From Tsukamurella sp. PLM1 (GTDB lineage: Bacteria; Actinomycetota; Actinomycetes; Mycobacteriales; Mycobacteriaceae), in the NCBI RefSeq assembly GCF_023168325.1, contig NZ_AP025688.1, forward strand, positions 2,852,001-2,916,000: a stretch of 64,000 nucleotides of DNA. The letters run 5' to 3'. Under the pieces are notes generated by a model, which was given only the letters and a program-made list of their open reading frames with translations, was not told the DNA's origin and made no database searches. The translations under genes and the position numbers were made by a program. Positions 1 to 64,000 of this stretch are shown in pieces. Within the stretch, counting starts at the first letter, position 1. Each line of letters opens with the position of its first letter.

Positions 1-408
1 GAACCGTGCACGGCGTACTCCGCCGAAGAAATTCGAGCTCTAGGTGCGGACCCAACAACCATCTCGGACGCCGGATTCTCCGACTCCCCCAACTTCCGTG
101 GTTGCGACTGGGAAACGCCAGGACAAGTCGGCCAGCTTGATCAGATCGTCGGCGACGAAGAATCCCTCGCGAACTACAAGGCGAAGCAAGATTTTCGCCC
201 CTGGGAACCGGACTTGCAGATCGGAGGGCGGACCGTCATCTGGACCAAGGAGGACGACGACGGCTGCTTCGCGTCCTTCATGTCACAGAAGGCGATCGTC
301 CACTCGAGTTACCGCACCACCTCGGCCGGCACGCCCTCCGCCGGGCTCGCCGAGGAATGCAGGATCGCCATAGCGTTTGCGACGCTGGCGATCTCGAAGG
401 CGCCGTGA
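1..408 (+). CDS. DUF3558-family lipoprotein, C-terminal part (5' cut by window edge)
   Basis: The reading frame is open from base 1 to a TGA at 406-408 and has no start in the window, so the N-terminus, presumably a lipoprotein signal, lies upstream. The visible 135 residues begin EPCTAYSAEEIRALG and contain four cysteines. This matches the DPC...LL/AEE..LG pattern of actinobacterial DUF3558 lipoproteins (established family; function unknown). The motif GCDW and the C-terminal cysteine in AEECRIA fit the family's disulfide pattern. The next gene starts 105 bases downstream on the same strand. Family assignment is by motif memory only. Confidence 0.7.
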   Translation, partial: EPCTAYSAEEIRALGADPTTISDAGFSDSPNFRGCDWETPGQVGQLDQIVGDEESLANYKAKQDFRPWEPDLQIGGRTVIWTKEDDDGCFASFMSQKAIVHSSYRTTSAGTPSAGLAEECRIAIAFATLAISKAP

Positions 409-513
409 CGCTCCAACCTCACCTCGCTCCGCCCCATGAACAATCCGGTTGCCCGCGCGCCGGCGGTTGATACACGATCGGGCATACCTGACCACGAGGA
501 TCGGAGCTGCCGC

Positions 514-1056
514 ATGGGTGAGGTCATCATCGTCTCGGGGTCGCCAGGTTCGGGGAAGTCCACGGTCGCCCGCGAGCTGGCGCAGCGCTACGAACGCGCG
601 GTTCACCTGCACACGGACGACTTCTGGCACAACATCGTCCGCGGCGCGATCCCGCCGTACCGGCCGGAATCCGAGCCGCAGAACCACACCGTCGTCGGCG
701 TCATCGCGACGGCGGCGTTCGGCTACGCCGAGGGCGGGTACACGACGATCGTCGACGGCATCGTCGGGCCGTGGATGCTGCACCATTACCTGCGGGCGCA
801 GGCCCACCACCCCGACATCGCGATGCATTACACGATCCTGCGTCCCGACCGCGCCACCGCGCTCTCGCGGGCACAGCAGCGAACGGGCCCCGACGCGCTC
901 ACGGACGCCGGTCCGGTCCTGGCGGCTGTGGATCAGTTCGCGGACCTCGGCGGGTACGCCGCACACGCGTTGGACACCACGGCCCTGACGGTCGCGCAGA
1001 CCGTCGACGCCGTGCATGCCGCCGTCAACGCGGGCCGGCACGCGCTGTCTACGTGA
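514..1056 (+). CDS. P-loop AAA/adenylate-kinase-like small kinase
   Basis: This is a 180-aa cytoplasmic protein starting MGEVIIVSGSPGSGKST, so a Walker A loop sits at residues 9-17. The Asp pair in HLHTDDFW resembles the switch seen in shikimate/gluconate-kinase-like phosphotransferases. I chose ATG 514 because a GGAG lies about 8 bases upstream and the P-loop follows at once. The frame could extend to an ATG at 436, but that adds 26 poorly folded residues. The substrate is unknown. The stop overlaps the stop of the convergent flavin protein by 8 bases. Resistance phosphotransferases and metabolic kinases share this fold, so no specific reaction is claimed. Confidence 0.7.
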   Translation: MGEVIIVSGSPGSGKSTVARELAQRYERAVHLHTDDFWHNIVRGAIPPYRPESEPQNHTVVGVIATAAFGYAEGGYTTIVDGIVGPWMLHHYLRAQAHHPDIAMHYTILRPDRATALSRAQQRTGPDALTDAGPVLAAVDQFADLGGYAAHALDTTALTVAQTVDAVHAAVNAGRHALST

Positions 1057-1594
1057 CGGGCAGCCCGGTCGGGAACCCGTCGATGCTCTCGACGTTCTTG
1101 GCGCGCTGATACTCGGCCAGGCCCTCGTCGCCCTTGTTGGCCGCCCACGAGTCCATCAGCGTCCGCTGCCCACCGAACTCGTACAGCGGCACGCCGAAGC
1201 CGCACGAGGTCTGCACCAGGTCGACGGTGACGTCGAACAGATTGCGCGAGCCGCGCACCGTCGGGAACCGGGACAGCATTTCCGGCCATTCCGGATCCCC
1301 TGCGTGCACGGCGCGAGCGGTGCCGTAGAGCCGCAGGATCAGCGGCTTGTGCTCGAACGAGCAGAACATCAGCGTGATCCGCGGGCTCCGCAGCAGGTGC
1401 GCGGCGGTCTCGTTGCCGCTGCCCGTGCCGTTGAGCCACAGCACCCGGTTCGGGCCGAGGACGCGCAGCGAGTCGAGCCCCTTCGGCGAGACGTTCACCC
1501 GCCCGGCGGGGGCGGCCGTCGCGACGAAGTACATGTGCTGCTCCGCGATGAAAGCCTGCAGCTTCTCGGTGATGTGGTCGTACTGCGTCGCCAT
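1049..1594 (-). CDS. pyridoxamine 5'-phosphate oxidase-like FMN/F420-binding protein
   Basis: This 181-aa protein starts MATQYDHITEKLQAFIAEQH and shows the split-barrel flavin-binding pattern: an N-terminal helix, then FVATAAPAGRVNVSPKG, LWLNGTGSGNETAAHL and ITLMFCSFEHKPLILRLYG. The family includes PNPOx-like and F420-dependent reductases; the cofactor cannot be told from sequence alone. ATG 1594 is preferred over the longer open frame to 1780, because the upstream 62 codons have no family character and would run into the regulatory region of the divergent gene at 1768. It is convergent with the P-loop kinase, with overlapping stop codons. Confidence 0.75.
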   Translation of the reverse strand: MATQYDHITEKLQAFIAEQHMYFVATAAPAGRVNVSPKGLDSLRVLGPNRVLWLNGTGSGNETAAHLLRSPRITLMFCSFEHKPLILRLYGTARAVHAGDPEWPEMLSRFPTVRGSRNLFDVTVDLVQTSCGFGVPLYEFGGQRTLMDSWAANKGDEGLAEYQRAKNVESIDGFPTGLPVT

Positions 1595-1767
1595 GCGATC
1601 AGTATCGCGGGCGCGCGAGACCGGCGGCCAGCCGTTTCCGCTCACTCGACGAACGAGTGAGTGATCTCGACACCGCCCTGAAATCGAGGACACCGGAAGC
1701 AACTCGCGCGCGGTCGTCGCGGAGTACATTGCCCGTATATCTGATGTCGCCTGAAAACGAGTGTGAT

Positions 1768-2217
1768 ATGGGAACTTCACCCGTAACGCTAGCGAGCGAC
1801 GCGATCAGCCGTATCGGTGAGTACCGTCCGCTCGACAAGATCGGCACTCCCGTGATCAAGGCCGTCCATCGCGCCACGAAGACCGATCAGGTCAAGAATG
1901 CACTGTCCGGGAACTGGCTCGGGCACCAGTTGCACCCACTGCTCACCGACCTTCCGATCGGGGCCTGGGTCATGGCGTCCGCCGTCGACCTCACCGTGGG
2001 CGCACAGGGTGCCGCAGCGGCGCGACGGCTCGTGGGGCTCGGGATCCTCAGCGCGGTGCCCACCGCGGCCGCCGGCGCCTCGGACTGGTCGGACTCGTAC
2101 GGCGGCGACCAACGCGTCGGTCTCGTCCACGGCATGGTCAATCTCGCCGCCACCGCGATGCACACCTGGTCGTGGGTCGAGCGGGAAGGGGCCGGCGGCG
2201 CACAGGTGTCGCCGTGA
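1768..2217 (+). CDS. DUF2231 membrane protein (N-terminal half of a possible DUF2231-Rieske protein)
   Basis: This 149-aa protein carries the DUF2231 signature NWLGHQLHPLLTDLPIGAW, followed by hydrophobic segments around residues 65-85, 90-110 and 125-140 that are likely transmembrane. The stop TGA (2215-2217) overlaps a GTG at 2214 that opens the Rieske gene, giving a GTGA coupling. In several actinobacteria the same two domains are one polypeptide. Here one extra G in the GGGG run at 2188-2191 would fuse the frames without a stop. Either arrangement predicts a membrane-anchored iron-sulfur protein. Start ATG 1768 has only a weak ribosome site; ATG 1744 is an alternative. Confidence 0.7.
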   Translation: MGTSPVTLASDAISRIGEYRPLDKIGTPVIKAVHRATKTDQVKNALSGNWLGHQLHPLLTDLPIGAWVMASAVDLTVGAQGAAAARRLVGLGILSAVPTAAAGASDWSDSYGGDQRVGLVHGMVNLAATAMHTWSWVEREGAGGAQVSP

Positions 2218-2663
2218 GCACCGCCGCCCTGGGGCTCACCGCGACCGCGGGTTACCTGGGCGGTCACCTCTCCTTCGGCCGGGGCGTCGGGGTCAACAAC
2301 ACCTCGTTCGAGCCACCCGTCACGGACTGGGTGCGGGTCGCGTCGGTGTCAGAGCTCAAGGAGCGCACACCGAAGCGGGTCGTGGCCGGGACCGTCCCCG
2401 TCGTCCTGGTCAAGGTCGACGGGCGAATCACCGCACTGTCGTCGACGTGCACGCATGCCAGCGGCCCGTTGGACGAGGGTGACATCATCGACGAGCACAG
2501 CCACGGCGCCTGCGTCCGGTGCCCGTGGCACGGCAGCGTCTTCCGCCTCGCCGACGGTGCCGTGGTTCGCGGCCCCGCCTCGGTGCGGCAGCCCGCGTGG
2601 GCCGTCAAGGTGGAGGACGATCACGTCAGCGTCACGATGATCGACCCCGTGCCCGATCACTGA
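2214..2663 (+). CDS. Rieske [2Fe-2S] domain protein
   Basis: This is a 149-aa frame with both Rieske cluster motifs: CTHASGPL (family C-x-H) and CVRCPWHGSVF (C-x2-H, with the usual CPWHG core). The N-terminus, TAGYLGGHLSFGRGVGVN, is typical of the linker that follows a DUF2231 membrane domain. If translated separately it starts at GTG 2214, coupled to the upstream stop. If a missing G is assumed near 2190, it is the C-terminal half of one DUF2231-Rieske protein. The role is electron transfer at the membrane; the partner is unknown. The last 32 bases overlap the convergent alkyltransferase-like gene. Confidence 0.8.
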   Translation: MSTAALGLTATAGYLGGHLSFGRGVGVNNTSFEPPVTDWVRVASVSELKERTPKRVVAGTVPVVLVKVDGRITALSSTCTHASGPLDEGDIIDEHSHGACVRCPWHGSVFRLADGAVVRGPASVRQPAWAVKVEDDHVSVTMIDPVPDH

Positions 2664-2955
2664 GCCACGCCGCATCGCGGTATCGCGCGAGGGACATGTC
2701 GACCTTCGCTCCTCGCATCGGCGTCCCCTCACCCTCGAGGAGGACCGGCGCGCGGCCGCCGTGGCACGTCGCCGGCGTACCGTCGGCGCGCACCACCCGC
2801 CACCACGGCACTCCACCGTCCAGGGAGCCCATGATGCGCCCCACATGACGGGCGCTCGTGTTCACGGCGTGAGCGATATCGCCGTACGACGACACCCGAC
2901 CGGCAGGGATCGCGCAGATCCGCTCACGGACTTCCTCGATCAGGGCCGACCTCAT
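2632..2955 (-). CDS. alkyltransferase-like (ATL) DNA-binding protein
   Basis: This 107-aa protein has the MGMT C-terminal fold: RICAIPAGRVSSYGDIA, then the DNA-binding helix-turn-helix ARHVGRIMGSL, then VPWWRVVRADG. In true O6-alkylguanine methyltransferases the last motif is PCHRV with the acceptor cysteine. Here tryptophan replaces it, as in ATL proteins, which bind alkylated bases and recruit nucleotide excision repair instead of repairing directly (established for Atl1/eATL). The start ATG overlaps the DUF488 stop (ATGA at 2952-2955), so it is the last gene of a coupled three-gene operon. Confidence 0.8.
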   Translation of the reverse strand: MRSALIEEVRERICAIPAGRVSSYGDIAHAVNTSARHVGRIMGSLDGGVPWWRVVRADGTPATCHGGRAPVLLEGEGTPMRGAKVDMSLARYRDAAWLSDRARGRSS

Positions 2956-3503
2956 CCGACCTCCGGGGGATACGTCAGGCGTTCGCCCTCGAGCCGTGCG
3001 TGGCGGGTCAATGTGGCCGGTCTCGTCGAGGTAGCCGACATGATGTCCAGGACGTCGATTCCCGCGACGAGGAGCGCGTCGGTGACCAACCGACGGTGGC
3101 ACCGCCACGGAACGGCCTCACTGCACATGATCGCGGGGCGCCTCTCCCGGGCGATCTCGATCAGCGCCGCCAGACCCCGCGCGAATTCGGGGGTGTCCAT
3201 GTGGTCGGCGTAGGCCTGGAACGCCTTGACCGCCCATCCCGTGTTCGGGCTGTCCAGCGCTGCGGGTGTCGAGCGGCGCCCACCCAGCTCGGGAATCCAG
3301 TGGTAGGAGATGTCCGACGGCAGGGCCTCGATGATCCGATCCTGATCCCACTGCGGGTATTTCCGCGAACCGGGCAGCGATCTGATGTCGACCAGGTCGG
3401 TGATCGAATTCGCCCGAAGCATCTCGACCACGTCATCGAAGTCACGATTCGAGTGACCGATGGTGTGAATCGCATTCGGCTTGGTCAGCGGTGATGAGGT
3501 CAC
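2952..3503 (-). CDS. DUF488 family protein
   Basis: This 183-aa protein has the DUF488 hallmarks: HTIGHSNRDFDDVVEML at the N-terminus, LVDIRSLPGSRKYPQWD, IPELGGRR and the C-terminal CSEAVPWRCHRRLV. Its biochemical function is unknown. The family often sits beside DNA-repair or stress genes. Its GTG start (3501-3503) overlaps the TGA of the upstream DUF2945 gene and its TGA overlaps the ATG of the alkyltransferase-like gene. This double coupling implies one transcript and suggests a joint role in DNA damage or chemical stress (inference). Confidence 0.8.
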   Translation of the reverse strand: MTSSPLTKPNAIHTIGHSNRDFDDVVEMLRANSITDLVDIRSLPGSRKYPQWDQDRIIEALPSDISYHWIPELGGRRSTPAALDSPNTGWAVKAFQAYADHMDTPEFARGLAALIEIARERRPAIMCSEAVPWRCHRRLVTDALLVAGIDVLDIMSATSTRPATLTRHARLEGERLTYPPEVG

Positions 3504-3718
3504 GCGTCGGAGATCCTGTGGAGCGCGCTCCCTTTGTGCATCGCGATATGACCGGTCTTATCGCTCTCGATCTCGTATTGCGGATCATCCACGCTGCAAT
3601 GGCGCGTGTAACCGTGGAAATCGACGTTCCGGGTGTGCACCTTGCGGATCACCCCCTCCACTTCACCGGCCTCGGAGTTCCACCGGACGTGCTCGCCCAC
3701 AACGAATCTCGGTGCCAT
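3500..3718 (-). CDS. DUF2945 / HVA1 Tudor-like small protein
   Basis: This 72-aa protein starts MAPRFVVGEHVRWNSEAGEV and contains the GxVxGxIxKVHTxxVDFHGY pattern followed by PQYEIESDKTGHIAMHKGSAL. That is the hypervirulence-associated Tudor-like (DUF2945) domain in its usual full length. The function is unknown. I chose ATG 3718 because the domain starts at once. The frame stays open to 3967, but the extra 83 residues show no family match. It is the first gene of the DUF2945-DUF488-ATL operon; its TGA overlaps the GTG start of DUF488. Confidence 0.75.
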   Translation of the reverse strand: MAPRFVVGEHVRWNSEAGEVEGVIRKVHTRNVDFHGYTRHCSVDDPQYEIESDKTGHIAMHKGSALHRISDA

Positions 3719-4092
3719 GATCGTCAGAGATGCCTTCCACCCCGGCAGGTCTCCGCCTGCGAGTACCGGCTCACGCAGCCACTCATATCGGTCCTCCTGT
3801 CCGTGCGGCGCCAGCAGTGCTTCCTTCGGGCCGGCTGGTCTCCGCGTAATGATCCTCCCTGGGGTGTCGCTTCGTCCATCAACCTGCAGGATCAGGTGGC
3901 AACCGGCTTCGCTGCGCGGGTGGAGACTCCCCAGGAAGATCTCCACCGAGACCTCCACCCCCAGCACGAGGACAACCGCCCGGAGTCCCCTAGCGTCGCA
4001 GTTGATGTCTCAGAAGCAGCGATAGGCAGGTAGGACTTGATGGTGAACATGGAATCCGCCTCGGCGGTTTCGGCGTACGGGGAGGGAAATCG
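3719..4092. other. 374-base intergenic region between divergent genes
   Basis: It contains the upstream regions of the DUF2945 operon (minus strand) and of the flavin monooxygenase (plus strand). The minus strand is open in frame with DUF2945 up to 3967, which could encode an N-terminal extension or a decayed gene, but I recognise no domain. GGAGGG at 4081-4086 is the ribosome site of the monooxygenase. No convincing operator, repeat or RNA gene was seen. Confidence 0.4.
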
Positions 4093-5625
4093 GTGATCGA
4101 CGTACTGGTCGTGGGCGCGGGCCCCACCGGACTCACGCTCGCCATCGAGTTGGCCCGCCGCGGAGTCGACGTCCGCATCGTCGACCGAGCCGGCGAGCCC
4201 TTCGCCGGTTCGCGCGGCAAGGGAATCACCGCACGCACACAGGAGGTGTTCGACGACCTCGGTGTCATCGACGAGGTGCTCCACTACGGATTCCGGCACC
4301 TGCCGCATCGGCGCTACCTCGACGGTGCCCTCGTCGCCGAAACCGATCCGCACGTGCACCGCTCCCCCACACCGGATCGCCCCTATGACGGTGGGCTGCT
4401 GATCCCGCAGTGGCGTACCGAACGGATCCTGCGCACGCGGCTCGCCGAGACCGGGGTGCACGTCGAGCGTGCCGCGGGCGTCGTCGAGTTCCGGCAGAAC
4501 CGGGACCGGGTACACGCCGTGCTGGACACCGGCGAGCAGGTGAGTGCGCGCTACCTCGTCGGCTGCGACGGCGGCCGCAGCACCGTGCGCAAGACACTCG
4601 GCGTGCCCTTCGAGGGCGAGAGCGGGGAGCAGGCCATGCTGCTCGGCGACGTCGAACTCGACGGGCTCGAACCGGACGCCTGGTACCAGTGGACGGCCGG
4701 CGGCCGCGGCTTCGTGGCCCTGTGCCCGTTCCGCCACGAGCGGTCCTGGCAGCTTCAGGCCGTACCCTTCAGCGACGTCGCCGCGCAGGGCGACCTCTCG
4801 TTGCCGCGTTTCCAACGAATCGTGGACGACATCGCCGACACGCACGGAATCCGGCTGTCGAAGGCGAGCTGGACGTCCACCTACCGAGTGAACGTGCGGA
4901 TGGCCGACCGATGGAGGGTGGGCCGGGTGTTGCTGGCCGGCGATGCGGCGCACGTACATCCGCCCGCCGGTGGCCTGGGAATGAACACCGGGATCCAGGA
5001 CGCGTACAACCTCGGCTGGAAGCTCGCCCTGGTGTGCTCCGGCGCACGCCAGTCGCTACTGGACACGTTCGAGCAGGAGCGGCTTCCGGTCGCGGCGTGG
5101 ACCCTCGGTGTGAGCACCGAGGGGCTGCGCAGGATCTCGCAGCGGTTCGTCACCGGTGGCAGCACCGACCTCGCGGAAGGAGCACACCGGGACGGCCAGC
5201 AGCTCGAGCTCGGGTACCGGTCCAGCGACCTGTCCGCCAACGGCGCCGCCCCGACCGGTCCGCAGGCCGGTGATCGGGCACCCGACGCGCCCTGCGCGGA
5301 CAGCTCCGGCACACCACGGCGGCTGTTCGACGTCTTCCGCGGCCCGCACTTCACGCTTCTCGGATTCGGCGACTCGTGCGTCGATCTGTTCCGGGCCTCC
5401 TCCGTCGCGCACGGTGGGCTCATCAGGCGGGTGTCGGTGGGCGCGCCGGAAAGCGGCGCCGATCTGGTGGACGTCGACGGGCACGCCCGCACCGCATACG
5501 GCGTCACCGGTGACACCCTCGTCCTGGTGCGACCGGACGGTTACCTCGCACTCCGCACGCCCGCCACGAGCACGACCGCCGTCCGGGACTACCTGGTGCG
5601 GGTCGGCGTCATCGACAGCGCGTGA
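4093..5625 (+). CDS. FAD-dependent aromatic hydroxylase-type monooxygenase
   Basis: This 510-aa flavoprotein has a full group A hydroxylase architecture: the Rossmann loop VVGAGPTGLTLAIELARRG at residues 6-24, the NAD(P)H/FAD DG motif LVGCDGGRSTVRK near 155-167, and the second FAD motif RVLLAGDAAHVHPPAGGLG near 278-296. A C-terminal thioredoxin-like region follows, typical of the PheA/TfdB/pentachlorophenol group. It would hydroxylate a phenolic or polyketide-like substrate using NAD(P)H and O2; the substrate is unknown, and antibiotic-inactivating relatives exist. It has a GTG start with GGAGGG six bases upstream. The TGA overlaps a following GTG at 5622. Confidence 0.85.
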   Translation: MIDVLVVGAGPTGLTLAIELARRGVDVRIVDRAGEPFAGSRGKGITARTQEVFDDLGVIDEVLHYGFRHLPHRRYLDGALVAETDPHVHRSPTPDRPYDGGLLIPQWRTERILRTRLAETGVHVERAAGVVEFRQNRDRVHAVLDTGEQVSARYLVGCDGGRSTVRKTLGVPFEGESGEQAMLLGDVELDGLEPDAWYQWTAGGRGFVALCPFRHERSWQLQAVPFSDVAAQGDLSLPRFQRIVDDIADTHGIRLSKASWTSTYRVNVRMADRWRVGRVLLAGDAAHVHPPAGGLGMNTGIQDAYNLGWKLALVCSGARQSLLDTFEQERLPVAAWTLGVSTEGLRRISQRFVTGGSTDLAEGAHRDGQQLELGYRSSDLSANGAAPTGPQAGDRAPDAPCADSSGTPRRLFDVFRGPHFTLLGFGDSCVDLFRASSVAHGGLIRRVSVGAPESGADLVDVDGHARTAYGVTGDTLVLVRPDGYLALRTPATSTTAVRDYLVRVGVIDSA

Positions 5626-5806
5626 CGGGAGAGCGCCGGCGGCGCACCGTGGCCGCCTACGACCGCCTCGCCGCCGGCTGGGGCCCGATGCCGGACGACG
5701 GTACGCCCGCCGACGCCCCGGCGCGCCTCGTCCGCGACTGCGCCGCCGAGGCGTACGGGAGTGACGGTGGCGGACGCCGATACGACCTCGGGCCGCAGCT
5801 GCTGGG
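5622..5806 (+). pseudogene. unidentified reading frame coupled to the monooxygenase, apparently interrupted
   Basis: A GTG at 5622 overlaps the monooxygenase stop (GTGA) and begins VTGERRRRTVAAYDRLAAGW, the kind of start expected for a coupled second gene. After about 60 codons the frame runs antisense into the convergent MFS transporter gene and continues to 6086 without plausible protein character. I read it as the 5' remnant of a gene cut off where the MFS/TetR block begins. No domain is recognised, although YDRLAAGW vaguely resembles SAM-methyltransferase N-termini. It could also be non-coding. Confidence 0.35.
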
Positions 5807-7280
5807 TCAGGAGCGCGCTGCCGCATTCTCCGTGCGCGGGATGAAAGCCGCGATGACGATGCAGACCACCGAGGCGGCGAACGCGAGCGTGAGTGTCACG
5901 ACGAACCCGGTCTCGCTCGGACCGGTCACGCCGCCCACGGTCGTGACCGACTGGGCGAGGATCGCGCCGGCGACGGCCGCAGCGATCGTCGTTCCGAGCG
6001 AGCGCATCAGCGCGTTGAGTCCGTTCGCCGCCCCGGTCTCCTCTACTGGCACCGCCTGCATGATGAGTGCTGGCATCGCCGCGTAGCCGAGGCCGACTCC
6101 GACACCGAGCACAACGCTGACACCGAGGATCTGCCAGACCTCGGCGTGCAAGAGCACCGCGAGTCCGTAGGCAAGGGCGAGGATCACAGCACCGATGATC
6201 AGCAGTGTCTTCCCGCCCCAGCGCCGCTGGGCCCTACCCGCAATGGGCGAGACCGCCATCATCGCCAGGCCTGATGGCGCGATGACGAGTGCCGCGACCG
6301 TGAGGGTCAGGCCGAGGCCGATTCCGGTCTCCCGCGGGAGCGTGAGCAACTGCGGAAGCACGACGTTCGATGCGAAGAGCGCGAAGCCCATTGCGACCGA
6401 GGCGAGATTGGTGAGAAGCACCGGGCCGCGTGAACTGACCCGCAGATCGACGAGTGGGCTCTGGACACGCAGCTCGAACATGCCCCAGATCACCAGCACG
6501 ACGACGCCACCGATCAGCGGGATCAGGTTCGTGCGTCTCCCCATCCCCACTCGCCACCGCGTGACACGGCGATGAGCACGCCCACGAGTCCGAGTGTGAG
6601 TCCGATGATTCCGACGACATCGATGCGCCGGGCGAACGCTGTGTGCCCGACGGCACGAACACAGCGCAACCGATGAAGGCGACGACCGCGATGCCGGCCG
6701 CGACCCAGAACAGCGCATGCCAGTCGAAATGTTCGGCCACGAGAGCACTGAGCGGCAGGCCGAGTGCTCCGCCGACTCCGAGGGTTGCGCTGACCAGGGC
6801 GATTCCCCCACCGAGCCGCTGCGGCGGCATGACATCGCGAAGAATCGAGATCCCCAATGGGATGACACCGGCAACTGCTCCCTGAAGAGCCCTCGCGATG
6901 ATCAGCGTCGCGACATCGTTCGAGAGCGCCGCGAGAATCGCGCCGCCGGCCTGCAGCAGCAAGAGCGCCATGACCACACGCCGCTTGCCGAACATGTCAC
7001 CGAGCCGCCCGGCGACAGGAGTGCACACAGCAGCGGCCACCAGGGTGGCCGTGATCGCCCACGCCGTGTTATCGCTGGTGGTGTTGAGCAGCCTCGGCAG
7101 CTCGCCCTGAATCGGGATGAGGATCGTCTGCATGAACGACGCCCCGAGCCCCGCGAAGGCGAGCACGGCGAGGATCACCCCCGAGCCTCGTTCGTGTTGC
7201 GCACGTGCGCGTCGGGGCGTACGCGTGCCGCGGTCATCGACGGAGACCGGGGGCATTCCCTGGTCCTGGGTGGAGGTCAT
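5807..7280 (-). CDS. MFS drug-efflux transporter (DHA2/EmrB-like), two frame breaks
   Basis: The N-terminal half (7280 down to about 6625) carries transmembrane segments and the MFS motif GRLGDMFGKRRVVM between TM2 and TM3, plus RALQGAVAGVIP. The C-terminal half (about 6525 to 5807) carries six or more further helices and ends FIPRTENAAARS. Between them a short third-frame stretch reads IDVVGIIGLTLGLVGVL, so one missing base near 6625 and one near 6526 would restore a protein of about 491 residues. ATG 7280, with GGAAG upstream, is preferred over 7310. It is divergent from a TetR gene across a perfect palindrome. A true pseudogene is possible, but similar breaks hit essential genes in this window. 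Confidence 0.75.
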
Positions 7281-7310
7281 CGGTAAGTCTTCCATTCGTG
7301 TATCGGACAT

Positions 7311-7331
7311 GCTTGAGACTCAGTCTCAAGC
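7311..7331. promoter_or_regulatory. perfect 21-bp palindrome, likely TetR operator
   Basis: GCTTGAGACT and AGTCTCAAGC are exact inverted repeats around a central C, located between the MFS start (7280) and the TetR start (7367). The size and position are typical for autoregulating TetR repressors that control a divergent efflux gene. The binding protein is inferred to be the adjacent TetR. Confidence 0.75.
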
Positions 7332-7366
7332 AAGAGCAGACGGTATCATCTTGTAGACTTCGATTC

Positions 7367-7972
7367 ATGCCCATTAGTGTCCGCAGCCGCAGTCGCGACA
7401 TCCTCCGGGGCGAGTTGGCGGACGCCGCTGCCACCTTCTGTGTCGAGCACGGCTTCGACGACGTGACGGCGGAGCAGCTGGCACACGGCATCGGCATCTC
7501 CCGCGCCACCTTCTTCCGCTACTTCACCTCGAAAGAGGATGCGGTGGTGCTCGCCGCACGCGGTGCGGCCGCGCGCGCCGGCTCGTTCGCCGAGAGCGTC
7601 GCCGAGGCCACCGAGGCGGCCACACCCGGCACACGCGCGTGGGAGGTCCTGCACGCGGCGACGGCACCGATGGTCACCACAGCCGAGACGCGCGGAGATC
7701 CGTTGCGAGCGCGGATACGCATGATCACCGAGGTGCCCGCGCTCAAGGCGTACCTGGCCTCCCAGCGGGCCAGCGACCAATCAGCGGTCGCCGACGTGCT
7801 ACGTGCTCGTCTGCGCGATGACCGCAGCGCCGACATCCTCGCCGCTGCCGGTGTCACGGCCGTCGATCTCGCTTGGCAGGAGTGGGCTCGCACGCCGACA
7901 GCGAATTTGCGGCCCCTGCTCGACGCCTACTTCGAGGCGTTCGGCGATGTCACGGCGCCGACGCTGACATGA
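7367..7972 (+). CDS. TetR/AcrR family transcriptional regulator
   Basis: This 201-aa regulator has the N-terminal helix-turn-helix TAEQLAHGIGISRATFFRYF at residues 36-55, then a variable ligand-binding domain rich in alanine. The C-terminal region ending LLDAYFEAFGDV resembles MftR-like domains. I chose ATG 7367 because it gives the normal short arm before the HTH; longer starts would overlap the operator. It is divergent from the MFS gene and very likely represses it and itself through the 7311-7331 palindrome. Its last bases lie in the first unit of a 17-bp tandem repeat. Confidence 0.85.
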   Translation: MPISVRSRSRDILRGELADAAATFCVEHGFDDVTAEQLAHGIGISRATFFRYFTSKEDAVVLAARGAAARAGSFAESVAEATEAATPGTRAWEVLHAATAPMVTTAETRGDPLRARIRMITEVPALKAYLASQRASDQSAVADVLRARLRDDRSADILAAAGVTAVDLAWQEWARTPTANLRPLLDAYFEAFGDVTAPTLT

Positions 7973-8036
7973 GGCCGGCGCTGACACGAGGCCGGCGCTG
8001 ACACGAGGCCGGCGCTGACATGAGGCCGGCGCTGAC
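7963..8036. repeat. four tandem copies of a 17-bp repeat plus a partial fifth
   Basis: The unit GCTGACAYGAGGCCGGC occurs at 7963, 7980, 7997 and 8014, with T, C, C, T at the variable position, followed by GCTGAC at 8031. The first copy includes the TetR stop codon, and the array ends just before the truncated peptidase remnant. It looks like slippage-derived satellite DNA, and copy number could vary between strains. Confidence 0.9.
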
Positions 8037-8043
8037 GGTGGTC

Positions 8044-8275
8044 TCATTCGAGCGCGCAGGTCGCTCCTTCATCCGGCAGCGTGAGGTCGACGACATAGTC
8101 GTTGACGACGTCGTTGACACATCTGCTCGCACCACTCATCACGACGGTGTGCTGCTCGCCCTCCACGGTGAGCAGCGCACCGCCCAGAGAGCCGGCGAGC
8201 GAGACGCCGCCCTCGTACGGAGTCGTGGGATCGCCTGTGATTGAGACGGTGAGAGTTCCTGGCAGACCGGTGATC
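8044..8275 (-). pseudogene. remnant of a TAP-like alpha/beta-hydrolase peptidase (C-terminus only)
   Basis: On the minus strand about 75 codons read GLPGTLTVSITGDPTTPYE, then LLTVEGEQHTVVM, CVNDVVNDYVVDLTLPDEG and a TGA. This is the C-terminal TAP-like domain of secreted tripeptidyl aminopeptidase-type hydrolases, including the final-triad histidine in EGEQHT. No N-terminal catalytic-serine part follows upstream. The match fades near 8275, about 100 bases before the tRNA-Asn terminator. It is therefore a truncated gene at the border of the MFS/TetR block, and the break looks like a real deletion rather than an indel. Confidence 0.7.
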
Positions 8276-8372
8276 CCTCTGGAGAGCGCTACCCCTCCCG
8301 GTCTCCGCTCTCACACGAGAGATCGACGCGCTCAGCCTCGCCGTCGGGGCCTTGCCCTTCACACAGCAGGAG

Positions 8373-8400
8373 AAACAAAAAACCGCCTCCGAAGAGGCGG
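8373..8400 (-). terminator. intrinsic terminator of tRNA-Asn
   Basis: Read on the minus strand, CCGCCTC-TTCG-GAGGCGG is a 7-bp GC stem with a UUCG tetraloop, followed by a T-rich tail (A-run 8373-8382 on the plus strand). It lies 9 bases downstream of the tRNA-Asn 3' end. This is a textbook rho-independent terminator. Confidence 0.9.
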
Positions 8401-8408
8401 CTTCCTTG

Positions 8409-8481
8409 CTCCCCCAACTGGACTCGAACCAGTAACCCTTCGATTAACAGTCGAATGCTCTGCCAATTGAGCTATGGGGGA
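8409..8481 (-). tRNA. tRNA-Asn (GTT)
   Basis: The 73-nt cloverleaf on the minus strand has a 7-bp acceptor stem (TCCCCCA/TGGGGGA), the D-arm AGCTCAATTGGCAGAGC, the anticodon loop CTGTTAA with anticodon GTT, and the T-arm GGTTCGAGTCC. CCA is not encoded. A terminator hairpin follows. tRNA genes are common integration targets, and here the tRNA borders a truncated gene and an efflux cassette. Confidence 0.95.
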
Positions 8482-8515
8482 TTGAACTTTGACCGAGAAG
8501 AGAGTCTAGCGCATA

Positions 8516-8574
8516 CGCACTCGGGGAGACCAATCGGCAGGTCAGAGGGCCTGCCGAAGGTCTCCCCGAGTGCG
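8516..8574 (-). terminator. long two-part hairpin downstream of the lipoprotein gene
   Basis: A perfect 16-bp inverted repeat (CGCACTCGGGGAGACC at 8516-8531 and its complement at 8559-8574) encloses a second 7-bp inverted repeat (8535-8541 with 8550-8556). It begins seven bases past the stop of the 8581 gene. There is no T-run, so it is either a GC-rich factor-assisted terminator or a cruciform/processing site separating this gene from tRNA-Asn. Confidence 0.7.
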
Positions 8575-8580
8575 GTCAGC

Positions 8581-10158
8581 TCAGTTGCCTGCGCCGGTGG
8601 TGCAGGTGCCGGCCTTGACCTGCGCCGGGGTGCACACCGTGGCCTCAGCACCGGCGGAGGCCGTCGCAGTCGGAGCCACGGTCCGGGTCTTCGCCTGCGG
8701 GGTCACGGCCGGGGCCTGCGTGGTGGTCGTCGTCACGGCCGGAGCCTCGGTGGTCTGGGTCTGCGTCTGGGTAGGCGCAGGTGCCTCCGTGGTCTCCTCA
8801 GCGGGCTTGGTCGGCTCAGCCGGCTTGGTCGGCTGCTCCGCCGGCGTGGTCGGCTTCGCGGCGGGCTTGTCGGCCGGCTTGGTGGTGGTGGTCGTCTGCG
8901 CACCGGCACCGGCTCCGGCACTGGCGCCCGCGCTGGCGCCGGCGCTCGCACCGTTGCCACCCACGTTGCCGCCGACCGAACCGCCGACACCGGCGCCGCC
9001 GGTCACCGTCGAACCCGAGCCCGCGGTACCCGTGGCACCTGCGTTACCCGTGGCCTCGACCTTGGCGGTCACCCGGTTGCCGTTGTCCGCGCTGGGCTTG
9101 GCGATGGTCGCCTCGACCTCGGTGCCGACGGCCTCGTTCAGCGAGGCGACGGTGCCGGCCTGGATGGTCGCACCCTTGATCGCGGTGGGCAGCGGGTTGG
9201 TCACCCCGGCGTCGAGGTTGACGTTGCCGGTCACCTTGGCACCGGGGAGGGCCACCTCGGCCTTGACGTTCGCCGAGGTCGGCAGCGGGGCGAGCACGAC
9301 GCCGGGCGCGACGGGGGCCGTCACGGTGGCGCTCCCACCGACGGTCGCGTACACCGGCGCCACGATCCGTCCCTGGCCCCGCACGTCGACGACGCGGCCC
9401 GGGGTCACGGCCCAGACCGGGTAGTACGGCTGATCCCAGGCCGGGTTCACCCGGCGGTACGGGTTGTTGCCGATGTTGATGCCGATCGACACGTTGATCA
9501 GCGGCTGCGGCCGCGGCGCGGTCCAGCTCGGCGGGTACACGTAGAACACGGGCACGTCGACCTTGAACTCGGCCGAGAACCACGGCTTCGGGTAGTCGGG
9601 CCGCTGCCACGGGCGGGGCTCGCCCGGGTGCCACGGCTTCACGCCCAGCTGGCGGCCGTACAGAGTCCAGCAGGTCTGGGTCTGGACCTCGGTGCTGACG
9701 GTGCCGCCCGGGGTGGTCGACGTCCGCTTCCAGGACGCCGACTCACAGATCTGCTGGTAGATCTCGATCTGCTCCTGCGTGTAGTTCCACGGCCGGTGGT
9801 TGACCGGGCGCTGCATCGGCGGCGGGGGCGGCGCCTGGGGAGCCACGCGCACGCCGGGGATCGGGGCGGCCGGGTAGTAGACGGTGGTGTTGTTGCTGGT
9901 CGAGGTGATGGTGCCCTGCGGGAGGCCGGAGTTCGCCACTGCCTGGGCGGCGACGGTGTTGCCCACCATCGTGACGCCCTTCGGCGGGACGGCGATGCCG
10001 TCGGTCTGGAAGGCGCCCGGGTTCGCGGTGAACTGATCGCCGGTGACGGGCGAGAACGCGACGGGACTCTCCCCCTCGGTCGACTTGCCACACCCGGCGA
10101 CGAGGCCTGCGACGGCCACGACGGCGAACGACGCGGCTCCGATCTTCTTGGTGTTCAT
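8581..10158 (-). CDS. large exported lipoprotein with low-complexity Pro/Thr/Ala tail
   Basis: This 525-aa protein starts MNTKKIGAASFAVVAVAGL and has a lipobox, LVAGC, at residues 21-25, so it should be lipid-anchored outside the membrane. Residues 100-260 are rich in Pro, Trp and Tyr (PWNYTQEQIEIYQQ, NIGNNPYRRVNPAWDQPYY) and look like a folded surface domain. Residues 270-390 are a beta-rich Ala/Val/Gly region. The last 130 residues are repeats of Gly-Ala-Ser and Thr-Glu-Ala-Pro, a probable cell-wall-spanning stalk, ending in a short Cys-containing tail (VCTPAQVKAGTC). I recognise no named family. ATG 10158, with AAGGATGG upstream, fits the signal peptide. Confidence 0.75.
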   Translation of the reverse strand: MNTKKIGAASFAVVAVAGLVAGCGKSTEGESPVAFSPVTGDQFTANPGAFQTDGIAVPPKGVTMVGNTVAAQAVANSGLPQGTITSTSNNTTVYYPAAPIPGVRVAPQAPPPPPMQRPVNHRPWNYTQEQIEIYQQICESASWKRTSTTPGGTVSTEVQTQTCWTLYGRQLGVKPWHPGEPRPWQRPDYPKPWFSAEFKVDVPVFYVYPPSWTAPRPQPLINVSIGINIGNNPYRRVNPAWDQPYYPVWAVTPGRVVDVRGQGRIVAPVYATVGGSATVTAPVAPGVVLAPLPTSANVKAEVALPGAKVTGNVNLDAGVTNPLPTAIKGATIQAGTVASLNEAVGTEVEATIAKPSADNGNRVTAKVEATGNAGATGTAGSGSTVTGGAGVGGSVGGNVGGNGASAGASAGASAGAGAGAQTTTTTKPADKPAAKPTTPAEQPTKPAEPTKPAEETTEAPAPTQTQTQTTEAPAVTTTTTQAPAVTPQAKTRTVAPTATASAGAEATVCTPAQVKAGTCTTGAGN

Positions 10159-10300
10159 GCGGTATCCATCCTTGGTGATGAGACGGGGCCGAGGGCCGCC
10201 GGTGGACTCTGGACTCAAGTCACAGCCTGTATCCCGACGATGCCCCACTTCGTTACACACCACCCGCGAAAATCGCGAAGTTCAGGGTTCTCCCGCAGGT

Positions 10301-11341
10301 TCAGTACAGGGGACGCACAGAGAAGACCTGTAGTTTCTGGGGCGCACCCTTGGCTTTGAACTTGCGCGGTCGCACCTGGTAGCGGGCCCTATCGGCGATA
10401 CTGAACACGGTCTCCGAGGCGAGCACCTCGCCCCCGTTCGCCGCTTCCGCGACCCGCGCGGCGATGTTGACGTCCACGCCGATCAGATCGCCCTTCACGC
10501 GTCGGGGCGTGCCCGTGTGCAGGCCGGCGCGCAGGGTCGGCCGGTAATCCTCGGCGAGGTCGATCGCACCCACCGCCTCGATCACCTCGTACGCCGCCTC
10601 GATCGCGGTGTCGCCGTCGAAGGCGGCCAGGGCACCGTCGCCCATGGTCTTGACGATGACTCCCCCATGCCGCTCCACGAGCTCCTTGGTCGTCTTGTTC
10701 ACCGCGTGCAGCAGCCGAACGATGTCGTCGTCGGAGCGACCCAGCGCCCAGGTCGAGAAGGCGACGAGATCGGTGAACATGATGGTGATCGGCTTCGGCG
10801 GCAGGTAGCCGCGGTCGCGTCGGCTGATCATCGCCTGCCACGTCGCGGTAGCCAGGGTGCCGAGCTCGCGGGTCACGGTCGGCTCGTCGCCCACGATCCG
10901 GTCCACCAGGCCGGCCAGCCGCTCCGTGGACTCCGCGTCGGGCTGGAACAGGTCCTTCTTGGGGCCGCCGGGCATGTTCTCGCGCGCGGCGCGCACCAGC
11001 GAGGTCATCGCCTTACTGCGGTTCGCCTTGTGCGCCGCCTCGGCGCTCCTGGCGAGGAACGCGCGGCCCCGTCCCTGCGGCCGAGCCGCGGCATCGTCGG
11101 GCACGTCGAGTGCGTCGTCCGGCATGCGGTCAACAGTAGACGGGCGCAGCCGCGACTGCGAGGCTGACCACGTCCCGTTCCGCGCGCACAGCCGCGCGCC
11201 GTAGACGTGTGCGTCGAGGTCCGCCGCAGCGTCGAGCACCGCCTTGACCACCCGCCACACGCCGAAGCTCGCGCGGCGCCCCGCGGGCGGGCGGATCCCG
11301 AGGTTGAAGTAGCCGCTGCGCACGTCGTAGTGATCCAGCAC
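10301..11341 (-). CDS. class III adenylate/guanylate cyclase
   Basis: This 346-aa protein has a C-terminal cyclase homology domain from about residue 180: ITIMFTDLVAFSTWA with the first metal-binding Asp, GGVIVKTMGDGALAAF with the second Asp, and VDVNIAARVAEAANGGEVL. It has no membrane segment and is cytoplasmic. GTG 11341 is preferred because AAGGGGA precedes it. ATG 11125 is possible but has no ribosome site. With the longer start the first 70 residues form an unrecognised N-terminal region. It likely makes cAMP from ATP; the substrate-specifying lysine was not verified. It is divergent from the methyltransferase at 11456. Confidence 0.8.
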   Translation of the reverse strand: MLDHYDVRSGYFNLGIRPPAGRRASFGVWRVVKAVLDAAADLDAHVYGARLCARNGTWSASQSRLRPSTVDRMPDDALDVPDDAAARPQGRGRAFLARSAEAAHKANRSKAMTSLVRAARENMPGGPKKDLFQPDAESTERLAGLVDRIVGDEPTVTRELGTLATATWQAMISRRDRGYLPPKPITIMFTDLVAFSTWALGRSDDDIVRLLHAVNKTTKELVERHGGVIVKTMGDGALAAFDGDTAIEAAYEVIEAVGAIDLAEDYRPTLRAGLHTGTPRRVKGDLIGVDVNIAARVAEAANGGEVLASETVFSIADRARYQVRPRKFKAKGAPQKLQVFSVRPLY

Positions 11342-11455
11342 GCTGTCCCCTTCGTCCGGTTCGGGTCTTCTGAGGTCAGCGTAGAACGGGTTCCTTCGAC
11401 ACGGGAGGGATTGGCGCACGGCGCGCCGAGCGAGACGGCGCGGCATACTCGCACG

Positions 11456-12073
11456 GTGGATCAGCCCGGCTACGACGCCCTCGCCCAGCTCTACGCCGAC
11501 ACCTTCCCGGACGCGTTCACCAGTTCCCTCGAACGCGCGGCGGTCGACGCGTTCCTCGGCTCCCTCCCTGGCCCCCGCATCGTCGACGTCGGCTGCGGCA
11601 TCGGCCACGTGGCCGCGCACATCGCCGAGCGGGGCGGCACCGTCGTCGGGGTGGAACCGAGCCCGAACATGCTCGCGCTCGCCCGGGCCGCGCATCCCGG
11701 CCTCGACCTGCGCGCCGGGGACGCCGGGCTGGCCGGGCTCGAGCTCGGCGGGTTCGACGGTGCCCTCGCCCGCTACAGCCTCATCCACCTGCCGCCCGAC
11801 GAGGTGCGTGCGGTGCTGCGCGACTGGCACGCCCGCCTGCCCGACGGTGCCGTGCTCCTCGTCGCGACGCAGTCCACCGACGATCCCGGAGTGCATCCGT
11901 TCGACCATGCCGTCGCGCCGGCCTGGCGCTGGCATCCGGATGCGCTGGCCGAGGCGGTGACCGACGCCGGGTTCGCCGAGCAGTGGCGGCTGATCTCCCG
12001 GCCCGACGGGATGGCGCACCACCGGTTCCCCGAGCTGCACCTGGCCGCGCGGAAGCAACGGGAAATCCTGTAG
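11456..12073 (+). CDS. class I SAM-dependent methyltransferase
   Basis: This 205-aa protein has a Rossmann SAM-binding core: motif I RIVDVGCGIGHVAAHIAERG at residues 40-59, an acidic residue closing strand 2 in VVGVEPS, FDGALARYSLIHLP as motif IV, and PDGAVLLVATQS after it. GTG 11456 begins the protein (VDQPGYDALAQLYADTF) at the normal distance from motif I. The methyl acceptor is unknown. The gene ends 24 bases before tRNA-Met. Confidence 0.8.
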   Translation: MDQPGYDALAQLYADTFPDAFTSSLERAAVDAFLGSLPGPRIVDVGCGIGHVAAHIAERGGTVVGVEPSPNMLALARAAHPGLDLRAGDAGLAGLELGGFDGALARYSLIHLPPDEVRAVLRDWHARLPDGAVLLVATQSTDDPGVHPFDHAVAPAWRWHPDALAEAVTDAGFAEQWRLISRPDGMAHHRFPELHLAARKQREIL

Positions 12074-12097
12074 CCTCACCTGCGGTGATTCCACCAG

Positions 12098-12174
12098 GGG
12101 GCGATAGCTCAGTCGGTTAGAGCCGCGGACTCATAATCCGCTGGTCGTGGGTTCGAGCCCCACTCGCCCCACCA
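12098..12174 (+). tRNA. tRNA-Met (CAT), CCA encoded
   Basis: The 77-nt cloverleaf has acceptor GGGGCGA/TCGCCCC, D-arm AGCTCAGTCGGTTAGAGC, anticodon loop CTCATAA (anticodon CAT) in a 5-bp GCGGA/TCCGC stem, T-loop GTTCGAGCC, and encoded ACCA at 12171-12174. The first acceptor pair G-C excludes the initiator type. Elongator Met is most likely; tRNA-Ile2 with a lysidine-modified CAT cannot be fully excluded by eye. Confidence 0.9.
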
Positions 12175-12247
12175 CACCGCGCCGCGCGCGTCGCCCACCC
12201 CGCCGCATCCGACCCACCTGGCCACGACGGTGCCGCTCGCAGGCATA

Positions 12248-13765
<1,518 letters not shown>

Positions 13766-13777
13766 TACCCGAACCCG

Positions 13778-14542
13778 TCACCGTCCCGGTGGGAGCAGCT
13801 GCTCCTGCCGGGACGGTGTCGTTTCCGATACGTCGCGCGGCACCCCGGTCCCTCCCCGAGCCGCGAGGCGCTCCCGCACCACGGGGGCGAACGGGCTCCA
13901 CGCGAACCAGGTGGGGAACGACCGGATCAGGCCGGCGGAGCCGGACAGGACCAGGCCTCCCGTCGCGACGGACCGCGGGTAGTCGGTGATGCCCGAGAAC
14001 ACCCGCATCAAGTCCACCGGGTCGGTGCGCACGACCAGGTCCGTGTCGTATCCCGGCGGATCCGTGCAGACCGACGACTCCCGGCGCTCGATGACGAGCC
14101 AGATCCGGAGCGGCTCGTCGCCCACGTAATCGAACTCGACGACGGTGCGCCGCTCGGGAAGCGCGTCGGTCACCAATCTCCGAGACATCCACCAGGTCAA
14201 CGTCACCGGGTCCACCTCGCGCGGCTCGGGTTCGCTGAACATCCAGCGCACCGACCACTCGCCGAGCGCCATGATCACCCGCTCGAGGTCGCGGCCCGCC
14301 GGTGTCAGCACGTACTCGTGCCCACCCCCGCGCGGAACCGCGACGCGTTCGACGACCCCCTTGCGCTCCAGGTAGCTCAGCCGGGACTTGAGCAGCGAGC
14401 GCGAGATCCCCGGGAGCCCGCGGTCGATGTCGTTGAACCGGCGTCCGCCGAGGATCAGCTCGCGGACGATGAGCGGCGTCCAGCGCTCTCCGATCACGGC
14501 ACTGGCGAGGGCCACCGGGCAGTACTGGTTGTAGTCCTTCAC
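13778..14542 (-). CDS. HxlR-family winged-helix transcriptional regulator
   Basis: This 254-aa protein starts VKDYNQYCPVALASAVIGERW. The family cysteine near the N-terminus is followed by WTPLIVRELILGGRRFNDI and the recognition helix ISRSLLKSRLSYLERKGVV, then the wing GGHEYVLTPAGRDL. The extra C-terminal 130 residues, including EFDYVGDEPLRIWLVIERRE, resemble an SCP2/ligand-binding-like extension found in longer HxlR proteins. GTG 14542 has GAGGAGG five bases upstream. It is divergent from the methyltransferase at 14693, which it may control (inference from position). Confidence 0.85.
   Translation of the reverse strand: MKDYNQYCPVALASAVIGERWTPLIVRELILGGRRFNDIDRGLPGISRSLLKSRLSYLERKGVVERVAVPRGGGHEYVLTPAGRDLERVIMALGEWSVRWMFSEPEPREVDPVTLTWWMSRRLVTDALPERRTVVEFDYVGDEPLRIWLVIERRESSVCTDPPGYDTDLVVRTDPVDLMRVFSGITDYPRSVATGGLVLSGSAGLIRSFPTWFAWSPFAPVVRERLAARGGTGVPRDVSETTPSRQEQLLPPGR
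13780..13817 (+). terminator. hairpin terminator after gap
   Basis: ACCGTCCCGG (13780-13789) pairs with CCGGGACGGT (13808-13817), and the loop contains a second self-complementary GAGCAGCTGCTC. It lies 15 bases past the gap stop and inside the 3' end of the convergent HxlR gene, whose final codons are therefore constrained by the hairpin. Confidence 0.75.
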
Positions 14543-14692
14543 TGCGGCCTCCTCGGAGAGCGGGCGCTCCCTTCGAGTGTGGGCGCCTCCGGCGCCGGGT
14601 CCAGATTCAGTCCCGGCTCGGTCCAGTTCTCGTCCTGGTTCGCGCGCCCCGACGCCGCCATCCTGAGAGGACCAGCGAGGAAGGGAATTATC

Positions 14693-15551
14693 ATGACCAG
14701 TACGTTCGACCCATCGGTGTTCAAGTCCACCACCCGTGAGCAATGGCAGGCGGCCGCGGAGGCCTGGCATCGGTGGGGCCCGGATCGAGGAATGGCTCGG
14801 CGAATCCACGGTGCGGATGCTCGACGACGCCGGCGTCACCGCCGGTTCCCACGTGATCGACATCGCCGCCGGAGCCGGCGGGCAGACGGTCGCCGCCGCC
14901 CGGCGCGCCGGGAGCTCGGGATGGGTGCTCGCGACCGACATCTCGCCGGCGATCCTCGACTTCGCGACACGCTCCGCAGCGGCCGCCGGCCTGACGAACG
15001 TCGAGACCCTCGAGGCGGACGGGGAGGACCTCCGCGCGATCCCCGACGCGACCTATGACGCGGCGATCTCCCGGGTCGGCCTGATCTACTTCCCCGATCG
15101 CGGGCAGGCGCTCGCGGAGATGCACCGCGTACTCCGGCCCGGCGGTCGCGCGTCGGCCGTCGTGTACGCCGCGGCGGAGCGGAACGGATTCTTCGCCGTT
15201 CCCGTCGGCATCATCGGCGCCGCGGCCGGCCTTCCGGCGCCCGCCCCGGGGCTCCCCGGGCCGTTCAGTCTTGCCGGCGACGGCGTCGCCACCGCGGCCT
15301 TCACCGCCGCCGGGTTCGTCGACGTGACGGCAACGGCCGTACCGTCGCCCGTCCGGTTCTCCTCCTCGGCGGAGTGCACGCGCTTCGAGCGGGAGTCGTT
15401 CGGCGCGCTCCACCAGATGCTCGCGGGCGTCGACGAATCGACCCGCACGCAGACGTGGGAGCGGATCGAGCACGCGCTCGGCGAGTACGACGGACCCACC
15501 GGTTTCGTCGGCCCGTGCGAGATGCTGGTGGTGTCCGGCATCCGGCCGTGA
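14693..15551 (+). CDS. SAM-dependent methyltransferase (UbiE-like), one frame break
   Basis: ATG 14693 has an excellent ribosome site (GAGGAAGGGA) and opens MTSTFDPSVFKSTTREQWQ, continuing AAAEAWHRWGP. Near 14781-14784 the frame shifts into IEEWLGESTVRMLDDAGV and the SAM motif HVIDIAAGAGGQTVAAARRA. The joined protein is about 285 aa, with AISRVGLIYFPD as motif IV and VLRPGGRASAVVYA after it. The two halves fit the usual family sequence exactly, so the break is one extra base or two missing bases. The acceptor substrate is unknown. It is divergent from the HxlR gene. Confidence 0.8.
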
Positions 15552-15579
15552 CCCGTCGGTGCCGCCGAACGTCACCCAA

Positions 15580-16578
15580 TCACGAACAGTCGCAGCAACA
15601 CCCGTCGCCGCAGCAGCAGTCCCCGTCGCAACAATCGTCGGCGTTCTGCTTCGCTTCGCCGGCCTGAACCAGCTTCTTGGCCGCCTTGTCGTCGGGCTTC
15701 TTCCGGCTCTGGGCGCCGTTCGCGACGAGCACCGTCGCCATCGCCGCCAGGAGCAGCGGCCGCACGAGCCGGTCGTCGCGCAGCCGCACCCGACCGAGCA
15801 GCTCGATCGCGATGTCCTGCAACGCCCGAAGCCGCTCGACGGCCTGTTCCCGCGTGGTCCCCGTCGCGTCCAGGGGGTTGTAGTCGCCCCGGGCGCGGTC
15901 GCGCTGCAGGTCCTCCAGGGCGTCGGCCAGGTGCGCGAACTCCCCGTACGCCCGTCCCAGTTCCGCCAGCGGGGCGGCGTTCTCGGGGCGACCCGCCAGC
16001 GTCGCCGACGCCGCGAACATCTCGCCCACGACGGCCGCCGTGGGCGCGGTGACCTCGGCGAGCTCCGTCGCCCGCGCCTCGATCCGGGCCTGCTCCGCGA
16101 GGCCGGCCAGCGCTTCGGGCACGTGCGCCGCGGCCGCCACCTCCCCGTCCGCGAGCGCTGCGGCCCCCGCCCGTCGTTCGGCCCGCCGCAGCAGCCCGAC
16201 GGTGCGCCGTCCCACCACCGTGGCGCCGTGCCCGGCGAGGCCGTGCTCCTGTTCCGCGGCGCGATCCCCGAGTTTCGCTGCGGCGAGCGCCAGCGACGCC
16301 GTACGCCCCAGGCGCACACTCAGTTCGGACGGCGCGATCACGTCCGCGCGGCGCATGCCGCGCAGCGCGCACGGACCCGCAGTACGGGTGGCGGCACCGT
16401 CGGGCTGCTGGGCCTCGACGAGCGCCGAGAGGAGGGCGGCGTCGGTATTGGTGGCGGCCCGGGCGGGCTGCCCGGCGGCGTCGCGCAGCGCGAGGCACAG
16501 GCCGCACATGTGCGCGCGCCAGCGGGCGCGGACGGCCGGGTCGAGGTGGGACGCACAGGGGCGCACGAGTCCGAGCAC
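15580..16578 (-). CDS. DUF5685-type protein with cysteine-cluster tail
   Basis: This 332-aa protein begins MLGLVRPCASHLDPAVRARW and has CGLCLALRD near residue 25, a C-x2-C pair typical of this actinobacterial family of unknown function. The middle is helical and Ala-rich, with the conserved-looking GDYNPLDATG. The last 19 residues contain nine cysteines in short Cys/Asp/Gly blocks, suggesting metal or cluster binding. It uses GTG 16578. I recall the DUF5685 name only from general resemblance, so the family label is moderate. Confidence 0.6.
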   Translation of the reverse strand: MLGLVRPCASHLDPAVRARWRAHMCGLCLALRDAAGQPARAATNTDAALLSALVEAQQPDGAATRTAGPCALRGMRRADVIAPSELSVRLGRTASLALAAAKLGDRAAEQEHGLAGHGATVVGRRTVGLLRRAERRAGAAALADGEVAAAAHVPEALAGLAEQARIEARATELAEVTAPTAAVVGEMFAASATLAGRPENAAPLAELGRAYGEFAHLADALEDLQRDRARGDYNPLDATGTTREQAVERLRALQDIAIELLGRVRLRDDRLVRPLLLAAMATVLVANGAQSRKKPDDKAAKKLVQAGEAKQNADDCCDGDCCCGDGCCCDCS

Positions 16579-16619
16579 GGGGCGGCCTCCGATCAGTGGC
16601 TACAACCGGGTGGGTCCGC

Positions 16620-16862
16620 TCATTCTGCGGCCGGCGGCCCGTCTTCGGAGGCGTTGCGGCGATCCGACCGGCGCTCGAGCAGCTTGCGCACCCCGCGCCA
16701 CGCGATGAGCACCACCGCGGTCCCGAGCAGGACCGCGGGGATCTTGAGCCACGCGTTCAGCGGATCCAGCAGCCAGAACAACAGGCCCAGCGCGGCGACC
16801 AGCAGGACGATCTCGACGAGGTCACCGAGGGTGAACGTGCGGTCTTCGTCGTTGATCATCAC
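16620..16862 (-). CDS. small two-helix membrane protein
   Basis: This protein of about 80 aa has an acidic N-terminus (MINDEDRTFTLGD), two hydrophobic stretches (residues about 15-33 and 40-57) and a basic/polar tail with RKLLERRSDRR. GTG 16862 and ATG 16859 are adjacent possible starts. It lies between DUF5685 and YggS on the same strand. No function is recognised. Confidence 0.55.
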   Translation of the reverse strand: MMINDEDRTFTLGDLVEIVLLVAALGLLFWLLDPLNAWLKIPAVLLGTAVVLIAWRGVRKLLERRSDRRNASEDGPPAAE

Positions 16863-16910
16863 GCCGAGAACCCTACCGCCGCGCGACCCCCGCGGCCCGC
16901 CGCGGCTCCG

Positions 16911-17650
16911 TCAGCCCGCGGGCCAGTACGCGCTGTCCGGGGTCGCGCGGGAACCGAAGATCGCCTGCCCCACGCGCACGCACGTCGCGCCCTCCTCGAT
17001 CGCGATCTCGTAGTCGCCGGACATGCCCATGGACAGCTCCCCCACCTCGGGCCAGTCCTGCACCGCGCGGTCGCGCACGTCCCGCAGCACCCGGAAGCAC
17101 CGCCGCACGCGGGCCTCGTCCGACGAGAACTCCGCGAGCGTCATGAACCCCCGCACCCGCAGCGCACTGAACGCGGGGAGCGCCTCGAGGAACGCGGGGA
17201 CCTCCGCGGGCGCGAGGCCGCTCTTCTGGGGCTCCGCCGACGTGTTCACCTGCACGTACACGTCCAGGCCGCGCCCCACCATCTGCAGCCGCCGGTCGAG
17301 CGCCTCGGCGAGCCGCACGCTGTCGAGGGCCTGAAACTCGTTCGCAAAGGCTGCCACGTCCTTGGCCTTGTTGGTCTGCAGGTGGCCGATCACCGCCCAC
17401 GACAGGTCCAGGTCGGCCATCTCCTCGCTCTTGCGCTTGGCCTCCTGCACCTTGTTCTCGCCGAGCTCGCGGCATCCCGCCGCGACGGCGAGCCGCAGCC
17501 GCTCCTGGGGCACGGTCTTGCTGACCGGCAGCAGCCGCACGTCCGACGGTGCGCGGCCCGCCCGGGTCGCCGCCGCATCGATCTTCGCCAACACCCCTGC
17601 GATGTTCGTCTCGAACTCGGCGACGGTCTGCGGCGGGGGTAGGAAGTCAT
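16911..17650 (-). CDS. yggS: YggS-family PLP-binding homeostasis protein, one frame break
   Basis: This PLP enzyme-like barrel protein binds pyridoxal phosphate through the lysine in LLPVSKTVP, with GENKVQEAKRK, WAVIGHLQTNKA, DVYVQVNTSAEPQKSG, VRGFMTLAEFS and LSMGMSGDYEIAIEEGAT following in family order. The only usable start is ATG 17650 (MTSYP), which is out of frame. One extra C in the CCCCC run (17635-17639 on the plus strand as GGGGG) joins MTSYPPPQTVAEFETN to the rest, giving 246 aa. YggS proteins control B6-vitamer balance (established). Confidence 0.85.
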
Positions 17651-17684
17651 GGGCCGAGCCTATCGGCCGGGTAGAGTCGAGCCC

Positions 17685-17926
17685 ATGATCCGTCTGGTTA
17701 TCGCTGCAGGGGCCGGCTACGTGCTGGGCACCAAGGCCGGGCGCCGCCGGTACGAGCAGATCAATCGCACCGCGAAGGCCATCGCCACGAGCCCCGCCAC
17801 CAAGAAGGCCGTCGAGATCGGGCGCCGCAAGCTGTCCGAGCAGCTGAACCCCGATCCGAAGATGCGCACCATGCGCGAGATCGACGCGCAGACGGTGATC
17901 TACTCCCCAAGACCGATCTCGACTGA
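17685..17926 (+). CDS. small YtxH-like membrane-associated protein, probable 3' frame break
   Basis: It starts MIRLVIAAGAGYVLGTKAG, a short hydrophobic N-terminal segment followed by a basic helix (RRRYEQINRTAKAI), a form common among small Mycobacteriales proteins. As read, the frame runs to 17999 with an atypical Pro/Arg tail. One extra base in CCCC (17905-17908) gives YSPKTDLD and a TGA at 17924-17926 (80 aa). The same added base also gives the convergent SecB-like gene a stop, which strengthens the correction. Function unknown. Confidence 0.6.
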
Positions 17927-18449
17927 TCAGCCGGGCCGTCTCCCGCAGTCCCGGTATCCGTACCGTTCCGGCCCACCAGCTCCCGCGCCTGGTCGATGAA
18001 TTGGCTGGCGATGTCCACCACCAGCCCCGGGGTGGCAACGCGATCCTGATTCCGAATTTCCGTAGCTCAACAGCGAATATGCCGACCGCGGCGTTGAACA
18101 GGGCGGTCACCGCGTACTGCTCGGCGAAGTCGAACAACTCGTCCCGATCAACGTCGAGCATCGGCCATGCGTACGTCGATTCGACTTCCAGCGAAGCCTC
18201 GAGTCCCGGCCATTCACCCCCGAGCCTGAGGACGACCCCGAGGGAGGCCGAGTCCCCTGGATCAGGTGTGTTGACACGGCCGGCGATCGACATGGGCCGT
18301 TGTAGCTGTTCAGCAGATGACTGCCCCTCAGCCGGATCCGCATCGCGCGGCTTGAACTGAGCCGAAACGACTCGGATACTCGACCGACCCAGGTGTTCAC
18401 CGCTCGCCAGACGCTGCACCTTCTGCGAATCAGAACGAATGCCGCTCAT
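17900..18449 (-). CDS. SecB-like chaperone candidate of a toxin-antitoxin set (frameshifted)
   Basis: The corrected protein is about 183 aa: MSGIRSDSQKVQRLASGEHL, then beta-rich segments (VVLRLGGEWPGLEASLEV, EVESTYAW), then FAEQYAVTALFNAAVGIFAV and RKFGIRIALPP. This succession of beta strands ending in a helix pair and a final Pro-Pro segment resembles SecB-like chaperones such as Rv1957 (inference from pattern; identity low). Two missing bases are assumed: in the CCCC/GGGG run at 18025-18032 and at 17905-17908, which yields the stop TAG at 17900. Its ATG overlaps the TGA of the XRE gene (ATGA at 18446-18449). Other beta-barrel folds cannot be excluded. Confidence 0.55.
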
Positions 18450-18850
18450 ACCAAGGTCACCCGGGTCCCGTTCCACTCGCCGACCCCGGCGACCACATCG
18501 TCGGACTGCTCCGACTTGGGCAGGTGACGATACTCGGTCTTGATCGGCTCGAGCCCGACGCGCACGAGGTCGTAGTCCTCGACCCGAGTGCTGATCAACG
18601 CTCCGATCGCCGCGGCGTATCGGCGAATCGTGGACAGGTGCGGATCTGCGCCGAGTCGCTCGAAGTTCGATACCGCGGTTTTCGAGCGGCCCATCCGCTC
18701 GGCCACCTGGTCCTGAGTCAGCTTCTTGGTGCGCCGGAGCACGACGAGCGCCTCGAGCAGCTCATCGTCGTTCATCGCCAGGCGCTCGTGCAGCCGACCG
18801 TACGGGTCCGCTGCGAGCTCCTTCTCCAGGGCCGAGATCATATCGTCCAT
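18446..18850 (-). CDS. XRE-family helix-turn-helix antitoxin-type regulator
   Basis: This 134-aa protein starts MDDMISALEKELAADPYG. The HTH spans KLTQDQVAERMGRSKTAVSN followed by FERLGADPHLSTIRRYAAAIG, the HigA/HipB-type XRE pattern. The C-terminal 45 residues (VRVGLEPIKTEYRHLPKSEQ) could contact the toxin or chaperone. ATG 18850 follows a palindromic GGTTAACC region. It lies between the upstream toxin-like gene and the coupled SecB-like gene, the order known for mycobacterial HigB-HigA-SecB sets. Confidence 0.8.
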   Translation of the reverse strand: MDDMISALEKELAADPYGRLHERLAMNDDELLEALVVLRRTKKLTQDQVAERMGRSKTAVSNFERLGADPHLSTIRRYAAAIGALISTRVEDYDLVRVGLEPIKTEYRHLPKSEQSDDVVAGVGEWNGTRVTLV

Positions 18851-18853
18851 GAT

Positions 18854-18871
18854 GTTCAGGTTAACCGTAAC
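18854..18871. promoter_or_regulatory. inverted repeat upstream of the XRE gene, candidate autoregulatory operator
   Basis: GTTCAGGTTAACCGTAAC contains the perfect 8-bp palindrome GGTTAACC flanked by GTT/AAC arms. It is three bases upstream of ATG 18850 and lies in the 65-base gap after the toxin-like gene. HigA-type antitoxins bind such repeats to repress their own operon. It could also mark an internal promoter for antitoxin and chaperone. Confidence 0.5.
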
Positions 18872-18915
18872 TCCGCTGCCCGGGTAATCGGTTCGACGAG
18901 GCCCCTTCCTCGCAT

Positions 18916-19395
18916 TCACGAGACCGGCCATTCCTGGAGCTCGCGTCCGAGCGGGTCGGTGAAGGCGACCCGGGTGCACGCACGATCGATGGCATCCTGC
19001 TGCTGCGCGGCGCCGGTCGCGTCGCCGTCCACCTTGCACCCCGCACTCACCGCCCACAGCTCGGCCGGACAGGCACTCGGCTCGTGGTAGTAGATCCGGT
19101 GCCACACATTCAGATCGGTGAGCTCGCCATCACGTTCGCACTCGTGCGCGTAGGTCATCTTGAGCTCGCCGATCTGGCCGCGAGACGTGGCGCAGGGGTA
19201 CTCCCATTCCTCGTTCCGCACGGTCCCCTGCGCCGCGCGACGAAGCAACTGCTTCAGGGTGGCGAGCCATGCCCGATCGAGCACGACCTCGGCAGGGTAT
19301 GCCGCGAAGTCGTTGGACAGATCCTTGTGCCGCTTCCACGAGCAGCCACCTTGAAGGACCCGCGCCGAAGCCCCCTGCGCAGGTTGTCTCTTCAC
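18916..19395 (-). CDS. HigB/RelE-like toxin candidate
   Basis: This 159-aa protein uses GTG 19395, seven bases after GAGGGGG. The central part GQIGELKMTYAHEC, then WHRIYYHEPSACPAELWAVS, then QQQDAIDRACTRVAF follows the layout of RelE/HigB ribonuclease toxins: a beta strand with E-L-K/R, a second strand with R-x-x-Y-Y, a hydrophobic strand, then an A-I-x-x-A-x-x-R helix. The N-terminal 60 residues are longer than usual. Similarity is structural in style and no catalytic residues are proven. The position upstream of an XRE gene and a SecB-like gene is the main support. Confidence 0.5.
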   Translation of the reverse strand: MKRQPAQGASARVLQGGCSWKRHKDLSNDFAAYPAEVVLDRAWLATLKQLLRRAAQGTVRNEEWEYPCATSRGQIGELKMTYAHECERDGELTDLNVWHRIYYHEPSACPAELWAVSAGCKVDGDATGAAQQQDAIDRACTRVAFTDPLGRELQEWPVS

Positions 19396-19461
19396 TTCAG
19401 CCCCCTCGACCCGACGACGATATCGGCACGGTACAGACGAGGTCCGACAAGAATCGGTCGA

Positions 19462-21390
19462 TCAGAACGCCGTGTCCCCCACGGCCATCTTGAGCAGGCT
19501 CTGCCGGTAGCTCTCGAGCGCGACGAGGTCGCCGAACAGACGGTTGTAGTCACCGTCGGAATTGGGCGACATGCGCCGGAGCCGCGACTTGAGGTCGGCC
19601 ACCTGCCCGCCGACCCACACCTCCTGCAGCCGCGCCATCACCGACTCGACGTACCGCGGCGTCGGGTCGCCCGCCACCTGCATCGGCTCGACGGCGAGCT
19701 CGGTGACCAGCGGCTCGAGCACTGGCCCGTCCACCTGCCGGACCACGGTATCCACCCACTCCGGGCCACCGAGGCCCGCGGCGATCCCGCCCGCGCCCTC
19801 GATCGCCAGCCGCACCGCGCGGTACGCGGGATCGGTGAACATGTCGTCGGACAGCGCGTCGAACACCGTGCCCGCCAGCGCGGGCACCTGCAGCGCCGCC
19901 TTGAGCACCTCGCGCTGCACCCAGAGCACGGGGTCGGCCGGATTGGGGCGCTGGGGCCCCGTCGGGCGGGCGGGCGCGACCTGCGCCGCCGGGACCGGCT
20001 CGCGCCTGCCGTTCGACGGTGCCGGCGCCCCGGGCCCGGGACGCACCTCGCCGCGGCGGATCCGGGCGGACTCCTCGCGGACGCGGCGCAGCACCTGCGC
20101 CACGTCCTCCCAGCCGACCCAGCCGGCGAGCTGACGCGCGTACTCGTCCCGCAGCGACATGTCCTTGATCCGCGCGACCACCGGCACCGAGCGACGCAGC
20201 GCGTGCACCCGCCCCTCCGCGGTGTCGAGGTCGAACTCCGCGATCAGCGTCTTCACCGCGAACTCGAACATCGGGACGCGCTGGGCGATGAGGTCGCGCA
20301 CCGCCTCGTCCCCCCGCTTCTGCCGGAGCTCGCACGGGTCCATGCCGTCGGGCGCGACCGCCACGAACGTCTGCCCGGCGATCTTCTGATCGCCGTCGAA
20401 GGCCTTCATGGCAGCGGCGCGGCCGGCCTCGTCGCCGTCGAAGGTGTAGATCACCTCGCCGCGGAAGTAGCTGTCGTCCATCATGAGCCGCCGCACCAGC
20501 GCGACGTGCTCCTCGCCGAACGCGGTGCCACAGGACGCGACGGCGGTCTCCACGCCGGCGGAGTGCATCGCCATCACGTCGGTGTAGCCCTCGACGACCA
20601 CGACCTGATGCCCCTTGGCGATGTGCTTCTTCGCGTGATCCAGACCGAAGAGCACCTGAGACTTCTTGTAGAGCATGGTCTCGTTGGTGTTCATGTACTT
20701 GCCGAGGTTGTCGTCGTCGTACAGCTTACGGGCGCCGAAGCCGATCACGTCGCCGCCCAGGTTCTTGATGGGCCACAGCAGCCGGCGGTGGAACCGGTCG
20801 ATCGGCCCGCGCTGGCCCTGCTTGGTCAGCCCCGCGGCTTCGAGCTCCTTGACCTCGAACCCCTGGCGCAGCAGCGCCTTCGTCATCGTGTCCCACCCCG
20901 CGGGCGCGTATCCGCACCCGTAGAACTGCGCGTCCTCTTCGGTGAAGTCGCGGTCCTGCAGGTACTTCCGCGCAGTCTCCGCCTCCGGGGTCCGCAGCTG
21001 TTCGGCGTAGAACTTCTGGGCGGCGGCGTTCGCGGCGACGAGCCGCATGCGGGTGCCGCGGTCCTGCTTCGGGCCGGGCGCGCCGCCCTCGTAGCTGATC
21101 TGGATGCCCACCTTGTCGGCGAGCTGCTCCACCGCCTCCACGAACGGCACGTGCTCGATCTTCTGCAGGAACGAGATGACGTCGCCGCCCTCGCCGCAGC
21201 CGAAGCAGTGGAAGAAGCCCTGTGTGGGGCGCACGTGGAAGCTGGGGGTCTTCTCGTCGTGGAACGGGCACAGGCCCTTCATCGATCCCACACCCGCGGG
21301 ACGCAGCGCCACGTAATCGCCGACGACGTCCTCGATGCGCGCACGCTCGCGGATCGCCGCGATGTCACGCTCCGGGATTCTGCCGACCAC
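19462..21390 (-). CDS. dnaG: DNA primase DnaG
   Basis: This 642-aa enzyme makes RNA primers for the replication fork. It has an N-terminal CHC2 zinc finger ([13 protein letters not shown] ... [11 protein letters not shown]), the catalytic TOPRIM core ([34 protein letters not shown]) and a C-terminal DnaB-binding helical domain ending [14 protein letters not shown] 21390 ([20 protein letters not shown]) gives the normal N-terminus but has no clear ribosome site. It lies 20 bases after dgt on the same strand, the usual dgt-dnaG pairing of Mycobacteriales. Confidence 0.97.
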
Positions 21391-21410
21391 GAGTTCGAGT
21401 GTACTGCCGC

Positions 21411-22733
21411 TCAGCCCTCGAGAACCTTCTGGTCCAGGCGCTCCAGGCGGGTCTCCGTCATCGACGCGATCTGGTCGATCACCACCCGCAGGCGGGCGGC
21501 GTCGGACTCCGCGGCCAGGTAGGCCGGAGAGTACAGGGGGTCGATGTTCGACGGTGACGCCCCCATCAGGAAGTCGGCCACGCGGTGGATCCGGTCCCGC
21601 TGGCCGTGTTGGATCGCCAGGTGCATCTGGTTCGAGTAGATGTACTGCAGGGCCATCGTCTTGAGCAGCACGACCTCGGCCTTCACGGTGCGCGGCACCT
21701 CGACGTCGGCCTGATAGCGGCACACGGGACGGTCGCCGGTGGCGGCGCGGGTCGCGTCGATCGCCGCGGACGCGAACCGCCCGACCAGTTCGCTCGTCAT
21801 CCGCTTGAGCGCCACGGACGAGGCGAGGGCACCGTCGTACTGCGCGGCCGCGGAGACCACCTCGATGGACGCCAGGCGCGCGCCTGCCTCCTCCAACTCG
21901 GCGGCCTCGACCCCGCGGAAGCTGGTGGCCCCGAAGCCGGACAGGCTGCGCACCTCGCCCGGCGACGCGAGCGCCCGCAGGTCCAGCCGTCCGGACAGCA
22001 CGCCGTCCTCCACGTCGTGCACCGAGTAGGCCACGTCGTCGGACCAGTCCATGATCTGCGACTCGAGGCACTGCCGGCGTCCGTGCGGCCCGTCCTCGCC
22101 GCCGCGCATCCACTCGAGGACGTGCGCGTCGTCGTCGTACACGCCGAACTTGCCGCCGGGCTCGCGGCGCAGCCACGGGTACTTGGTGGCGGCGTCGAGC
22201 GCGGCGCGGGTGAGGTTGAGGCCCACCGACTCCCCCGCGGCGTTCAGCACCTTGGGCTCGAGCCGGGTGAGGATGCGCAGGTTCTGCGCGTTGCCCTCGA
22301 AGCCGCCGATGTCGCGGGCCACCTCGTCGAGCGCACGCTCCCCGTTGTGCCCGTAGGGCGGATGTCCGATGTCGTGGGCGAGGCCGGCGAGGTCCACCAG
22401 GTCCGGATCACAGCCGATGCCCAGGGCGATACCGCGGCCGATCTGGCTGACCTCCAGCGAATGCGTCAGCCGGGTGCGCGGGGTATCGCCCTCGCGCGGG
22501 CCCACGACCTGCGTCTTATCGGCCAGGCGGCGCAGTGCAGCGCTGTGCAGCACGCGGGCGCGGTCGCGTGCGAACGCGGAGCTGTGCCCCTCCCACCGGG
22601 GCGCCTCCCACTGCGGACCCGAGAACAGCGCGGGCTCGGAATCCGGTTCGAGCCCCGCCGATTTCGGCGGCTCGGCGACGAGGCGTTCGACATCGGCCGG
22701 CTGGTACGCCGCCGGCCCGGGGAGCAGCGGCAC
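21411..22733 (-). CDS. dgt: deoxyguanosinetriphosphate triphosphohydrolase
   Basis: This 440-aa HD-domain enzyme hydrolyses dGTP (or dNTPs) to the nucleoside plus tripolyphosphate and so influences nucleotide pools. Metal-binding residues are visible in [15 protein letters not shown], the HD pair and second His in [17 protein letters not shown], and the later Asp in [19 protein letters not shown]. The length is normal for the actinobacterial dNTPase family. The GTG at 22733 directly follows the TAG of the cold-shock gene, and dnaG follows, implying an operon. Confidence 0.93.
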
Positions 22734-23225
22734 CTACTCGGTGACCCAGCCGCGAGAGAAGGCGAAGTCCGCGATGCGCTGGCGGATCTCGATGATCTGG
22801 CCGGCGGTCAGGTCGTCGGAGGAGTCCAGCAGCAGCTCGGTCAGCTCATCGACGAACGACTGCATGTCGAGCGCGCCGGTGGCCGCGCGGGGCGCGGAGT
22901 CGCGCGGGCCGGATTCCCGACGGGGCCGCTGCTCACGGTGGTCCCGGTCGCCGCGGTGGTCGCGACCGTCCCGGTGATCGCGGCTGTCCCGGTGATCGCG
23001 GCGCGGGGCCGCGGCGGGTGCGCCGCCGACCACGGCGACCTTCACCGCCTTGAGCCCCTTGTCGCCCTTCTCCACCTCGAAGGTCACCGCGGTACCGGGA
23101 CGCAGCGCCGACTCGTCGAAGTCGATGTCGTTGACGTGGAGGAACACGTCCTCGCCGCCCTCATCGGGCGCGAGGAAGCCGAAGCCGCGCTGCGTGTCGA
23201 AATGGACCACCTTGCCGTTCGTCAT
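22734..23225 (-). CDS. cold-shock-domain protein with charged DHRD-repeat linker
   Basis: This 163-aa protein has an N-terminal cold-shock domain (residues 1-67) with RNP-1-like RGFGFLAPDEG and RNP-2-like DVFLHVNDID, so it should bind single-stranded RNA/DNA. Residues 76-112 are a low-complexity linker of DHRD/DHRG repeats. The C-terminal 50 residues, FVDELTELLLDSSDDLTAGQ, form a helical domain. It is longer than classical CspA (about 67 aa). It is immediately upstream of dgt-dnaG on the same strand. The charged linker suggests RNA-condensate or protein contacts (inference). Confidence 0.85.
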   Translation of the reverse strand: MTNGKVVHFDTQRGFGFLAPDEGGEDVFLHVNDIDFDESALRPGTAVTFEVEKGDKGLKAVKVAVVGGAPAAAPRRDHRDSRDHRDGRDHRGDRDHREQRPRRESGPRDSAPRAATGALDMQSFVDELTELLLDSSDDLTAGQIIEIRQRIADFAFSRGWVTE

Positions 23226-23275
23226 GCCCGCCAGTATCCCACGGAGCAGTGCGAATCGACCGGTACGGTGTCGCT

Positions 23276-23704
23276 ATGCGAATCCGTCGTCTTCCCGCCC
23301 GCGTGGCGACCGTCGTCGCCATCGGCGCCGTGGCCGCGCTCGCGGCATGCACCTCCCCCAACATCGACTCGAGCACCGTGGTCGAGATCGACGGCAGGGC
23401 CGAGTCGGCGGCCGAGTTCGTCAACGCCGGGTGCCAGCGCGTGGGCGACACGATCACCGTCGGCTCCGGCAGCGTGCAGACGGCCCAGGGCGTCGGCGCC
23501 GTCCTCGCCGACGGCAACCCGCCCACTGTCAACAGCCTGTTCATCGCCACGGGCGGCAACGCGATGACGGTGCTGAACACGCCCGTGGGCAAGGTGGGTT
23601 CGGCCACCGCGTCGCGAGCCGGCAACCGCTACACGGTCACCGGCGAAGCCCGCGCGGCCAACCTGAGCATGAAGAAGTTCCGGCTCGAGTTCACCTGCAG
23701 CTGA
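23276..23704 (+). CDS. LpqH-like (19-kDa antigen family) lipoprotein
   Basis: This 142-aa protein has a basic N-terminus, a hydrophobic signal and a lipobox AALAAC, giving a mature N-terminal lipidated Cys at about residue 26. The body matches the mycobacterial 19-kDa lipoprotein pattern: VVEIDGRAE, GCQRVGDTITVGSG, AVLADGNPPTVNSL, RYTVTGEARA and a final EFTCS with the conserved second cysteine. The family is restricted to Mycobacteriales and relatives and is surface-exposed. ATG 23276 is chosen for a proper signal peptide. Confidence 0.85.
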   Translation: MRIRRLPARVATVVAIGAVAALAACTSPNIDSSTVVEIDGRAESAAEFVNAGCQRVGDTITVGSGSVQTAQGVGAVLADGNPPTVNSLFIATGGNAMTVLNTPVGKVGSATASRAGNRYTVTGEARAANLSMKKFRLEFTCS

Positions 23705-23765
23705 CCGCGGCACACGACGACCTGTACTCGCCGTCCACCTCCGGAGCGGGCAAGGCGGGCGGGAC

Positions 23766-25169
23766 TCAGCAGCCGGCGAGGCGCGCGGCGAGGTACTGCT
23801 GCACCTCGGCCAGCGGCACGCGCTCCTGCGTCATCGTGTCGCGCTCGCGCACGGTGACGGCGTCGTCCTCGAGCGTGTCGAAGTCGACGGTGATGCAGAA
23901 CGGCGTGCCGATCTCGTCCTGGCGGCGGTAGCGCTTGCCGATGCCCTGGGCGTCGTCGAACTCCACGTTCCAGAACTGACGCAGCTGCGCGGCGAGCTCG
24001 CGGGCCTTGGGCGAAAGCTTCTCGTCGCGCGAGAGCGGCAGCACCGCGGCCTTGACCGGCGCGAGCCGGCGATCCAGCTTGAGCACCACACGGGTGTCGG
24101 TGCCGCCGCCCGCCTTCGGCACCTCCTCCTCGGTGTAGGCGTCCACCAGGAACGCCATGAACGAGCGGGTGAGGCCGGCCGCGGGCTCGATCACGTACGG
24201 CGTGTACCGCTCGCCCGACTGCTGATCGAAGAACTCGAGCGACTCGCCCGAATGCTCGGTGTGCGTGCCGAGGTCGAAGTCGGTGCGATTGGCGATGCCC
24301 TCGAGCTCGCCGAACTCGCCGCCCGCGAATCCGAACCGGTACTCGATGTCGACGGTGCCCTTCGAGTAGTGGCTCAACTTCTCCTGCGGGTGCGTGAACA
24401 GGCGCAGGTTCTCGGGGTCGATGCCGAGGTCCGTGTACCACTTGAGGCGGTGGTCGATCCAGTACTGGTGCCAGGTCTCGTCGTCGCCGGGCTTGACGAA
24501 GAACTCCATCTCCATCTGCTCGAACTCGCGGGTCCGGAAGATGAAGTTGCCCGGCGTGATCTCGTTGCGGAAGCTCTTGCCGATCTGGCCGATGCCGAAC
24601 GGCGGCTTCTTGCGCGCGGTGGTCATCACGTTCTTGAAGTTCACGAAGATGCCCTGCGCGGTCTCGGGGCGCAGGTAGTGCAGGCCCTCCTCCGACTCGA
24701 TCGGGCCGAGGTAGGTCTTGAGCATCATGTTGAAATCACGCGGCTCGGTCCACTGTCCCTTGGTGCCGCAGTCCGGGCAGACGATCTCCGTCATCGGCAC
24801 GTCGTCCGGGTTCACCTCGTCCCCCTTGGCGGCACGCTTCTCGGCGTACGCCTCCTGCAGGTGGTCCTGACGGTGCCGCTTGTGGCAGTTGAGGCACTCG
24901 ACCAGCGGGTCGTTGAACACGGAGACGTGCCCCGAGGCCACCCACACCTGGCGCGGCAGGATGATCGCGCTGTCCAGGCCCACGACATCGTCACGTGAGG
25001 TGACCATGTTCCGCCACCACTGCTTCTTGATGTTCTCCTTGAGCTCCACGCCCAGCGGGCCGTAGTCCCAGGCCGACCTCGTGCCGCCGTAGATCTCACC
25101 CGACTGGAACACCAGTCCCCTGCGCTTGCACAGGTTGGCGACGGTATCGACTTTGGTTGCTTTGGCCAC
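23766..25169 (-). CDS. glyS: glycine--tRNA ligase (alpha2 type)
   Basis: This 467-aa class II synthetase charges tRNA-Gly. It shows [20 protein letters not shown], motif 2 [19 protein letters not shown], a CLNCH/CPDCG zinc pair in the insertion, and the motif 3 region [18 protein letters not shown] followed by the anticodon-binding domain [17 protein letters not shown] 25169 ([18 protein letters not shown]) is preferred because homology begins there. It is divergent from the smtB-zur pair, the order known in mycobacteria. Confidence 0.95.
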
Positions 25170-25292
25170 GGCGTACTTCAACTCTCCAACTGCGGGACGG
25201 GTCTGATCGAACACATCGACTCTACCGTTCGCCCCGGTCGGGGCGGCGCGATGGGACGGTCCCGCGACCCGGCTTGACGTAGCCGACTCTGC

Positions 25293-25315
25293 ATATGAAA
25301 ATGATTCTTGATAAC
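25293..25315. promoter_or_regulatory. AT-rich metal-regulator binding region upstream of smtB-like/zur
   Basis: The stretch ATATGAAAATGATTCTTGAT, with AAC after it, is strikingly AT-rich in this genome. It resembles the TGAAAATNATTNTCA Zur box and the SmtB-type operator reported between glyS and smtB in mycobacteria. GATAAC at 25310-25315 could be a -10 element with a transcript start at GTG 25321. The binding proteins are inferred. Confidence 0.55.
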
Positions 25316-25320
25316 AGGAG

Positions 25321-25842
25321 GTGTCCCTCATTCCCACCGACATCGCGGCGGACATCGTCGCCGAGTGCCCCGTCGACGCCGATTGCGAGCCGACCGGCCA
25401 ACCCGACCCCGAGGTACTGATCGCCACGGGCGACCTGCTGCGCGCGCTCGCCGCACCGGTCCGGATCGCGATCGTGCTCGAACTCATGCGCTCCGAGCTG
25501 TGCGTGCACCAGCTGGTGGACAGCCTCGGCGTCACCCAGCCCCTCGTCAGCCAGCACCTGCGAGTGCTCAAGTCCGCCGGCGTGGTCCGCGGCGAGCGCA
25601 ACGGGCGTGAGATCGTCTACCGCCTGGTCGACGACCACCTCGCGCACATCGTGGTGGACGCGGTCGCGCACGCCACCGAACGCCAGGGCCTGACGGTGCC
25701 CGGCGAACCCACGAAGGGCACGGGGTGCGCGCCACCAAGCAGCGCGGCGCGATCACCCACGCGCTGCAATCGGTATCGGAGTTCAAGTCGGCGCAGGAGC
25801 TGCACGAGCAGCTGCGCGCCGACGGCGAGTCGATCGGGCTGA
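25321..25842 (+). CDS. ArsR/SmtB-family zinc-responsive repressor
   Basis: The winged helix covers residues about 30-110: [18 protein letters not shown], then [20 protein letters not shown] as recognition helix. The alpha5 zinc-site pattern is [17 protein letters not shown]. Mycobacterial SmtB releases DNA when zinc is high and so allows zur expression. GTG 25321 touches its own AGGAGG, so either the mRNA is leaderless there or an ATT at 25330 is used. The last 40 residues are Ser/Arg-rich and overlap zur by 118 bases, probably reflecting a lost stop or an indel. The authentic protein should end near 25730. Confidence 0.85.
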
Positions 25843-26105
25843 CCACCGTCTACCGCAACCTGCAGGCGATGGCCGACGCCGGCGCGGTCGACACCCTGCG
25901 CACCGACAGCGGCGAGGCCCTGTTCCGGCTCTGCTCCGACGACCACCATCACCACCTGGTCTGCCGCGAGTGCGGGCGCACCGTCGAGGTGACCGACCGG
26001 GCGGTCGAGGCATGGTCCGCGCGCACTGCCGCCGCCCACGGCTTCACGGATGTCACCCACACCCTGGAGATCTTCGGCCGCTGCGAGGACTGCTCGCGCG
26101 CCTGA
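25725..26105 (+). CDS. zur: Fur-family zinc uptake regulator Zur (FurB)
   Basis: This 126-aa regulator has a winged helix ([37 protein letters not shown]), the histidine-rich metal site DDHHHHLVCRECG, and the second Cys pair CEDC at the C-terminus for structural zinc. It represses zinc import and ribosomal paralog genes when zinc is sufficient (established family role). GTG 25725 begins [14 protein letters not shown]. It lies directly downstream of the SmtB-like gene, forming the zinc-sensing pair described in mycobacteria. Confidence 0.92.
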   Translation: MRATKQRGAITHALQSVSEFKSAQELHEQLRADGESIGLTTVYRNLQAMADAGAVDTLRTDSGEALFRLCSDDHHHHLVCRECGRTVEVTDRAVEAWSARTAAAHGFTDVTHTLEIFGRCEDCSRA

Positions 26106-26115
26106 GAGCGCATCG

Positions 26116-26719
26116 TCAGGCCCGGACGGCCTGCGCCAGGAAGGGCGACAGCACCGAGGACACCTCGCGCGCGGCCTCCTCCGGCCCCTCGATGGGCATG
26201 GTGAGGTGGCTGAAGGCCAGGCGCACGAGCACGCCCGCCGCGATCTGCGCCTCGGAGCGCCGCACCTGCGCCCAGCTCATCGCGAGGATCTCCGCCAGGC
26301 CGTCGGAGGCGCGCTTCATGATCGGCGTACCGTCGATGGTGACGATGCCCATGAGGTCGCGATGGGGGTCCGGACCCACGATGTTGAGCACCACCGGGTC
26401 CCCCATGCCGATCCGGAACACGCCGTGCATGGCGTCCTGGACGGCCTCGTCGATCTGCCCGGGATGCGCGTCGATCCGCTCCTGCACGTAGGCCAGCAGG
26501 CCGTCGACGAACCGCGTGACGTACGCGACCGCCATGCCCTTGCGGGATCCGAACTCGTTGTACAGCGTCTGCCGGCTGACGCCGGCCTCCGGCCACGGCG
26601 GCCATGGTGACCGCCGACCAGTCGTGGCCACGGAGGAAGCCGCTCACCGCGTCGAGCGCCTGATCACGCACCGTGTGCTTGGGCGCGGAATCGACGTCGC
26701 GCCCGACGAGGACGGTCAT
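26116..26719 (-). CDS. TetR-family regulator of the alkane operon (AlkU-type), one frame break
   Basis: The N-terminus reads [20 protein letters not shown], then HDWSAVTMAAVA. The second half of the HTH, EAGVSRQTLYNEFGSRKGMA, lies in another frame, so one surplus G near 26590 (or two missing bases) separates them. The joined protein is about 200 aa with a ligand-binding domain ending LSPFLAQAVRA. Its ATG overlaps the rubredoxin reductase stop (ATGA at 26716-26719), so it is the last gene of the alk operon, as in Rhodococcus and Gordonia alkB clusters. It probably represses the operon until substrate is present (inference). Confidence 0.8.
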
Positions 26720-27898
26720 CGCACGACCGCCGTGGCGATCTGCTCGGACAGCTCACCGCGCACGGCGCGCAGTTCCTTCGGCCGGCCCATCGCGACAGCG
26801 CCGACGAGGAGCCCTCCCTGTTGCAGCGCGCGAAGAACGTACCGCCAGTCGCTCCGTTCACCGAGCCGTCCACCTCCAACGTGTCGTCCGCCGCGGGCCA
26901 ACCCGCGAACTGGAGCACCGCACCGAACTGGTTCGACCAGCCCCACGGCACCGTGGGGGCGGGCATCTCGCCGAGGAGCACCTGCGCCACCGCCGTGCCT
27001 GATCCTGCGCAGCCGACCAGTTCTCGGCGCGGTAGGTGCCGCCCTCCAGCGGATTGGGCACCCGTGCGCAGTCACCGATGGCGTACACGTCGTCGGCGGA
27101 TGCGCGATACCGCTCATCGACCAGGATACCGTCGTCCACCCGCACCGCCAGTCGCTCCGCGAGCCCGGTGTCGGGGGTGGTCCCGACGGCGACGACCAGC
27201 AGGTCCGCCACGACCGCGGCGCCGGCGGGCAGCCCCACCGCGACGTGATCCGGCTCGACCGTGATCTCGCCGGGACGGACGCCCAACAGCAGGTCCACGC
27301 CGGCGCCGCGCTGGAGGGCGGCCAACCGCTCCCCGATCGACGGGGGCACCACCCGAACCAGCGGCAGCGGCGCAGGCTCGATCACGGTGACCTTCGCGCC
27401 GAGCTTCGCGGACGCCGAGGCGACCTCGGAGCCGATCAGGCCGGCGCCGAGGACGACCACGCTGCCCGCCCGCTCCAACTCGTCGCGCAGGCCCGCGGCG
27501 TCGGCGAAGTCGCGCAGGTACTTCACCCGCGGCCCGGGCTCGAGGCCCGGGAGGTGCCGGGCGGCGCCGCCCGTGGCCAGCACCAGCGAGCCGTACTCGA
27601 GGCCGGCACCGTCGGACAGCTCCAGGGTGTGCGACGCGGTGTCGCCCCCTGTGACCGCCACGCCGGTGCGGAGTCCGATTCCGGCCTCGTCCCAGTGGGT
27701 CTGCGGCTTGATGAGGGCCTTCTCGACCGCCATCCCGGTGAGGAGCACGTCCTTGCTCAGCGTGGGCCGTCGGTACGGGAGGTGCGGTTCGCGCCCGATG
27801 AGGGTCACGTCCCCGCCGAATCCGCCGGTCCGCAGCGCCAGGGCCGCGGTGGCGCCCGCGACGCCCGTGCCGACGATCACCACACCGTCGGTGCTCAT
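26716..27898 (-). CDS. rubB: rubredoxin reductase of the alkane hydroxylase system, two frame breaks
   Basis: This NADH:rubredoxin oxidoreductase passes electrons to rubredoxin for AlkB. The FAD motif is [18 protein letters not shown] at residues 5-22, the NAD motif [20 protein letters not shown] near 145-164, and the second FAD motif is [13 protein letters not shown]. After NWSAAQDQA the frame must shift near 27000 to [17 protein letters not shown], and again near 26818 to [17 protein letters not shown]. Two added bases give 394 aa, the normal family length. ATG 27898 overlaps the upstream rubredoxin stop. Confidence 0.87.
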
Positions 27899-28083
27899 GC
27901 CCGCGACACCTCGACCATTTCGAAGTCCGCCTTGGCGGCTCCGCAGTCGGGGCAGGACCAGTCGTCGGGGATGTCGTCCCAGCGGGTGCCGGGCTCGATG
28001 CCGTCCTCGGGCCAGCCCTCGGCCTCGTCGTACTCGAAGCCGCACTGCAGGCAGCGGAACAGCTTGAAGGGTGCATCACTCAT
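27895..28083 (-). CDS. rubA2: rubredoxin (second, AlkG2-type)
   Basis: This 62-aa iron protein has two C-x2-C pairs binding one Fe: [20 protein letters not shown] and [13 protein letters not shown]. It shuttles electrons from the reductase to AlkB. The longer C-terminus (EMVEVSRA) distinguishes it from the first rubredoxin. The stop overlaps the rubB start. Gene order alkB-rubA1-rubA2-rubB-tetR matches the classic actinobacterial cluster. Confidence 0.93.
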
Positions 28084-28125
28084 GATCGTTCGCCTTTCCG
28101 TGATGGTGTGGTGGGGTGGCCGAGG

Positions 28126-28287
28126 TCAGACCGGCTCGAAGTCGACCTTGTCTCGGACCCCGCAGTCGGGGCAGTTCCAGTCGTCCGGGATCGAGTTCCA
28201 GGTCGTGCCGGCGGGCCACCCCTCGCGGGGTGCGCCTGCCGCCTCGTCGTACACGTAGTCGCAGATGGGGCACTTGTAGGAGCTCAT
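28126..28287 (-). CDS. rubA1: rubredoxin (first, AlkG1-type)
   Basis: This 53-aa protein starts MSSYKCPICDYVYDEAAGAP and has the second iron-binding pair in DWNCPDCGVRDKVDF. Two rubredoxins in tandem are normal in actinobacterial alk clusters; in other species AlkG1 types often cannot replace AlkG2 types in electron transfer (established), so its role here is less certain. ATG 28287 overlaps the alkB TGA (ATGA). Confidence 0.92.
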   Translation of the reverse strand: MSSYKCPICDYVYDEAAGAPREGWPAGTTWNSIPDDWNCPDCGVRDKVDFEPV

Positions 28288-29546
28288 GCCGCGGCCTGCT
28301 CTCCGGCGCTGGGGGCCCCGTACTTGGCGAGCACCTTGTCGCGGACCCGGGGGTGGATGTTCACCTTGGTGATGTCGCCGTCGTAATGGTCGAGGACGCG
28401 GTGGTCCATGAGCTTGCGCCACACGGGCGGGAAGTAGGTCACGCCGATCAGCGTGGCGTAGCCCTGGGGCAGCGACGGCGCCTCCTCGAACGACCGCAGA
28501 GTCTGGTAGCGGCGGGTCGGGTTCGCGTGGTGGTCACTGTGGCGCTGCAGGTGGTACAGGAACACGTTGGTGATGATGCGGTCGGAGTTCCAGGAGTGCT
28601 TCGGCGCGCAGCGCTCGTACCGGCCGGAGGCCGTCTTCTGGCGCAGCAGGCCGTAGTGCTCGAGGTAGTTCACGGACTCCAGCAGGCTGAACCCGTAGAT
28701 GCCCTGGACGATCAGGAAGGGCAGCACGTACCAACCGAAGATCGCGGTGAGGCCCCCGAACAGGACGACCGTCATGAGCCAGGCGTTGAGCACGTCGTTC
28801 TTGAGGGTCCACGGACTCTTGCCGAGGCGCTCCAGGCGGGTCTTCTCCAGGCTCCACGAGGACTTGAGGCTGCCCCAGACGCTGCGCGGCAGGAACTCCC
28901 AGAAGGTCTCGCCGAAGCGGCCGGACGCGGGGTCCTCGGGCGTGGCGACGCGGACGTGGTGGCCGCGGTTGTGCTCGATGAAGAAGTGGCCGTACATCGC
29001 CGGCGCGAGGGTGATCTTGGCGATCCAGCGCTCGTTCTCGGGCTTCTTGTGACCCAGCTCGTGGCCGGTGTTGATCGCGATGCCGGTGACGACGCCCAGG
29101 CTGAGGGTGATGCCGATCTGGCTGATCAGGCCGAGTCCGCCGCCGTCTCCGTACACGCCGCCGAGCCAGGTCAGGTTGTCAGCGGTGAGGAAGTAGCACA
29201 TCGCGACCAGGGAGGCGAGGTGGCACGGGAGGAAGATGTAGGTGAGCCAGCGGTAGTACTTGGACTCCTCCAGCGCCTCCATCACCTCCTCCGGCGGGTT
29301 CTCGCCGTCGTCGCCGGCCTTGATGTCCACGATCGGGAGGATGACGTACAGCAGGATCGGGCCGATCCACCAGAACACGGGGGCGAGGTACTGCAGCGGG
29401 GTGTTGCCGATGCCGAGCAGCATCATGAGCCCCACCGCGAAGAACAGGGCGGTGGGGACGAACAGGCCCCACAGCCAGAGTCGCTTCTTGTGGTCGGTCC
29501 AGACGGCCTCGTTGCCGTCTGCGTCGATATAAGCCAGGCCCTTCAT
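28284..29546 (-). CDS. alkB: membrane alkane 1-monooxygenase AlkB
   Basis: This 420-aa integral-membrane non-heme di-iron hydroxylase converts medium-chain n-alkanes to 1-alkanols using O2 and rubredoxin. All histidine boxes are visible: HELGHK (162-167), EHNRGHH (191-197) and LQRHSDHHA (333-341), plus NYLEHYGL (293-300). Six hydrophobic segments are present. ATG 29546 has AAGGAGGG five bases upstream. It is the first gene of a five-gene operon with overlapping stops and starts except one 39-base gap between the rubredoxins. Confidence 0.97.
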   Translation of the reverse strand: MKGLAYIDADGNEAVWTDHKKRLWLWGLFVPTALFFAVGLMMLLGIGNTPLQYLAPVFWWIGPILLYVILPIVDIKAGDDGENPPEEVMEALEESKYYRWLTYIFLPCHLASLVAMCYFLTADNLTWLGGVYGDGGGLGLISQIGITLSLGVVTGIAINTGHELGHKKPENERWIAKITLAPAMYGHFFIEHNRGHHVRVATPEDPASGRFGETFWEFLPRSVWGSLKSSWSLEKTRLERLGKSPWTLKNDVLNAWLMTVVLFGGLTAIFGWYVLPFLIVQGIYGFSLLESVNYLEHYGLLRQKTASGRYERCAPKHSWNSDRIITNVFLYHLQRHSDHHANPTRRYQTLRSFEEAPSLPQGYATLIGVTYFPPVWRKLMDHRVLDHYDGDITKVNIHPRVRDKVLAKYGAPSAGEQAAA

Positions 29547-29729
29547 GGTGCCCTCCTTATTCTGGTTCGCCCCGGGTCGGGGCTGTGACTGATGTCATAC
29601 GCTCTTGCATGAGTATTTGACAGGTTGCTCGCCTCTGTCAAGCGAATCGTGGACATTTCTGCAGCCAATGTAAAGCCGCAGGTAGACAGCATGGGCACAT
29701 TCGTCAAACCAGGCCGAATTGGATTGTGC

Positions 29730-29742
29730 ACAACTGAGTTGT
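29730..29742. promoter_or_regulatory. ACAACTGAGTTGT palindrome, OhrR-type operator
   Basis: ACAACT and AGTTGT are perfect inverted repeats around a G, matching the ACAATTNAATTGT style of OhrR operators. It sits 16 bases upstream of the GTG start of the MarR/OhrR gene and near a second small palindrome, TTGTGCACAA (29725-29734). Autoregulation is inferred. The alkB promoter also lies in this 212-base divergent region. Confidence 0.65.
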
Positions 29743-29758
29743 GTGTCAGTATTCGTGG

Positions 29759-30184
29759 GTGACCACGCACCCGACCCTGGACGAACAGTTGTGCTTCGCG
29801 CTGTACTCCGCCGCACGGGTGGCGTCGAACGCGTACCGCGACGAGCTGTCGGCACTCGGCCTCACCTACACCCAGTACGTCACGCTTCTCGCGCTCTGGG
29901 AGCAGGACGGCGTGACCGTCTCGGCGCTGGGCGAACGCCTGCGGCTCGACAGCGGCACGCTCTCGCCACTGATCCGCCGCCTCGAGGGGGCGGGCCTCGT
30001 CGAGCGGCGTCGCGACCAGGCCGATGAGCGCCTGGTCACGGTCCACGTCACCGACCGGGGCCGCGCGCTGCGACCCCGGGTCGACGCGGCGCGGCGCCGG
30101 GTCTACGAGAAGTTCGACCTGCCGATGGAGGACACCGTCCTCCTCCGCGACCTAGCGAACCGGTTCTGCGCCGCCCACACCTGA
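29759..30184 (+). CDS. OhrR-like MarR-family peroxide-sensing regulator
   Basis: This 141-aa winged-helix repressor has an N-terminal LDEQLCFALYSAARVAS that carries the reactive cysteine used by OhrR to sense organic hydroperoxides. The tyrosines of the sensing network appear in GLTYTQYVTLLALWE. The DNA helix is LRLDSGTLSPLIRRLEGAGL and the wing is RRDQADERLVTVHVTDRG. GTG 29759 (VTTHPTLDEQL) fits the family start. No ohr peroxidase gene follows; instead a 17-aa frame and an MDR oxidoreductase do. Confidence 0.87.
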   Translation: MTTHPTLDEQLCFALYSAARVASNAYRDELSALGLTYTQYVTLLALWEQDGVTVSALGERLRLDSGTLSPLIRRLEGAGLVERRRDQADERLVTVHVTDRGRALRPRVDAARRRVYEKFDLPMEDTVLLRDLANRFCAAHT

Positions 30185-30217
30185 TCCACCGCACCGTTCC
30201 AGGAGGAACCACCTCAG

Positions 30218-30271
30218 ATGAACACCGTGCGCGGCGACATCGACGTCACCGTGACCGTCGCCGACGACTGA
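30218..30271 (+). CDS. 17-residue open frame with strong ribosome site
   Basis: The frame reads MNTVRGDIDVTVTVADD and then TGA, with AGGAGG ten bases upstream. It lies between the OhrR gene and the oxidoreductase on the same strand. It could be a short regulatory leader, the remnant of a lost gene (for example ohr), or a chance frame. No homology is claimed. Confidence 0.35.
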   Translation: MNTVRGDIDVTVTVADD

Positions 30272-30301
30272 CCCACGCACCACCCGACCAAGGAGACATA
30301 C

Positions 30302-31298
30302 ATGCGTGCACTGATCCAGGACGAGTTCGGCGACCCGGCGCGCGTCCTGTCCGTCCATGACGTCCCGCTGCCCGAGCCGCGGCCCGGCCAGGTGCGGGTC
30401 CGCACTCTGCTCGCCCCGATCCACAACCACGACCTGTGGACCGTGAAGGGCGACTACGGCTACAAGCCCACCCTCCCCGGCGCCCGGTCCGGTTCCGAGG
30501 CCGTGGGCGTGATCGACGCGCTGGGCGAGGGCGTCGAGGGCTTCACCGTGGGCCAGCGCGTGGCCACCGGTTCCGCGTTCGGCACCTGGGCCGAGTACTT
30601 CGTCGCGGGCGCCTCGGGGTTGCTGCCCGTGCCCGACGAGATCTCCGACGAGTCGGCCGCGCAGCTGTTCGCGATGCCGTTCAGCGCGATCAGCCTGCTC
30701 GACTACCTGAACGTCGCGCCCGGGCAGTGGATCGTGCAGAACACCGCGAACGGCATGGTCGGGCGCCTGCTGGCGCAGCTCGCGACCGCCCGGGGCATCA
30801 ACGTCACGGGCCTGGTCCGACGGTCCGCCGCCGTCGACGAGCTCGCGACCTTCGGCGTGACGAACGTGATCGCCACCGACACCGAGGGTTGGCGCGGCCG
30901 CGCCGAGGAGCTCGCCGGCGAGGCCGGGTACGCGGCCGCCGTCGACTCGATCGGCGGCGCGGCGAGCACCCAGCTCGCCCTCCTTCTCGGCCGGCGCGGC
31001 ACCCTCGTCTCGTTCGGCGCGATGAGCGCCACGAACCCCGGCGAGGGCGCGATGCTGGAGATCCCGGTCAACGTCGCGATCTTCAAGGAGATCGTGGTCA
31101 AGGGCTTCTGGGGCCGCACCGTGAGCCAGGAGATGCCTCCGGCCAAGCGCGCGGAGCTCATGGGCGAGGTCGTGCGCGGCGTCGCCGCCGGCACCCTCGC
31201 GCTCCCCATCGACGGGGTGTATCCGCTCGACGAGATCTCGGCAGCCGCTGCGGCGAGCGCGCCCCGGGCGCGTGGGCAAGGTCCTGCTCCGCCCCTGA
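30302..31298 (+). CDS. medium-chain (quinone-type) oxidoreductase, 3' frame break
   Basis: This is an NAD(P)H-dependent MDR-family reductase: GroES-like N-terminal domain (MRALIQDEFGDPARVLSVHD, GSEAVGVIDALGEGVEGFTV), then a Rossmann domain with VQNTANGMVGRLLAQLATAR and AVDSIGGAASTQLALLLGR. The natural end PGRVGKVLLRP with TGA at 31296-31298 is in another frame; one surplus base in CCCC near 31263 explains this. Otherwise the frame runs on to 31729 with non-family sequence. AAGGAGA precedes ATG 30302. It is probably co-transcribed with the OhrR-like regulator and so induced by oxidants (inference). Confidence 0.82.
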
Positions 31299-31313
31299 GC
31301 CGGACGGCGCGGA

Positions 31314-31355
31314 ACGTGCGGTCATCCGTACCCGCGGGTACCGATGACCGCACGT
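31314..31355. terminator. long bidirectional hairpin between convergent genes
   Basis: ACGTGCGGTCATC (31314-31326) pairs with GATGACCGCACGT (31343-31355), and GTACCC/GGGTAC extends the stem after one mismatch, leaving a 2-base loop. It lies between the oxidoreductase stop (31298) and the stop of the convergent YbjN gene (31358), so it can serve both. Confidence 0.85.
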
Positions 31356-31357
31356 CC

Positions 31358-31765
31358 TCAGCCGACGAGACGGCGGCGCGCGTCGACGCCCTGCGCGAGC
31401 ACGAACAGTACGAACTCCCGCAGGGCGTCGCCCGCGAGCGTCCCCGCCGGGAAGCTGTAGTGCAGCACCAGATCGGCCGAGATCTCGCGTTCCATCAGCC
31501 GCAAGGACCCGAACTGCACGCCTTCGGCCACGGTCCGGACGTCGTCACGCAGCTCGTCCGTCAGCGCGAGGTCCCAGGCCACCACCTGGGTCAGCGAGTA
31601 CACGTCCACCTCGCGCGCGAGCTCGAACACCTGCACCGACGCCGGGGTGTCACCGAAATCGACCAGCACCGCCTGGTTCTCGTCACGGCGCAGCACGACC
31701 CCGTCGGCCAGCGCCGACTCGAGCCGTGAGCGCAGCGCATCGAGCCGCGGGTCCTGCGTCGTCAT
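31358..31765 (-). CDS. YbjN-domain protein
   Basis: This 135-aa protein starts [21 protein letters not shown]. The alternating pattern [21 protein letters not shown], then [20 protein letters not shown], then [21 protein letters not shown] resembles the T3SS-chaperone-like YbjN fold. Its function is unknown; such proteins are often general stress or stability factors. ATG 31765 overlaps the uppS TGA (31762-31764), so it is coupled to uppS. Confidence 0.6.
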
Positions 31766-32567
31766 TCGGCGCCGCCGAACCGGCGGTCGCGCTTGGCGTA
31801 CTCCAGGCACGCGTCCCAGAGGTTCCGCCGGTCGAAGTCCGGGAACAACGTGTCCTGGTAGACGTACTCGGCGTACGCGCTCTCCCACAGCAGGAAGTTC
31901 GAACTCCGCTTCTCCCCCGAGGGACGCAGGAACAGGTCCACATCGGGCATGTCCGGTTGGTACAGGTACTGCTGGAAGGACTGCTCGGTGATGCGGTCCG
32001 GGCTGATCTCCCCGCCGCGGCGCGGCGCGCGATCTCCCGTGCGGCATCGACGATCTCGGCCCGTCCGCCGTAGTTGACGCACATCGTGAGCGTCATGACG
32101 GTGTTGTCCTTGGTCAGCTCCTCCGCGACCTCGAGCTCGCGGATCACGCTGGCCCACAGGCGCGGCCGCCGTCCGGCCCACTTCACCCGGACGCCCATCT
32201 CGTGCATCTCGTCGCGGCGGCGGCGGATCACGTCGCGATTGAACCCCATGAGGAAGCGCACCTCCTCCGGGCTGCGCGACCAGTTCTCCGTCGAGAAGGC
32301 GTACGCCGACAACTGCTTCACGCCGAGCTCGATGCAGCCGCAGACCGTGTCCATCAGGACGGCCTCTCCGCGCTTGTGCCCCTCGGTGCGCGCCATCCCG
32401 CGTTCCTTCGCCCAGCGGCCGTTGCCGTCCATCACGAGGGCCACGTGGTTCGGCACGAGCTCCGCGGGGATCTCCGGCGGCGTCGCGCCCGAGGGATGCG
32501 GATCCGGCGGCCGGACCGCGACCGATGCCGGTGGCGTCTTCGACCTACCCCGCCGCAGTCCCGGCAC
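31762..32567 (-). CDS. uppS: isoprenyl (decaprenyl/undecaprenyl) diphosphate synthase, one frame break
   Basis: This cis-prenyltransferase makes the lipid carrier for peptidoglycan and arabinogalactan. [17 protein letters not shown] carries the catalytic Asp and the pyrophosphate-binding region, followed by [31 protein letters not shown] and [17 protein letters not shown]. After IARRAAA the frame must shift at the CCCC run 32010-32013 to reach [20 protein letters not shown] and a normal end. GTG 32567 has GAGGAGG six bases upstream; restored length is 268 aa. The gene is essential in mycobacteria, so the break is almost certainly a sequence error. Confidence 0.93.
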
Positions 32568-32580
32568 CGTCGACCTCCTC

Positions 32581-33341
32581 TCACCGGCCGCGAGGGCCGG
32601 ACTGTGCGGCGCGTGCCGCTCGATCATGGGCAGCGACCGCAGCTGCCGCCCCACGTGCCACTGTAGGTGCGCCGCGGCGAGCCCGTTCGCCTGCCTGCGC
32701 ACCCGGTCCGTCGTGGTCTCGGCGAACGCGAAATCGGCCCGCGCGAGCGCGGCCATCAGGTCGAGCACGCCCTGGCTCGGGACGGCCGATCCAGGCGGGC
32801 GGCAATGCACGCACACCGCGCCGCCGGCGGCCACGTGAAAGGCCCGGTGCGGCCCCTCGTCGCCGCAGCGGGCGCAGAGCGTGAGCGCCGGCGCCCAACC
32901 CGCGGCGTCCATGGCGCGCAACAGGAACGAGATGAGCACCAGGTCCTTCTCGCGCAGGCCGGACGCGATCGCCCGCAGGGCCCCGACGGTGAGCCGGTGC
33001 AGTTCCGGCGCCGGCGCCCGCTCCTCGCCCGCGAGCCGCTCCGCAGTCTCGATCACGGCGCACGCGGTGGTGTAGCTGCCGTAGTCGCCCGCCAGATCGC
33101 CCGAGTAGGCGGCGATGGAGTGCACCTGCGTCACCATGTCGAGGTTGCGGCCGGGGTGCAGCTGCAGGTCCACGTGCGCGAACAGCTCCAGCCGGGCGCC
33201 GAACCGCGACCGCGGCCTGCGCACCCCCTTCGCAACGGCGCGGACCAGGCCGTTCTCCCGGGTGAGCAGCGTGAGGATGTAGTCGGCCTCCCCCAGCTTG
33301 TGCTGCCGCAGCACCACAGCGCTGTCCCGGTACGACCTCAT
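32581..33341 (-). CDS. recO: DNA repair protein RecO, probable 3' frame break
   Basis: This protein loads RecA with RecF/RecR on gapped DNA. The N-terminal OB-fold starts [20 protein letters not shown], and the zinc finger is [10 protein letters not shown] ... VCVHCRPPG, followed by a helical C-terminus ([18 protein letters not shown]). As read, the frame continues in phase into uppS. One added base just before 32590 gives the TGA at 32581-32583, immediately ahead of the uppS ribosome site, and 253 aa. ATGs at 33350 and 33353 are alternative starts. Confidence 0.9.
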
Positions 33342-33430
33342 GAGGAACATCATCCCACCCCGCGCAGACATCCGGCGCCATCGACGCTCCGCGCTCGGCT
33401 CCCGGTGACCCGGCCCCGCCCGTACGCGGT

Positions 33431-34504
33431 TCAGATCCGGAGATGCTCGCGCAGCGTGGTGCCGCGGTAGGCGCCGGGTGATTCCGGCCGTGGACAGCCG
33501 CGGCAGCACCTCGCGCAGGAACCGCTGCACCGACGTCCAGCCTCCGCCGCCCAGGGCGATGAAGCCGTCGAGTGCTCCGGCCTCCGTCCAGCGCTCCACC
33601 TCCGCGACCACCTGGTCGACGGTGCCGCGCACGGTCCAGTGCAGGGCCCGTTCCGCGGGGTCCGACGGTGCCTCGTCCACGACCTCGAACGCGAGCCCGG
33701 GCAGGAATCGCACCGCGTCCGGGTCCCGTCCGGCGGCTGCCGCGGCCGCGCGGACGGCGGTGCGCTGCGCGACGGCGTCGTCCACGGTGCGCGCCGCGCC
33801 GAACACCGCATCGGCGGTGGCGCCGGCGAACGCGACGCCCGCGGGCGAGGCGCCGGCCTGGAACAGCGGCGGCGGGCCGGCCGGGTCCGCGGCCACGGTG
33901 TCGGGCCCGGCGATACTGAAGTGCTCGCCGCTCCAGTCGATCGCTCGCACCCGGCCGGGGCCGGCGAACCGGCCCGACGCACGGTCCAGGACGAGCGCGT
34001 CCGCGGGATAGCTCTCCCACACCGCGTGCACGGCGGCGACGAACTCGGCCGCGCGGGCGTACCGCGCGGGCGACGGCGGCGGATCATCCGCGCCGAAGTT
34101 GCGATGGCCGCCGATCGCCGTCACGACGTTCCACCCCGCGCGTCCCCGCTGATCCGGTGCAGCGACTGCAGTTGTCGCGCCGCGGTGAAGGGCTCAGCGA
34201 AACCCGTCTGCACCGTCGGGACCAGGCCGATCCGTCGGGTGATTCCCGCGAGCGCCGCCGTCAGGACCGTCGAATCGAACGTCGAGAAGCCGGGCGAGGC
34301 GTCGAGCACCGTCGGATCGAGGTGGCCGGCGTCGGGCTGGAACAGGAAGTCGGCTCCCACCGCCTCGGCCTCCCGGGCCAGGTCGGCGAACAACGGCAGC
34401 GCGAACAGCTCCTCCACCCGGCTGTCCGGCCGCCGCCACCCGTCGCCCCGCATCCACGTGGGCGACAACGCCACCCCGACCGCGAGTGCTCCCGTTCCGC
34501 CCAT
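33431..34504 (-). CDS. LLM-class flavin-dependent monooxygenase (NtaA/DszA-like), two frame breaks
   Basis: The N-terminal part (34504 to about 34146) reads [20 protein letters not shown] and [21 protein letters not shown] missing G at the run 34144-34147 links it to [20 protein letters not shown], and near 33480 a second break links it to [14 protein letters not shown] and the stop. The joined TIM-barrel protein of about 357 aa belongs to the NtaA/SnaA/DszA group, which oxidises organosulfur or amine substrates with reduced flavin from a partner reductase. The substrate is unknown. An iron-box-like palindrome abuts the ATG. Confidence 0.78.
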
Positions 34505-34522
34505 CAGGTAAGCATATCCTTA
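34504..34522 (-). promoter_or_regulatory. iron-box-like palindrome (IdeR/DtxR type) at the LLM monooxygenase start
   Basis: On the minus strand TAAGGATATGCTTACCTGA fits the IdeR/DtxR consensus TWAGGTWAGSCTWACCTWA at about 16 of 19 positions by my count. GGTAAG/CTTACC is a perfect 6-bp inverted repeat. The site touches the ATG at 34504. Iron control of the monooxygenase is an inference from this one site. Confidence 0.45.
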
Positions 34523-34568
34523 CCATCGGTCGCCGGGGCCGGCGCTGGTTCCGCGCGGCCTTCCGGCG

Positions 34569-35525
34569 TTAGAAGCCCAGGCGTCCCAGCTGCTTCGGGT
34601 CGCGCTGCCAGTCCTTCGCGACCTTCACGTGCAGCGACAGGAACACCTTGCGGCCGAGCAGTTGCTCGATCTCGCCGCGGGCGGCCGTGCCCACCGACTT
34701 CAGGCGCGCGCCGCCCTTGCCGATAATGATCGCCTTCTGCGAGGGCCGCTCCACGTACAGCAGCGCGTGCACCTCGAGCATCGCGGGCTTGCCGGACTTC
34801 TCCTGCGCCGGCGTCTTCTCCCGCTCGACCACCTCCTCGATCACGACCGCCAGGGAGTGCGGCAGTTCGTCCCGCACGCCCTCGAGCGCGGCCTCGCGGA
34901 TGAGCTCGGCCATCATCGTGTCGTCGTCGGTGTCGGTGATCTCGTCGTCGGGGTAGAACGCCGGGCCGGGCTCCATCTTCGAGGCGAGGAGCTGCACCAG
35001 GTCCTCGGTCTGCTGCCCGGAGGTGGCGGACACGGGGATCACATCGCAGTCGCCGCCGAGGAACGCGGACACCGCCACCAACTGCTCCGCGACCCGGTCG
35101 CGGCCCACCTTGTCGATCTTGGTGACCACGCCGATCAGCGTGGTCTTCGGCGCCATGTGCCGCACCTGGTCCAGGATGTACCGGTCGCCGGGGCCGATCT
35201 TCTCGTCCGCGGGAATGGTCAGGCAGATCGCGTCCACCTCGGAGTAGGTGTCGCGCACCAGGTCGTTGAGCCGCTGCCCCAGCAGGGTGCGGGGGCGGTG
35301 CAGGCCCGGCGTGTCCACCAGCACCAGCTGGCAGTCCGGCCGGTTGACGATGCCGCGGATCGTCGAGCGCGTGGTCTGCGGCCGCGAACTGGTGATCGCC
35401 ACCTTCGTCCCGACCAGCGCGTTGGTCAGGGTGGACTTGCCGGTGTTCGGCCGACCCACGAAACACACGAAACCGGAACGGAAGTCCGCTTCCTCGTCGC
35501 CGGCCGTCCGGGTCTCCTCGGTCAC
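34569..35525 (-). CDS. era: GTPase Era, 16S rRNA maturation
   Basis: This 318-aa protein has a GTPase domain with G1 GRPNTGKST, G3 DTPG in LVDTPGLHRPRT and G4 TKID in VVTKIDKVGRD, and a C-terminal KH domain with IIIGKGGARLKSVGTAARGE for 16S 3'-end binding. GTG 35525 overlaps the stop of the upstream deaminase-like gene (GTGA). The small insert DDEITDTDDDTMMAEL is normal. It belongs to a phoH-ybeY-corC-deaminase-era chain of overlapping genes. Confidence 0.96.
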   Translation of the reverse strand: MTEETRTAGDEEADFRSGFVCFVGRPNTGKSTLTNALVGTKVAITSSRPQTTRSTIRGIVNRPDCQLVLVDTPGLHRPRTLLGQRLNDLVRDTYSEVDAICLTIPADEKIGPGDRYILDQVRHMAPKTTLIGVVTKIDKVGRDRVAEQLVAVSAFLGGDCDVIPVSATSGQQTEDLVQLLASKMEPGPAFYPDDEITDTDDDTMMAELIREAALEGVRDELPHSLAVVIEEVVEREKTPAQEKSGKPAMLEVHALLYVERPSQKAIIIGKGGARLKSVGTAARGEIEQLLGRKVFLSLHVKVAKDWQRDPKQLGRLGF

Positions 35526-35854
35526 GTCAGGGCCTCTCCACGCGCGTCGAACACCAGCACCGGCGCGGCCGGCGTCACCTCGTGCAGGGCCGCGGTCCCG
35601 GGGTCGGCACCGTCGGCCCCGCCGACGCCGCCCACCAGGACGGCGGCCTCGAACCCCTGGGCCCCGGAGCTCAGCGCCGTCGCGACGGCCACCTGCAGCC
35701 CCGTCAGCGCCAGGGACCGCAGCGCGACCGGCGCCCCCGCGTAGGTGCGGCCGTCCAGGTCGCGGATCGCGGCGCCGTGCCCGGCGCCCGCCCGGGCCAT
35801 CGCGCCGCGCGCGAGGGTCACCAACTTGCGATCCTCGTCCGAGATCTCCGTCAT
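35522..35854 (-). CDS. cytidine-deaminase-like small protein
   Basis: This 110-aa protein starts [20 protein letters not shown]. Its layout ([40 protein letters not shown]) mirrors cytidine deaminases, but the zinc-binding H/C-A-E and P-C-x2-C motifs are missing, so it is probably not catalytic. Mycobacteria have a comparable gene between era and the CBS-domain gene (context knowledge). It overlaps both neighbours by 4 bases. Confidence 0.7.
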
Positions 35855-37171
35855 GCGGTCTCCTTCTCGTCGTCGCCGGCGGCCGCGTCGTCCGACGGTG
35901 CCGCCTCCTCGTCCTCGGCGCGGCGCACCAGGACCGTGGTGATCCGCATCCGCCCGCGCCGGTCGGTGGCGCCCTCCGCCTCCAGCAGGAGCCCGTGCGC
36001 GCGGGCCTCGGACCCGGGCAGCGGGACACGGCCGAGCGCGAGGCCGAGAAGGCCACCGACGGTGTCGACCTCGTCCTCCTCGATGTCGGAGTCGAACAGC
36101 TCGCCCAGTGTCTCGAGGTCGAGCCGGGCGGACACCCGGAACACCCCGTCGCCGAGGTCCTCGACCGGGGCGATCTCGTCGGTGTCGTACTCGTCGGTGA
36201 TCTCGCCGACGATCTCCTCGAGAACGTCCTCGATCGTGACGAGCCCGGCGATGGAGCCGTACTCGTTGACCAGGACGGCCATGTGGTTGTTGGTGTGCTG
36301 CATCTCCCGGAGCAACGCGTCGACCGGCTTCGAGTCCGGCACGAACACCGCGGCGCGGGCCATCGTGCCCACCTCGATGGTGTGCCGGTCGGCACCGTCG
36401 GGAAGGGCGACGAGGTCCTTGAGGTAGACGACGCCGCGCACGTCGTCGACGTTCTCGCCGATGACGGGGATGCGCGAGTGCCCGGACCGGACGGCGAGCT
36501 TGATCGCCTGCGGGACCGACTTGTCGGCCTCGATCCAGACGATCTCGGGCCGCGGCACCATGACCTCGCGCGCGGCGGTGTCGCCGAGCTCGAACACGGA
36601 CTGGATCATCTTGCCCTCGTCCTCGTCCACCACGCCGCGCTGCTGCGCGAGGTCGACGAGCTCGCGCAGCTCGACCTCCGTCGCGAACGGGCCGTTGCGG
36701 TAGCCGCGGCCGGGCGTGATCGCGTTGCCGAGCAGGATGAGCAGGCGGGTGATCGGCCCCATGAGGATCGCGATGCCCTGCAGCACCACCGCGGTGGTGC
36801 AGCCCAGGGTGTACGCGTGCTGCCGCCCCAGGGTGCGCGGGCCGACGCCGATCAGCACGTAACTGACCAGGGCCATGATCGCGGCGGTGACCACGGCCGT
36901 CCACACCGTGGACAGGTAGCGGTCGAGGACGAGGAACACGAGCACGGTCGCCAGGACCTCGCACGCCGTGCGCAGCAGCACCACGAGGTTGACGTACATG
37001 GGCCGGTTGACCAGCACGCGCTGCAGGCGCTTGGCGCCGGGCCTCCTCCTCGACGAGGTCCTCGACGCGGGCCGGCGACACCGTCAGCAGCGCCGAGTCG
37101 AGCGCCGCGAACAGGCCGCCCAGCAGCACGAGGGCGACGACGCCGACGATCAGCGGGATCGACGAGAGCAC
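35851..37171 (-). CDS. CorC/HlyC-type CNNM membrane protein with CBS pair, one frame break
   Basis: The N-terminus [20 protein letters not shown] plus [20 protein letters not shown] is in one frame. The rest ([20 protein letters not shown] onward) is in another, separated near 37045. It has three further membrane segments, then a CBS pair ([40 protein letters not shown]) and a CorC_HlyC domain ([18 protein letters not shown]). The restored length is about 439 aa. The family is implicated in divalent-cation (Mg/Co) homeostasis or membrane integrity. It is coupled to neighbours on the ybeY side and by ATGA to the deaminase-like gene. Confidence 0.85.
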
Positions 37172-37174
37172 GCG

Positions 37175-37714
37175 CTAGTCCCGCCGCCCCAGGAAGCCCG
37201 TCCGTCCGAGCAGCTTCTCGTCGCGCGCCGACTGGCGGGCTCGGCGATCCTTCTCCCGCTGCTGCGCGTAGTACTCCGCGAGGATGCTGTCCTGGAGCGC
37301 GAACATCTCGCGCTCCTCGTCGGGCTCGGCGTGGTCGAACCCGAGCAGGTGCAGCACGCCGTGCACGGTGAGCACGTTCAGCTCATGGCCGGTCGAGTGT
37401 CCCGCGGCCACGGCCTGCTCGGCCGCGAACTGCGGGCAGAGCACGATGTCGCCGAGCGTCGCGGGGCCGGCGTCCGCCATGTCGGGTCGGCCGCCCGGCG
37501 TCAGCTCGTCCATCGGGAAGCTCATCACGTCCGTGGGGCCGGGCAGGTCCATCCACTTGACGTGCAGGTCGGCCATCGTGTCCAGGTCGACGGCCAGCAT
37601 GTTCAGTTCGGCGCCCGGGTGCACGTCCATCGCCGCGATGGCGAAGCCGGCCACCGCCACGACCTCCGCCTCGTCGACGTCGAAGCCGGACTCGTTCGCG
37701 AATTCGATGCTCAT
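37175..37714 (-). CDS. ybeY: endoribonuclease YbeY
   Basis: This 179-aa zinc-dependent RNase acts in 16S rRNA 3' maturation and ribosome quality control. The metal site [11 protein letters not shown] (the HGxLHLxGxDH signature) is present, preceded by [10 protein letters not shown]. The C-terminal tail ([18 protein letters not shown]) is long and charged. ATG 37714 overlaps the phoH stop. It is next to era, another 16S maturation factor, as is usual. Confidence 0.95.
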
Positions 37715-38792
37715 CGGCGCCCCGGGATCCGTCGCGCGCCGCCCAGCTGGGGGCGCTTGGCCGTCGCGAGCTGCGCCTCGAACTGCGCGTACGCGTCCAC
37801 GATCTCCGCGACCAGCCGGTGCCGCACCACGTCGGCACTGGTCAGCTCGGCGATGTGGATGTCGTCGATGCCGCGCAGGATCTCTACCGCGGCGCGCATA
37901 CCGCTGGTGGCGCCGCCGGGCAGGTCCACCTGCGACGCGTCGCCGGTCACCACGATCTTGGACCCGAAGCCCAGGCGGGTGAGGAACATCTTCATCTGCT
38001 CGGCGGTGGTGTTCTGCGCCTCGTCGAGGATGATGAACGCGTCGTTGAGCGAGCGGCCGCGCATGAACGCCAGCGGCGCCACCTCGATGACGCCCGCCTC
38101 CATCAGCTTGGGGATGGCCTCGGGGTCCATCATGTCGTGCAGCGCGTCGTACAGCGGGCGCAGGTACGGGTCGATCTTGTCGTTGAGCGTGCCCGGGAGG
38201 AAGCCCAGCCGCTCCCCGCCTCCACGGCCGGACGGGTCAGGATGATGCGGCTGACCTGCTTGGACTGCAGCGCCTGCACGGCCTTGGCCATCGCGAGGTA
38301 GGTCTTGCCCGTGCCGGCGGGGCCGACGCCGAACACGATGGTGTGCTCATCGATCGCGTCGACGTACTTCTTCTGATTGACCGTCTTGGGGCGGACGGTC
38401 TTACCGCGGCGCGAGATGATGTCGAGCGTGAGCACCTCGGCGGGCGACTCGCCGGAACCGTCGGTCATCATGCCGACGGACCGCCGCACCTCCTCCGCGC
38501 TGACGGCGACCCCGCTGCGCACGGCGGCCAGCAGCTCGGCGACCACGCGCTCGGCGAGCGCCACGTCGGCCGGCTCACCGGACAGGGTGAGCACGTTGCC
38601 GCGAGCGTGGATGTCCGCCGCCAGGGCACCCTCCAGGGCGCGCAGATTGGCATCCGCGGGGCCGAGGAGTCCGAAGGTCAGCTCGATGGGGATCTCGATG
38701 GTGGACCGCGCCGGCGTCACTGCCCGGGCACGGCTCTCGGAACTGGTGGGGTCTGGCACGCGGTGCGTCAATCCTTCTTCCGGAACGGTCAC
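37711..38792 (-). CDS. phoH: PhoH-like P-loop ATPase, one frame break
   Basis: This ATP-binding protein has Walker [20 protein letters not shown], Walker [13 protein letters not shown] and the conserved [10 protein letters not shown] region. After [10 protein letters not shown] the frame must shift at the CCCC run 38214-38217 to [18 protein letters not shown], giving about 360 aa. The N-terminus contains a KH-like RNA-binding region ([19 protein letters not shown]). The exact function is unknown, but conserved coupling to ybeY and era suggests ribosome/RNA metabolism. Confidence 0.92.
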
Positions 38793-38867
38793 CGCGCCTG
38801 ACGGTGCGGATACGTCCAGTTTAATCCCTCGGCCTACCGCACCGCCTCTGAGATTCGCCCGGGCGGT

Positions 38868-39302
38868 TCAGCGGATCGTGAACGTGCCCGAACACGTCAG
38901 CGTCTCGCCGCCGTGGCCGGTCGCCGACGCGGTCAGCGTCTTGGTCCCCGGCCCCGTCGGCACCGCGTAGAACGTGGTGAAGGCCGGAGCGACGGGATGC
39001 GGCCGCTCGGGTCCGAGGACACCGCGGGCTCCGGTGACGGGGTCGTGCCAGGAGACCGTGCCCGTCCACGGCGTCTGCTTCCATTCGGGGACGCTGATCT
39101 CGATCCGCGCCTTCCCAGGGACGGGGGTGTCGGGGCCGTGGCCCGGCACGGACCCCGTCATCTCCTGCACGGCCATGACGGACATCCGCCCGTCCGCCCG
39201 ACACGCCTGCGGGTCCGCGGCCGCCGTGCCGCCTCCCGCCGCCAGGCCGGCCGCGCCGACCAGCGCCGCGGTAGTCGTGCCGATCATCGTGCGTACGCGC
39301 AT
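38868..39302 (-). CDS. secreted hypothetical protein
   Basis: This 144-aa protein has an N-terminal Sec signal (MRVRTMIGTTTAALVGAAGL with an AAAD-type cleavage site near residue 29) and a small beta-rich domain with two cysteines likely forming a disulfide (ADPQACRADG and ETLTCSGTFTIR). The form is like an Ig-like or LppP-type extracellular domain. It follows the phoH chain on the same strand after a gap. No family is recognised. Confidence 0.65.
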   Translation of the reverse strand: MRVRTMIGTTTAALVGAAGLAAGGGTAAADPQACRADGRMSVMAVQEMTGSVPGHGPDTPVPGKARIEISVPEWKQTPWTGTVSWHDPVTGARGVLGPERPHPVAPAFTTFYAVPTGPGTKTLTASATGHGGETLTCSGTFTIR

Positions 39303-39364
39303 CGTGCTCTCCCACCTCGTTCCGTTGCTGTCTCTACAGAACGTCGTGGAGAGATCGCGCGCCG

Positions 39365-40093
39365 TTACGGCGCGGCGGACAGCTCCTCGATGGCGGCCAC
39401 GGTGGCCTTGTGTCCCTTCGATCCGGGCTCGAGGAAGTCGTCGTGGCCCTCGCCCTCGATCATCGTCATGGTCACGTCGTTCATGCCGTTCTCCTGCGCC
39501 TGCTGCAGGAACCACTCGGAGAGCTGGTAGGGCACCTGCTCGTCGAGCCGGCCGTGCAGCACCCGCACCCGCGTGGCGAAGGGCATCTGACCCACGGGGC
39601 TCGCCTCCGCGAAGGTCCGCCTCAGCAGGCGCGGATTCGCGTTGGGGCCGAGGTCGAAGAGCAGCCGCATCGACTGGTCGCCGTCGCCGCGCTCGATCAG
39701 GTCGAGCACGCCGCCGCGCGAGATCACGCCCAGCAGGTCGTCCGGACGCTGCGCGGCCGCCCAGACCGCGAGGGTGGCGCCGGCGCTGTGCGCGGCCACG
39801 ATGTGCCCGGCGCCCTTGGCCAGCTTGGCCGTGCCGTAGTCGATCGCGGCGAGCACGTCCTGACTGAGGATCGGCCACGTCACGCCGGGCTCCCCGACGC
39901 GGCGGTACTCGACGTTCCAGACCGGGTAGCCGCGGTCGCTCAAGTCCTTGGCGACCTTCGCCTCCATCTTCATGGTGTAGAGGCTCCGCCAGAAGCCACC
40001 GTGCACCAGCGTGATCAGCGGCTTATCCTTGTCGCCGGGATAGAAGTGCCCGTGCTGCGATTCCTCGCTGCCGTAGAAGATGCGACGCGCCAT
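39365..40093 (-). CDS. alpha/beta-hydrolase (esterase/lipase-like)
   Basis: This 242-aa hydrolase has the oxyanion motif LVHGGFW, the nucleophile elbow AAHSAGATLAVW (G/A-x-S-x-G with Ser as nucleophile), an Asp in HGRLDEQVPY and His in GEGHDDFLEPGS completing the triad. The HGGFW form and size recall kynurenine-formamidase/arylformamidase-like hydrolases, but the substrate is unproven. ATG 40093 is used; the frame is open to 40132 without support. Confidence 0.8.
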   Translation of the reverse strand: MARRIFYGSEESQHGHFYPGDKDKPLITLVHGGFWRSLYTMKMEAKVAKDLSDRGYPVWNVEYRRVGEPGVTWPILSQDVLAAIDYGTAKLAKGAGHIVAAHSAGATLAVWAAAQRPDDLLGVISRGGVLDLIERGDGDQSMRLLFDLGPNANPRLLRRTFAEASPVGQMPFATRVRVLHGRLDEQVPYQLSEWFLQQAQENGMNDVTMTMIEGEGHDDFLEPGSKGHKATVAAIEELSAAP

Positions 40094-40148
40094 CGTGTCC
40101 GAGCACTCCTTCGTCCCAGCGCCGGACGGCACCCGCCGATCCGGTCGA

Positions 40149-40924
40149 TCAGTCCGGCGGCGTGCCGGACCACCTGTCTGTCATCACTCCCAGAGCACCC
40201 AGCGCGACGGCGGCGGCGGTGGAGGTCCGCAGCACCGTCGGGCCGAGGAGCGCGGGCTGCGCACCCATTCCGACCAGGGCATCCAGTTCCTCGGGGCTGA
40301 TTCCGCCCTCCGGCCCCACCACGATAACGACGGTTTCGGTTACTGAGAAGTCAACCTTACCCAGAGGCACCGCCGAACCCTCATGCAAGACAACTACATT
40401 CGCATCCATACTGGTGAGTAGTGGAACGAGTTCCCGTGTGGTCACCAGGTCGTGGATCTCTGGAACGTACGCTCGCCGTGCCTGTTTCGCGGCCGACCGC
40501 GCGACCGCGCGCCACCGGGAGACGCCCTTCTCCGCCTTGCCGGCGCCCTTCCCACCGGCCCCTCCGCCGTCCCACCGGGAGACACAGCGAGCCGCCTGCC
40601 ACGGGACGATCGCGTCGATACCCGCCTCGGTGGCGAGCTCGACCGCCAGCTCGGACCGGTCGGATTTCGGCAGCGCCTGCACCAGCACGACGCGGGGCGA
40701 CGCGGGCGGCACCGTCCACGCCTCGGAGCAGCGGACCGTCACCTCCCCCTGCCCACCGCGGTCGCCTCGCACCTTGCGAGGCCGCCGGCACCGTCGGACA
40801 GGACGAGTTCCTCGCCCACCCGGACTCGGCGCACCGCGGCCGCGTGCCGGCCCTCGTCTCCGGCGAGGACGTACTCCTCGCCGGGCGCGGGCAGCGGGTC
40901 CGCGAGGAAGACGGTGGCCGCCAC
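40149..40924 (-). CDS. rsmE: 16S rRNA m3U1498 methyltransferase RsmE, one frame break
   Basis: This SPOUT-fold enzyme methylates U1498 of 16S rRNA. The N-terminal part (MAATVFLADPLPAPGEEYVL, then GDEGRHAAAVRRVRVGEELV) joins, after one added base in the CCCCC run 40745-40749, to EVTVRCSEAW and VVLVQALPKSDRSELAVELA. The SPOUT knot is VVIVVGPEGGISPEELDALV and PTVLRTSTAAAVALGALGV. GTG 40924 is the start and restored length is about 258 aa. It lies 6 bases after the dnaJ stop, the usual dnaJ-rsmE order. Confidence 0.92.
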
Positions 40925-40930
40925 TCGGGT

Positions 40931-42097
40931 CTACCGCCCGACGAAGGTGTCGCGCAGGCGGGAGAAGATGCCGCCGGCCTGCTCGCCGCCGCCGCGGCGC
41001 GCCGCGTGCGGGCCCTCGCCCGGGAACAGCGCCTTGAGCTCGCGCAGCTTCTCCGTCTGCTTGCGATCCAGCCGGGCGGGGACCGCCACGTCGAAGTGCA
41101 CGACGAGGTTGCCCCGGGTCTGCGAGTTGACCTGCGGCATGCCGTGGCCGCGCAGGACCTTCGTGTCACCGGTCTGGGTGCCGGCCGGGACCTCGACGGT
41201 GAGTTCGCCGTCGATCACCGTCGGCACGGTGACCTCGGCGCCGAGCGCCGCATCGAACATCGGGACGCGGGCCGTCACGTGCAGGGTGCTGCCGTCGCGA
41301 ACGAGGAACTCGTGCTCGCTCTCGGACACCTCCACGTAGAGGTCACCCGCCGGGCCGCCGCCGGGGCCGACCTCGCCCTGGCCGGCCAGCCGCACGCGCA
41401 TCCCGTCGCCGACGCCGGCGGGGATCTTCACGGTGAGGTTGCGGCGCGTGCGCACCCGCCCGTCGCCGCTGCACTTGCTGCACGGGTTCTGGATGATCTC
41501 GCCGACGCCGCCGCAGGTGGGGCACGGCCGCGACGTCATGACCTGGCCGAGGAACGAGCGCTGCACCGACTGGACCTCGCCCGCGCCCTGGCAGGTGGGG
41601 CACGTGGTGGGCTTGCTGTCGCCCTCCGTGCCGGCGCCGTGGCACTTGTCGCAGAGGATCGCGGTGTCCACGGTGAGCTCCCGGCTCACGCCGTTCGCGC
41701 ACTCGTCGAGATTCAGCTCCATGCGGATCAGCGCGTCGTTGCCCTCGCGGACGCGGCCGCGGGGGCCGCGTCCGCCGCCACCCATGCCACCGCCGAAGAA
41801 CGCCTCGAAGACGTCGCCCAGGCCACCGGAGAACCCGGCGCCCCCGAAGCCGCCGGCGCCGAAGCCGCCGCCCGGCGAGCTGTCGAGCGGGTCGCCGCCC
41901 ATATCCACGACGCGGCGCTTCTCGGGGTCGCTCAGCACCTCGTACGCGTCGGAGACGTCGCGGAACTTCTCCTGTGCCGCATCGTCCGGGTTCACGTCGG
42001 GGTGGAGCTCGCGGGCCAGCTTGCGGTACGCGCGCTTGATCTCCTGGTCGGAGGCCTTCGAATCGACCCCGAGGATGCGGTAGTAATCACGTGCCAC
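40931..42097 (-). CDS. dnaJ: chaperone DnaJ (DnaJ2-type)
   Basis: This 388-aa Hsp40 has a J domain with HPD in [20 protein letters not shown], a Gly/Phe region (residues 75-115), a zinc domain with four C-x2-C-x-G-x-G repeats ([32 protein letters not shown]) and the C-terminal substrate-binding domains. GTG 42097 ([18 protein letters not shown]) is the start. It is downstream of hrcA on the same strand, marking it as the HrcA-linked DnaJ2 paralog rather than the dnaK-operon copy. Confidence 0.95.
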
Positions 42098-42211
42098 AGC
42101 GGCTAATCCCTCTAACGAACTCGACGACATCTCGCGGACCTGCTCGGACCGCACTCAACCCATGATTCCACTCCGCCCGGCCCGAGGACGATTCGGCCTG
42201 GTCAGCGCAGG

Positions 42212-43246
42212 TCAGCGGTCGCCCAGCACCTCGCCGACGTAGCGCGCCACCGCCGCGACCGAGGCGATCGTGCCCGGGTAGTCCATCCGCGTCGGCCCCA
42301 GGACGCCGAGCCCGCCGAACACCGTCCCCGGAGCGCCGTACCCCGTCGACACCACCGACGCGCCGCGCAGGTTCTCGTCCTGCGTCTCCGAGCCGATCGC
42401 CACCGACACCGTGCCCGGCTGCTGCCGCGAGGTGAGCAGCTTGAGCACCACCACCTGCTCCTCCAGCGTCTCGAGCACGCTCCGCAGCGATCCGGACACC
42501 GCGTCGAAGTCGGCCGCGTTCCGCGTGAGGTTGGCGGTGCCGCCGAGCACCAGGCGGTCGTCCGCACGCTCCACCAGCGTCTCCACCAGCACCGTCGACA
42601 CCCGGATCACCGCGTCGCGCAGATCCCGGGACGCGAGCGGCGCCAGGTCCGCGACGGCCATCGACGCGTCGGGGATCAGCTTGCCCTGCACCGCGGCGCC
42701 GAACAGCTCGCGCAGGCGCGACATGTCCTCGTCGGACGCGGGCCCGCCGAGCTCGACCAGCCGCTGCTCGACCCGGCCCGAGTCCAGGATCACCACGAGC
42801 AGCAGCCGCGTGGGCGCGAGCGCCACCACCTCGAGGTGCCGGACCCGCGCCGAACTGAGCACCGGGTACTGGATCACCGCGACCTGTCGGGTGAGCTGCG
42901 CGAGCAGCCGGACCGAGCGTTGCAACACGTCGTCGAGGTCGACCCCGGTCTCGAGGAACTGCAGGATCGCCCGGCGCTCCGCCGGCGACAGCGGCTTGAT
43001 CTGCGCGATCCGGTCGACGAACTGCCGGTAACCCTTCTCCGTGGGGATCCGCCCGGAGCTGGTGTGCTGCTGCGTGATGTAGCCCTCGGCCTCGAGCACC
43101 GCCATGTCGTTGCGGACCGTGGCGCTCGAGACGCCCAGCTGGTGCCTGTCGACGAGAGCCTTCGACCCGACGGGCTCGTGGGTCTCGACGTAGTCCGCGA
43201 CGATGGCCCGGAGCACCTCGAAACGCCGATCCTCCGTGCTCGACAT
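42212..43246 (-). CDS. hrcA: heat-inducible transcription repressor HrcA
   Basis: This 344-aa repressor of groE-type heat-shock operons acts through CIRCE elements. The winged helix is in [20 protein letters not shown] followed by [14 protein letters not shown] and [19 protein letters not shown]. The GAF-like and insertion domains follow, ending [20 protein letters not shown] 43246 has AAAGGAG about eight bases upstream. No CIRCE element was seen in the 63 bases before it. Confidence 0.95.
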
Positions 43247-43309
43247 CCCCACGCGCTCCTTTCGCCTGCAATCTTCGAATGTCCAGCTTACGCGGGCTAG
43301 AGTCAAGCC

Positions 43310-43660
43310 GTGATCTTCAAGGGCGTACTCGACGGGAAGCCGTACCCCGATCACGGTCTCGCACCCCGCGAATGGTCGCAGATCCCGCCGCAGCAGGTCC
43401 GCCTGTCGGACCTGGTCACCACCACCACCGTGCTGGCCCTGGACCGGCTGCTGTCCGAGGACTCGACCTTCTACGGCGACCTCTTCCCGCACGCGGTGCA
43501 GTGGAACGGGGACCTGTACCTGGAGGACGGGCTGCACCGCGCCGTCCGGTCCGCGCTGCGCGGCCGCGAGGTGCTGCACTGCCGCGTGCACACCCTCCCG
43601 CCCGGCACTCCGCCGCGGCCGGCCCCGGAGGGTCACGGCAAGCACGCACGTCGCGACTGA
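43310..43660 (+). CDS. conserved small protein, ParB-like fold possible, probably leaderless
   Basis: This 116-aa protein starts at GTG 43310 ([17 protein letters not shown]). TAGAGT at 43295-43300 could be the -10 element of a leaderless mRNA. The C-terminal half [20 protein letters not shown] resembles the D-G-x-H-R substrate loop of ParB/sulfiredoxin-like domains. Mycobacteria have a comparable gene divergent from hrcA. Function unknown. It is followed closely by the SIMPL gene. Confidence 0.7.
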
Positions 43661-43672
43661 GAGGACCCGACC

Positions 43673-44305
43673 ATGACGCACCGCACGATCCGCCAGACCG
43701 GCACCGGACAGGCCTTCGCGACCCCGGACACGGTGGTGGCGCAGGTGGGTGTCCAGGTTCGCGCCGACGACGTCGCCACCGCCTTCACCGGGGCCGGCGA
43801 GGCCGCGCGCGCCGTGGTGGCCGCGGTCCGCGCCGCCGGGGTCGCGCCCGCCGACGTCGCGACGGCCGACCTCACGCTGCAGGCCGTCGAGACCGGGCCC
43901 TGGGAGGACCGCCGGCTCGAGGGGTACACGGCAGGCGAGTCGCTCACCGTCACCGTCCGGGACACCGCCGGGGCCGCCGCCGTCCTGCAGGCCGCCGCGA
44001 CCGCCGCCGGGGACGCGGCCCGGATCAGCTCCGTCACCTTCACCCTGTCCGACGGTGCCGCCCCCGCTGCCCGGGCCCGCGAGGCTGCGTTCGCCGACGC
44101 GCGGGCCCGCGCCGAGCAGTACGCGCGGCTCTCGGGGAACGCGCTGGGTGCGGTGCTGTCCATCACCGACGAGGCGCCCGCGGCGCCGCGGCCGGAGGTG
44201 ATGCTGGCCGCCCGGGCCGGCGGCGGACCGTCGGCCGGCCCCGCACTGGAGGCGGGCCGACAGACGATCACGGCGCGGGTCACCGTCGAATGGGAGTTGG
44301 CGTAA
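43673..44305 (+). CDS. SIMPL (DUF541) domain protein, cytoplasmic paralog
   Basis: This 210-aa protein starts [20 protein letters not shown] and has the SIMPL layout: GxGxxxxxPD, alternating helices rich in Ala, [30 protein letters not shown] and a C-terminal [12 protein letters not shown]. There is no signal peptide, in contrast to the next gene. GAGAGGA precedes the ATG. The function is unknown; SIMPL proteins form oligomeric rings and are often periplasmic. A tandem duplication with the downstream lipoprotein is likely. Confidence 0.8.
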
Positions 44306-44373
44306 CCGTCTTCCCGGTTGCCGTAACCCGCGAACCGCTGCGGCGGCACGCCGCCGCTGCCACCCTGAGTGGC

Positions 44374-45111
44374 ATGGCGAACTCAAGATCCAGCACGGCA
44401 CGGAAACTGCGCGTCATCGCCGCACTGCTCGCGGCGGTCGCACTCGGCGGATCGGTGACGGCGTGCGGGTCGTCCGCCACCTCCAACGACTCCCCGCGCG
44501 AGATCACGGCCGTCGGCGTCGGCGAGTCGTCGGGCAAGCCGGACGTGCTCACGGTCCAGCTCGCGGTCCAGCACGAGGCCGGCGATGTGACGACGGCCCT
44601 CAACGACGCCTCCGCGAGCGCGCAGAAGGTGATCGACGCCGCGAAGGCCAACGGTGTCGAGGACAAGGACATCGCGACGGCGAACGTCAAGGTCGACCCG
44701 CGCTACGGCACCGACCGGGCGATCATGTCATACCAGGCGACGCAGTCGCTCACGGTCAAGGTCCGCAAGGTAGACACGGCGTCGAAGCTGCTCGGCGACC
44801 TCGCGACCGCGGGCGGCGATGCGACGCGGATCAGCTCCGTGGGCTTCGACATCGAGAACGACGCCGCACTCAAGGCCACCGCCCGCGACAAGGCCTTCGC
44901 CGAGGCGAAGACCCGCGCCGAGCAGTACGCGAAGCTGTCCGGCGGCAAGCTCGGCGAGGTACGCACCATCACCGAGGGCGCCGCGCCCAGGCCCACGACC
45001 AGCCGCAACTACACGATGACCCCCGCGCCGTCGGCCGCGTCGGCCGTTCCGATCGAGGTCGGCGAGCAGTCACTCACCGTGACGGTCACGGTGGTGTGGC
45101 AGCTGTCGTAG
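44374..45111 (+). CDS. SIMPL (DUF541) domain lipoprotein
   Basis: This 245-aa protein has a signal peptide and lipobox SVTAC (residues about 27-31), so it is membrane-anchored outside. The mature part has [60 protein letters not shown] and ends [13 protein letters not shown], paralogous to the preceding gene domain for domain. ATG 44374 is used. The stop is 1 base from the hemW stop on the opposite strand. Confidence 0.82.
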
Positions 45112-45112
45112 A

Positions 45113-46294
45113 TCAGCCGAGGATCCGGCGCACCACCCCGTCGGCGAGCAGCCGCCCGGCGTCGGTGAGCACGTACGCGTCGCCGTCCCGCTCCAGGTTC
45201 CCGACGGTGACCTCCTCCTCGGCCCGCGCGGCCTCGTCGGGCCGCAGCACCGAGAGCGGGATGCCCGACCGCATGCGCACGCGCAGCATCACGTCCTCGA
45301 CGTGCCGGTCCTCATCGGTGAGCACCTCGTGGCCGGCGATGGGCAGTTCGCCGCGCGCGACGGCGTCGGCGTACCGGGCGGGGTGCTTGACGTTCCACAC
45401 CCGCGTTCCGGCGACGTGGCCGTGCGCGCCGGGCCCGGCGCCCCACCAGTTCGCGCCCTCCCAGTACAGCTCGTTGTGCCGGCACCGGCCCGCCTCAGAG
45501 CGGGACCAGTTCGACACCTCGTACCACTCGAAGCCCGCGGCCCGCAGCGCACCGTCGAGCAGCTCGTAGCGGTGCGCGAGCACGTCGTCGTCGGTGTCGG
45601 GCACCTCGCCGCGGCGGATCCGGCGGGCCAGCGCAGTGCCGTCCTCGACGATCAGCGCGTACGCGGAGACGTGATCCACACCGGCGTCGAGCACCGCGTC
45701 CAGGGAGGCGCGCAGGTCGTCGTCGGTCTCCCCCGGCGTGCCGTAGATCAGGTCCAGGTTCACGTGCTCGAAGCCCGCGGCCCGGGCCTCCTGCGCCGCG
45801 GCCACGGCCCGCCCCGGGGTGTGCCTGCGGTCCAGTACCTTGAGCACGTGCGCGGCCGCGGACTGCATGCCCAGCGACACGCGCGTGTACCCGGCGTCGC
45901 GCAGCCGGGCGAAGAACTCCGGCGAGGTGGACTCGGGGTTGGACTCGGTGGTCACCTCCGCGTCGTCCGCGAACCTGAAGTGCCGACGGGCCGTCGCGAG
46001 AAGGTCGGCGAGCCCCTCGCCGCCCAGGAGCGACGGGGTGCCGCCGCCGACGAACGTTGTCGAGACCTCCACGTCGCCGACGGTGTCGCGGGCGCGGGCC
46101 AGCTCGCCGTCGATCGCCGCGGCCCACGCCTGCGGCGACGACGTGTTCCCGAGCTCGCCGGCGGTGTAGGTGTTGAAGTCGCAGTATCCGCAGCGTGTCG
46201 CGCAGAACGGGACGTGCAGGTACAGCCCGAACGGCGCGGAGTCACCGTCGAGCCGGCCGAGCGCGGGGACCGAGGAGACCGAGGGCACTGACAC
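45113..46294 (-). CDS. hemW: heme chaperone HemW (radical SAM, formerly HemN-like)
   Basis: This 393-aa radical-SAM protein inserts heme into target enzymes. The [4Fe-4S] motif is C-x3-C-x2-C in CATRCGYCDF near residue 31, followed by FVGGGTPSLL, TTESNPEST, SLGMQSAAAHVLKVLDRRHT and NLDLIYGTPGETDDD. True HemN coproporphyrinogen dehydrogenases have a further N-terminal signature absent here. GTG 46294 or GTG 46288 could start translation. Confidence 0.9.
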   Translation of the reverse strand: MSVPSVSSVPALGRLDGDSAPFGLYLHVPFCATRCGYCDFNTYTAGELGNTSSPQAWAAAIDGELARARDTVGDVEVSTTFVGGGTPSLLGGEGLADLLATARRHFRFADDAEVTTESNPESTSPEFFARLRDAGYTRVSLGMQSAAAHVLKVLDRRHTPGRAVAAAQEARAAGFEHVNLDLIYGTPGETDDDLRASLDAVLDAGVDHVSAYALIVEDGTALARRIRRGEVPDTDDDVLAHRYELLDGALRAAGFEWYEVSNWSRSEAGRCRHNELYWEGANWWGAGPGAHGHVAGTRVWNVKHPARYADAVARGELPIAGHEVLTDEDRHVEDVMLRVRMRSGIPLSVLRPDEAARAEEEVTVGNLERDGDAYVLTDAGRLLADGVVRRILG

Positions 46295-46402
46295 CCGATC
46301 AGTCTGGCAGGTGCGCGGCGGCCGAGTTTCACGGGAGTTTCACGCACGGGCGAGCAAAACCCGATTCCCATTTCCGTACCGACCGGTGGCACAATGATCT
46401 CG

Positions 46403-46483
46403 ATGGATGGACAGGGTGAGCTGCTGGCATCGCGCCGGCACATCGACTACCTGCGGGTCTGCAGCAGCAGCTGTCGGCCCTGA
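46403..46483 (+). CDS. cysteine-rich leader peptide of the sulfate reduction operon (attenuator)
   Basis: The 26-aa frame MDGQGELLASRRHIDYLRVC, then SSSCRP and TGA, fits the actinobacterial leader-peptide pattern (RRHID-x-x-RV-C) found before sulfur genes. Polycysteine leaderless short frames acting as cysteine-responsive attenuators are documented in mycobacteria. CACAAT at 46390-46395 is a good -10 element, placing the transcript start at or next to A46403, i.e. leaderless. An in-frame ATG at 46394 is an alternative. It ends 81 bases before sir. Confidence 0.85.
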   Translation: MDGQGELLASRRHIDYLRVCSSSCRP

Positions 46484-46564
46484 TTCCTGACGCCCGTCGC
46501 GCGTTACGAAGTCGCTCTGCGCCGTCAGCCCCGGCGCACCATCCGCTGAATCCAGGAGTCTGTC

Positions 46565-48286
46565 ATGACGTCGACCACCGACGCCCCTGCCCCTGCCGCC
46601 ACGACGGCCCCCACACGCCCGGCCCGCAAGCGACCGGCGCAGCGCAAGTCCGAGGGCCAGTGGAAGCTGGGCTACCGGACCCCGCTGAACCCGAACGAGC
46701 AGTCCAAGCGCGACGACAATCCGCTCAACGTGCGGCGCCGCATCCTGGACATCTACTCCAAGGCCGGCTTCGACTCGATCGACAAGGCCGACCTGCGCGG
46801 CCGATTCCGCTGGATGGGTCTGTACACCCAGCGCGCCGAGGGGTTCGACGGCAGCTACAGCGGCGACAACCACGTGGACCTCATCGAGGCGCCGTACTTC
46901 ATGATGCGCGTGCGCACCGACGGCGGGAACCTCAGCCTCAAGGGCGTCCGGACCCTCGCGTCGATCTCCCGCGACTTCGCCCGCGGCACCGCCGACATCA
47001 CCGACCGGCAGAACATCCAGTACCACTGGATCGAGATCGAGTCGATCCCGGAGATCTGGCGTCGCCTTGAGGAGGCCGGGCTCGAGACCATCGAGGCGTG
47101 CGGCGACTGCCCGCGCGGCATGCTCGGCTCGCCGCTGGCCGGCCTCTCCCCCGACGAGGTGCTCGACGCGTCGCCCGCGCTGGCGGAGATCAAGCGCCGC
47201 TACATCGGCAACCCCGAGTACTCGAACCTCCCCCGCAAGTTCAAGACCGCCGTCTCGGGCCTGCAGGACGTGGCGCACGAGATCAACGACGTCAGCTTCG
47301 TGGGCGTGCACCACCCCGAGCACGGCCCCGGCCTCGACCTGTGGGTCGGCGGCGGCCTGTCGACCAACCCGATGTTCGCGCAGCGCCTCGGCGTGTGGGT
47401 GCCGCTCGACGAGGTGCCCGACGTCTGGGAGGGCGTAGTCGCCATCTTCCGCGACTACGGGTACCGCCGCCTGCGGAGCAAGGCGCGGCTGAAGTTCCTG
47501 ATGAAGGACTGGGGACCGGAGAAGTTCCGGCAGATCCTCGAGGACGAGTACCTGGGTCGCAAGCTGATCGACGGCCCCGCCCCCACCCCGCCGAAGTTCA
47601 CCATCGATCACGTGGGCGTGACCAAGCAGAGCAACGGGCTCAACGCGGTGGGCTTCTCCGCCGTCTCGGGCCGCCTGTCGGCGGACGCCCTCGACGCCAT
47701 CGCCGACGCCATGGAGGAGGCCGGCACCGACAGCGTGCGGGCCACGCCGTACCAGAAGATCGTGGTCGTCGACGTGCCCGACGACAAGGTCGCCGGCCTG
47801 GAGGCGGCGCTCGAGAAGGTCGGGCTGACGGCCCGCCCGTCGCGCTGGCGCCGCAACCTCATCGCCTGCACCGGCCTCGAGTACTGCAAGCTCTCGTTCA
47901 CCGAGACCCGCAGCCGCAGCCAGTCGCTCGTGCCCGAGCTGGAGAAGCGGCTCGCCGATCTCAACGAGCTGCACGACACGAACATCACCATCAACGTCAA
48001 CGGCTGCCCGAACAGCTGCGCGCGGGTTCAGATCGCCGATATCGGCTTCAAGGGCCAGCTCGTGGACGACCACAACGGGAATCACGTCGAGGGGTTCCAG
48101 GTTCACCTTGGTGGCAGCCTCGGCGAGGACACCGGGTTCGGACGCAAGCTTCGGGCGCACAAGGTGCTCGCGACCGAGGTCGTGGACTACGTGGAACGAG
48201 TGGTGCGCAAGTTCGCCGAGCAGCGCGAGGGCGACGAGCGGTTCGCGCAGTGGGTGGCGCGCGCCGCGGAGGAGGACCTGCGATGA
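46565..48286 (+). CDS. sir: assimilatory ferredoxin-sulfite reductase (Sir/NirA)
   Basis: This 573-aa siroheme and [4Fe-4S] enzyme reduces sulfite to sulfide with electrons from ferredoxin. Cluster/siroheme cysteines are in CTGLEYCKLSFTET and NVNGCPNSCARVQIADIG, and the N-terminal ferredoxin-like repeat includes DITDRQNIQYHWIEIE. NirA-type and Sir-type enzymes share this layout; the operon with cysH/cysD/cysN supports sulfite as substrate. CCAGGAG precedes the ATG. The TGA overlaps the ATG of cysH. Confidence 0.93.
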   Translation: MTSTTDAPAPAATTAPTRPARKRPAQRKSEGQWKLGYRTPLNPNEQSKRDDNPLNVRRRILDIYSKAGFDSIDKADLRGRFRWMGLYTQRAEGFDGSYSGDNHVDLIEAPYFMMRVRTDGGNLSLKGVRTLASISRDFARGTADITDRQNIQYHWIEIESIPEIWRRLEEAGLETIEACGDCPRGMLGSPLAGLSPDEVLDASPALAEIKRRYIGNPEYSNLPRKFKTAVSGLQDVAHEINDVSFVGVHHPEHGPGLDLWVGGGLSTNPMFAQRLGVWVPLDEVPDVWEGVVAIFRDYGYRRLRSKARLKFLMKDWGPEKFRQILEDEYLGRKLIDGPAPTPPKFTIDHVGVTKQSNGLNAVGFSAVSGRLSADALDAIADAMEEAGTDSVRATPYQKIVVVDVPDDKVAGLEAALEKVGLTARPSRWRRNLIACTGLEYCKLSFTETRSRSQSLVPELEKRLADLNELHDTNITINVNGCPNSCARVQIADIGFKGQLVDDHNGNHVEGFQVHLGGSLGEDTGFGRKLRAHKVLATEVVDYVERVVRKFAEQREGDERFAQWVARAAEEDLR

Positions 48287-49028
48287 GCGCACGAGCGGAC
48301 TCGGCGACACAGTCACCGTCGAACCCCTGACCGGACGCGACGCGGACGACCTGCGCGCGCTCGCGGACCGCGCCGCGAAGGAGCTCGAGGGCGCCGACGC
48401 GCTCACGCTGTTGCAGTGGACCCTGGACACGTTCGGCGAGGACTTCGTGGTCGCGTCCAACATGCAGGACGGGGTACTGGTGCACCTCGCCAAGCAGGTC
48501 CAGGACCGGCCCAAGGTGCTCTTCCTGGACACCGGCTACCACTTCCCGGAGACCATCGGCATGCGCGATGCAGTCGAGTCGATCTACGAGGTGGAACTGC
48601 TCAACGTGACCCCGGACCAGAGCGTCGGCGAGCAGGACGCCACCGTCGGCAAGGACCTCTTCGCGAGCGACCCGGCGCAGTGCTGCAACCTGCGCAAGGT
48701 CGTGCCGCTCCGCGAGACCCTGAAGGGTTACCGCGCGTGGGTCACCGGCATCCGCCGCGTCGAGTCGCCGACCCGCGCGAACGCGCCGTTCATCTCGTTC
48801 GACGAGGGCTTCGGGCTACTCAAGGTGAACCCCATCGTGGACTGGTCCGACGAGCAGATGCAGGAGTTCATCTCCGAGAACGGCATCCTGGTGAACCCGC
48901 TGGTCGACGAGGGTTACCCGTCGATCGGCTGCCAGCCCTGCACGAACAAGCCCGCCCCGGGTTCCGATCCTCGAAGCGGCCGCTGGGCCGGTTCGACCAA
49001 GACAGAATGCGGACTGCACGCCTCATGA
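48283..49028 (+). CDS. cysH: adenylyl-sulfate (APS) reductase CysH, one frame break
   Basis: It reduces APS to sulfite with thioredoxin. ATG 48283 overlaps the sir stop and opens MSARAD. One added base near 48300 connects this to LGDTVTVEPLTGRDADDL and the rest (248 aa). Two cysteine pairs, AQCCNLRKV and IGCQPC, mark a [4Fe-4S] APS reductase rather than a PAPS reductase, and the catalytic ECGLH tail is present. No other start lies before the conserved region, so the break is probably a sequence error. It is coupled by ATGA to cysD. Confidence 0.93.
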
Positions 49029-49966
49029 CCATCACTGAGCCCACGGAGCCGATCGTGTCCACTGGCGACCCCACGGAGTTCAGCACGCTCGACGCGCTGG
49101 AGTCCGAGGCCATCCACATCTTCCGGGAGGTGGCGGGCGAGTTCGAGCGGCCCGTCATCCTGTTCTCCGGCGGCAAGGATTCGACGGTGCTGCTGCACCT
49201 CGCGGTGAAGGCCTTCTGGCCCGCGCCGCTGCCGTTCGCGCTGCTGCACGTGGACACCGGGCACAACCTGCCCGAGGTGCTGGACTTCCGCGACCGGATG
49301 GTCGAGAAGTACAACCTGCGCCTGCACGTGGCGAAGGTCGAGGACTACCTCGCCGACGGCCGGCTCGAGGAGCGCGCCGACGGCATCCGCAACCCGCTGC
49401 AGACGGTGCCGCTGCTGGACGCCATCTCCGAGAACCGCTTCGACGCCGTGTTCGGCGGCGGCCGCCGCGACGAGGAGCGGGCCCGCGCCAAGGAGCGGAT
49501 CTTCTCGCTGCGCAACGCCTTCGGCCAGTGGGACCCGAAGCGGCAGCGCCCCGAGCTGTGGAACCTGTACAACGGCCGGCACGCGCCGGGCGAGCACGTG
49601 CGCGTGTTCCCGATCAGCAACTTCACCGAGCTGGACATCTGGCGCTACATCGCCCGCGAGGACATCGAGCTGGCGTCGATCTACTACGCGCACGAGCGCG
49701 AGGTGTTCGACCGCGACGGGATGCTGATGACCTCCGGCGTGTGGGGCGGGGCCCGCGACGGCGAGCAGGTGCGCACCCTGTCGGTGCGGTACCGCACCGT
49801 GGGCGACGGCTCCACGACCGGCGCGATCGAGTCCACCGCGTCGACCAACGAGCAGATCATGGCCGAGGTCGCGGCGTCGCGCCTCACCGAGCGCGGCGCC
49901 ACCCGCGGCGACGACCGGGTCTCCGAGGCCGCCATGGAAGACCGCAAGAAGGAAGGCTACTTCTGA
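49025..49966 (+). CDS. cysD: sulfate adenylyltransferase subunit CysD
   Basis: This 313-aa ATP-pyrophosphatase-type subunit activates sulfate to APS together with CysN. The PP-loop motif is ILFSGGKDSTVLLHLAVKA near residues 42-60, followed by HVDTGHNLPEVLDFRD, GGRRDEERARAKERIFS and the C-terminal MEDRKKEGYF. ATG 49025 overlaps the cysH TGA. The TGA overlaps the cysN ATG at 49966, implying stoichiometric translation of the heterodimer. Confidence 0.96.
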   Translation: MTITEPTEPIVSTGDPTEFSTLDALESEAIHIFREVAGEFERPVILFSGGKDSTVLLHLAVKAFWPAPLPFALLHVDTGHNLPEVLDFRDRMVEKYNLRLHVAKVEDYLADGRLEERADGIRNPLQTVPLLDAISENRFDAVFGGGRRDEERARAKERIFSLRNAFGQWDPKRQRPELWNLYNGRHAPGEHVRVFPISNFTELDIWRYIAREDIELASIYYAHEREVFDRDGMLMTSGVWGGARDGEQVRTLSVRYRTVGDGSTTGAIESTASTNEQIMAEVAASRLTERGATRGDDRVSEAAMEDRKKEGYF

Positions 49967-51243
49967 TGAGCAGCGCCCCCGCCCTCCTGCGTCTCGCCAC
50001 CGCGGGTTCCGTCGACGACGGCAAGTCCACCCTCGTCGGGCGCCTGCTCTACGACACGAAGTCGGTGCTCGCCGACCAGATCGACGCCGTCACCCGCGCG
50101 TCGGTCGACAAGGGCCTCGACACCCCGGACCTGTCGTTGCTGGTCGACGGCCTGCGCGCCGAGCGCGAGCAGGGCATCACGATCGACGTGGCCTACCGCT
50201 ACTTCGCGACGCCCAACCGGTCCTTCATCCTCGCCGATACCCCCGGGCACGTGCAGTACACCCGCAACACGGTGTCCGGCGCCTCGACCGCGCAGGTCGT
50301 GATCCTGCTGACCGATGCGCGCAAGGGCGTCATCGAGCAGACCCGCCGGCACGCCGCCGTGCTGTCGCTGCTGGGCGTTCCGCGCCTCGTGCTCGCGGTC
50401 AACAAGATCGACCTGGTGGAGGACCCCGCATCGGTGTTCCAGGAGATCTCCGCCGAGTTCCGGGCGCTCACCGGCTCGCTCGGGTGGGCCGACGATGCCG
50501 TCCACGCGATCCCGGTGTCGGCCCTGCACGGCGACAACGTCGCCTCGCGCTCGGACCAGACGCCCTACTACGACGGACCGTCGCTCATCGAGCACCTCGA
50601 GTCGATCCCCACGGACCCGGACACGAAGCCCATCGGCTTCCGCTTCCCGGTGCAGTACGTGATCCGGCCCCGCACCCCCGAGTACCCCGACTACCGCGGC
50701 TACGCCGGTCAGGTGGCGGCGGGCACCGTCGACGTGGGCGACGAGGTGCTCGTGCTCCCCGCCGGCACCCGGAGCCGGGTCGAGCGCATCGACACCCCCG
50801 ACGGCGAGCTCGCCTCCGCACACACCGGGCGCTCGGTGACGGTCGTGCTCGCGGACGACGTGGACGTGAGCCGCGGCGACGTGATCGTCTCCGCCGCCGA
50901 CGCCCCGGAGCCGCGCCAGCAGTTCGAGGCGACGGTGTGCTGGCTGGCCGAGAAGCCGCTGCGCATCGGCGCGCGGCTGCTGCTCAAGCACGGCACCAAG
51001 ACCACGCAGGCGATCGTCGGCGGGCTGGACGCCGTGTTCGACGAGCAGAACCTCAGTGTGGGCACCGGAGAGACACTGGAGCTCAACCAGATCGGCCGCA
51101 TCTCCATCCAGACCGCGGAGCCGATCGTCGCCGACGACTACGACGTCAACCGGGAGATGGGCTCGTTCCTGCTCATCGACCCCGCCGGCGGCAACACCCT
51201 CGCCGCGGGCCTGGTCGGGAACGCCCTGTCCCACCTGGTCTGA
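49966..51243 (+). CDS. cysN: sulfate adenylyltransferase subunit CysN (GTPase)
   Basis: This 425-aa translation-factor-like GTPase couples GTP hydrolysis to APS synthesis by CysD. G1 is TAGSVDDGKSTLVGRLLYDT, G3 is LADTPGHVQYTRN, G4 is AVNKIDLVED, followed by two beta-barrel domains. Unlike M. tuberculosis CysNC it has no fused APS-kinase domain, consistent with direct APS reduction by the upstream CysH. It is the last gene of the operon, ended by a strong hairpin. Confidence 0.95.
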   Translation: MSSAPALLRLATAGSVDDGKSTLVGRLLYDTKSVLADQIDAVTRASVDKGLDTPDLSLLVDGLRAEREQGITIDVAYRYFATPNRSFILADTPGHVQYTRNTVSGASTAQVVILLTDARKGVIEQTRRHAAVLSLLGVPRLVLAVNKIDLVEDPASVFQEISAEFRALTGSLGWADDAVHAIPVSALHGDNVASRSDQTPYYDGPSLIEHLESIPTDPDTKPIGFRFPVQYVIRPRTPEYPDYRGYAGQVAAGTVDVGDEVLVLPAGTRSRVERIDTPDGELASAHTGRSVTVVLADDVDVSRGDVIVSAADAPEPRQQFEATVCWLAEKPLRIGARLLLKHGTKTTQAIVGGLDAVFDEQNLSVGTGETLELNQIGRISIQTAEPIVADDYDVNREMGSFLLIDPAGGNTLAAGLVGNALSHLV

Positions 51244-51253
51244 GACCGAACGA

Positions 51254-51290
51254 AGGCACCCGCCGACTCCGCCGGAGTCGCCGGGTGCCT
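51254..51290 (+). terminator. hairpin terminator of the sir-cysH-cysD-cysN operon
   Basis: AGGCACCCG (51254-51262) pairs with CGGGTGCCT (51282-51290), with an inner GACTCCG/CGGAGTC stem, followed by TTTCG. It lies 10 bases past the cysN stop. The short T-run is weak but usual for GC-rich actinobacteria. Confidence 0.85.
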
Positions 51291-51449
51291 TTCGCGCCGC
51301 ACTCGGGTCCTGTCCACCCCGGACAGCCACCTCCGGAACGCCGTGACCGTTCGTCCCCCGCGCCGCGCCGAACAGCGACCCGTGCGTTCGTACCCCTGCC
51401 AGAAGCCGTGCCTTCGACAGGGGCTCGAACGTCCCCCGCGCGACGCCGA

Positions 51450-51489
51450 CTCCCCCACTGCACGCCAACGTCTCCCCCACCGCACGCCA
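51450..51489. repeat. two near-identical 18-bp direct repeats, period 22
   Basis: CTCCCCCACTGCACGCCA at 51450 and CTCCCCCACCGCACGCCA at 51472 differ at one base. A more diverged related block begins near 51428. They lie in the 256-base gap between cysN's terminator and the 3' end of the FtsK-type operon. I see no gene in this gap. Confidence 0.7.
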
Positions 51490-51546
51490 CGCAAGGGACC
51501 GCCCGATTCGGACCTCGCGCTTATCAGTTTGGCGGTCTGCCGTTGG

Positions 51547-52278
51547 TCAGAAGTACCCGACTACTCTTCCGTCCCGGAGAGCGATGAAAACCGGCACGGG
51601 CTTCCCCGCAACCTGCTGAACAATCGGTTGCCCGACGACCGCTCGAGCACCGCCGGAAGCGGGGTAGATTATCGACCTGTTCGCAAGCAGCTGACGCATC
51701 GCGACGACCTGGACAACTTCATTGCCCTGAGATGCCTGGCCCCGGCTCCACGCCTGTAGTTGTCGCACGGGATCTTGATTGGCGGTGTGAGTCCGGTACC
51801 AGATATAAGCGCCGGCCCCCAGAAACACGAGGAACACGAGCACTGGCTGTCCAGTGCAGGCAGCGACGATCAAGAAGAACAGGCTGAGACCAACGGCGAT
51901 TCCCGCGCCCCCGCCACTTGAGGTGGGAGGAGGCGCAATGGCGAGTCGGTACGAGTTCCGGCTGACGAACGGGGCGGACTCCGCGTTGACCGCCTGCGGG
52001 TACAGCCGCTCCATCTCGCGATCGAGCGCTGCGGGGTCGGGAATGGTCGTCATCTCCGATGGCACGCTGGCCGCGCTGAGCTCCGCAACAGATGCAGCCG
52101 CGATGTCGTCGAACATCCAGGACGGCATCGAGGTCGATGCCAGTGCATCTGTGATCGGACGTTCGTCGGCGACGAGACGATGCGCAGCGGCCTCAGCTCG
52201 AGCTGCGGATTCGATGGCGGCCGCGCCTTGCTGAGCAAGCCGAGCGCACACCTCCGCGTAGGAATCAAACATCGACAT
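51547..52278 (-). CDS. two-helix membrane protein of the FtsK/WXG-like operon
   Basis: This 243-aa protein starts MSMFDSYAEVCARLAQQGAA. Residues 1-105 form an acidic Ala-rich helical region, residues about 122-162 contain two adjacent membrane helices (GIAVGLSLFFLIVAACTGQ and VFLVFLGAGAYIWYR), and residues 165-243 form a beta-rich tail ending PVFIALRDGRVVGYF. No family is recognised. Its start overlaps the end of the FtsK-like gene by 14 bases, so it is the fourth and last gene of that operon and probably a membrane partner of the ATPase. Confidence 0.65.
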   Translation of the reverse strand: MSMFDSYAEVCARLAQQGAAAIESAARAEAAAHRLVADERPITDALASTSMPSWMFDDIAAASVAELSAASVPSEMTTIPDPAALDREMERLYPQAVNAESAPFVSRNSYRLAIAPPPTSSGGGAGIAVGLSLFFLIVAACTGQPVLVFLVFLGAGAYIWYRTHTANQDPVRQLQAWSRGQASQGNEVVQVVAMRQLLANRSIIYPASGGARAVVGQPIVQQVAGKPVPVFIALRDGRVVGYF

Positions 52279-54743
52279 GTGACCAATCGTGTGGAATGAA
52301 GAGGCGAGGGCTGTGAATCGCGAAGTCGGTCTCCGAATGCAGCACGAAGGTGCCCGGGTTCACCTGCTGTCGGTCCTTGCTACCGATAGTGGGGACCCGG
52401 TCGATGAGCCTGCCGTCCGCGACCCAGTAACGCACGGTCGATCTCACAAGTTCGGCCTGCTTCATCGGTCGTTCGCCGACGAATAATTTTGCCGCCAGGT
52501 CGTCCACCGACGCGGCGAACACCACCCCACCTGCGGCAGGGAGCGGATCACCGAAGGCGGACACAAGCGGGTCGGTGAGGTCCACGGCCCACAACGGCGA
52601 TAGCCGCGAGGCGCCGTCGGCAACCGAGCGCAGCCACGAAGTTTCGTGACCAGGAGCGCCACTACACCGATGCTGGCGCCGATGGATCTTGCGAGCTTCG
52701 TCCGGTCGGCCGCGTCCGGCGCGATGACGGCGACGATTCCGGCCGCAGCGGACTCGCGCGGGAGAAGGGCTTCGTGTTCGAGCACTAGGGAAGTCCCCAC
52801 GACGAGGTCGCCGCGCTCGATCGCCCCCGTCATGGTCGGGTCCTCGTTCGGATCGATACCGTCGGCCCCGGGGAACACACGTGGTGTCACCGCGGCGTAG
52901 TCGGTTCGCGCCGCATTCTCTCGGATGTCGTCGATGAGTTCGCGGTGGGTGGCGTCCGTGTCGATCAGGACCTGTCCGCGGCGAACCGTGGCATCGGTGC
53001 GCATGATCAACCGCCCCGGACCGGAGATGGCGGCGCCGGACCGGTCGCCAAGCATGGCGATGCTCGTGTCCTGATCGGACGGAAGAACCAACCGGACTGT
53101 CAGCTGATCGAAAATCGACTTGTTGCGCGCACCCGCCGAGACGTTCGCGAGCGACTGACTCGCGAGAATCAGGTGAAGTCCCGCCGCTCGCCCCTGGCGC
53201 GCGATGGCCTGGAGGACCGATCCGGCTTCACCGCCGTACTCCGGATCCTGGAGCGTCGCCTGGAACTCGTCGATCACGACGACGAGCCGCGGCACCCGGC
53301 CTTCGGGATTCGCGGCGTTGTAACGCACGATGTCCTTGAAGCCCGCGCGCTTGAATCGCGAATACCGGCTGGACATTTCGTTAGCCACCCAGCGGAGTAG
53401 TGAGAGCGTAGTGGCCTGATTCGACTCGACGGCCGCAATGTCGATGTGAGGGAGTACGTGGTCGCGGCGGACGTAGGTCGCGAACTCGACCCCGTTCTTC
53501 CCGTCGATCAGCACCATGCGCAGGTCCTCCGGAGGATAGCGGTACGCGAGACCACTCACGATCGTATGCAGCAGCTTGCTCTTCCCGGATCCCGTGCGCC
53601 CGACCACGATCGCGTGCGCATCCGGGGACTCCGCGTCAAGCCGCAGAACGAGCGGTTCGCGGGCCTCGTCCCTGCCGATCGGAGTACCGATCGCTCCGTC
53701 TGCCCGCGTCCCATGCATGGACTCCCGATCCAGCAGCGCTTCACGGAATCCTGTCCGGCGCTGGGCGTCGCGAAGCTCTTCGAGCACTGCCGACACTTCG
53801 GCAATCGCTGATTCCACCACTTCATTCGCGGGGCGGAGCTGGATCGATCCGTAGAGAAGCTCCGCGCCGTGGTGGACCATGCCCATGCCGCCGATGATCG
53901 TGCTGTTGGGAATAGCTACTTCCGCAAGGCCTTCCGGCTTCGCACCCGCGCCGATGCCTGAGAACACGCCTACGCGCGGCCCATTGACCATCACCTGCCA
54001 GAGCCGTTCGCGCAGCGCGTCGGGAAGACTATCCCACTCAGTGCACACAACGAGCAATGGCGTGATGGACGTCGCGTGTACCGACGCCTCCACGTCAGCG
54101 ATCGTCCGGCCGACGTGTTCGATCACGCGTGCGTTCGTCGAGATGATTTCCTGAACGTCGTCGATGACTCCGTCGAGATCGCGACGCGAGACCGCTACAC
54201 GCTCAACCAGTCCCGAGCGCGACAGCGGTGCGAGGGCGCCGAGATCGCTACCCATCGTCGCAGTGTCGATGACAAGGACTTTCGAGGCCGGGAAGCAGGA
54301 GATGAATGCGGCCGAGACGATCCCAAGAACATCGGTCCTGAAAGTTCTATCAGCGTCGACGACCAGCCTGGGGGCGGTCAGGAAGTCGCCGAACAGGAAC
54401 GGCGCAGGCGCACCGGGTTCCAGAAAGTCGAAGGGCTCGCCACCTGCCACACCCGACACGATCGCGCCGGCAGGACGAAATGTACCAACACAGACAGCAG
54501 AGAACGCAGTTGCGGCGTCGCGCACAGACCTGTCGCCGACCGCGGAGACCGCGGAACGGGGACCGAAGTCCGCCAACTCCTTCGCGGTTAGCGCTGCCGC
54601 GCTACGGAATCTCTCGTCTGCAGCGCGACGCTCTTGATCCGCTGCTGCTGTTGCGGCACGCCGCCGCTCGGCGAGACCGAGGCCACCGTCGACCTGAGAG
54701 CGAACAGGCTGCGGAGCCGCGCGCTCGGGCTCTCAGGATTCAC
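52265..54743 (-). CDS. FtsK/SpoIIIE-type (EccC-like) ATPase, two frame breaks
   Basis: The restored protein is about 826 aa. GTG 54743 overlaps the preceding stop (VNPESPSARLRSLFAL). A missing base between 54660 and 54720 leads into a coiled coil (AERRRAATAAADQERRAADE), then a domain resembling a degenerate ATPase module (KVLVIDTATMGSDLG, PLLVVCTEWDSLPDALRE) without a P-loop. The active motor follows: Walker A VVGRTGSGKSKLLHTI near residues 380-395, Walker B RLVVVIDEFQATLQ near 487-500 and ILASQSLANVSAG. A second break near 52640 links to SVADGASRLSPLWAVDLTD and a winged C-terminus. It has no membrane helix of its own. Protein or DNA translocation is possible. Confidence 0.8.
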
Positions 54744-55888
54744 GAAGAGTAGTCCTCGATCGCCTGGATCTTGCCGTCGATGTACGTGGTCAGCTCCTCG
54801 AACGGATCCGTTTCGAATTTTGCGAGCTGCTCCTCGACCTGCTCGTTGACGTGTCTGAACTTCTCGTCGCTCCAAGCACTTTCAGCATCACCCAGTGCTG
54901 TCTTGAGCTGCTCGTGCGTATCCTGGATCTGCTCCAGGAACTCTGCGATCGCCTTTTTGACCTGTTCCATCGCCTCGATGGTGACATTCGCGCCGTTCCC
55001 AGCCATGGTCGTTCCCCTTCCGTGAGAGCCGCCAGCGGCGCCCGTCGCCGCTCCGGTGTCGATCTGTTCTCGGTCGTCGCTCGTGTTCGTGGGTATCGCG
55101 GTCGACTCGCGGGCCGGCGGATCGCCCCGTGAAGCACTGCTCTGTGGCGAACCGTTCGGCAGTGAATCATCCGGCGGTGGATCGCCGCCCGCTGGCGCTG
55201 GACCACCGGACTCGAGAGCCTCGGAATCCGGACCGCTCCCGCCGGCCCGCACTGATTCCGTGGTCCGAGCGTGATAGCGCCGCGCGACCGCGATCGCCGC
55301 GGCCGCCGCGAGAAGAACTGGAACGCCCACGAGCACGAACGGCGCAGCGGCGGTGGCGGCAGCGGCGACTGAAGTGGCCGCTGCCGACGCGGTTCCGGTC
55401 AGAATTGCGGAGGCACCGAGAATCTGGCCCGCTTGGGCCGCGACGGGCGTCCCGACGGTGTGGAGATATGACAGGGCCGGCAGTGCCTGCTGCACAGCCA
55501 CTCCCCGCAGTATCAGTCGTCGGGTTCGGTATCCGCCAGCCATAGCAATCCGCTTGCCCAGCCACCTAAAGTCGCCGACGCTGTCGTCAGCGCGAAGGCG
55601 AGCCACGTCCTCGCGCTGTTGATCCCGCAATTCGCGCGCCTTAGCACGGAACGCTTGGTGCGCGTTCCATACGTCGCGGGTCGCTGCGATTGCGCCGACC
55701 CCTCGCTGTCCCAGGTTGTGCTGCCCGACATTGCTGTAGTCGCCGTGATGGTCACGGAAGGAGAGGTACGTCAGCGCGTCAACGAAGCCATGCTTCTGCG
55801 ACGCCCTTCGAGAACGGATCTTCTCGGTGAGCTCTTCGTCCCACTGCTCCACGGGTATCCGCACGATGTCACCCGGACGTAGCCTCAT
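54740..55888 (-). CDS. membrane protein with C-terminal WXG100-like helical hairpin (fusion or two genes)
   Basis: The frame encodes 382 aa. Residues 1-130 are charged and soluble, about 135-205 contain two Ala-rich membrane helices (APFVLVGVPVLLAAAAAIAV), and about 210-290 are a Pro/Ser/Asp-rich linker. The last 88 residues (MAGNGANVTIEAMEQVKKAI to IQAIEDYSS) form two helices with SAWSDEKF at the turn, resembling WXG100/ESAT-6-like proteins but with W-S-D instead of W-x-G. An internal ATG at 55006 with GGAAGGGG upstream could express the hairpin as a separate protein. Whether the fusion is real or reads through a lost stop is unresolved. Confidence 0.65.
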   Translation of the reverse strand: MRLRPGDIVRIPVEQWDEELTEKIRSRRASQKHGFVDALTYLSFRDHHGDYSNVGQHNLGQRGVGAIAATRDVWNAHQAFRAKARELRDQQREDVARLRADDSVGDFRWLGKRIAMAGGYRTRRLILRGVAVQQALPALSYLHTVGTPVAAQAGQILGASAILTGTASAAATSVAAAATAAAPFVLVGVPVLLAAAAAIAVARRYHARTTESVRAGGSGPDSEALESGGPAPAGGDPPPDDSLPNGSPQSSASRGDPPARESTAIPTNTSDDREQIDTGAATGAAGGSHGRGTTMAGNGANVTIEAMEQVKKAIAEFLEQIQDTHEQLKTALGDAESAWSDEKFRHVNEQVEEQLAKFETDPFEELTTYIDGKIQAIEDYSS

Positions 55889-56372
55889 CAAGTGCAATCA
55901 GATTCTTGGACGCGAGCAGGCGTAGTGACTCGAGCACGTCGATTTCGTCGCCACCGCTCCGCAGGACCTCAGCGAGTTCCGCGAGGGTGTACAGTCTCGG
56001 CGCCAATACCCAGACCGAGAATTCGAGCGGTGTGACCATCCGGAGGTCACCGTTCCGGTCAACCAGAACGTGCTGGACATCAGTCGATACCGCGGCAACT
56101 CTGCCGAGCGCCACGGCCTGAAATTCAGTCGCACGAGACCAGGCGTCCGCGAGGTCGACGACTAGGCCCCGTGACCGCGCTGCAGACAGGACCGTCGCAC
56201 CGATATCGGATCCACGGACGCGTCCGGGCCAAGAGACGATCAGCGACTCGAGATCGGGCCCGTCCGCCGGCACGTCGATCTGACGATCCCCCAGCCGGAA
56301 GACCACCCCGACCGCCTCGTCGCGGGTCCTGTAACCGAGAAACTGCCCCACTGTCAGTAGCTCCGAAGTCAA
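55869..56372 (-). CDS. unrecognised 167-aa protein, first gene of the FtsK/WXG-like operon
   Basis: TTG 56372 has GGAAGGGGAG about five bases upstream; the protein starts MTSELLTVGQFLGYRTRDEA. It appears to have a beta-rich N-terminal half (GVVFRLGDRQIDVPADG, VLVDRNGDLRMVTPLEFSVW) and a winged-helix-like C-terminus (LYTLAELAEVLRSGGDEI, LRLLASKNLIALDE). This could be a regulator or adaptor. No family is recognised. It overlaps the membrane/WXG-like gene by 20 bases. Confidence 0.6.
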   Translation of the reverse strand: MTSELLTVGQFLGYRTRDEAVGVVFRLGDRQIDVPADGPDLESLIVSWPGRVRGSDIGATVLSAARSRGLVVDLADAWSRATEFQAVALGRVAAVSTDVQHVLVDRNGDLRMVTPLEFSVWVLAPRLYTLAELAEVLRSGGDEIDVLESLRLLASKNLIALDEATSG

Positions 56373-56402
56373 TGGGCTCCCCTTCCATCCCTCAACGAAG
56401 AT

Positions 56403-56414
56403 ACAACATGTTGT
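56403..56414 (-). promoter_or_regulatory. ACAACATGTTGT palindrome within the FtsK/WXG-like operon promoter
   Basis: The perfect 12-bp palindrome lies in an AT-rich stretch 31 bases upstream of TTG 56372. On the minus strand, TTGATA (56417-56422) and TATCTT (56395-56400) could be -35 and -10 elements with 16 bases between, placing the palindrome inside the spacer where a repressor would block RNA polymerase. Assignment is by inspection only. Confidence 0.5.
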
Positions 56415-56489
56415 GCGTGTATCAATCGCAACACGAACAATCCTCTGTCCATCTCGGACGAAACCGGAGAGTGACGGAAATGGTGACGA

Positions 56490-56708
56490 CTATCGACCCA
56501 CTGGTTGCTCGCCGATCACGTATCGCTCAGCGCCATCTACGCTCTCCCACACCGCGATTCCATCACGCACGCGCGCCCGCAGCGGAGCCCCCCCGAGAAG
56601 TCCGCGGCCAGGTCGGCACCGGACCGACCGGACCGGAATCCAGGACCGCCTCCCGCACCTGATCCGCCACCAGGTGAATCTCGCTCTCGAGGTCGAGGGA
56701 TCGCGCAT
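56490..56708 (-). CDS. small hypothetical protein coupled to the Eis-like gene (frame breaks)
   Basis: An ATG overlaps the Eis stop (TGATG at 56705-56709 region). With one added base the frame reads SLDLESEIHLVADQVREAVL then DSGPVGPVPTWPRTSRGG. The annotated-frame end reads RARVRDGIAVWESVDGAERY and VIGEQPVGR. Neither half alone looks complete, so two small indels are assumed in a gene of about 72 aa. Function unknown. Confidence 0.45.
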   Translation of the reverse strand: MRDPSTSRARFTWWRIRCGRRSWIPVRSVRCRPGRGLLGGAPLRARVRDGIAVWESVDGAERYVIGEQPVGR

Positions 56709-57946
56709 CAGAAGTGCTCGACGGCCCAGGGCCGACGCGGGCTCAGCAGCATGAGATCGGCGCGGGCGGCGGCACCGCCGGTGAGCTCGCGGATCGCCCC
56801 GGTCCCGACGCGCCGGGATACCGGCTCATCGGAGAGCCAGAGCCGCCCCAGGTCTGTGACGTCCAACGCGAGATCCGCGGGCTCGTCGGTGGCCGAACAG
56901 GTCCCAGCGCCACCGTCGGTGGAGATGACGAACCGCCCGTGCGCCGGGCCGGGACCGGCACCGTCGTACCCGGGATCGGTCACGTCCAGCACGAGCCGAC
57001 CGGGGGCGGCGTAGTTGCGCGCCGAGAACAGCGCGGGCACGTCGAGCGGCCGGATCCACAGCAGGTCACTGCGATTGGACACCTGCACGGTGCGCGGGTC
57101 GGCGGGAACGGTGGTCACGAGGTCGTCAAGGGCGCGCTGCGGGGCCACGACGGCGGCGACCCAGTCGATGCTCATCGCGAACGCCCACAGGTCCCGCTCG
57201 GCGGCCGCGTCGACGCCCAGCAGCTCGGAGACGGTGACGACGGAGTCGGGCCGCGAATCGGTCCATTTGCCCTCCACACCGTAGGTGAGCACGCCGGCCA
57301 CGTCGCCGCCGCGGCGCAGCACGAGGCGCTGCTTGGTGTCGCCCTTGCCGATCAGGCCCGCGGCCATCCGCCCGTTGAGCGGCAGCCGCGAGACGCGGCC
57401 CGGGATCGTCAGCCGTTCCCGGATGCGGTCCGCGGCCGCCAGGTGCTCCTCGCCGTCCACGTACCGCAGCTCGTCCCCGGACCGTTCCGGCAACCTGGTG
57501 CGGTCCACCACGATCCGGTAGTCCACCACCTCGGTGCTCGGCCCGAACCCGTACCGGCCGTAGATCGCGTACTCGGCGGCGATGAGCGTCGCGGCGGGAA
57601 GGCCCGCGGCTTCTGCGTCGGCGAGGCACCCGCGCATGTGCGCGCCTAGGATGCCGCGCCGACGGTGCGTGGGCAGCACCGTCACCGCGGAGACAGCACG
57701 GGCCGGCACCGGCGCGCCCCCGACCGCGGTCAGCGACTGGTCGAACGAGAGGAACGTACCGACGGTCCGCCCGCGGTCTACAGCGGCGCGGTGGTCGAGC
57801 ACGTCGAGCTGCGGCACGACGGCATCAAACCACGCCTCCGCGTTGGGCATTGGGCTCTGGAATCCGACTGCCGCGCAGTCGTGGAAGCCCTGGAGCTGTT
57901 CGCGGGTGGTTACGCGCTGGAACTCGATACCGTTCGAATCGGTCAT
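56708..57946 (-). CDS. eis: Eis-family GNAT N-acetyltransferase
   Basis: This 412-aa enzyme has an N-terminal GNAT domain with the acetyl-CoA loop VTVLPTHRRRGILGAHM near residues 92-108 and AEYAIYGRYGFGPSTEVVDY, a second GNAT-like domain and a C-terminal SCP2-like domain. The chain ends in phenylalanine (AVEHF), and the terminal carboxylate acts as general base in characterised Eis proteins. Mycobacterial Eis acetylates aminoglycosides and host proteins; activity here is not shown. ATG 57946 is the start. Confidence 0.88.
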   Translation of the reverse strand: MTDSNGIEFQRVTTREQLQGFHDCAAVGFQSPMPNAEAWFDAVVPQLDVLDHRAAVDRGRTVGTFLSFDQSLTAVGGAPVPARAVSAVTVLPTHRRRGILGAHMRGCLADAEAAGLPAATLIAAEYAIYGRYGFGPSTEVVDYRIVVDRTRLPERSGDELRYVDGEEHLAAADRIRERLTIPGRVSRLPLNGRMAAGLIGKGDTKQRLVLRRGGDVAGVLTYGVEGKWTDSRPDSVVTVSELLGVDAAAERDLWAFAMSIDWVAAVVAPQRALDDLVTTVPADPRTVQVSNRSDLLWIRPLDVPALFSARNYAAPGRLVLDVTDPGYDGAGPGPAHGRFVISTDGGAGTCSATDEPADLALDVTDLGRLWLSDEPVSRRVGTGAIRELTGGAAARADLMLLSPRRPWAVEHF

Positions 57947-57985
57947 ACCGACAACGTTACCGGCGCACACGACCGGGTTTCCCGC

Positions 57986-58860
57986 TCAGCAACCCCATCC
58001 GCATCGGTGGACGCCGAGGATCGTTCCGTCCAGGCCCGCGACGAGGTGCGAGTCCATTCCGTTGGAGTTGATGCCCATCCAGATCTCACCGCCACCGTCG
58101 CCGCTGACGGTGACGCGGAATCGCTCGTTCGGCGACACGCGCGCCGTGGTCAGCCCCAGCCGGTCCGGCGCTGACGCGATGAGCGCCGCGATCCGCGCGG
58201 TGTCGAGCTTCGCGACGTCCACCCGCGCTCCGGGGTCCGACCCCGGGGAGAGCCCGCCGTACACCTCACGGCCGTGGAAAGCCCCGCCCAGCGAGTACGT
58301 GTACCAGGCGGCACCCACCGGCGACTGCGCCTCCGGGATCCGCACCACCGCCTGGTCGCGGTAGAAGTGAACACCCTGGATCACAGTGGTGCCGAACTTC
58401 TTCCGGATCGCGACCACCACCTCGTCCATGCCCGCCGCGGTGAACATCTGCCCGCCGACGAGCCCATCGGCGGCCGGCGGGAGGGCGACGGCCGCGGCGC
58501 GGTCTCCCCGTTCGCCGGTGTCTCCTCCCGCAGCATCCACGCGGCGGTCAGCGATCCGAGCAGCCCCAGGACCGCCACCGCCACCACACCGATCACGGCC
58601 CGCGCACGCCACTGCGCCCGACGGTCCGCGCTCCTCCCGGCCTCTTTCCTCCCGCCCGGGGCGTCCGGCACCGCCGGCAGCTGCAGGTCACCCAGCAGCT
58701 CGTCGAGATCGGAGACGAGGGCCGCGTCCCGCGCGCTCGCCAGCCTCGCGAGGTGTTCCGAGGTCGTCAGCTGGCCCTCGGTGAAGGCCTCGTCGAGCCG
58801 GGCCATCGCCCACATCCGGTCGACGTCCCGAGCGCGGAGTTCCCCATCCCGCCCCGACAT
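57986..58860 (-). CDS. DUF1707 domain membrane protein, one frame break
   Basis: The N-terminal DUF1707 domain (RARDVDRMWAMARLDEAFTE, then GQLTTSEHLARLASARDA) is followed by a membrane helix (AVIGVVAVAVLGLLGSLTAA). After the Pro/Arg-rich linker the frame must shift near 58490 to GGQMFTAAGMDEVVVAIRKK and an extracellular beta-rich domain (GTTVIQGVHFYRDQAVVRIP) ending HRCGWGC. The restored length is about 291 aa. The outer domain could sense or bind a ligand. Function unknown. Confidence 0.75.
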
Positions 58861-58896
58861 GTTCACGACCGTACATCCGTCGATCGCACTCCTGTG

Positions 58897-59895
58897 TTAC
58901 TTCTGCGCCGCGATCTCCGGCACGTGCGTGGCGCGGACGTACACCGCGTCGCCCTCCGACAGGTCCAGGGCAGTGGCGTCGCCGCGGGTGATCTGGGCGT
59001 GGAAACGCTCGCCCGTCGCCGCGTTGCGCAGCTCCACCCGCACCTCGAAGCCCAGGTACACGACCCGCTCGACATCGGCGCGCAGCACGCCCGCCTCCTC
59101 GGACGTCAACCCGCCCGCACGCGCCAGCTCCGGGGTGCGGCCCACGCGGATGTCGTGCGGGCGCACGAGCACTCCGTTGAGCTTCGCGACCGAGCCGAGG
59201 AACGACATCACGAACGTGCTCGCCGGGCGGTCGTACACGTCTTCCGGCGTGCCCACCTGCTCGATGCGCCCCTTGTTGAGCACGGCGATGCGGTCGGCGA
59301 TGTCGAGCGCCTCCTGCTGGTCGTGCGTCACGATCACGGTCGTCACGTGGACCTCGTCGTGGAGGCGCCGCAGCCACGCGCGGAGCTCGTCGCGCACCTT
59401 CGCGTCCAGGGCGCCGAACGGCTCGTCGAGCAGCAGCACCTGCGGATCGACCGCGAGCGCGCGAGCGAGCGCCATGCGCTGCCGCTGACCGCCGGACAGC
59501 TGCGCCGGGTACCGGGTCTGGAAGCCGCTGAGCCCCACGACCTCGAGCAGGTCGTCGACCTTGGCCTTCACCTCGGCCCCCGGGCGCTTGCGGATCTTCA
59601 GCCCGAACGCGACGTTCTCGCGCACCGTCATGTGTTTGAAGGCGGCGTAGTGCTGGAACACGAAGCCGATGTCGCGCTCCTGCGGCGTGGCGTTCGTGAC
59701 GTCCACGCCGTTGATCTCGACCCGCCCGGAATCGAGCCGGTCGAGGCCCGCGATGGACCGCAGCAGCGTCGACTTGCCCGAGCCGGAGGGGCCCAGCAGC
59801 GCGGTGAGCGAGCCGTCGGGAATGTCCAGGGACACGTCGTCCAGGGCGGCGAAGTCACCGTAGTGCTTGTTCGCGCCTACCACGCTAATCGTCAT
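58897..59895 (-). CDS. cysA: sulfate/thiosulfate ABC transporter ATP-binding protein CysA
   Basis: This 332-aa ABC ATPase has Walker [21 protein letters not shown] near residues 34-53, signature [15 protein letters not shown], Walker [13 protein letters not shown], switch His in [14 protein letters not shown] and a C-terminal TOBE-like regulatory domain. It powers sulfate import through CysT/CysW. ATG 59895 overlaps the cysW TAG by 11 bases. The gene order sbp-cysT-cysW-cysA is classic. Confidence 0.95.
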
Positions 59896-60703
59896 CGCGG
59901 TTCCTCCTGCGGGTCGCTTCGAGCAGGGTCATCACCACCAGCGCGACGAGCGCCAGCAGCATCAGCAGCGTCGCGGCCGCATAGGCCCCGAACGTGTTGT
60001 AGTCGTCGTGGTTGCGCGAGCTCACCAGCAGCGTGAGCGTCTGCGAGATGCCCGGGAAGTTCGAGGAGACCATCAGCACCGCGCCGTACTCGCCGAGCGC
60101 GCGGGCGATCGTGAGGACCACGCCGTAGGTCAGGCCCCAGCGGATCGCGGGCAGCGTGATCCGCCAGAAGGTCTGCCACGCGTTCGCGCCGAGCGTCGCC
60201 GCGGCCTGCTCCTGATCCTGGCCGATCTCGTGCAGCACCGGCTCCACCTCGCGGACCACGAACGGCAGCGTCACGAAGGTGGTGGCGAGCACCATGCCGG
60301 GCAACCCGAAGATCACCCGGAAGCCCAGGGATTCGATGCCGCCGAACCAGCCGCCCACGCCCCACAGCATGATCAGGGCCACGCCCACCACCACGGGCGA
60401 GACGGCGAACGGCAGGTCCACGGCGGCCTGCAGCGCGGCCTTGCCGCGGAATTTCCCGCGCGCCAACGCGAGCGCGGTGAGCACACCGAACACCACGTTG
60501 AGCGGCACCACGATCGCCACGATCAGCACCGACAGCTGCAGCGCCGAGATCGCCGCGGGCGTGGTGATCCAGTCCCAGAACTCGCCGAAACCGCGCTCGA
60601 ACGAGCGGTACAGGATCACGCCGATCGGTAGCACCAGGAGCACCAGCAGGTACAGCAGCGCGACGCCGCGCAGGCTCAGCACCGTCTTCTTCGACAGGTT
60701 CAC
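59885..60703 (-). CDS. cysW: sulfate ABC transporter permease CysW
   Basis: This 272-aa inner-membrane permease has six hydrophobic segments and the EAA loop [20 protein letters not shown] that contacts CysA. It has the sulfate-permease pattern [23 protein letters not shown] 60703 overlaps the cysT TGA (GTGA). The charged tail [11 protein letters not shown] is cytoplasmic. Confidence 0.94.
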
Positions 60704-61494
60704 TCCTGCTCCTCCCGCTTCGCGCCCCGCGATCCGAAGAACCGCATCGCGGCGAGCAGCACGAACGCGATGGCGAGCAGCGCCACCGACACCGCGGAAG
60801 CCGCGACCTGGTTGTCCACCTCGAGCTGCTGCTGGATGTACTGCGACGCCACCTGCGTCTCGCCGGGGATGTTGCCGCCCACGAGAACGACGGAGCCGAA
60901 CTCGCCGATGGCGCGGGTGAAGGCGAGGCCGGCGCCCGAGAGGATCGCCGGGAGCAGGGTGGGGATCACGATCTTGCGCACGATCACCCGGTTCGGGGCG
61001 CCGAGGGACGCCGCCGCCTCCTCCACCTCCCGGTCGAGCTCGATCAGCACGGGCTGCACCTGCCGCACCACGAACGGCAGCGTCACGAACGCCAGCGCGA
61101 TCACGATCGCGGGCTGGGTCGCGTTCAGGGTCAGCCCGACGGGGCTGTCCGGCCCGTACAGCGAGAGCAGCACGATGGACGCCACGATGGTCGGCAGCGC
61201 GAACGGTAGGTCGATCAGCGCGTTCACGACGCCCTTGCCCGGGAAGTCGTCCCGCACCAGCACCCAGGCGATGACGGTGCCCATCACCACGTTGATGAGG
61301 GTCACCAGCAGCGCCACCCAGACGGTGATCACCAGCGTCGAGACGGCGTTCTTCGCGGTGAGCGCGTCCCAGAAGCCCGACCAGCCGTCGTCGAAGGCCT
61401 TGGTGGTGATCGCGGCGATGGGCAGCAGCACGATCAGCGAGATCCACAGCCAGGCCACGCCGATGCGCAGCGGATTGATCAGCGCGCGCATCAC
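60700..61494 (-). CDS. cysT: sulfate ABC transporter permease CysT
   Basis: This 264-aa permease has six membrane segments and the EAA loop LGAPNRVIVRKIVIPTLLPA, with FTRAIGEFGSVVLVGGNIPG near the C-terminus. It pairs with CysW to form the channel. GTG 61494 overlaps the sbp TGA (GTGA); ATG 61491 immediately follows and is an alternative. Confidence 0.94.
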   Translation of the reverse strand: MMRALINPLRIGVAWLWISLIVLLPIAAITTKAFDDGWSGFWDALTAKNAVSTLVITVWVALLVTLINVVMGTVIAWVLVRDDFPGKGVVNALIDLPFALPTIVASIVLLSLYGPDSPVGLTLNATQPAIVIALAFVTLPFVVRQVQPVLIELDREVEEAAASLGAPNRVIVRKIVIPTLLPAILSGAGLAFTRAIGEFGSVVLVGGNIPGETQVASQYIQQQLEVDNQVAASAVSVALLAIAFVLLAAMRFFGSRGAKREEQE

Positions 61495-62585
61495 TTGCCC
61501 CCGGTCTTGTAGGCGGTCGCGATGGCGCCCTTGTCACCGAACAGAGCGGCGTCCACCGCGGCCCACCCGGCGAGGTCCGTGCCGTTGTTCTTCGCGGCAG
61601 TGCCCCGGCCGAGCACGGCGCCGAGTTCGTCGATGGTCCACAGCCGCTGCGGCTGGGCGCCGAACAGGTGCGCGGTCTCGGCGGCGATCGCGGGGTCTCC
61701 GGCCCGGAACCCCGACGTCGGGATCGCGCGCTGCGCCGGCGGCGAGAACAGGAAGTCGACGAAGCGCTTCGCGGCCTCGGGAGACTGGGCGGTGTTCACC
61801 ACTGCCACCGGCAGGTCGATGCGGAAGGACTGCGGCGGGATGAAGTATTCGGGCCGGGGCTTGCCGTCCCTCTCGCTCTGCCGCTGCAGCAGCACCGCCT
61901 CGCTCTCGTAGCTGAGCAGCACGTCGCCCTGGCCGGATTCGAAGGCGGAGGTGGCGTCGCGGCCGGAGCCGGGGCTGACTGTCGTGTGATCGCGGATGAG
62001 CTCCTTGACGAAGGCCAGTCCCTTCTCGGGTTCCTGGCCGCCGTTCGACAGCGCCGCGTACGGCGCGAGGAGGTTCCACTTCGCCGAGCCGGAACTCGCC
62101 GGGTTCGGCGTGACCACCTCGACGCCGGGCTTGAGCAGGTCCGCCCAGTCGTGGATGCCCTTGGGGTTCCCGGGGCGGACGACGACGGCGACGAGGGAGG
62201 TCACGGGCACGGACCGCCGCGGGTAGGCCTTCTCCCAGTCCTTGTCGATGAGTCCGGCCTTGACGATCCGGGTGACGTCCGGCGCCACGGACAGGTTCAC
62301 CACGTCGGCGGGCACGTGGCGTGCGACCTTGCGGGACTGGTCGCCGGACGCGCCGTAGGACTGCGAGAAGCCCACGTCGGGGTTGGTCTCGCGGAACAGC
62401 GGGATGGCCACGTCGAAAGCGGGCTTGGGCGCCGCGAAGGCGACCAGGTTCACCCGCTTGTCGCCGCTGGAGATGTCGACGCCGTGCGGGTCATCGGTGG
62501 AGCCGCCCCCGCACGCCGTGAGCAGCACGGTCAGGGCGACGGCGACGATGCCCATCGCGCGGCCCCGGAGGGTGGGTCTCAACAC
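61491..62585 (-). CDS. sbp: sulfate-binding lipoprotein (Sbp/SubI-type)
   Basis: This 364-aa substrate-binding protein has a lipobox LLTAC near residues 21-25. The mature part shows NLVAFAAPKPAFDVAIPLFR, FSQSYGASGDQSRKVA (the sulfate-coordinating Ser/Gly loop), VVTPNPASSGSAKWNLLAPY and VLLSYESEA, all typical of the prokaryotic sulfate-binding family. It captures sulfate outside the membrane for CysTWA. GTG 62585 is the start. Sulfur limitation probably induces the operon; no operator was identified. Confidence 0.93.
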   Translation of the reverse strand: MLRPTLRGRAMGIVAVALTVLLTACGGGSTDDPHGVDISSGDKRVNLVAFAAPKPAFDVAIPLFRETNPDVGFSQSYGASGDQSRKVARHVPADVVNLSVAPDVTRIVKAGLIDKDWEKAYPRRSVPVTSLVAVVVRPGNPKGIHDWADLLKPGVEVVTPNPASSGSAKWNLLAPYAALSNGGQEPEKGLAFVKELIRDHTTVSPGSGRDATSAFESGQGDVLLSYESEAVLLQRQSERDGKPRPEYFIPPQSFRIDLPVAVVNTAQSPEAAKRFVDFLFSPPAQRAIPTSGFRAGDPAIAAETAHLFGAQPQRLWTIDELGAVLGRGTAAKNNGTDLAGWAAVDAALFGDKGAIATAYKTGGK

Positions 62586-62639
62586 TTCTCGCCGTTCTCC
62601 TGCAGGGGACTCATCAGGCGAGAATCGTACGGACCGGGG

Positions 62640-62756
62640 TCAGAGGGTCACGGCCCACGCGACCACGAGCAGCACCAGCAGCGCGATCAGCGCCAGGGTG
62701 ACTTTCGACTTGGGCACCAGCGCCCGCCACCCGCGGCCTCCGTCAGACACCGTCAT
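62640..62756 (-). CDS. 38-residue single-helix membrane peptide
   Basis: ATG 62756 with GGAGAAGGG seven bases upstream reads MTVSDGGRGWRALVPKSKVT followed by a hydrophobic helix (LALIALLVLLVVAWAVTL) and TGA. The strong ribosome site and N-in/C-out helix make it a credible small membrane protein. It overlaps the next upstream gene by 14 bases. Function unknown. Confidence 0.55.
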   Translation of the reverse strand: MTVSDGGRGWRALVPKSKVTLALIALLVLLVVAWAVTL

Positions 62757-62982
62757 CGTTCCCTTCTCCAGGTCCACGACCTGCGACATCAGCACGCTCC
62801 GCACGCGCGAGGCGAGCGTCCAGCACGTCGGCCACCCGGTCGATGAGCGCGCTGAGCACCCGCACCACCAGAATTGCGATCAGCGAGAGTACAACCATCA
62901 CCAGGCCGACCTGCAGGGCGAACGGGAGACCGGTGAGCCACAGCTCCACCGAGTCCCACCATCGCGCCAGTCCGTGCACCAC
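62743..62982 (-). CDS. small membrane protein
   Basis: This protein of about 79 aa starts at GTG 62982 or 62979 (VHGLARWWDSVELWLTGLPF), has one long hydrophobic segment (LQVGLVMVVLSLIAILVVRV) and then an amphipathic helix, LSALIDRVADVLDARLARAE. It is followed by the overlapping 38-aa peptide. It lies between the sulfate transporter genes and the divergent GH15 gene. No family is recognised. Confidence 0.6.
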   Translation of the reverse strand: MVHGLARWWDSVELWLTGLPFALQVGLVMVVLSLIAILVVRVLSALIDRVADVLDARLARAERADVAGRGPGEGNDDGV

Positions 62983-63037
62983 ACCAGCGTAGCGACCGTC
63001 CTGCGCGAACCGGCCGCCGTGCCCCATCATGGTGTGC

Positions 63038-64000
63038 ATGTCATCGACGAACGACGACTCGACCACCGACTCGCTCGGCGCCGACGCGCTGATCACCGAC
63101 ACTCCCCGCTCGGTGACGCGGTGTTCCCGCCGATCCACGACTACGCGTTCCTCTCCGACTGCGAGAACACGTGCCTGATCGCGCGCGACGGCACCGTCGA
63201 GTGGATGTGCATCCCCCGGCCGGACTCGCCGAGTGTGTTCGGCGCGATCCTCGACCGCGGCGCCGGGTCGTTCCGCCTCGCGCCGTACGGGGTGCTGGTG
63301 CCCGTGGACCGCCGGTACCTCCCGGGCAGCCTCATGCTCGAAACCACGTGGCAGACCTCGACGGGCTGGCTCATCGTGCGCGACGCGCTCGTCATGGGGC
63401 CCTGGCACGACACGCAGACCCGCTCGCGCACGCACCGCCGGACCCCACCGACTGGGACGCCGAGCACATCCTGCTGCGCACCGCGCGGTGCGTGTCGGGC
63501 ACCGTCGAACTGCAGCTCAACTGCGAGCCCGCGTTCGACTACCACCGGGCGGGGGCGGAGTGGTCCTACTCCGCCGACGGGTACGGCGAGGCGGTGGCCC
63601 GGGCCCGCACCCATCCCGACGAGCACCCCGAGCTCAAGCTCACCACCAACATGCGGCTCGGCCTCGAGGGCCGGGAGGCCCGCGCGCGCACCCGGATGAA
63701 GGAGGGCGACGAGATCTTCGTCGCGCTGTCGTGGAGCAAGCACCCGGTTCCGCAGACCTATCCCGAGGCCGCGCAGAAGATGTGGTCGACGGCGGAGTCG
63801 TGGCGGCAGTGGGTCAACGTGGGCCAGTTCCCGGACCACCCCTGGCGCTCCTACCTGCAGCGTTCGGCGCTCACGCTCAAGGGCCTGACGTACTCGCCGA
63901 CCGGAGCGCTGCTCGCGGCCTCCACCACCTCGCTGCCGGAGACGCCGCGCGGGGTGCGCAACTGGGACTACCGCTACGCGTGGGTGCGGGACTCGACGTT
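63038..64000 (+). CDS. GH15-type glycoside hydrolase (trehalase/glucoamylase-like), 3' cut by window, two frame breaks
   Basis: ATG 63038 (or 63029) opens MSSTNDDSTTDSLGADALIT. One added base near 63111 leads to VFPPIHDYAFLSDCENTCLI and ARDGTVEWMCIPRPDSPSVF. A second in the CCCC run near 63446 leads to DWDAEHILLRTARCVSGTVE and on to RGVRNWDYRYAWVRDST at the window end, the start of the (alpha/alpha)6-barrel catalytic domain. The N-terminal part is the beta-sandwich domain of GH15 enzymes. Mycobacterial members of this position hydrolyse trehalose (established for relatives, not shown here). Confidence 0.85.

Follow-up and report, generated by a model that had tools for sequence, protein, structure and literature searches.

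The most likely explanation of a compact locus in Tsukamurella sp. PLM1, held with moderate confidence, is horizontal acquisition of a self-contained set of four genes of the solo WXG/FtsK kind, whose single-motor translocase would be docked at the membrane and gated by a helical hairpin. The locus lies in a window (the whole stretch of DNA analysed) of 64,000 nt of NZ_AP025688.1. ORF reading bore out four overlapping, tightly packed minus-strand genes at 51547-56372, as given in an earlier reading of this DNA (the first-pass annotation), of which the observation was partly confirmed and the interpretation partly supported. The features are as follows.

51286..56489 (approximate bounds), no strand: inserted island holding the four genes (sibling alignment and lower G+C)
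55869..56372, minus: gene 1, 167 aa, TTG start (ORF)
54740..55897, minus: gene 2, 385-aa frame with a hydrophobic N-terminal part and a C-terminal hairpin (ORF, hydropathy)
54740..55006, minus: putative W-x-D helical hairpin starting at an internal ATG, 88 aa (model match, sub-threshold Pfam WXG100)
54577 (lower bound approximate)..54743, minus: likely N-terminal start of gene 3, out of frame with the main ATPase segment (position; codon preference weak)
52465..54732, minus: main ATPase frame of gene 3, stop to stop (Pfam, NCBIfam, relatives' profile)
52265..52663, minus: C-terminal part of gene 3, in a third frame (ORF, codon preference)
51547..52278, minus: gene 4, 243 aa, overlapping the end of the ATPase (ORF, hydropathy)

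The island and its insertion site

The distance from cysN to the GNAT gene was 5470 bases in PLM1 and 22-1974 bases in 14 of 15 sibling genomes; the flanks of the fifteenth (G007) are on different contigs. No DNA matching the four genes was present in the cysN-GNAT gaps of these 14 siblings, and a genome search found the 243-aa protein in none of the 15. Sibling-like DNA stops at about 51243-51285; it restarts at about 56490-56532 in five siblings, whereas nine others regain it only at about 56688-56708. The G+C content of the island is 0.648, compared with 0.698 for the window. On this evidence the four-gene set looks acquired, and the site being empty in 14 of the 15 siblings agrees with the mobile, stand-alone occurrence of solo WXG/FtsK modules. 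No direct repeat linking both island ends was found among the listed 20 of 32 repeat families, and both tRNAs of the window are far from the island.

The four genes and their relatives

Our analysis indicates that the predicted ATPase (gene 3) is EccC-like and branches with solo FtsK-like ATPases. The Pfam family FtsK_SpoIIIE matched it at E 1.1e-28. The best curated NCBIfam match of its motor was EccCa (E 2e-34; 119 bits vs a cut-off of 509), covering profile positions 413-610 of 673, whereas EccCb scored 63.5 bits on the same motor. In a motor tree, the window motor grouped with solo FtsK-like ATPases, apart from the EccC/EssC motors (95/90); one chromosomal FtsK row fell on the window's side and a Rothia relative (L061) outside, the branches were long, and the window motor formed a lone deep branch. 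The seed of the family motor profile was drawn from a set including EccC, EssC and FtsK, and the scores of EccC motors on it, not being independent, were given no weight.

The main frame contains a single Walker A motif (GRTGSGKS, residue 378), central and following a degenerate motor, which agrees with the degenerate first motor and one active motor described in the first-pass annotation. Of 54 ATPase rows, 49 likewise had one Walker A; in these and in the window frame it lies at 0.41-0.65 of the protein length. One Walker A was also present in the ATPase ORF of each of 44 genomes of the order that were inspected. A profile built from 45 of the 54 ATPases, after removal of nine that were long or partial, aligned to the main frame at E 1.6e-87 over the span between the degenerate first motor and the beginning of a degenerate third unit. 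Three motor units, the middle one active, are read, as in solo WXG/FtsK modules; the third aligns at its start alone, and we infer its bulk, since the C-terminal part past the second break gave no score on the relatives' profile. There is room for at most three motor-like units, not for the four C-terminal NTPase domains of T7SS. A hydropathy scan, with the short N-terminal piece judged by eye, revealed no N-terminal membrane pair; peaks in the main frame were found only at 137-155 and 680-698, both at motor units, and none in the C-terminal piece. An Ala/Glu/Arg-rich stretch was seen by eye near the N-terminus of the ATPase, beside the frame change.

Gene 2 places a WXG-type hairpin beside the ATPase, as in solo WXG/FtsK modules. 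That the 385-aa protein ends in an ESAT-6/WXG100-like hairpin, as had been claimed, is in line with a sub-threshold match of its tail to Pfam WXG100 (22.8 bits, cut-off 27.3), with W-S-D instead of W-x-G. A model of five hairpins near solo FtsK-like ATPases, built without the window hairpin, matched it at E 2.9e-5, compared with 0.15 for the best of 300 shuffles; three further hairpin models that were tried did less well (0.038, 0.1 and 0.7). By these matches, the predicted hairpin is related to the W-x-D hairpins near similar ATPases. A PDB search with the hairpin returned only weak, chance-like matches (best E 0.15), and single-sequence structure prediction of gene 2 was uninformative at a mean pLDDT of 42.4, with helices drawn at the expected hairpin. 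The sequence GGAAGGGG precedes the internal ATG of the 88-aa hairpin, and the hairpin may be produced in free form as well. Type VII export is signalled by a C-terminal YxxxD/E motif; by eye this is absent from the hairpin, and it might sit on another protein. Between the two parts of gene 2 (about 55050-55320), no frame had good coding preference.

Two membrane helices each had been proposed for the 385-aa and 243-aa proteins. The hydropathy scan gave one strong transmembrane stretch in each, with peaks at residues 184-202 of gene 2 and at 133-151, with a tail behind, of gene 4, where by eye the hydrophobic stretch fits two short helices. Gene 4 is the positional counterpart of the downstream genes in relatives, and its likeness to the usual downstream partner is weak: hhalign against partner profiles gave E 0.0014 and 0.0007 in two of four (probability 7-11%) and 0.12 and 0.96 in the others. 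For these profiles, 14 loci with a downstream ORF that was spurious or of another kind were dropped, and the leaders of three were trimmed.

Gene 1 showed no transmembrane stretch in the hydropathy scan and no match worth noting in family searches, and its single-sequence structure model, at a mean pLDDT of 37.5, was uninformative about the winged fold named in the first-pass annotation. The sole other genome match of gene 1 (G105; 37% over 68 aa) is antisense inside murB and spurious, while the sole non-self genome match of gene 4 (G130; 30% over about 135 aa) has two internal stops and is due to chance. Genome searches found no convincing homologue of genes 1 and 4, and the roles proposed for genes 1, 2 and 4 are positional guesses.

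Relatives of the ATPase are common: among 365 genomes of good quality from the order, 142 gave a match at E 1e-30 or better. Co-occurrence of the four genes had been suggested as a check on the locus; it was found for the ATPase and hairpin, the 167-aa and 243-aa proteins having no convincing homologue to follow. A hairpin was within 3.5 kb of the ATPase in 40 of 54 loci and a downstream ORF overlapped the ATPase stop in 42 of the 54 rows (L054 among them judged a wrong pick), which are not independent counts: L033 and L053 are pieces of a single gene, L008 and L009 come from two near-identical strains, and a number of loci are short. No relatives were found in viral contigs with the ATPase, gene 4 or a ten-sequence ATPase alignment, in plasmids with genes 1, 2 and 4, or in phages with gene 4. 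A genome-contig scan with the ATPase returned two near-identical Burkholderia loci only.

Proposed mechanism and alternative explanations

In the explanation that we favour, the island, inserted at the cysN-GNAT junction, would have been acquired horizontally. The ATPase may assemble into a hexamer, which the products of genes 2 and 4, and not helices of its own, would hold at the inner face of the membrane. The hairpin would dock on the ATPase and gate or recruit it, and the ring would then move a polymer, most likely protein, either the hairpin or a hairpin-bearing client. This transport would serve a conflict or stress response, with an accessory or regulatory role for gene 1. The neighbourhoods of relatives, which adjoin Hsp70 genes, a TerD domain and VWA/CARF/PP2C/kinase genes, are in keeping with this explanation. 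We also suggest, tentatively and with low confidence, that the hairpin is a fixed subunit rather than a secreted substrate: in frame with a membrane part, it would anchor a single-motor EccC-type ring at the membrane and gate it. If so, the island would spread a derived type VII motor whose role is non-secretory, or extracting. No experimental study of solo WXG/FtsK modules was found in the literature searched, the descriptions found being comparative genomics only.

It is unlikely that the locus is instead an intracellular defence system. In that case the FtsK-type motor would act on invading DNA by pumping or looping it, with the hairpin as its regulatory subunit rather than as a secreted client. 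The FtsK_SpoIIIE match is in line with this, as are the PADLOC profiles SspH (4.3e-36) and mad8 (2.4e-21) on the ATPase and the neighbourhoods of some relatives, with CARF, kinase, VWA and AAA genes and, more distantly, a phosphorothioation-associated gene. However, the PADLOC matches cover the motor region alone, the best NCBIfam profile is EccCa, and the hairpin, like the membrane partners, suggests a site of action at the membrane. Family searches among the four genes also found no nuclease or DNA-binding family. That they gave no substrate, nuclease or other effector counts against our favoured explanation as well.

A second alternative is that the island is a decayed remnant with the ATPase as a pseudogene, which we consider improbable. 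The reading of the ATPase is broken twice, which supports decay and counts against our favoured explanation; no continuous frame exists for the 826-aa ATPase of the first-pass annotation, and the reading spans three frames. The main frame (52465-54732) runs open through 756 codons, with a TTG at 54576 as the earliest start codon in it. By position, the ATPase probably starts at a GTG at 54743; this codon overlaps the gene 2 stop and is out of the main frame. Codon preference switches frame weakly at about 54600, where every frame scores below zero, and clearly at about 52650. If the breaks were real, the module would be dead. But the main and C-terminal segments retain a preferred coding frame (the N-terminal one only weakly), the Walker A is intact, and comparison with a sibling genome shows that uppS and rsmE, also in this window, have likewise been broken across frames. 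The uppS gene is essential, and the assembly, in one contig, is 83.88% complete. Because these conserved neighbours are split likewise, we treated the breaks in the ATPase as probable, not proven, assembly indels or errors.

Quite improbable, too, is a role as satellite to the canonical ESX system of the host, with the island's hairpin or ATPase feeding the chromosomal ESX pore. The PLM1 genome does have an EccD gene above the cut-off about 0.6 Mb away, but the island has membrane proteins of its own, and solo ATPases of this family are also found in Deinococcus and Caballeronia, which are not known to have ESX. That the genes belong to a TraB/FtsK-type module for conjugation or mobilisation is very improbable: the TraB (E 2e-6) and VirB4 profiles match the motor weakly and some relatives sit on conjugative plasmids, but EccCa, at 2e-34, is far above TraB, and family searches on the four genes gave neither a relaxase nor a mating-pair family.

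Comparison with known systems

The first-pass annotation called the operon unrecognised, which over-stated the case. PMC3482391 reports in a Table 1 footnote "solo WXG domains" whose YueA-like ATPase has three HerA/FtsK domains, of which the middle one alone is active, and names the solo WXG units "mobile versions of T7SS". PMC11090510 describes the same ATPase with an N-terminal coiled coil, without membrane helices and with WXG100 partners, and in section 10 cites Anantharaman 2012 for stand-alone ATPase copies. Judged by its sequence, the island is the "mobile" WXG/FtsK module described in PMC3482391 and PMC11090510, and not a canonical type VII system. A match to an already named system had been given in advance as grounds against the first-pass reading; because solo WXG/FtsK units are already in print this applies in part, the kind being described and no formal name having been found.

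The likeness lies in an EccC/EssC-related ATPase without N-terminal helices, in a degenerate motor followed by an active one, and in an adjacent WXG-type hairpin on a mobile, stand-alone unit. The four-gene set differs from them in adding a membrane part in frame with the hairpin, a downstream membrane partner and the 167-aa gene, in having W-x-D for W-x-G, and in having no VWA, CARF or nuclease family among its genes. The Type III-A CoCoNuT extension, in which PMC11090510 places VWA genes, a CARF nuclease and a McrB/C core around WXG/FtsK genes, was not seen here, family searches giving none of these among the four genes; some genes of this sort are annotated near the Caballeronia relative.

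Type VII systems a-j have a membrane-bound EccC/EssC with N-terminal helices and four C-terminal NTPase domains (PMC11217815). The four-gene set resembles them in a motor nearest to EccCa among curated profiles and in a helical hairpin partner, but its ATPase is without the N-terminal membrane pair and has one Walker A. Family searches among the four genes gave no match to EccB/D/E/MycP, EssA/B or EsaA/B; the first-pass annotation was right in describing a compact unit of an EccC-like ATPase and a WXG-like hairpin without EccB, EccD, EccE and mycosin.

Some relatives are linked to other genes. In Rhodococcus, a TerD-linked FtsK locus (L003) shares the W-x-D hairpin type and the motor family with the island, but its ATPase bears an N-terminal TerD domain and its hairpin is a separate gene. 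Relatives adjoining Hsp70 genes (L004, L042, L046 and L054) are similar in having a hairpin, a single-Walker-A ATPase and a small downstream partner with one transmembrane stretch; they differ in the Hsp70 gene in the operon (L004 also has TPR and GrpE annotations) and in the type of hairpin.

What is new is the four-gene island form with two membrane partners. This compact form joins a hairpin, a one-motor ATPase and the two partners, and the siblings have no counterpart at the site, which therefore allows a with/without comparison for export, DNA movement or defence. The island also bears on the capabilities of an EccC-type ATPase in the absence of the other type VII components.

The four-gene operon and its reading frames

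The first-pass annotation described four overlapping genes, one of them an ATPase of 826 aa. Our analysis agreed with the gene arrangement, but the ATPase reading spans three frames.

51547-56372, minus strand: four overlapping genes, namely a 167-aa gene (gene 1), a 385-aa frame (gene 2), an FtsK-type ATPase gene (gene 3) and a 243-aa gene (gene 4), whose start sits within the ATPase 3′ end
54743, minus strand: GTG overlapping the gene 2 stop, most likely the ATPase start
52465-54732, minus strand: main open frame of the ATPase

Of the two other frames, one holds the likely ATPase start and the other its C-terminal part; codon preference switches frame weakly at ~54600 and clearly at ~52650. 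Segments in different frames were searched separately.

The 64-kb window was compared with one sibling genome of the genus (G005), using sibling ORFs of at least 150 codons. In total, 31 of the 144 matched ORFs aligned in more than one frame, spurious antisense ORFs being counted too.

Genes split over frames relative to G005
uppS, window 31765-32623: three frames, 94-96% identity
rsmE, window 40152-40927: two frames
Ferredoxin-reductase-like gene, window 26719-28069: three frames

The EccD of the host was likewise split, its two matches overlapping but lying in different frames. UppS is essential, yet uppS is split alike; this makes assembly indels the likeliest, though not a proven, cause of the ATPase frame breaks. 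The assembly is a single contig with a completeness of 83.88%, versus 93-100% in the 15 siblings, and many small indel errors seem to be present in it.

The module appears to have been acquired as an island. The flanking GNAT gene and cysN were found throughout the genus (16 genomes, the host's own among them). Their matches are separated by 5470 bases in the window and by 22 to 1974 in 14 of 15 siblings; in the remaining one (G007) they fell on separate contigs. Sibling-like DNA extends to 51243-51285 on the left and restarts on the right at ~56490-56532 in five siblings and at ~56688-56708 in nine others, indicating an insert of ~5.2-5.4 kb with only the four genes inside. Its G+C content (51300-56650) is 0.648, versus 0.698 for the window. 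The 243-aa protein was not found in any of the 15 siblings, and no terminal repeat at the island ends was among the repeat families listed. The cysN-GNAT gap (window 51244-56707 and its equivalent in 14 siblings) may be an insertion hot spot. A common stretch in G001, G004, G009, G010 and G013 matches window ~56490-56686.

The ATPase and its relatives

The ATPase matched Pfam FtsK_SpoIIIE (1.1e-28) and NCBIfam EccCa (2e-34). At 119 bits, the latter match stays below the cut-off of 509, and by this model the protein is not an EccC. Its best PDB match was 4nh0 (1.7e-29), deposited as 'Cell division FtsK/SpoIIIE' and presumably an EccC, followed by EccC5. ATPase matches at 1e-30 or better were found in 143 of 397 genomes of the order (own included), or 142 of the 365 of good quality.

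We collected 54 ATPase rows (46 from 45 genomes, six from plasmids and two from Burkholderia). A single Walker A, placed at 0.41-0.65 of the protein length, was found in 49, and 47 of these 49 were 811-1207 aa long; by the strict pattern four others had none and one had two. Against a profile built from 45 of these rows, the window main frame aligned at 1.6e-87 over a span that begins at the degenerate first motor and runs into the start of the third unit; the C-terminal piece, in another frame, gave no score. In a tree of 71 motors, a set of 55 (95/90) joined the window to the active motors of solo ATPases, and the EccC and EssC motors stand apart from it. The picture is not clean: this set also took in the one chromosomal FtsK, the Rothia relative L061 fell outside it, and many branches were long. 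The window itself branches deeply and alone, with a best identity of 40%.

Hsp70 genes were found at four loci of relatives, accompanied at L004 by TPR and GrpE annotations. An actinobacterial operon of Hsp70, hairpin, FtsK and TM partner recurs there (L004 3701-10571, L042 3601-8940, L046 7073-12138 and L054 6946-12456). The L003 ATPase bears a TerD domain, and a phosphorothioation-associated gene lies near the Methylobacterium relative. VWA, WXG100, CARF, PP2C, kinase and AAA genes near the Caballeronia relative look like the CoCoNuT III-A extension.

At five loci of family f15 (L058 7879-11027, L059 6920-9966, L072, L073 and L075), the frame of the solo FtsK-like ATPase has ~810-860 codons and is overlapped by a partner with three hydrophobic stretches; no hairpin was found within 3.5 kb. 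These are perhaps a chromosomal relative with another role.

The hairpin and the partner genes

The 385-aa frame terminates in an 88-aa W-S-D helical hairpin with its own ATG, preceded by the sequence GGAAGGGG. Since ~55050-55320 shows good coding preference in no frame, the membrane part and the hairpin may be one protein or two. Among four hairpin models, type D scored best (E 2.9e-5; others 0.038, 0.1 and 0.7). Rebuilt without the window (hairpins of L003, L005, L006, L057 and L067), it again gave 2.9e-5; none of 300 shuffles scored better than 0.15. A hairpin of any of the four types lay within 3.5 kb of the ATPase at 40 of the 54 loci; the 14 others include six of the nine f15 loci. At L040, L043, L044, L045 and other loci of family f14, adjacent small hairpin genes of types A and B lie upstream of the ATPase, possibly encoding a heterodimer.

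An ORF overlapping the ATPase stop by 4-19 bases was picked in 42 of the 54 rows, the pick at L054 being probably wrong and those at L006, L033 and L053 being hairpins themselves. Many of these ORFs are helical-looking, with none, one, two or three hydrophobic stretches. Gene 4 is their positional counterpart, with weak sequence likeness: hhalign gave 0.0014 against the TM-bearing partners, 0.0007 against all, 0.12 against f15 and 0.96 against the soluble ones. Six shuffles, run against the TM-bearing and f15 sets, gave at least 0.093 and at least 0.12, respectively.

Searches of 297 other genomes for gene 1 (a single, spurious match) and of 150 for gene 4 (one poor match) yielded no convincing homologue, and a plasmid search found none for gene 2.

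Comparison with described WXG/FtsK systems

The gene products would form a membrane-docked single-motor translocase, with the hairpin as its gate and either protein or DNA as its cargo. Our literature search, mostly at listing level, found no experimental study of the solo WXG/FtsK module.

PMC11217815 adds T7SSc-j to T7SSa and T7SSb. According to its discussion, the ATPase of each of T7SSc-j is membrane-bound and has four NTPase domains; EccC is described likewise in the introduction. The window set matches none of T7SSa-j as presented there. The operon had been called unrecognised, but the same kind is already described in PMC3482391 and PMC11090510: a mobile, also stand-alone, EssC/YueA-like ATPase of three units, the middle alone active, with WXG proteins. 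The ATPase of this solo kind, according to PMC11090510, is without membrane helices. The four genes are a minimal, membrane-partnered variant of this solo WXG/FtsK module.
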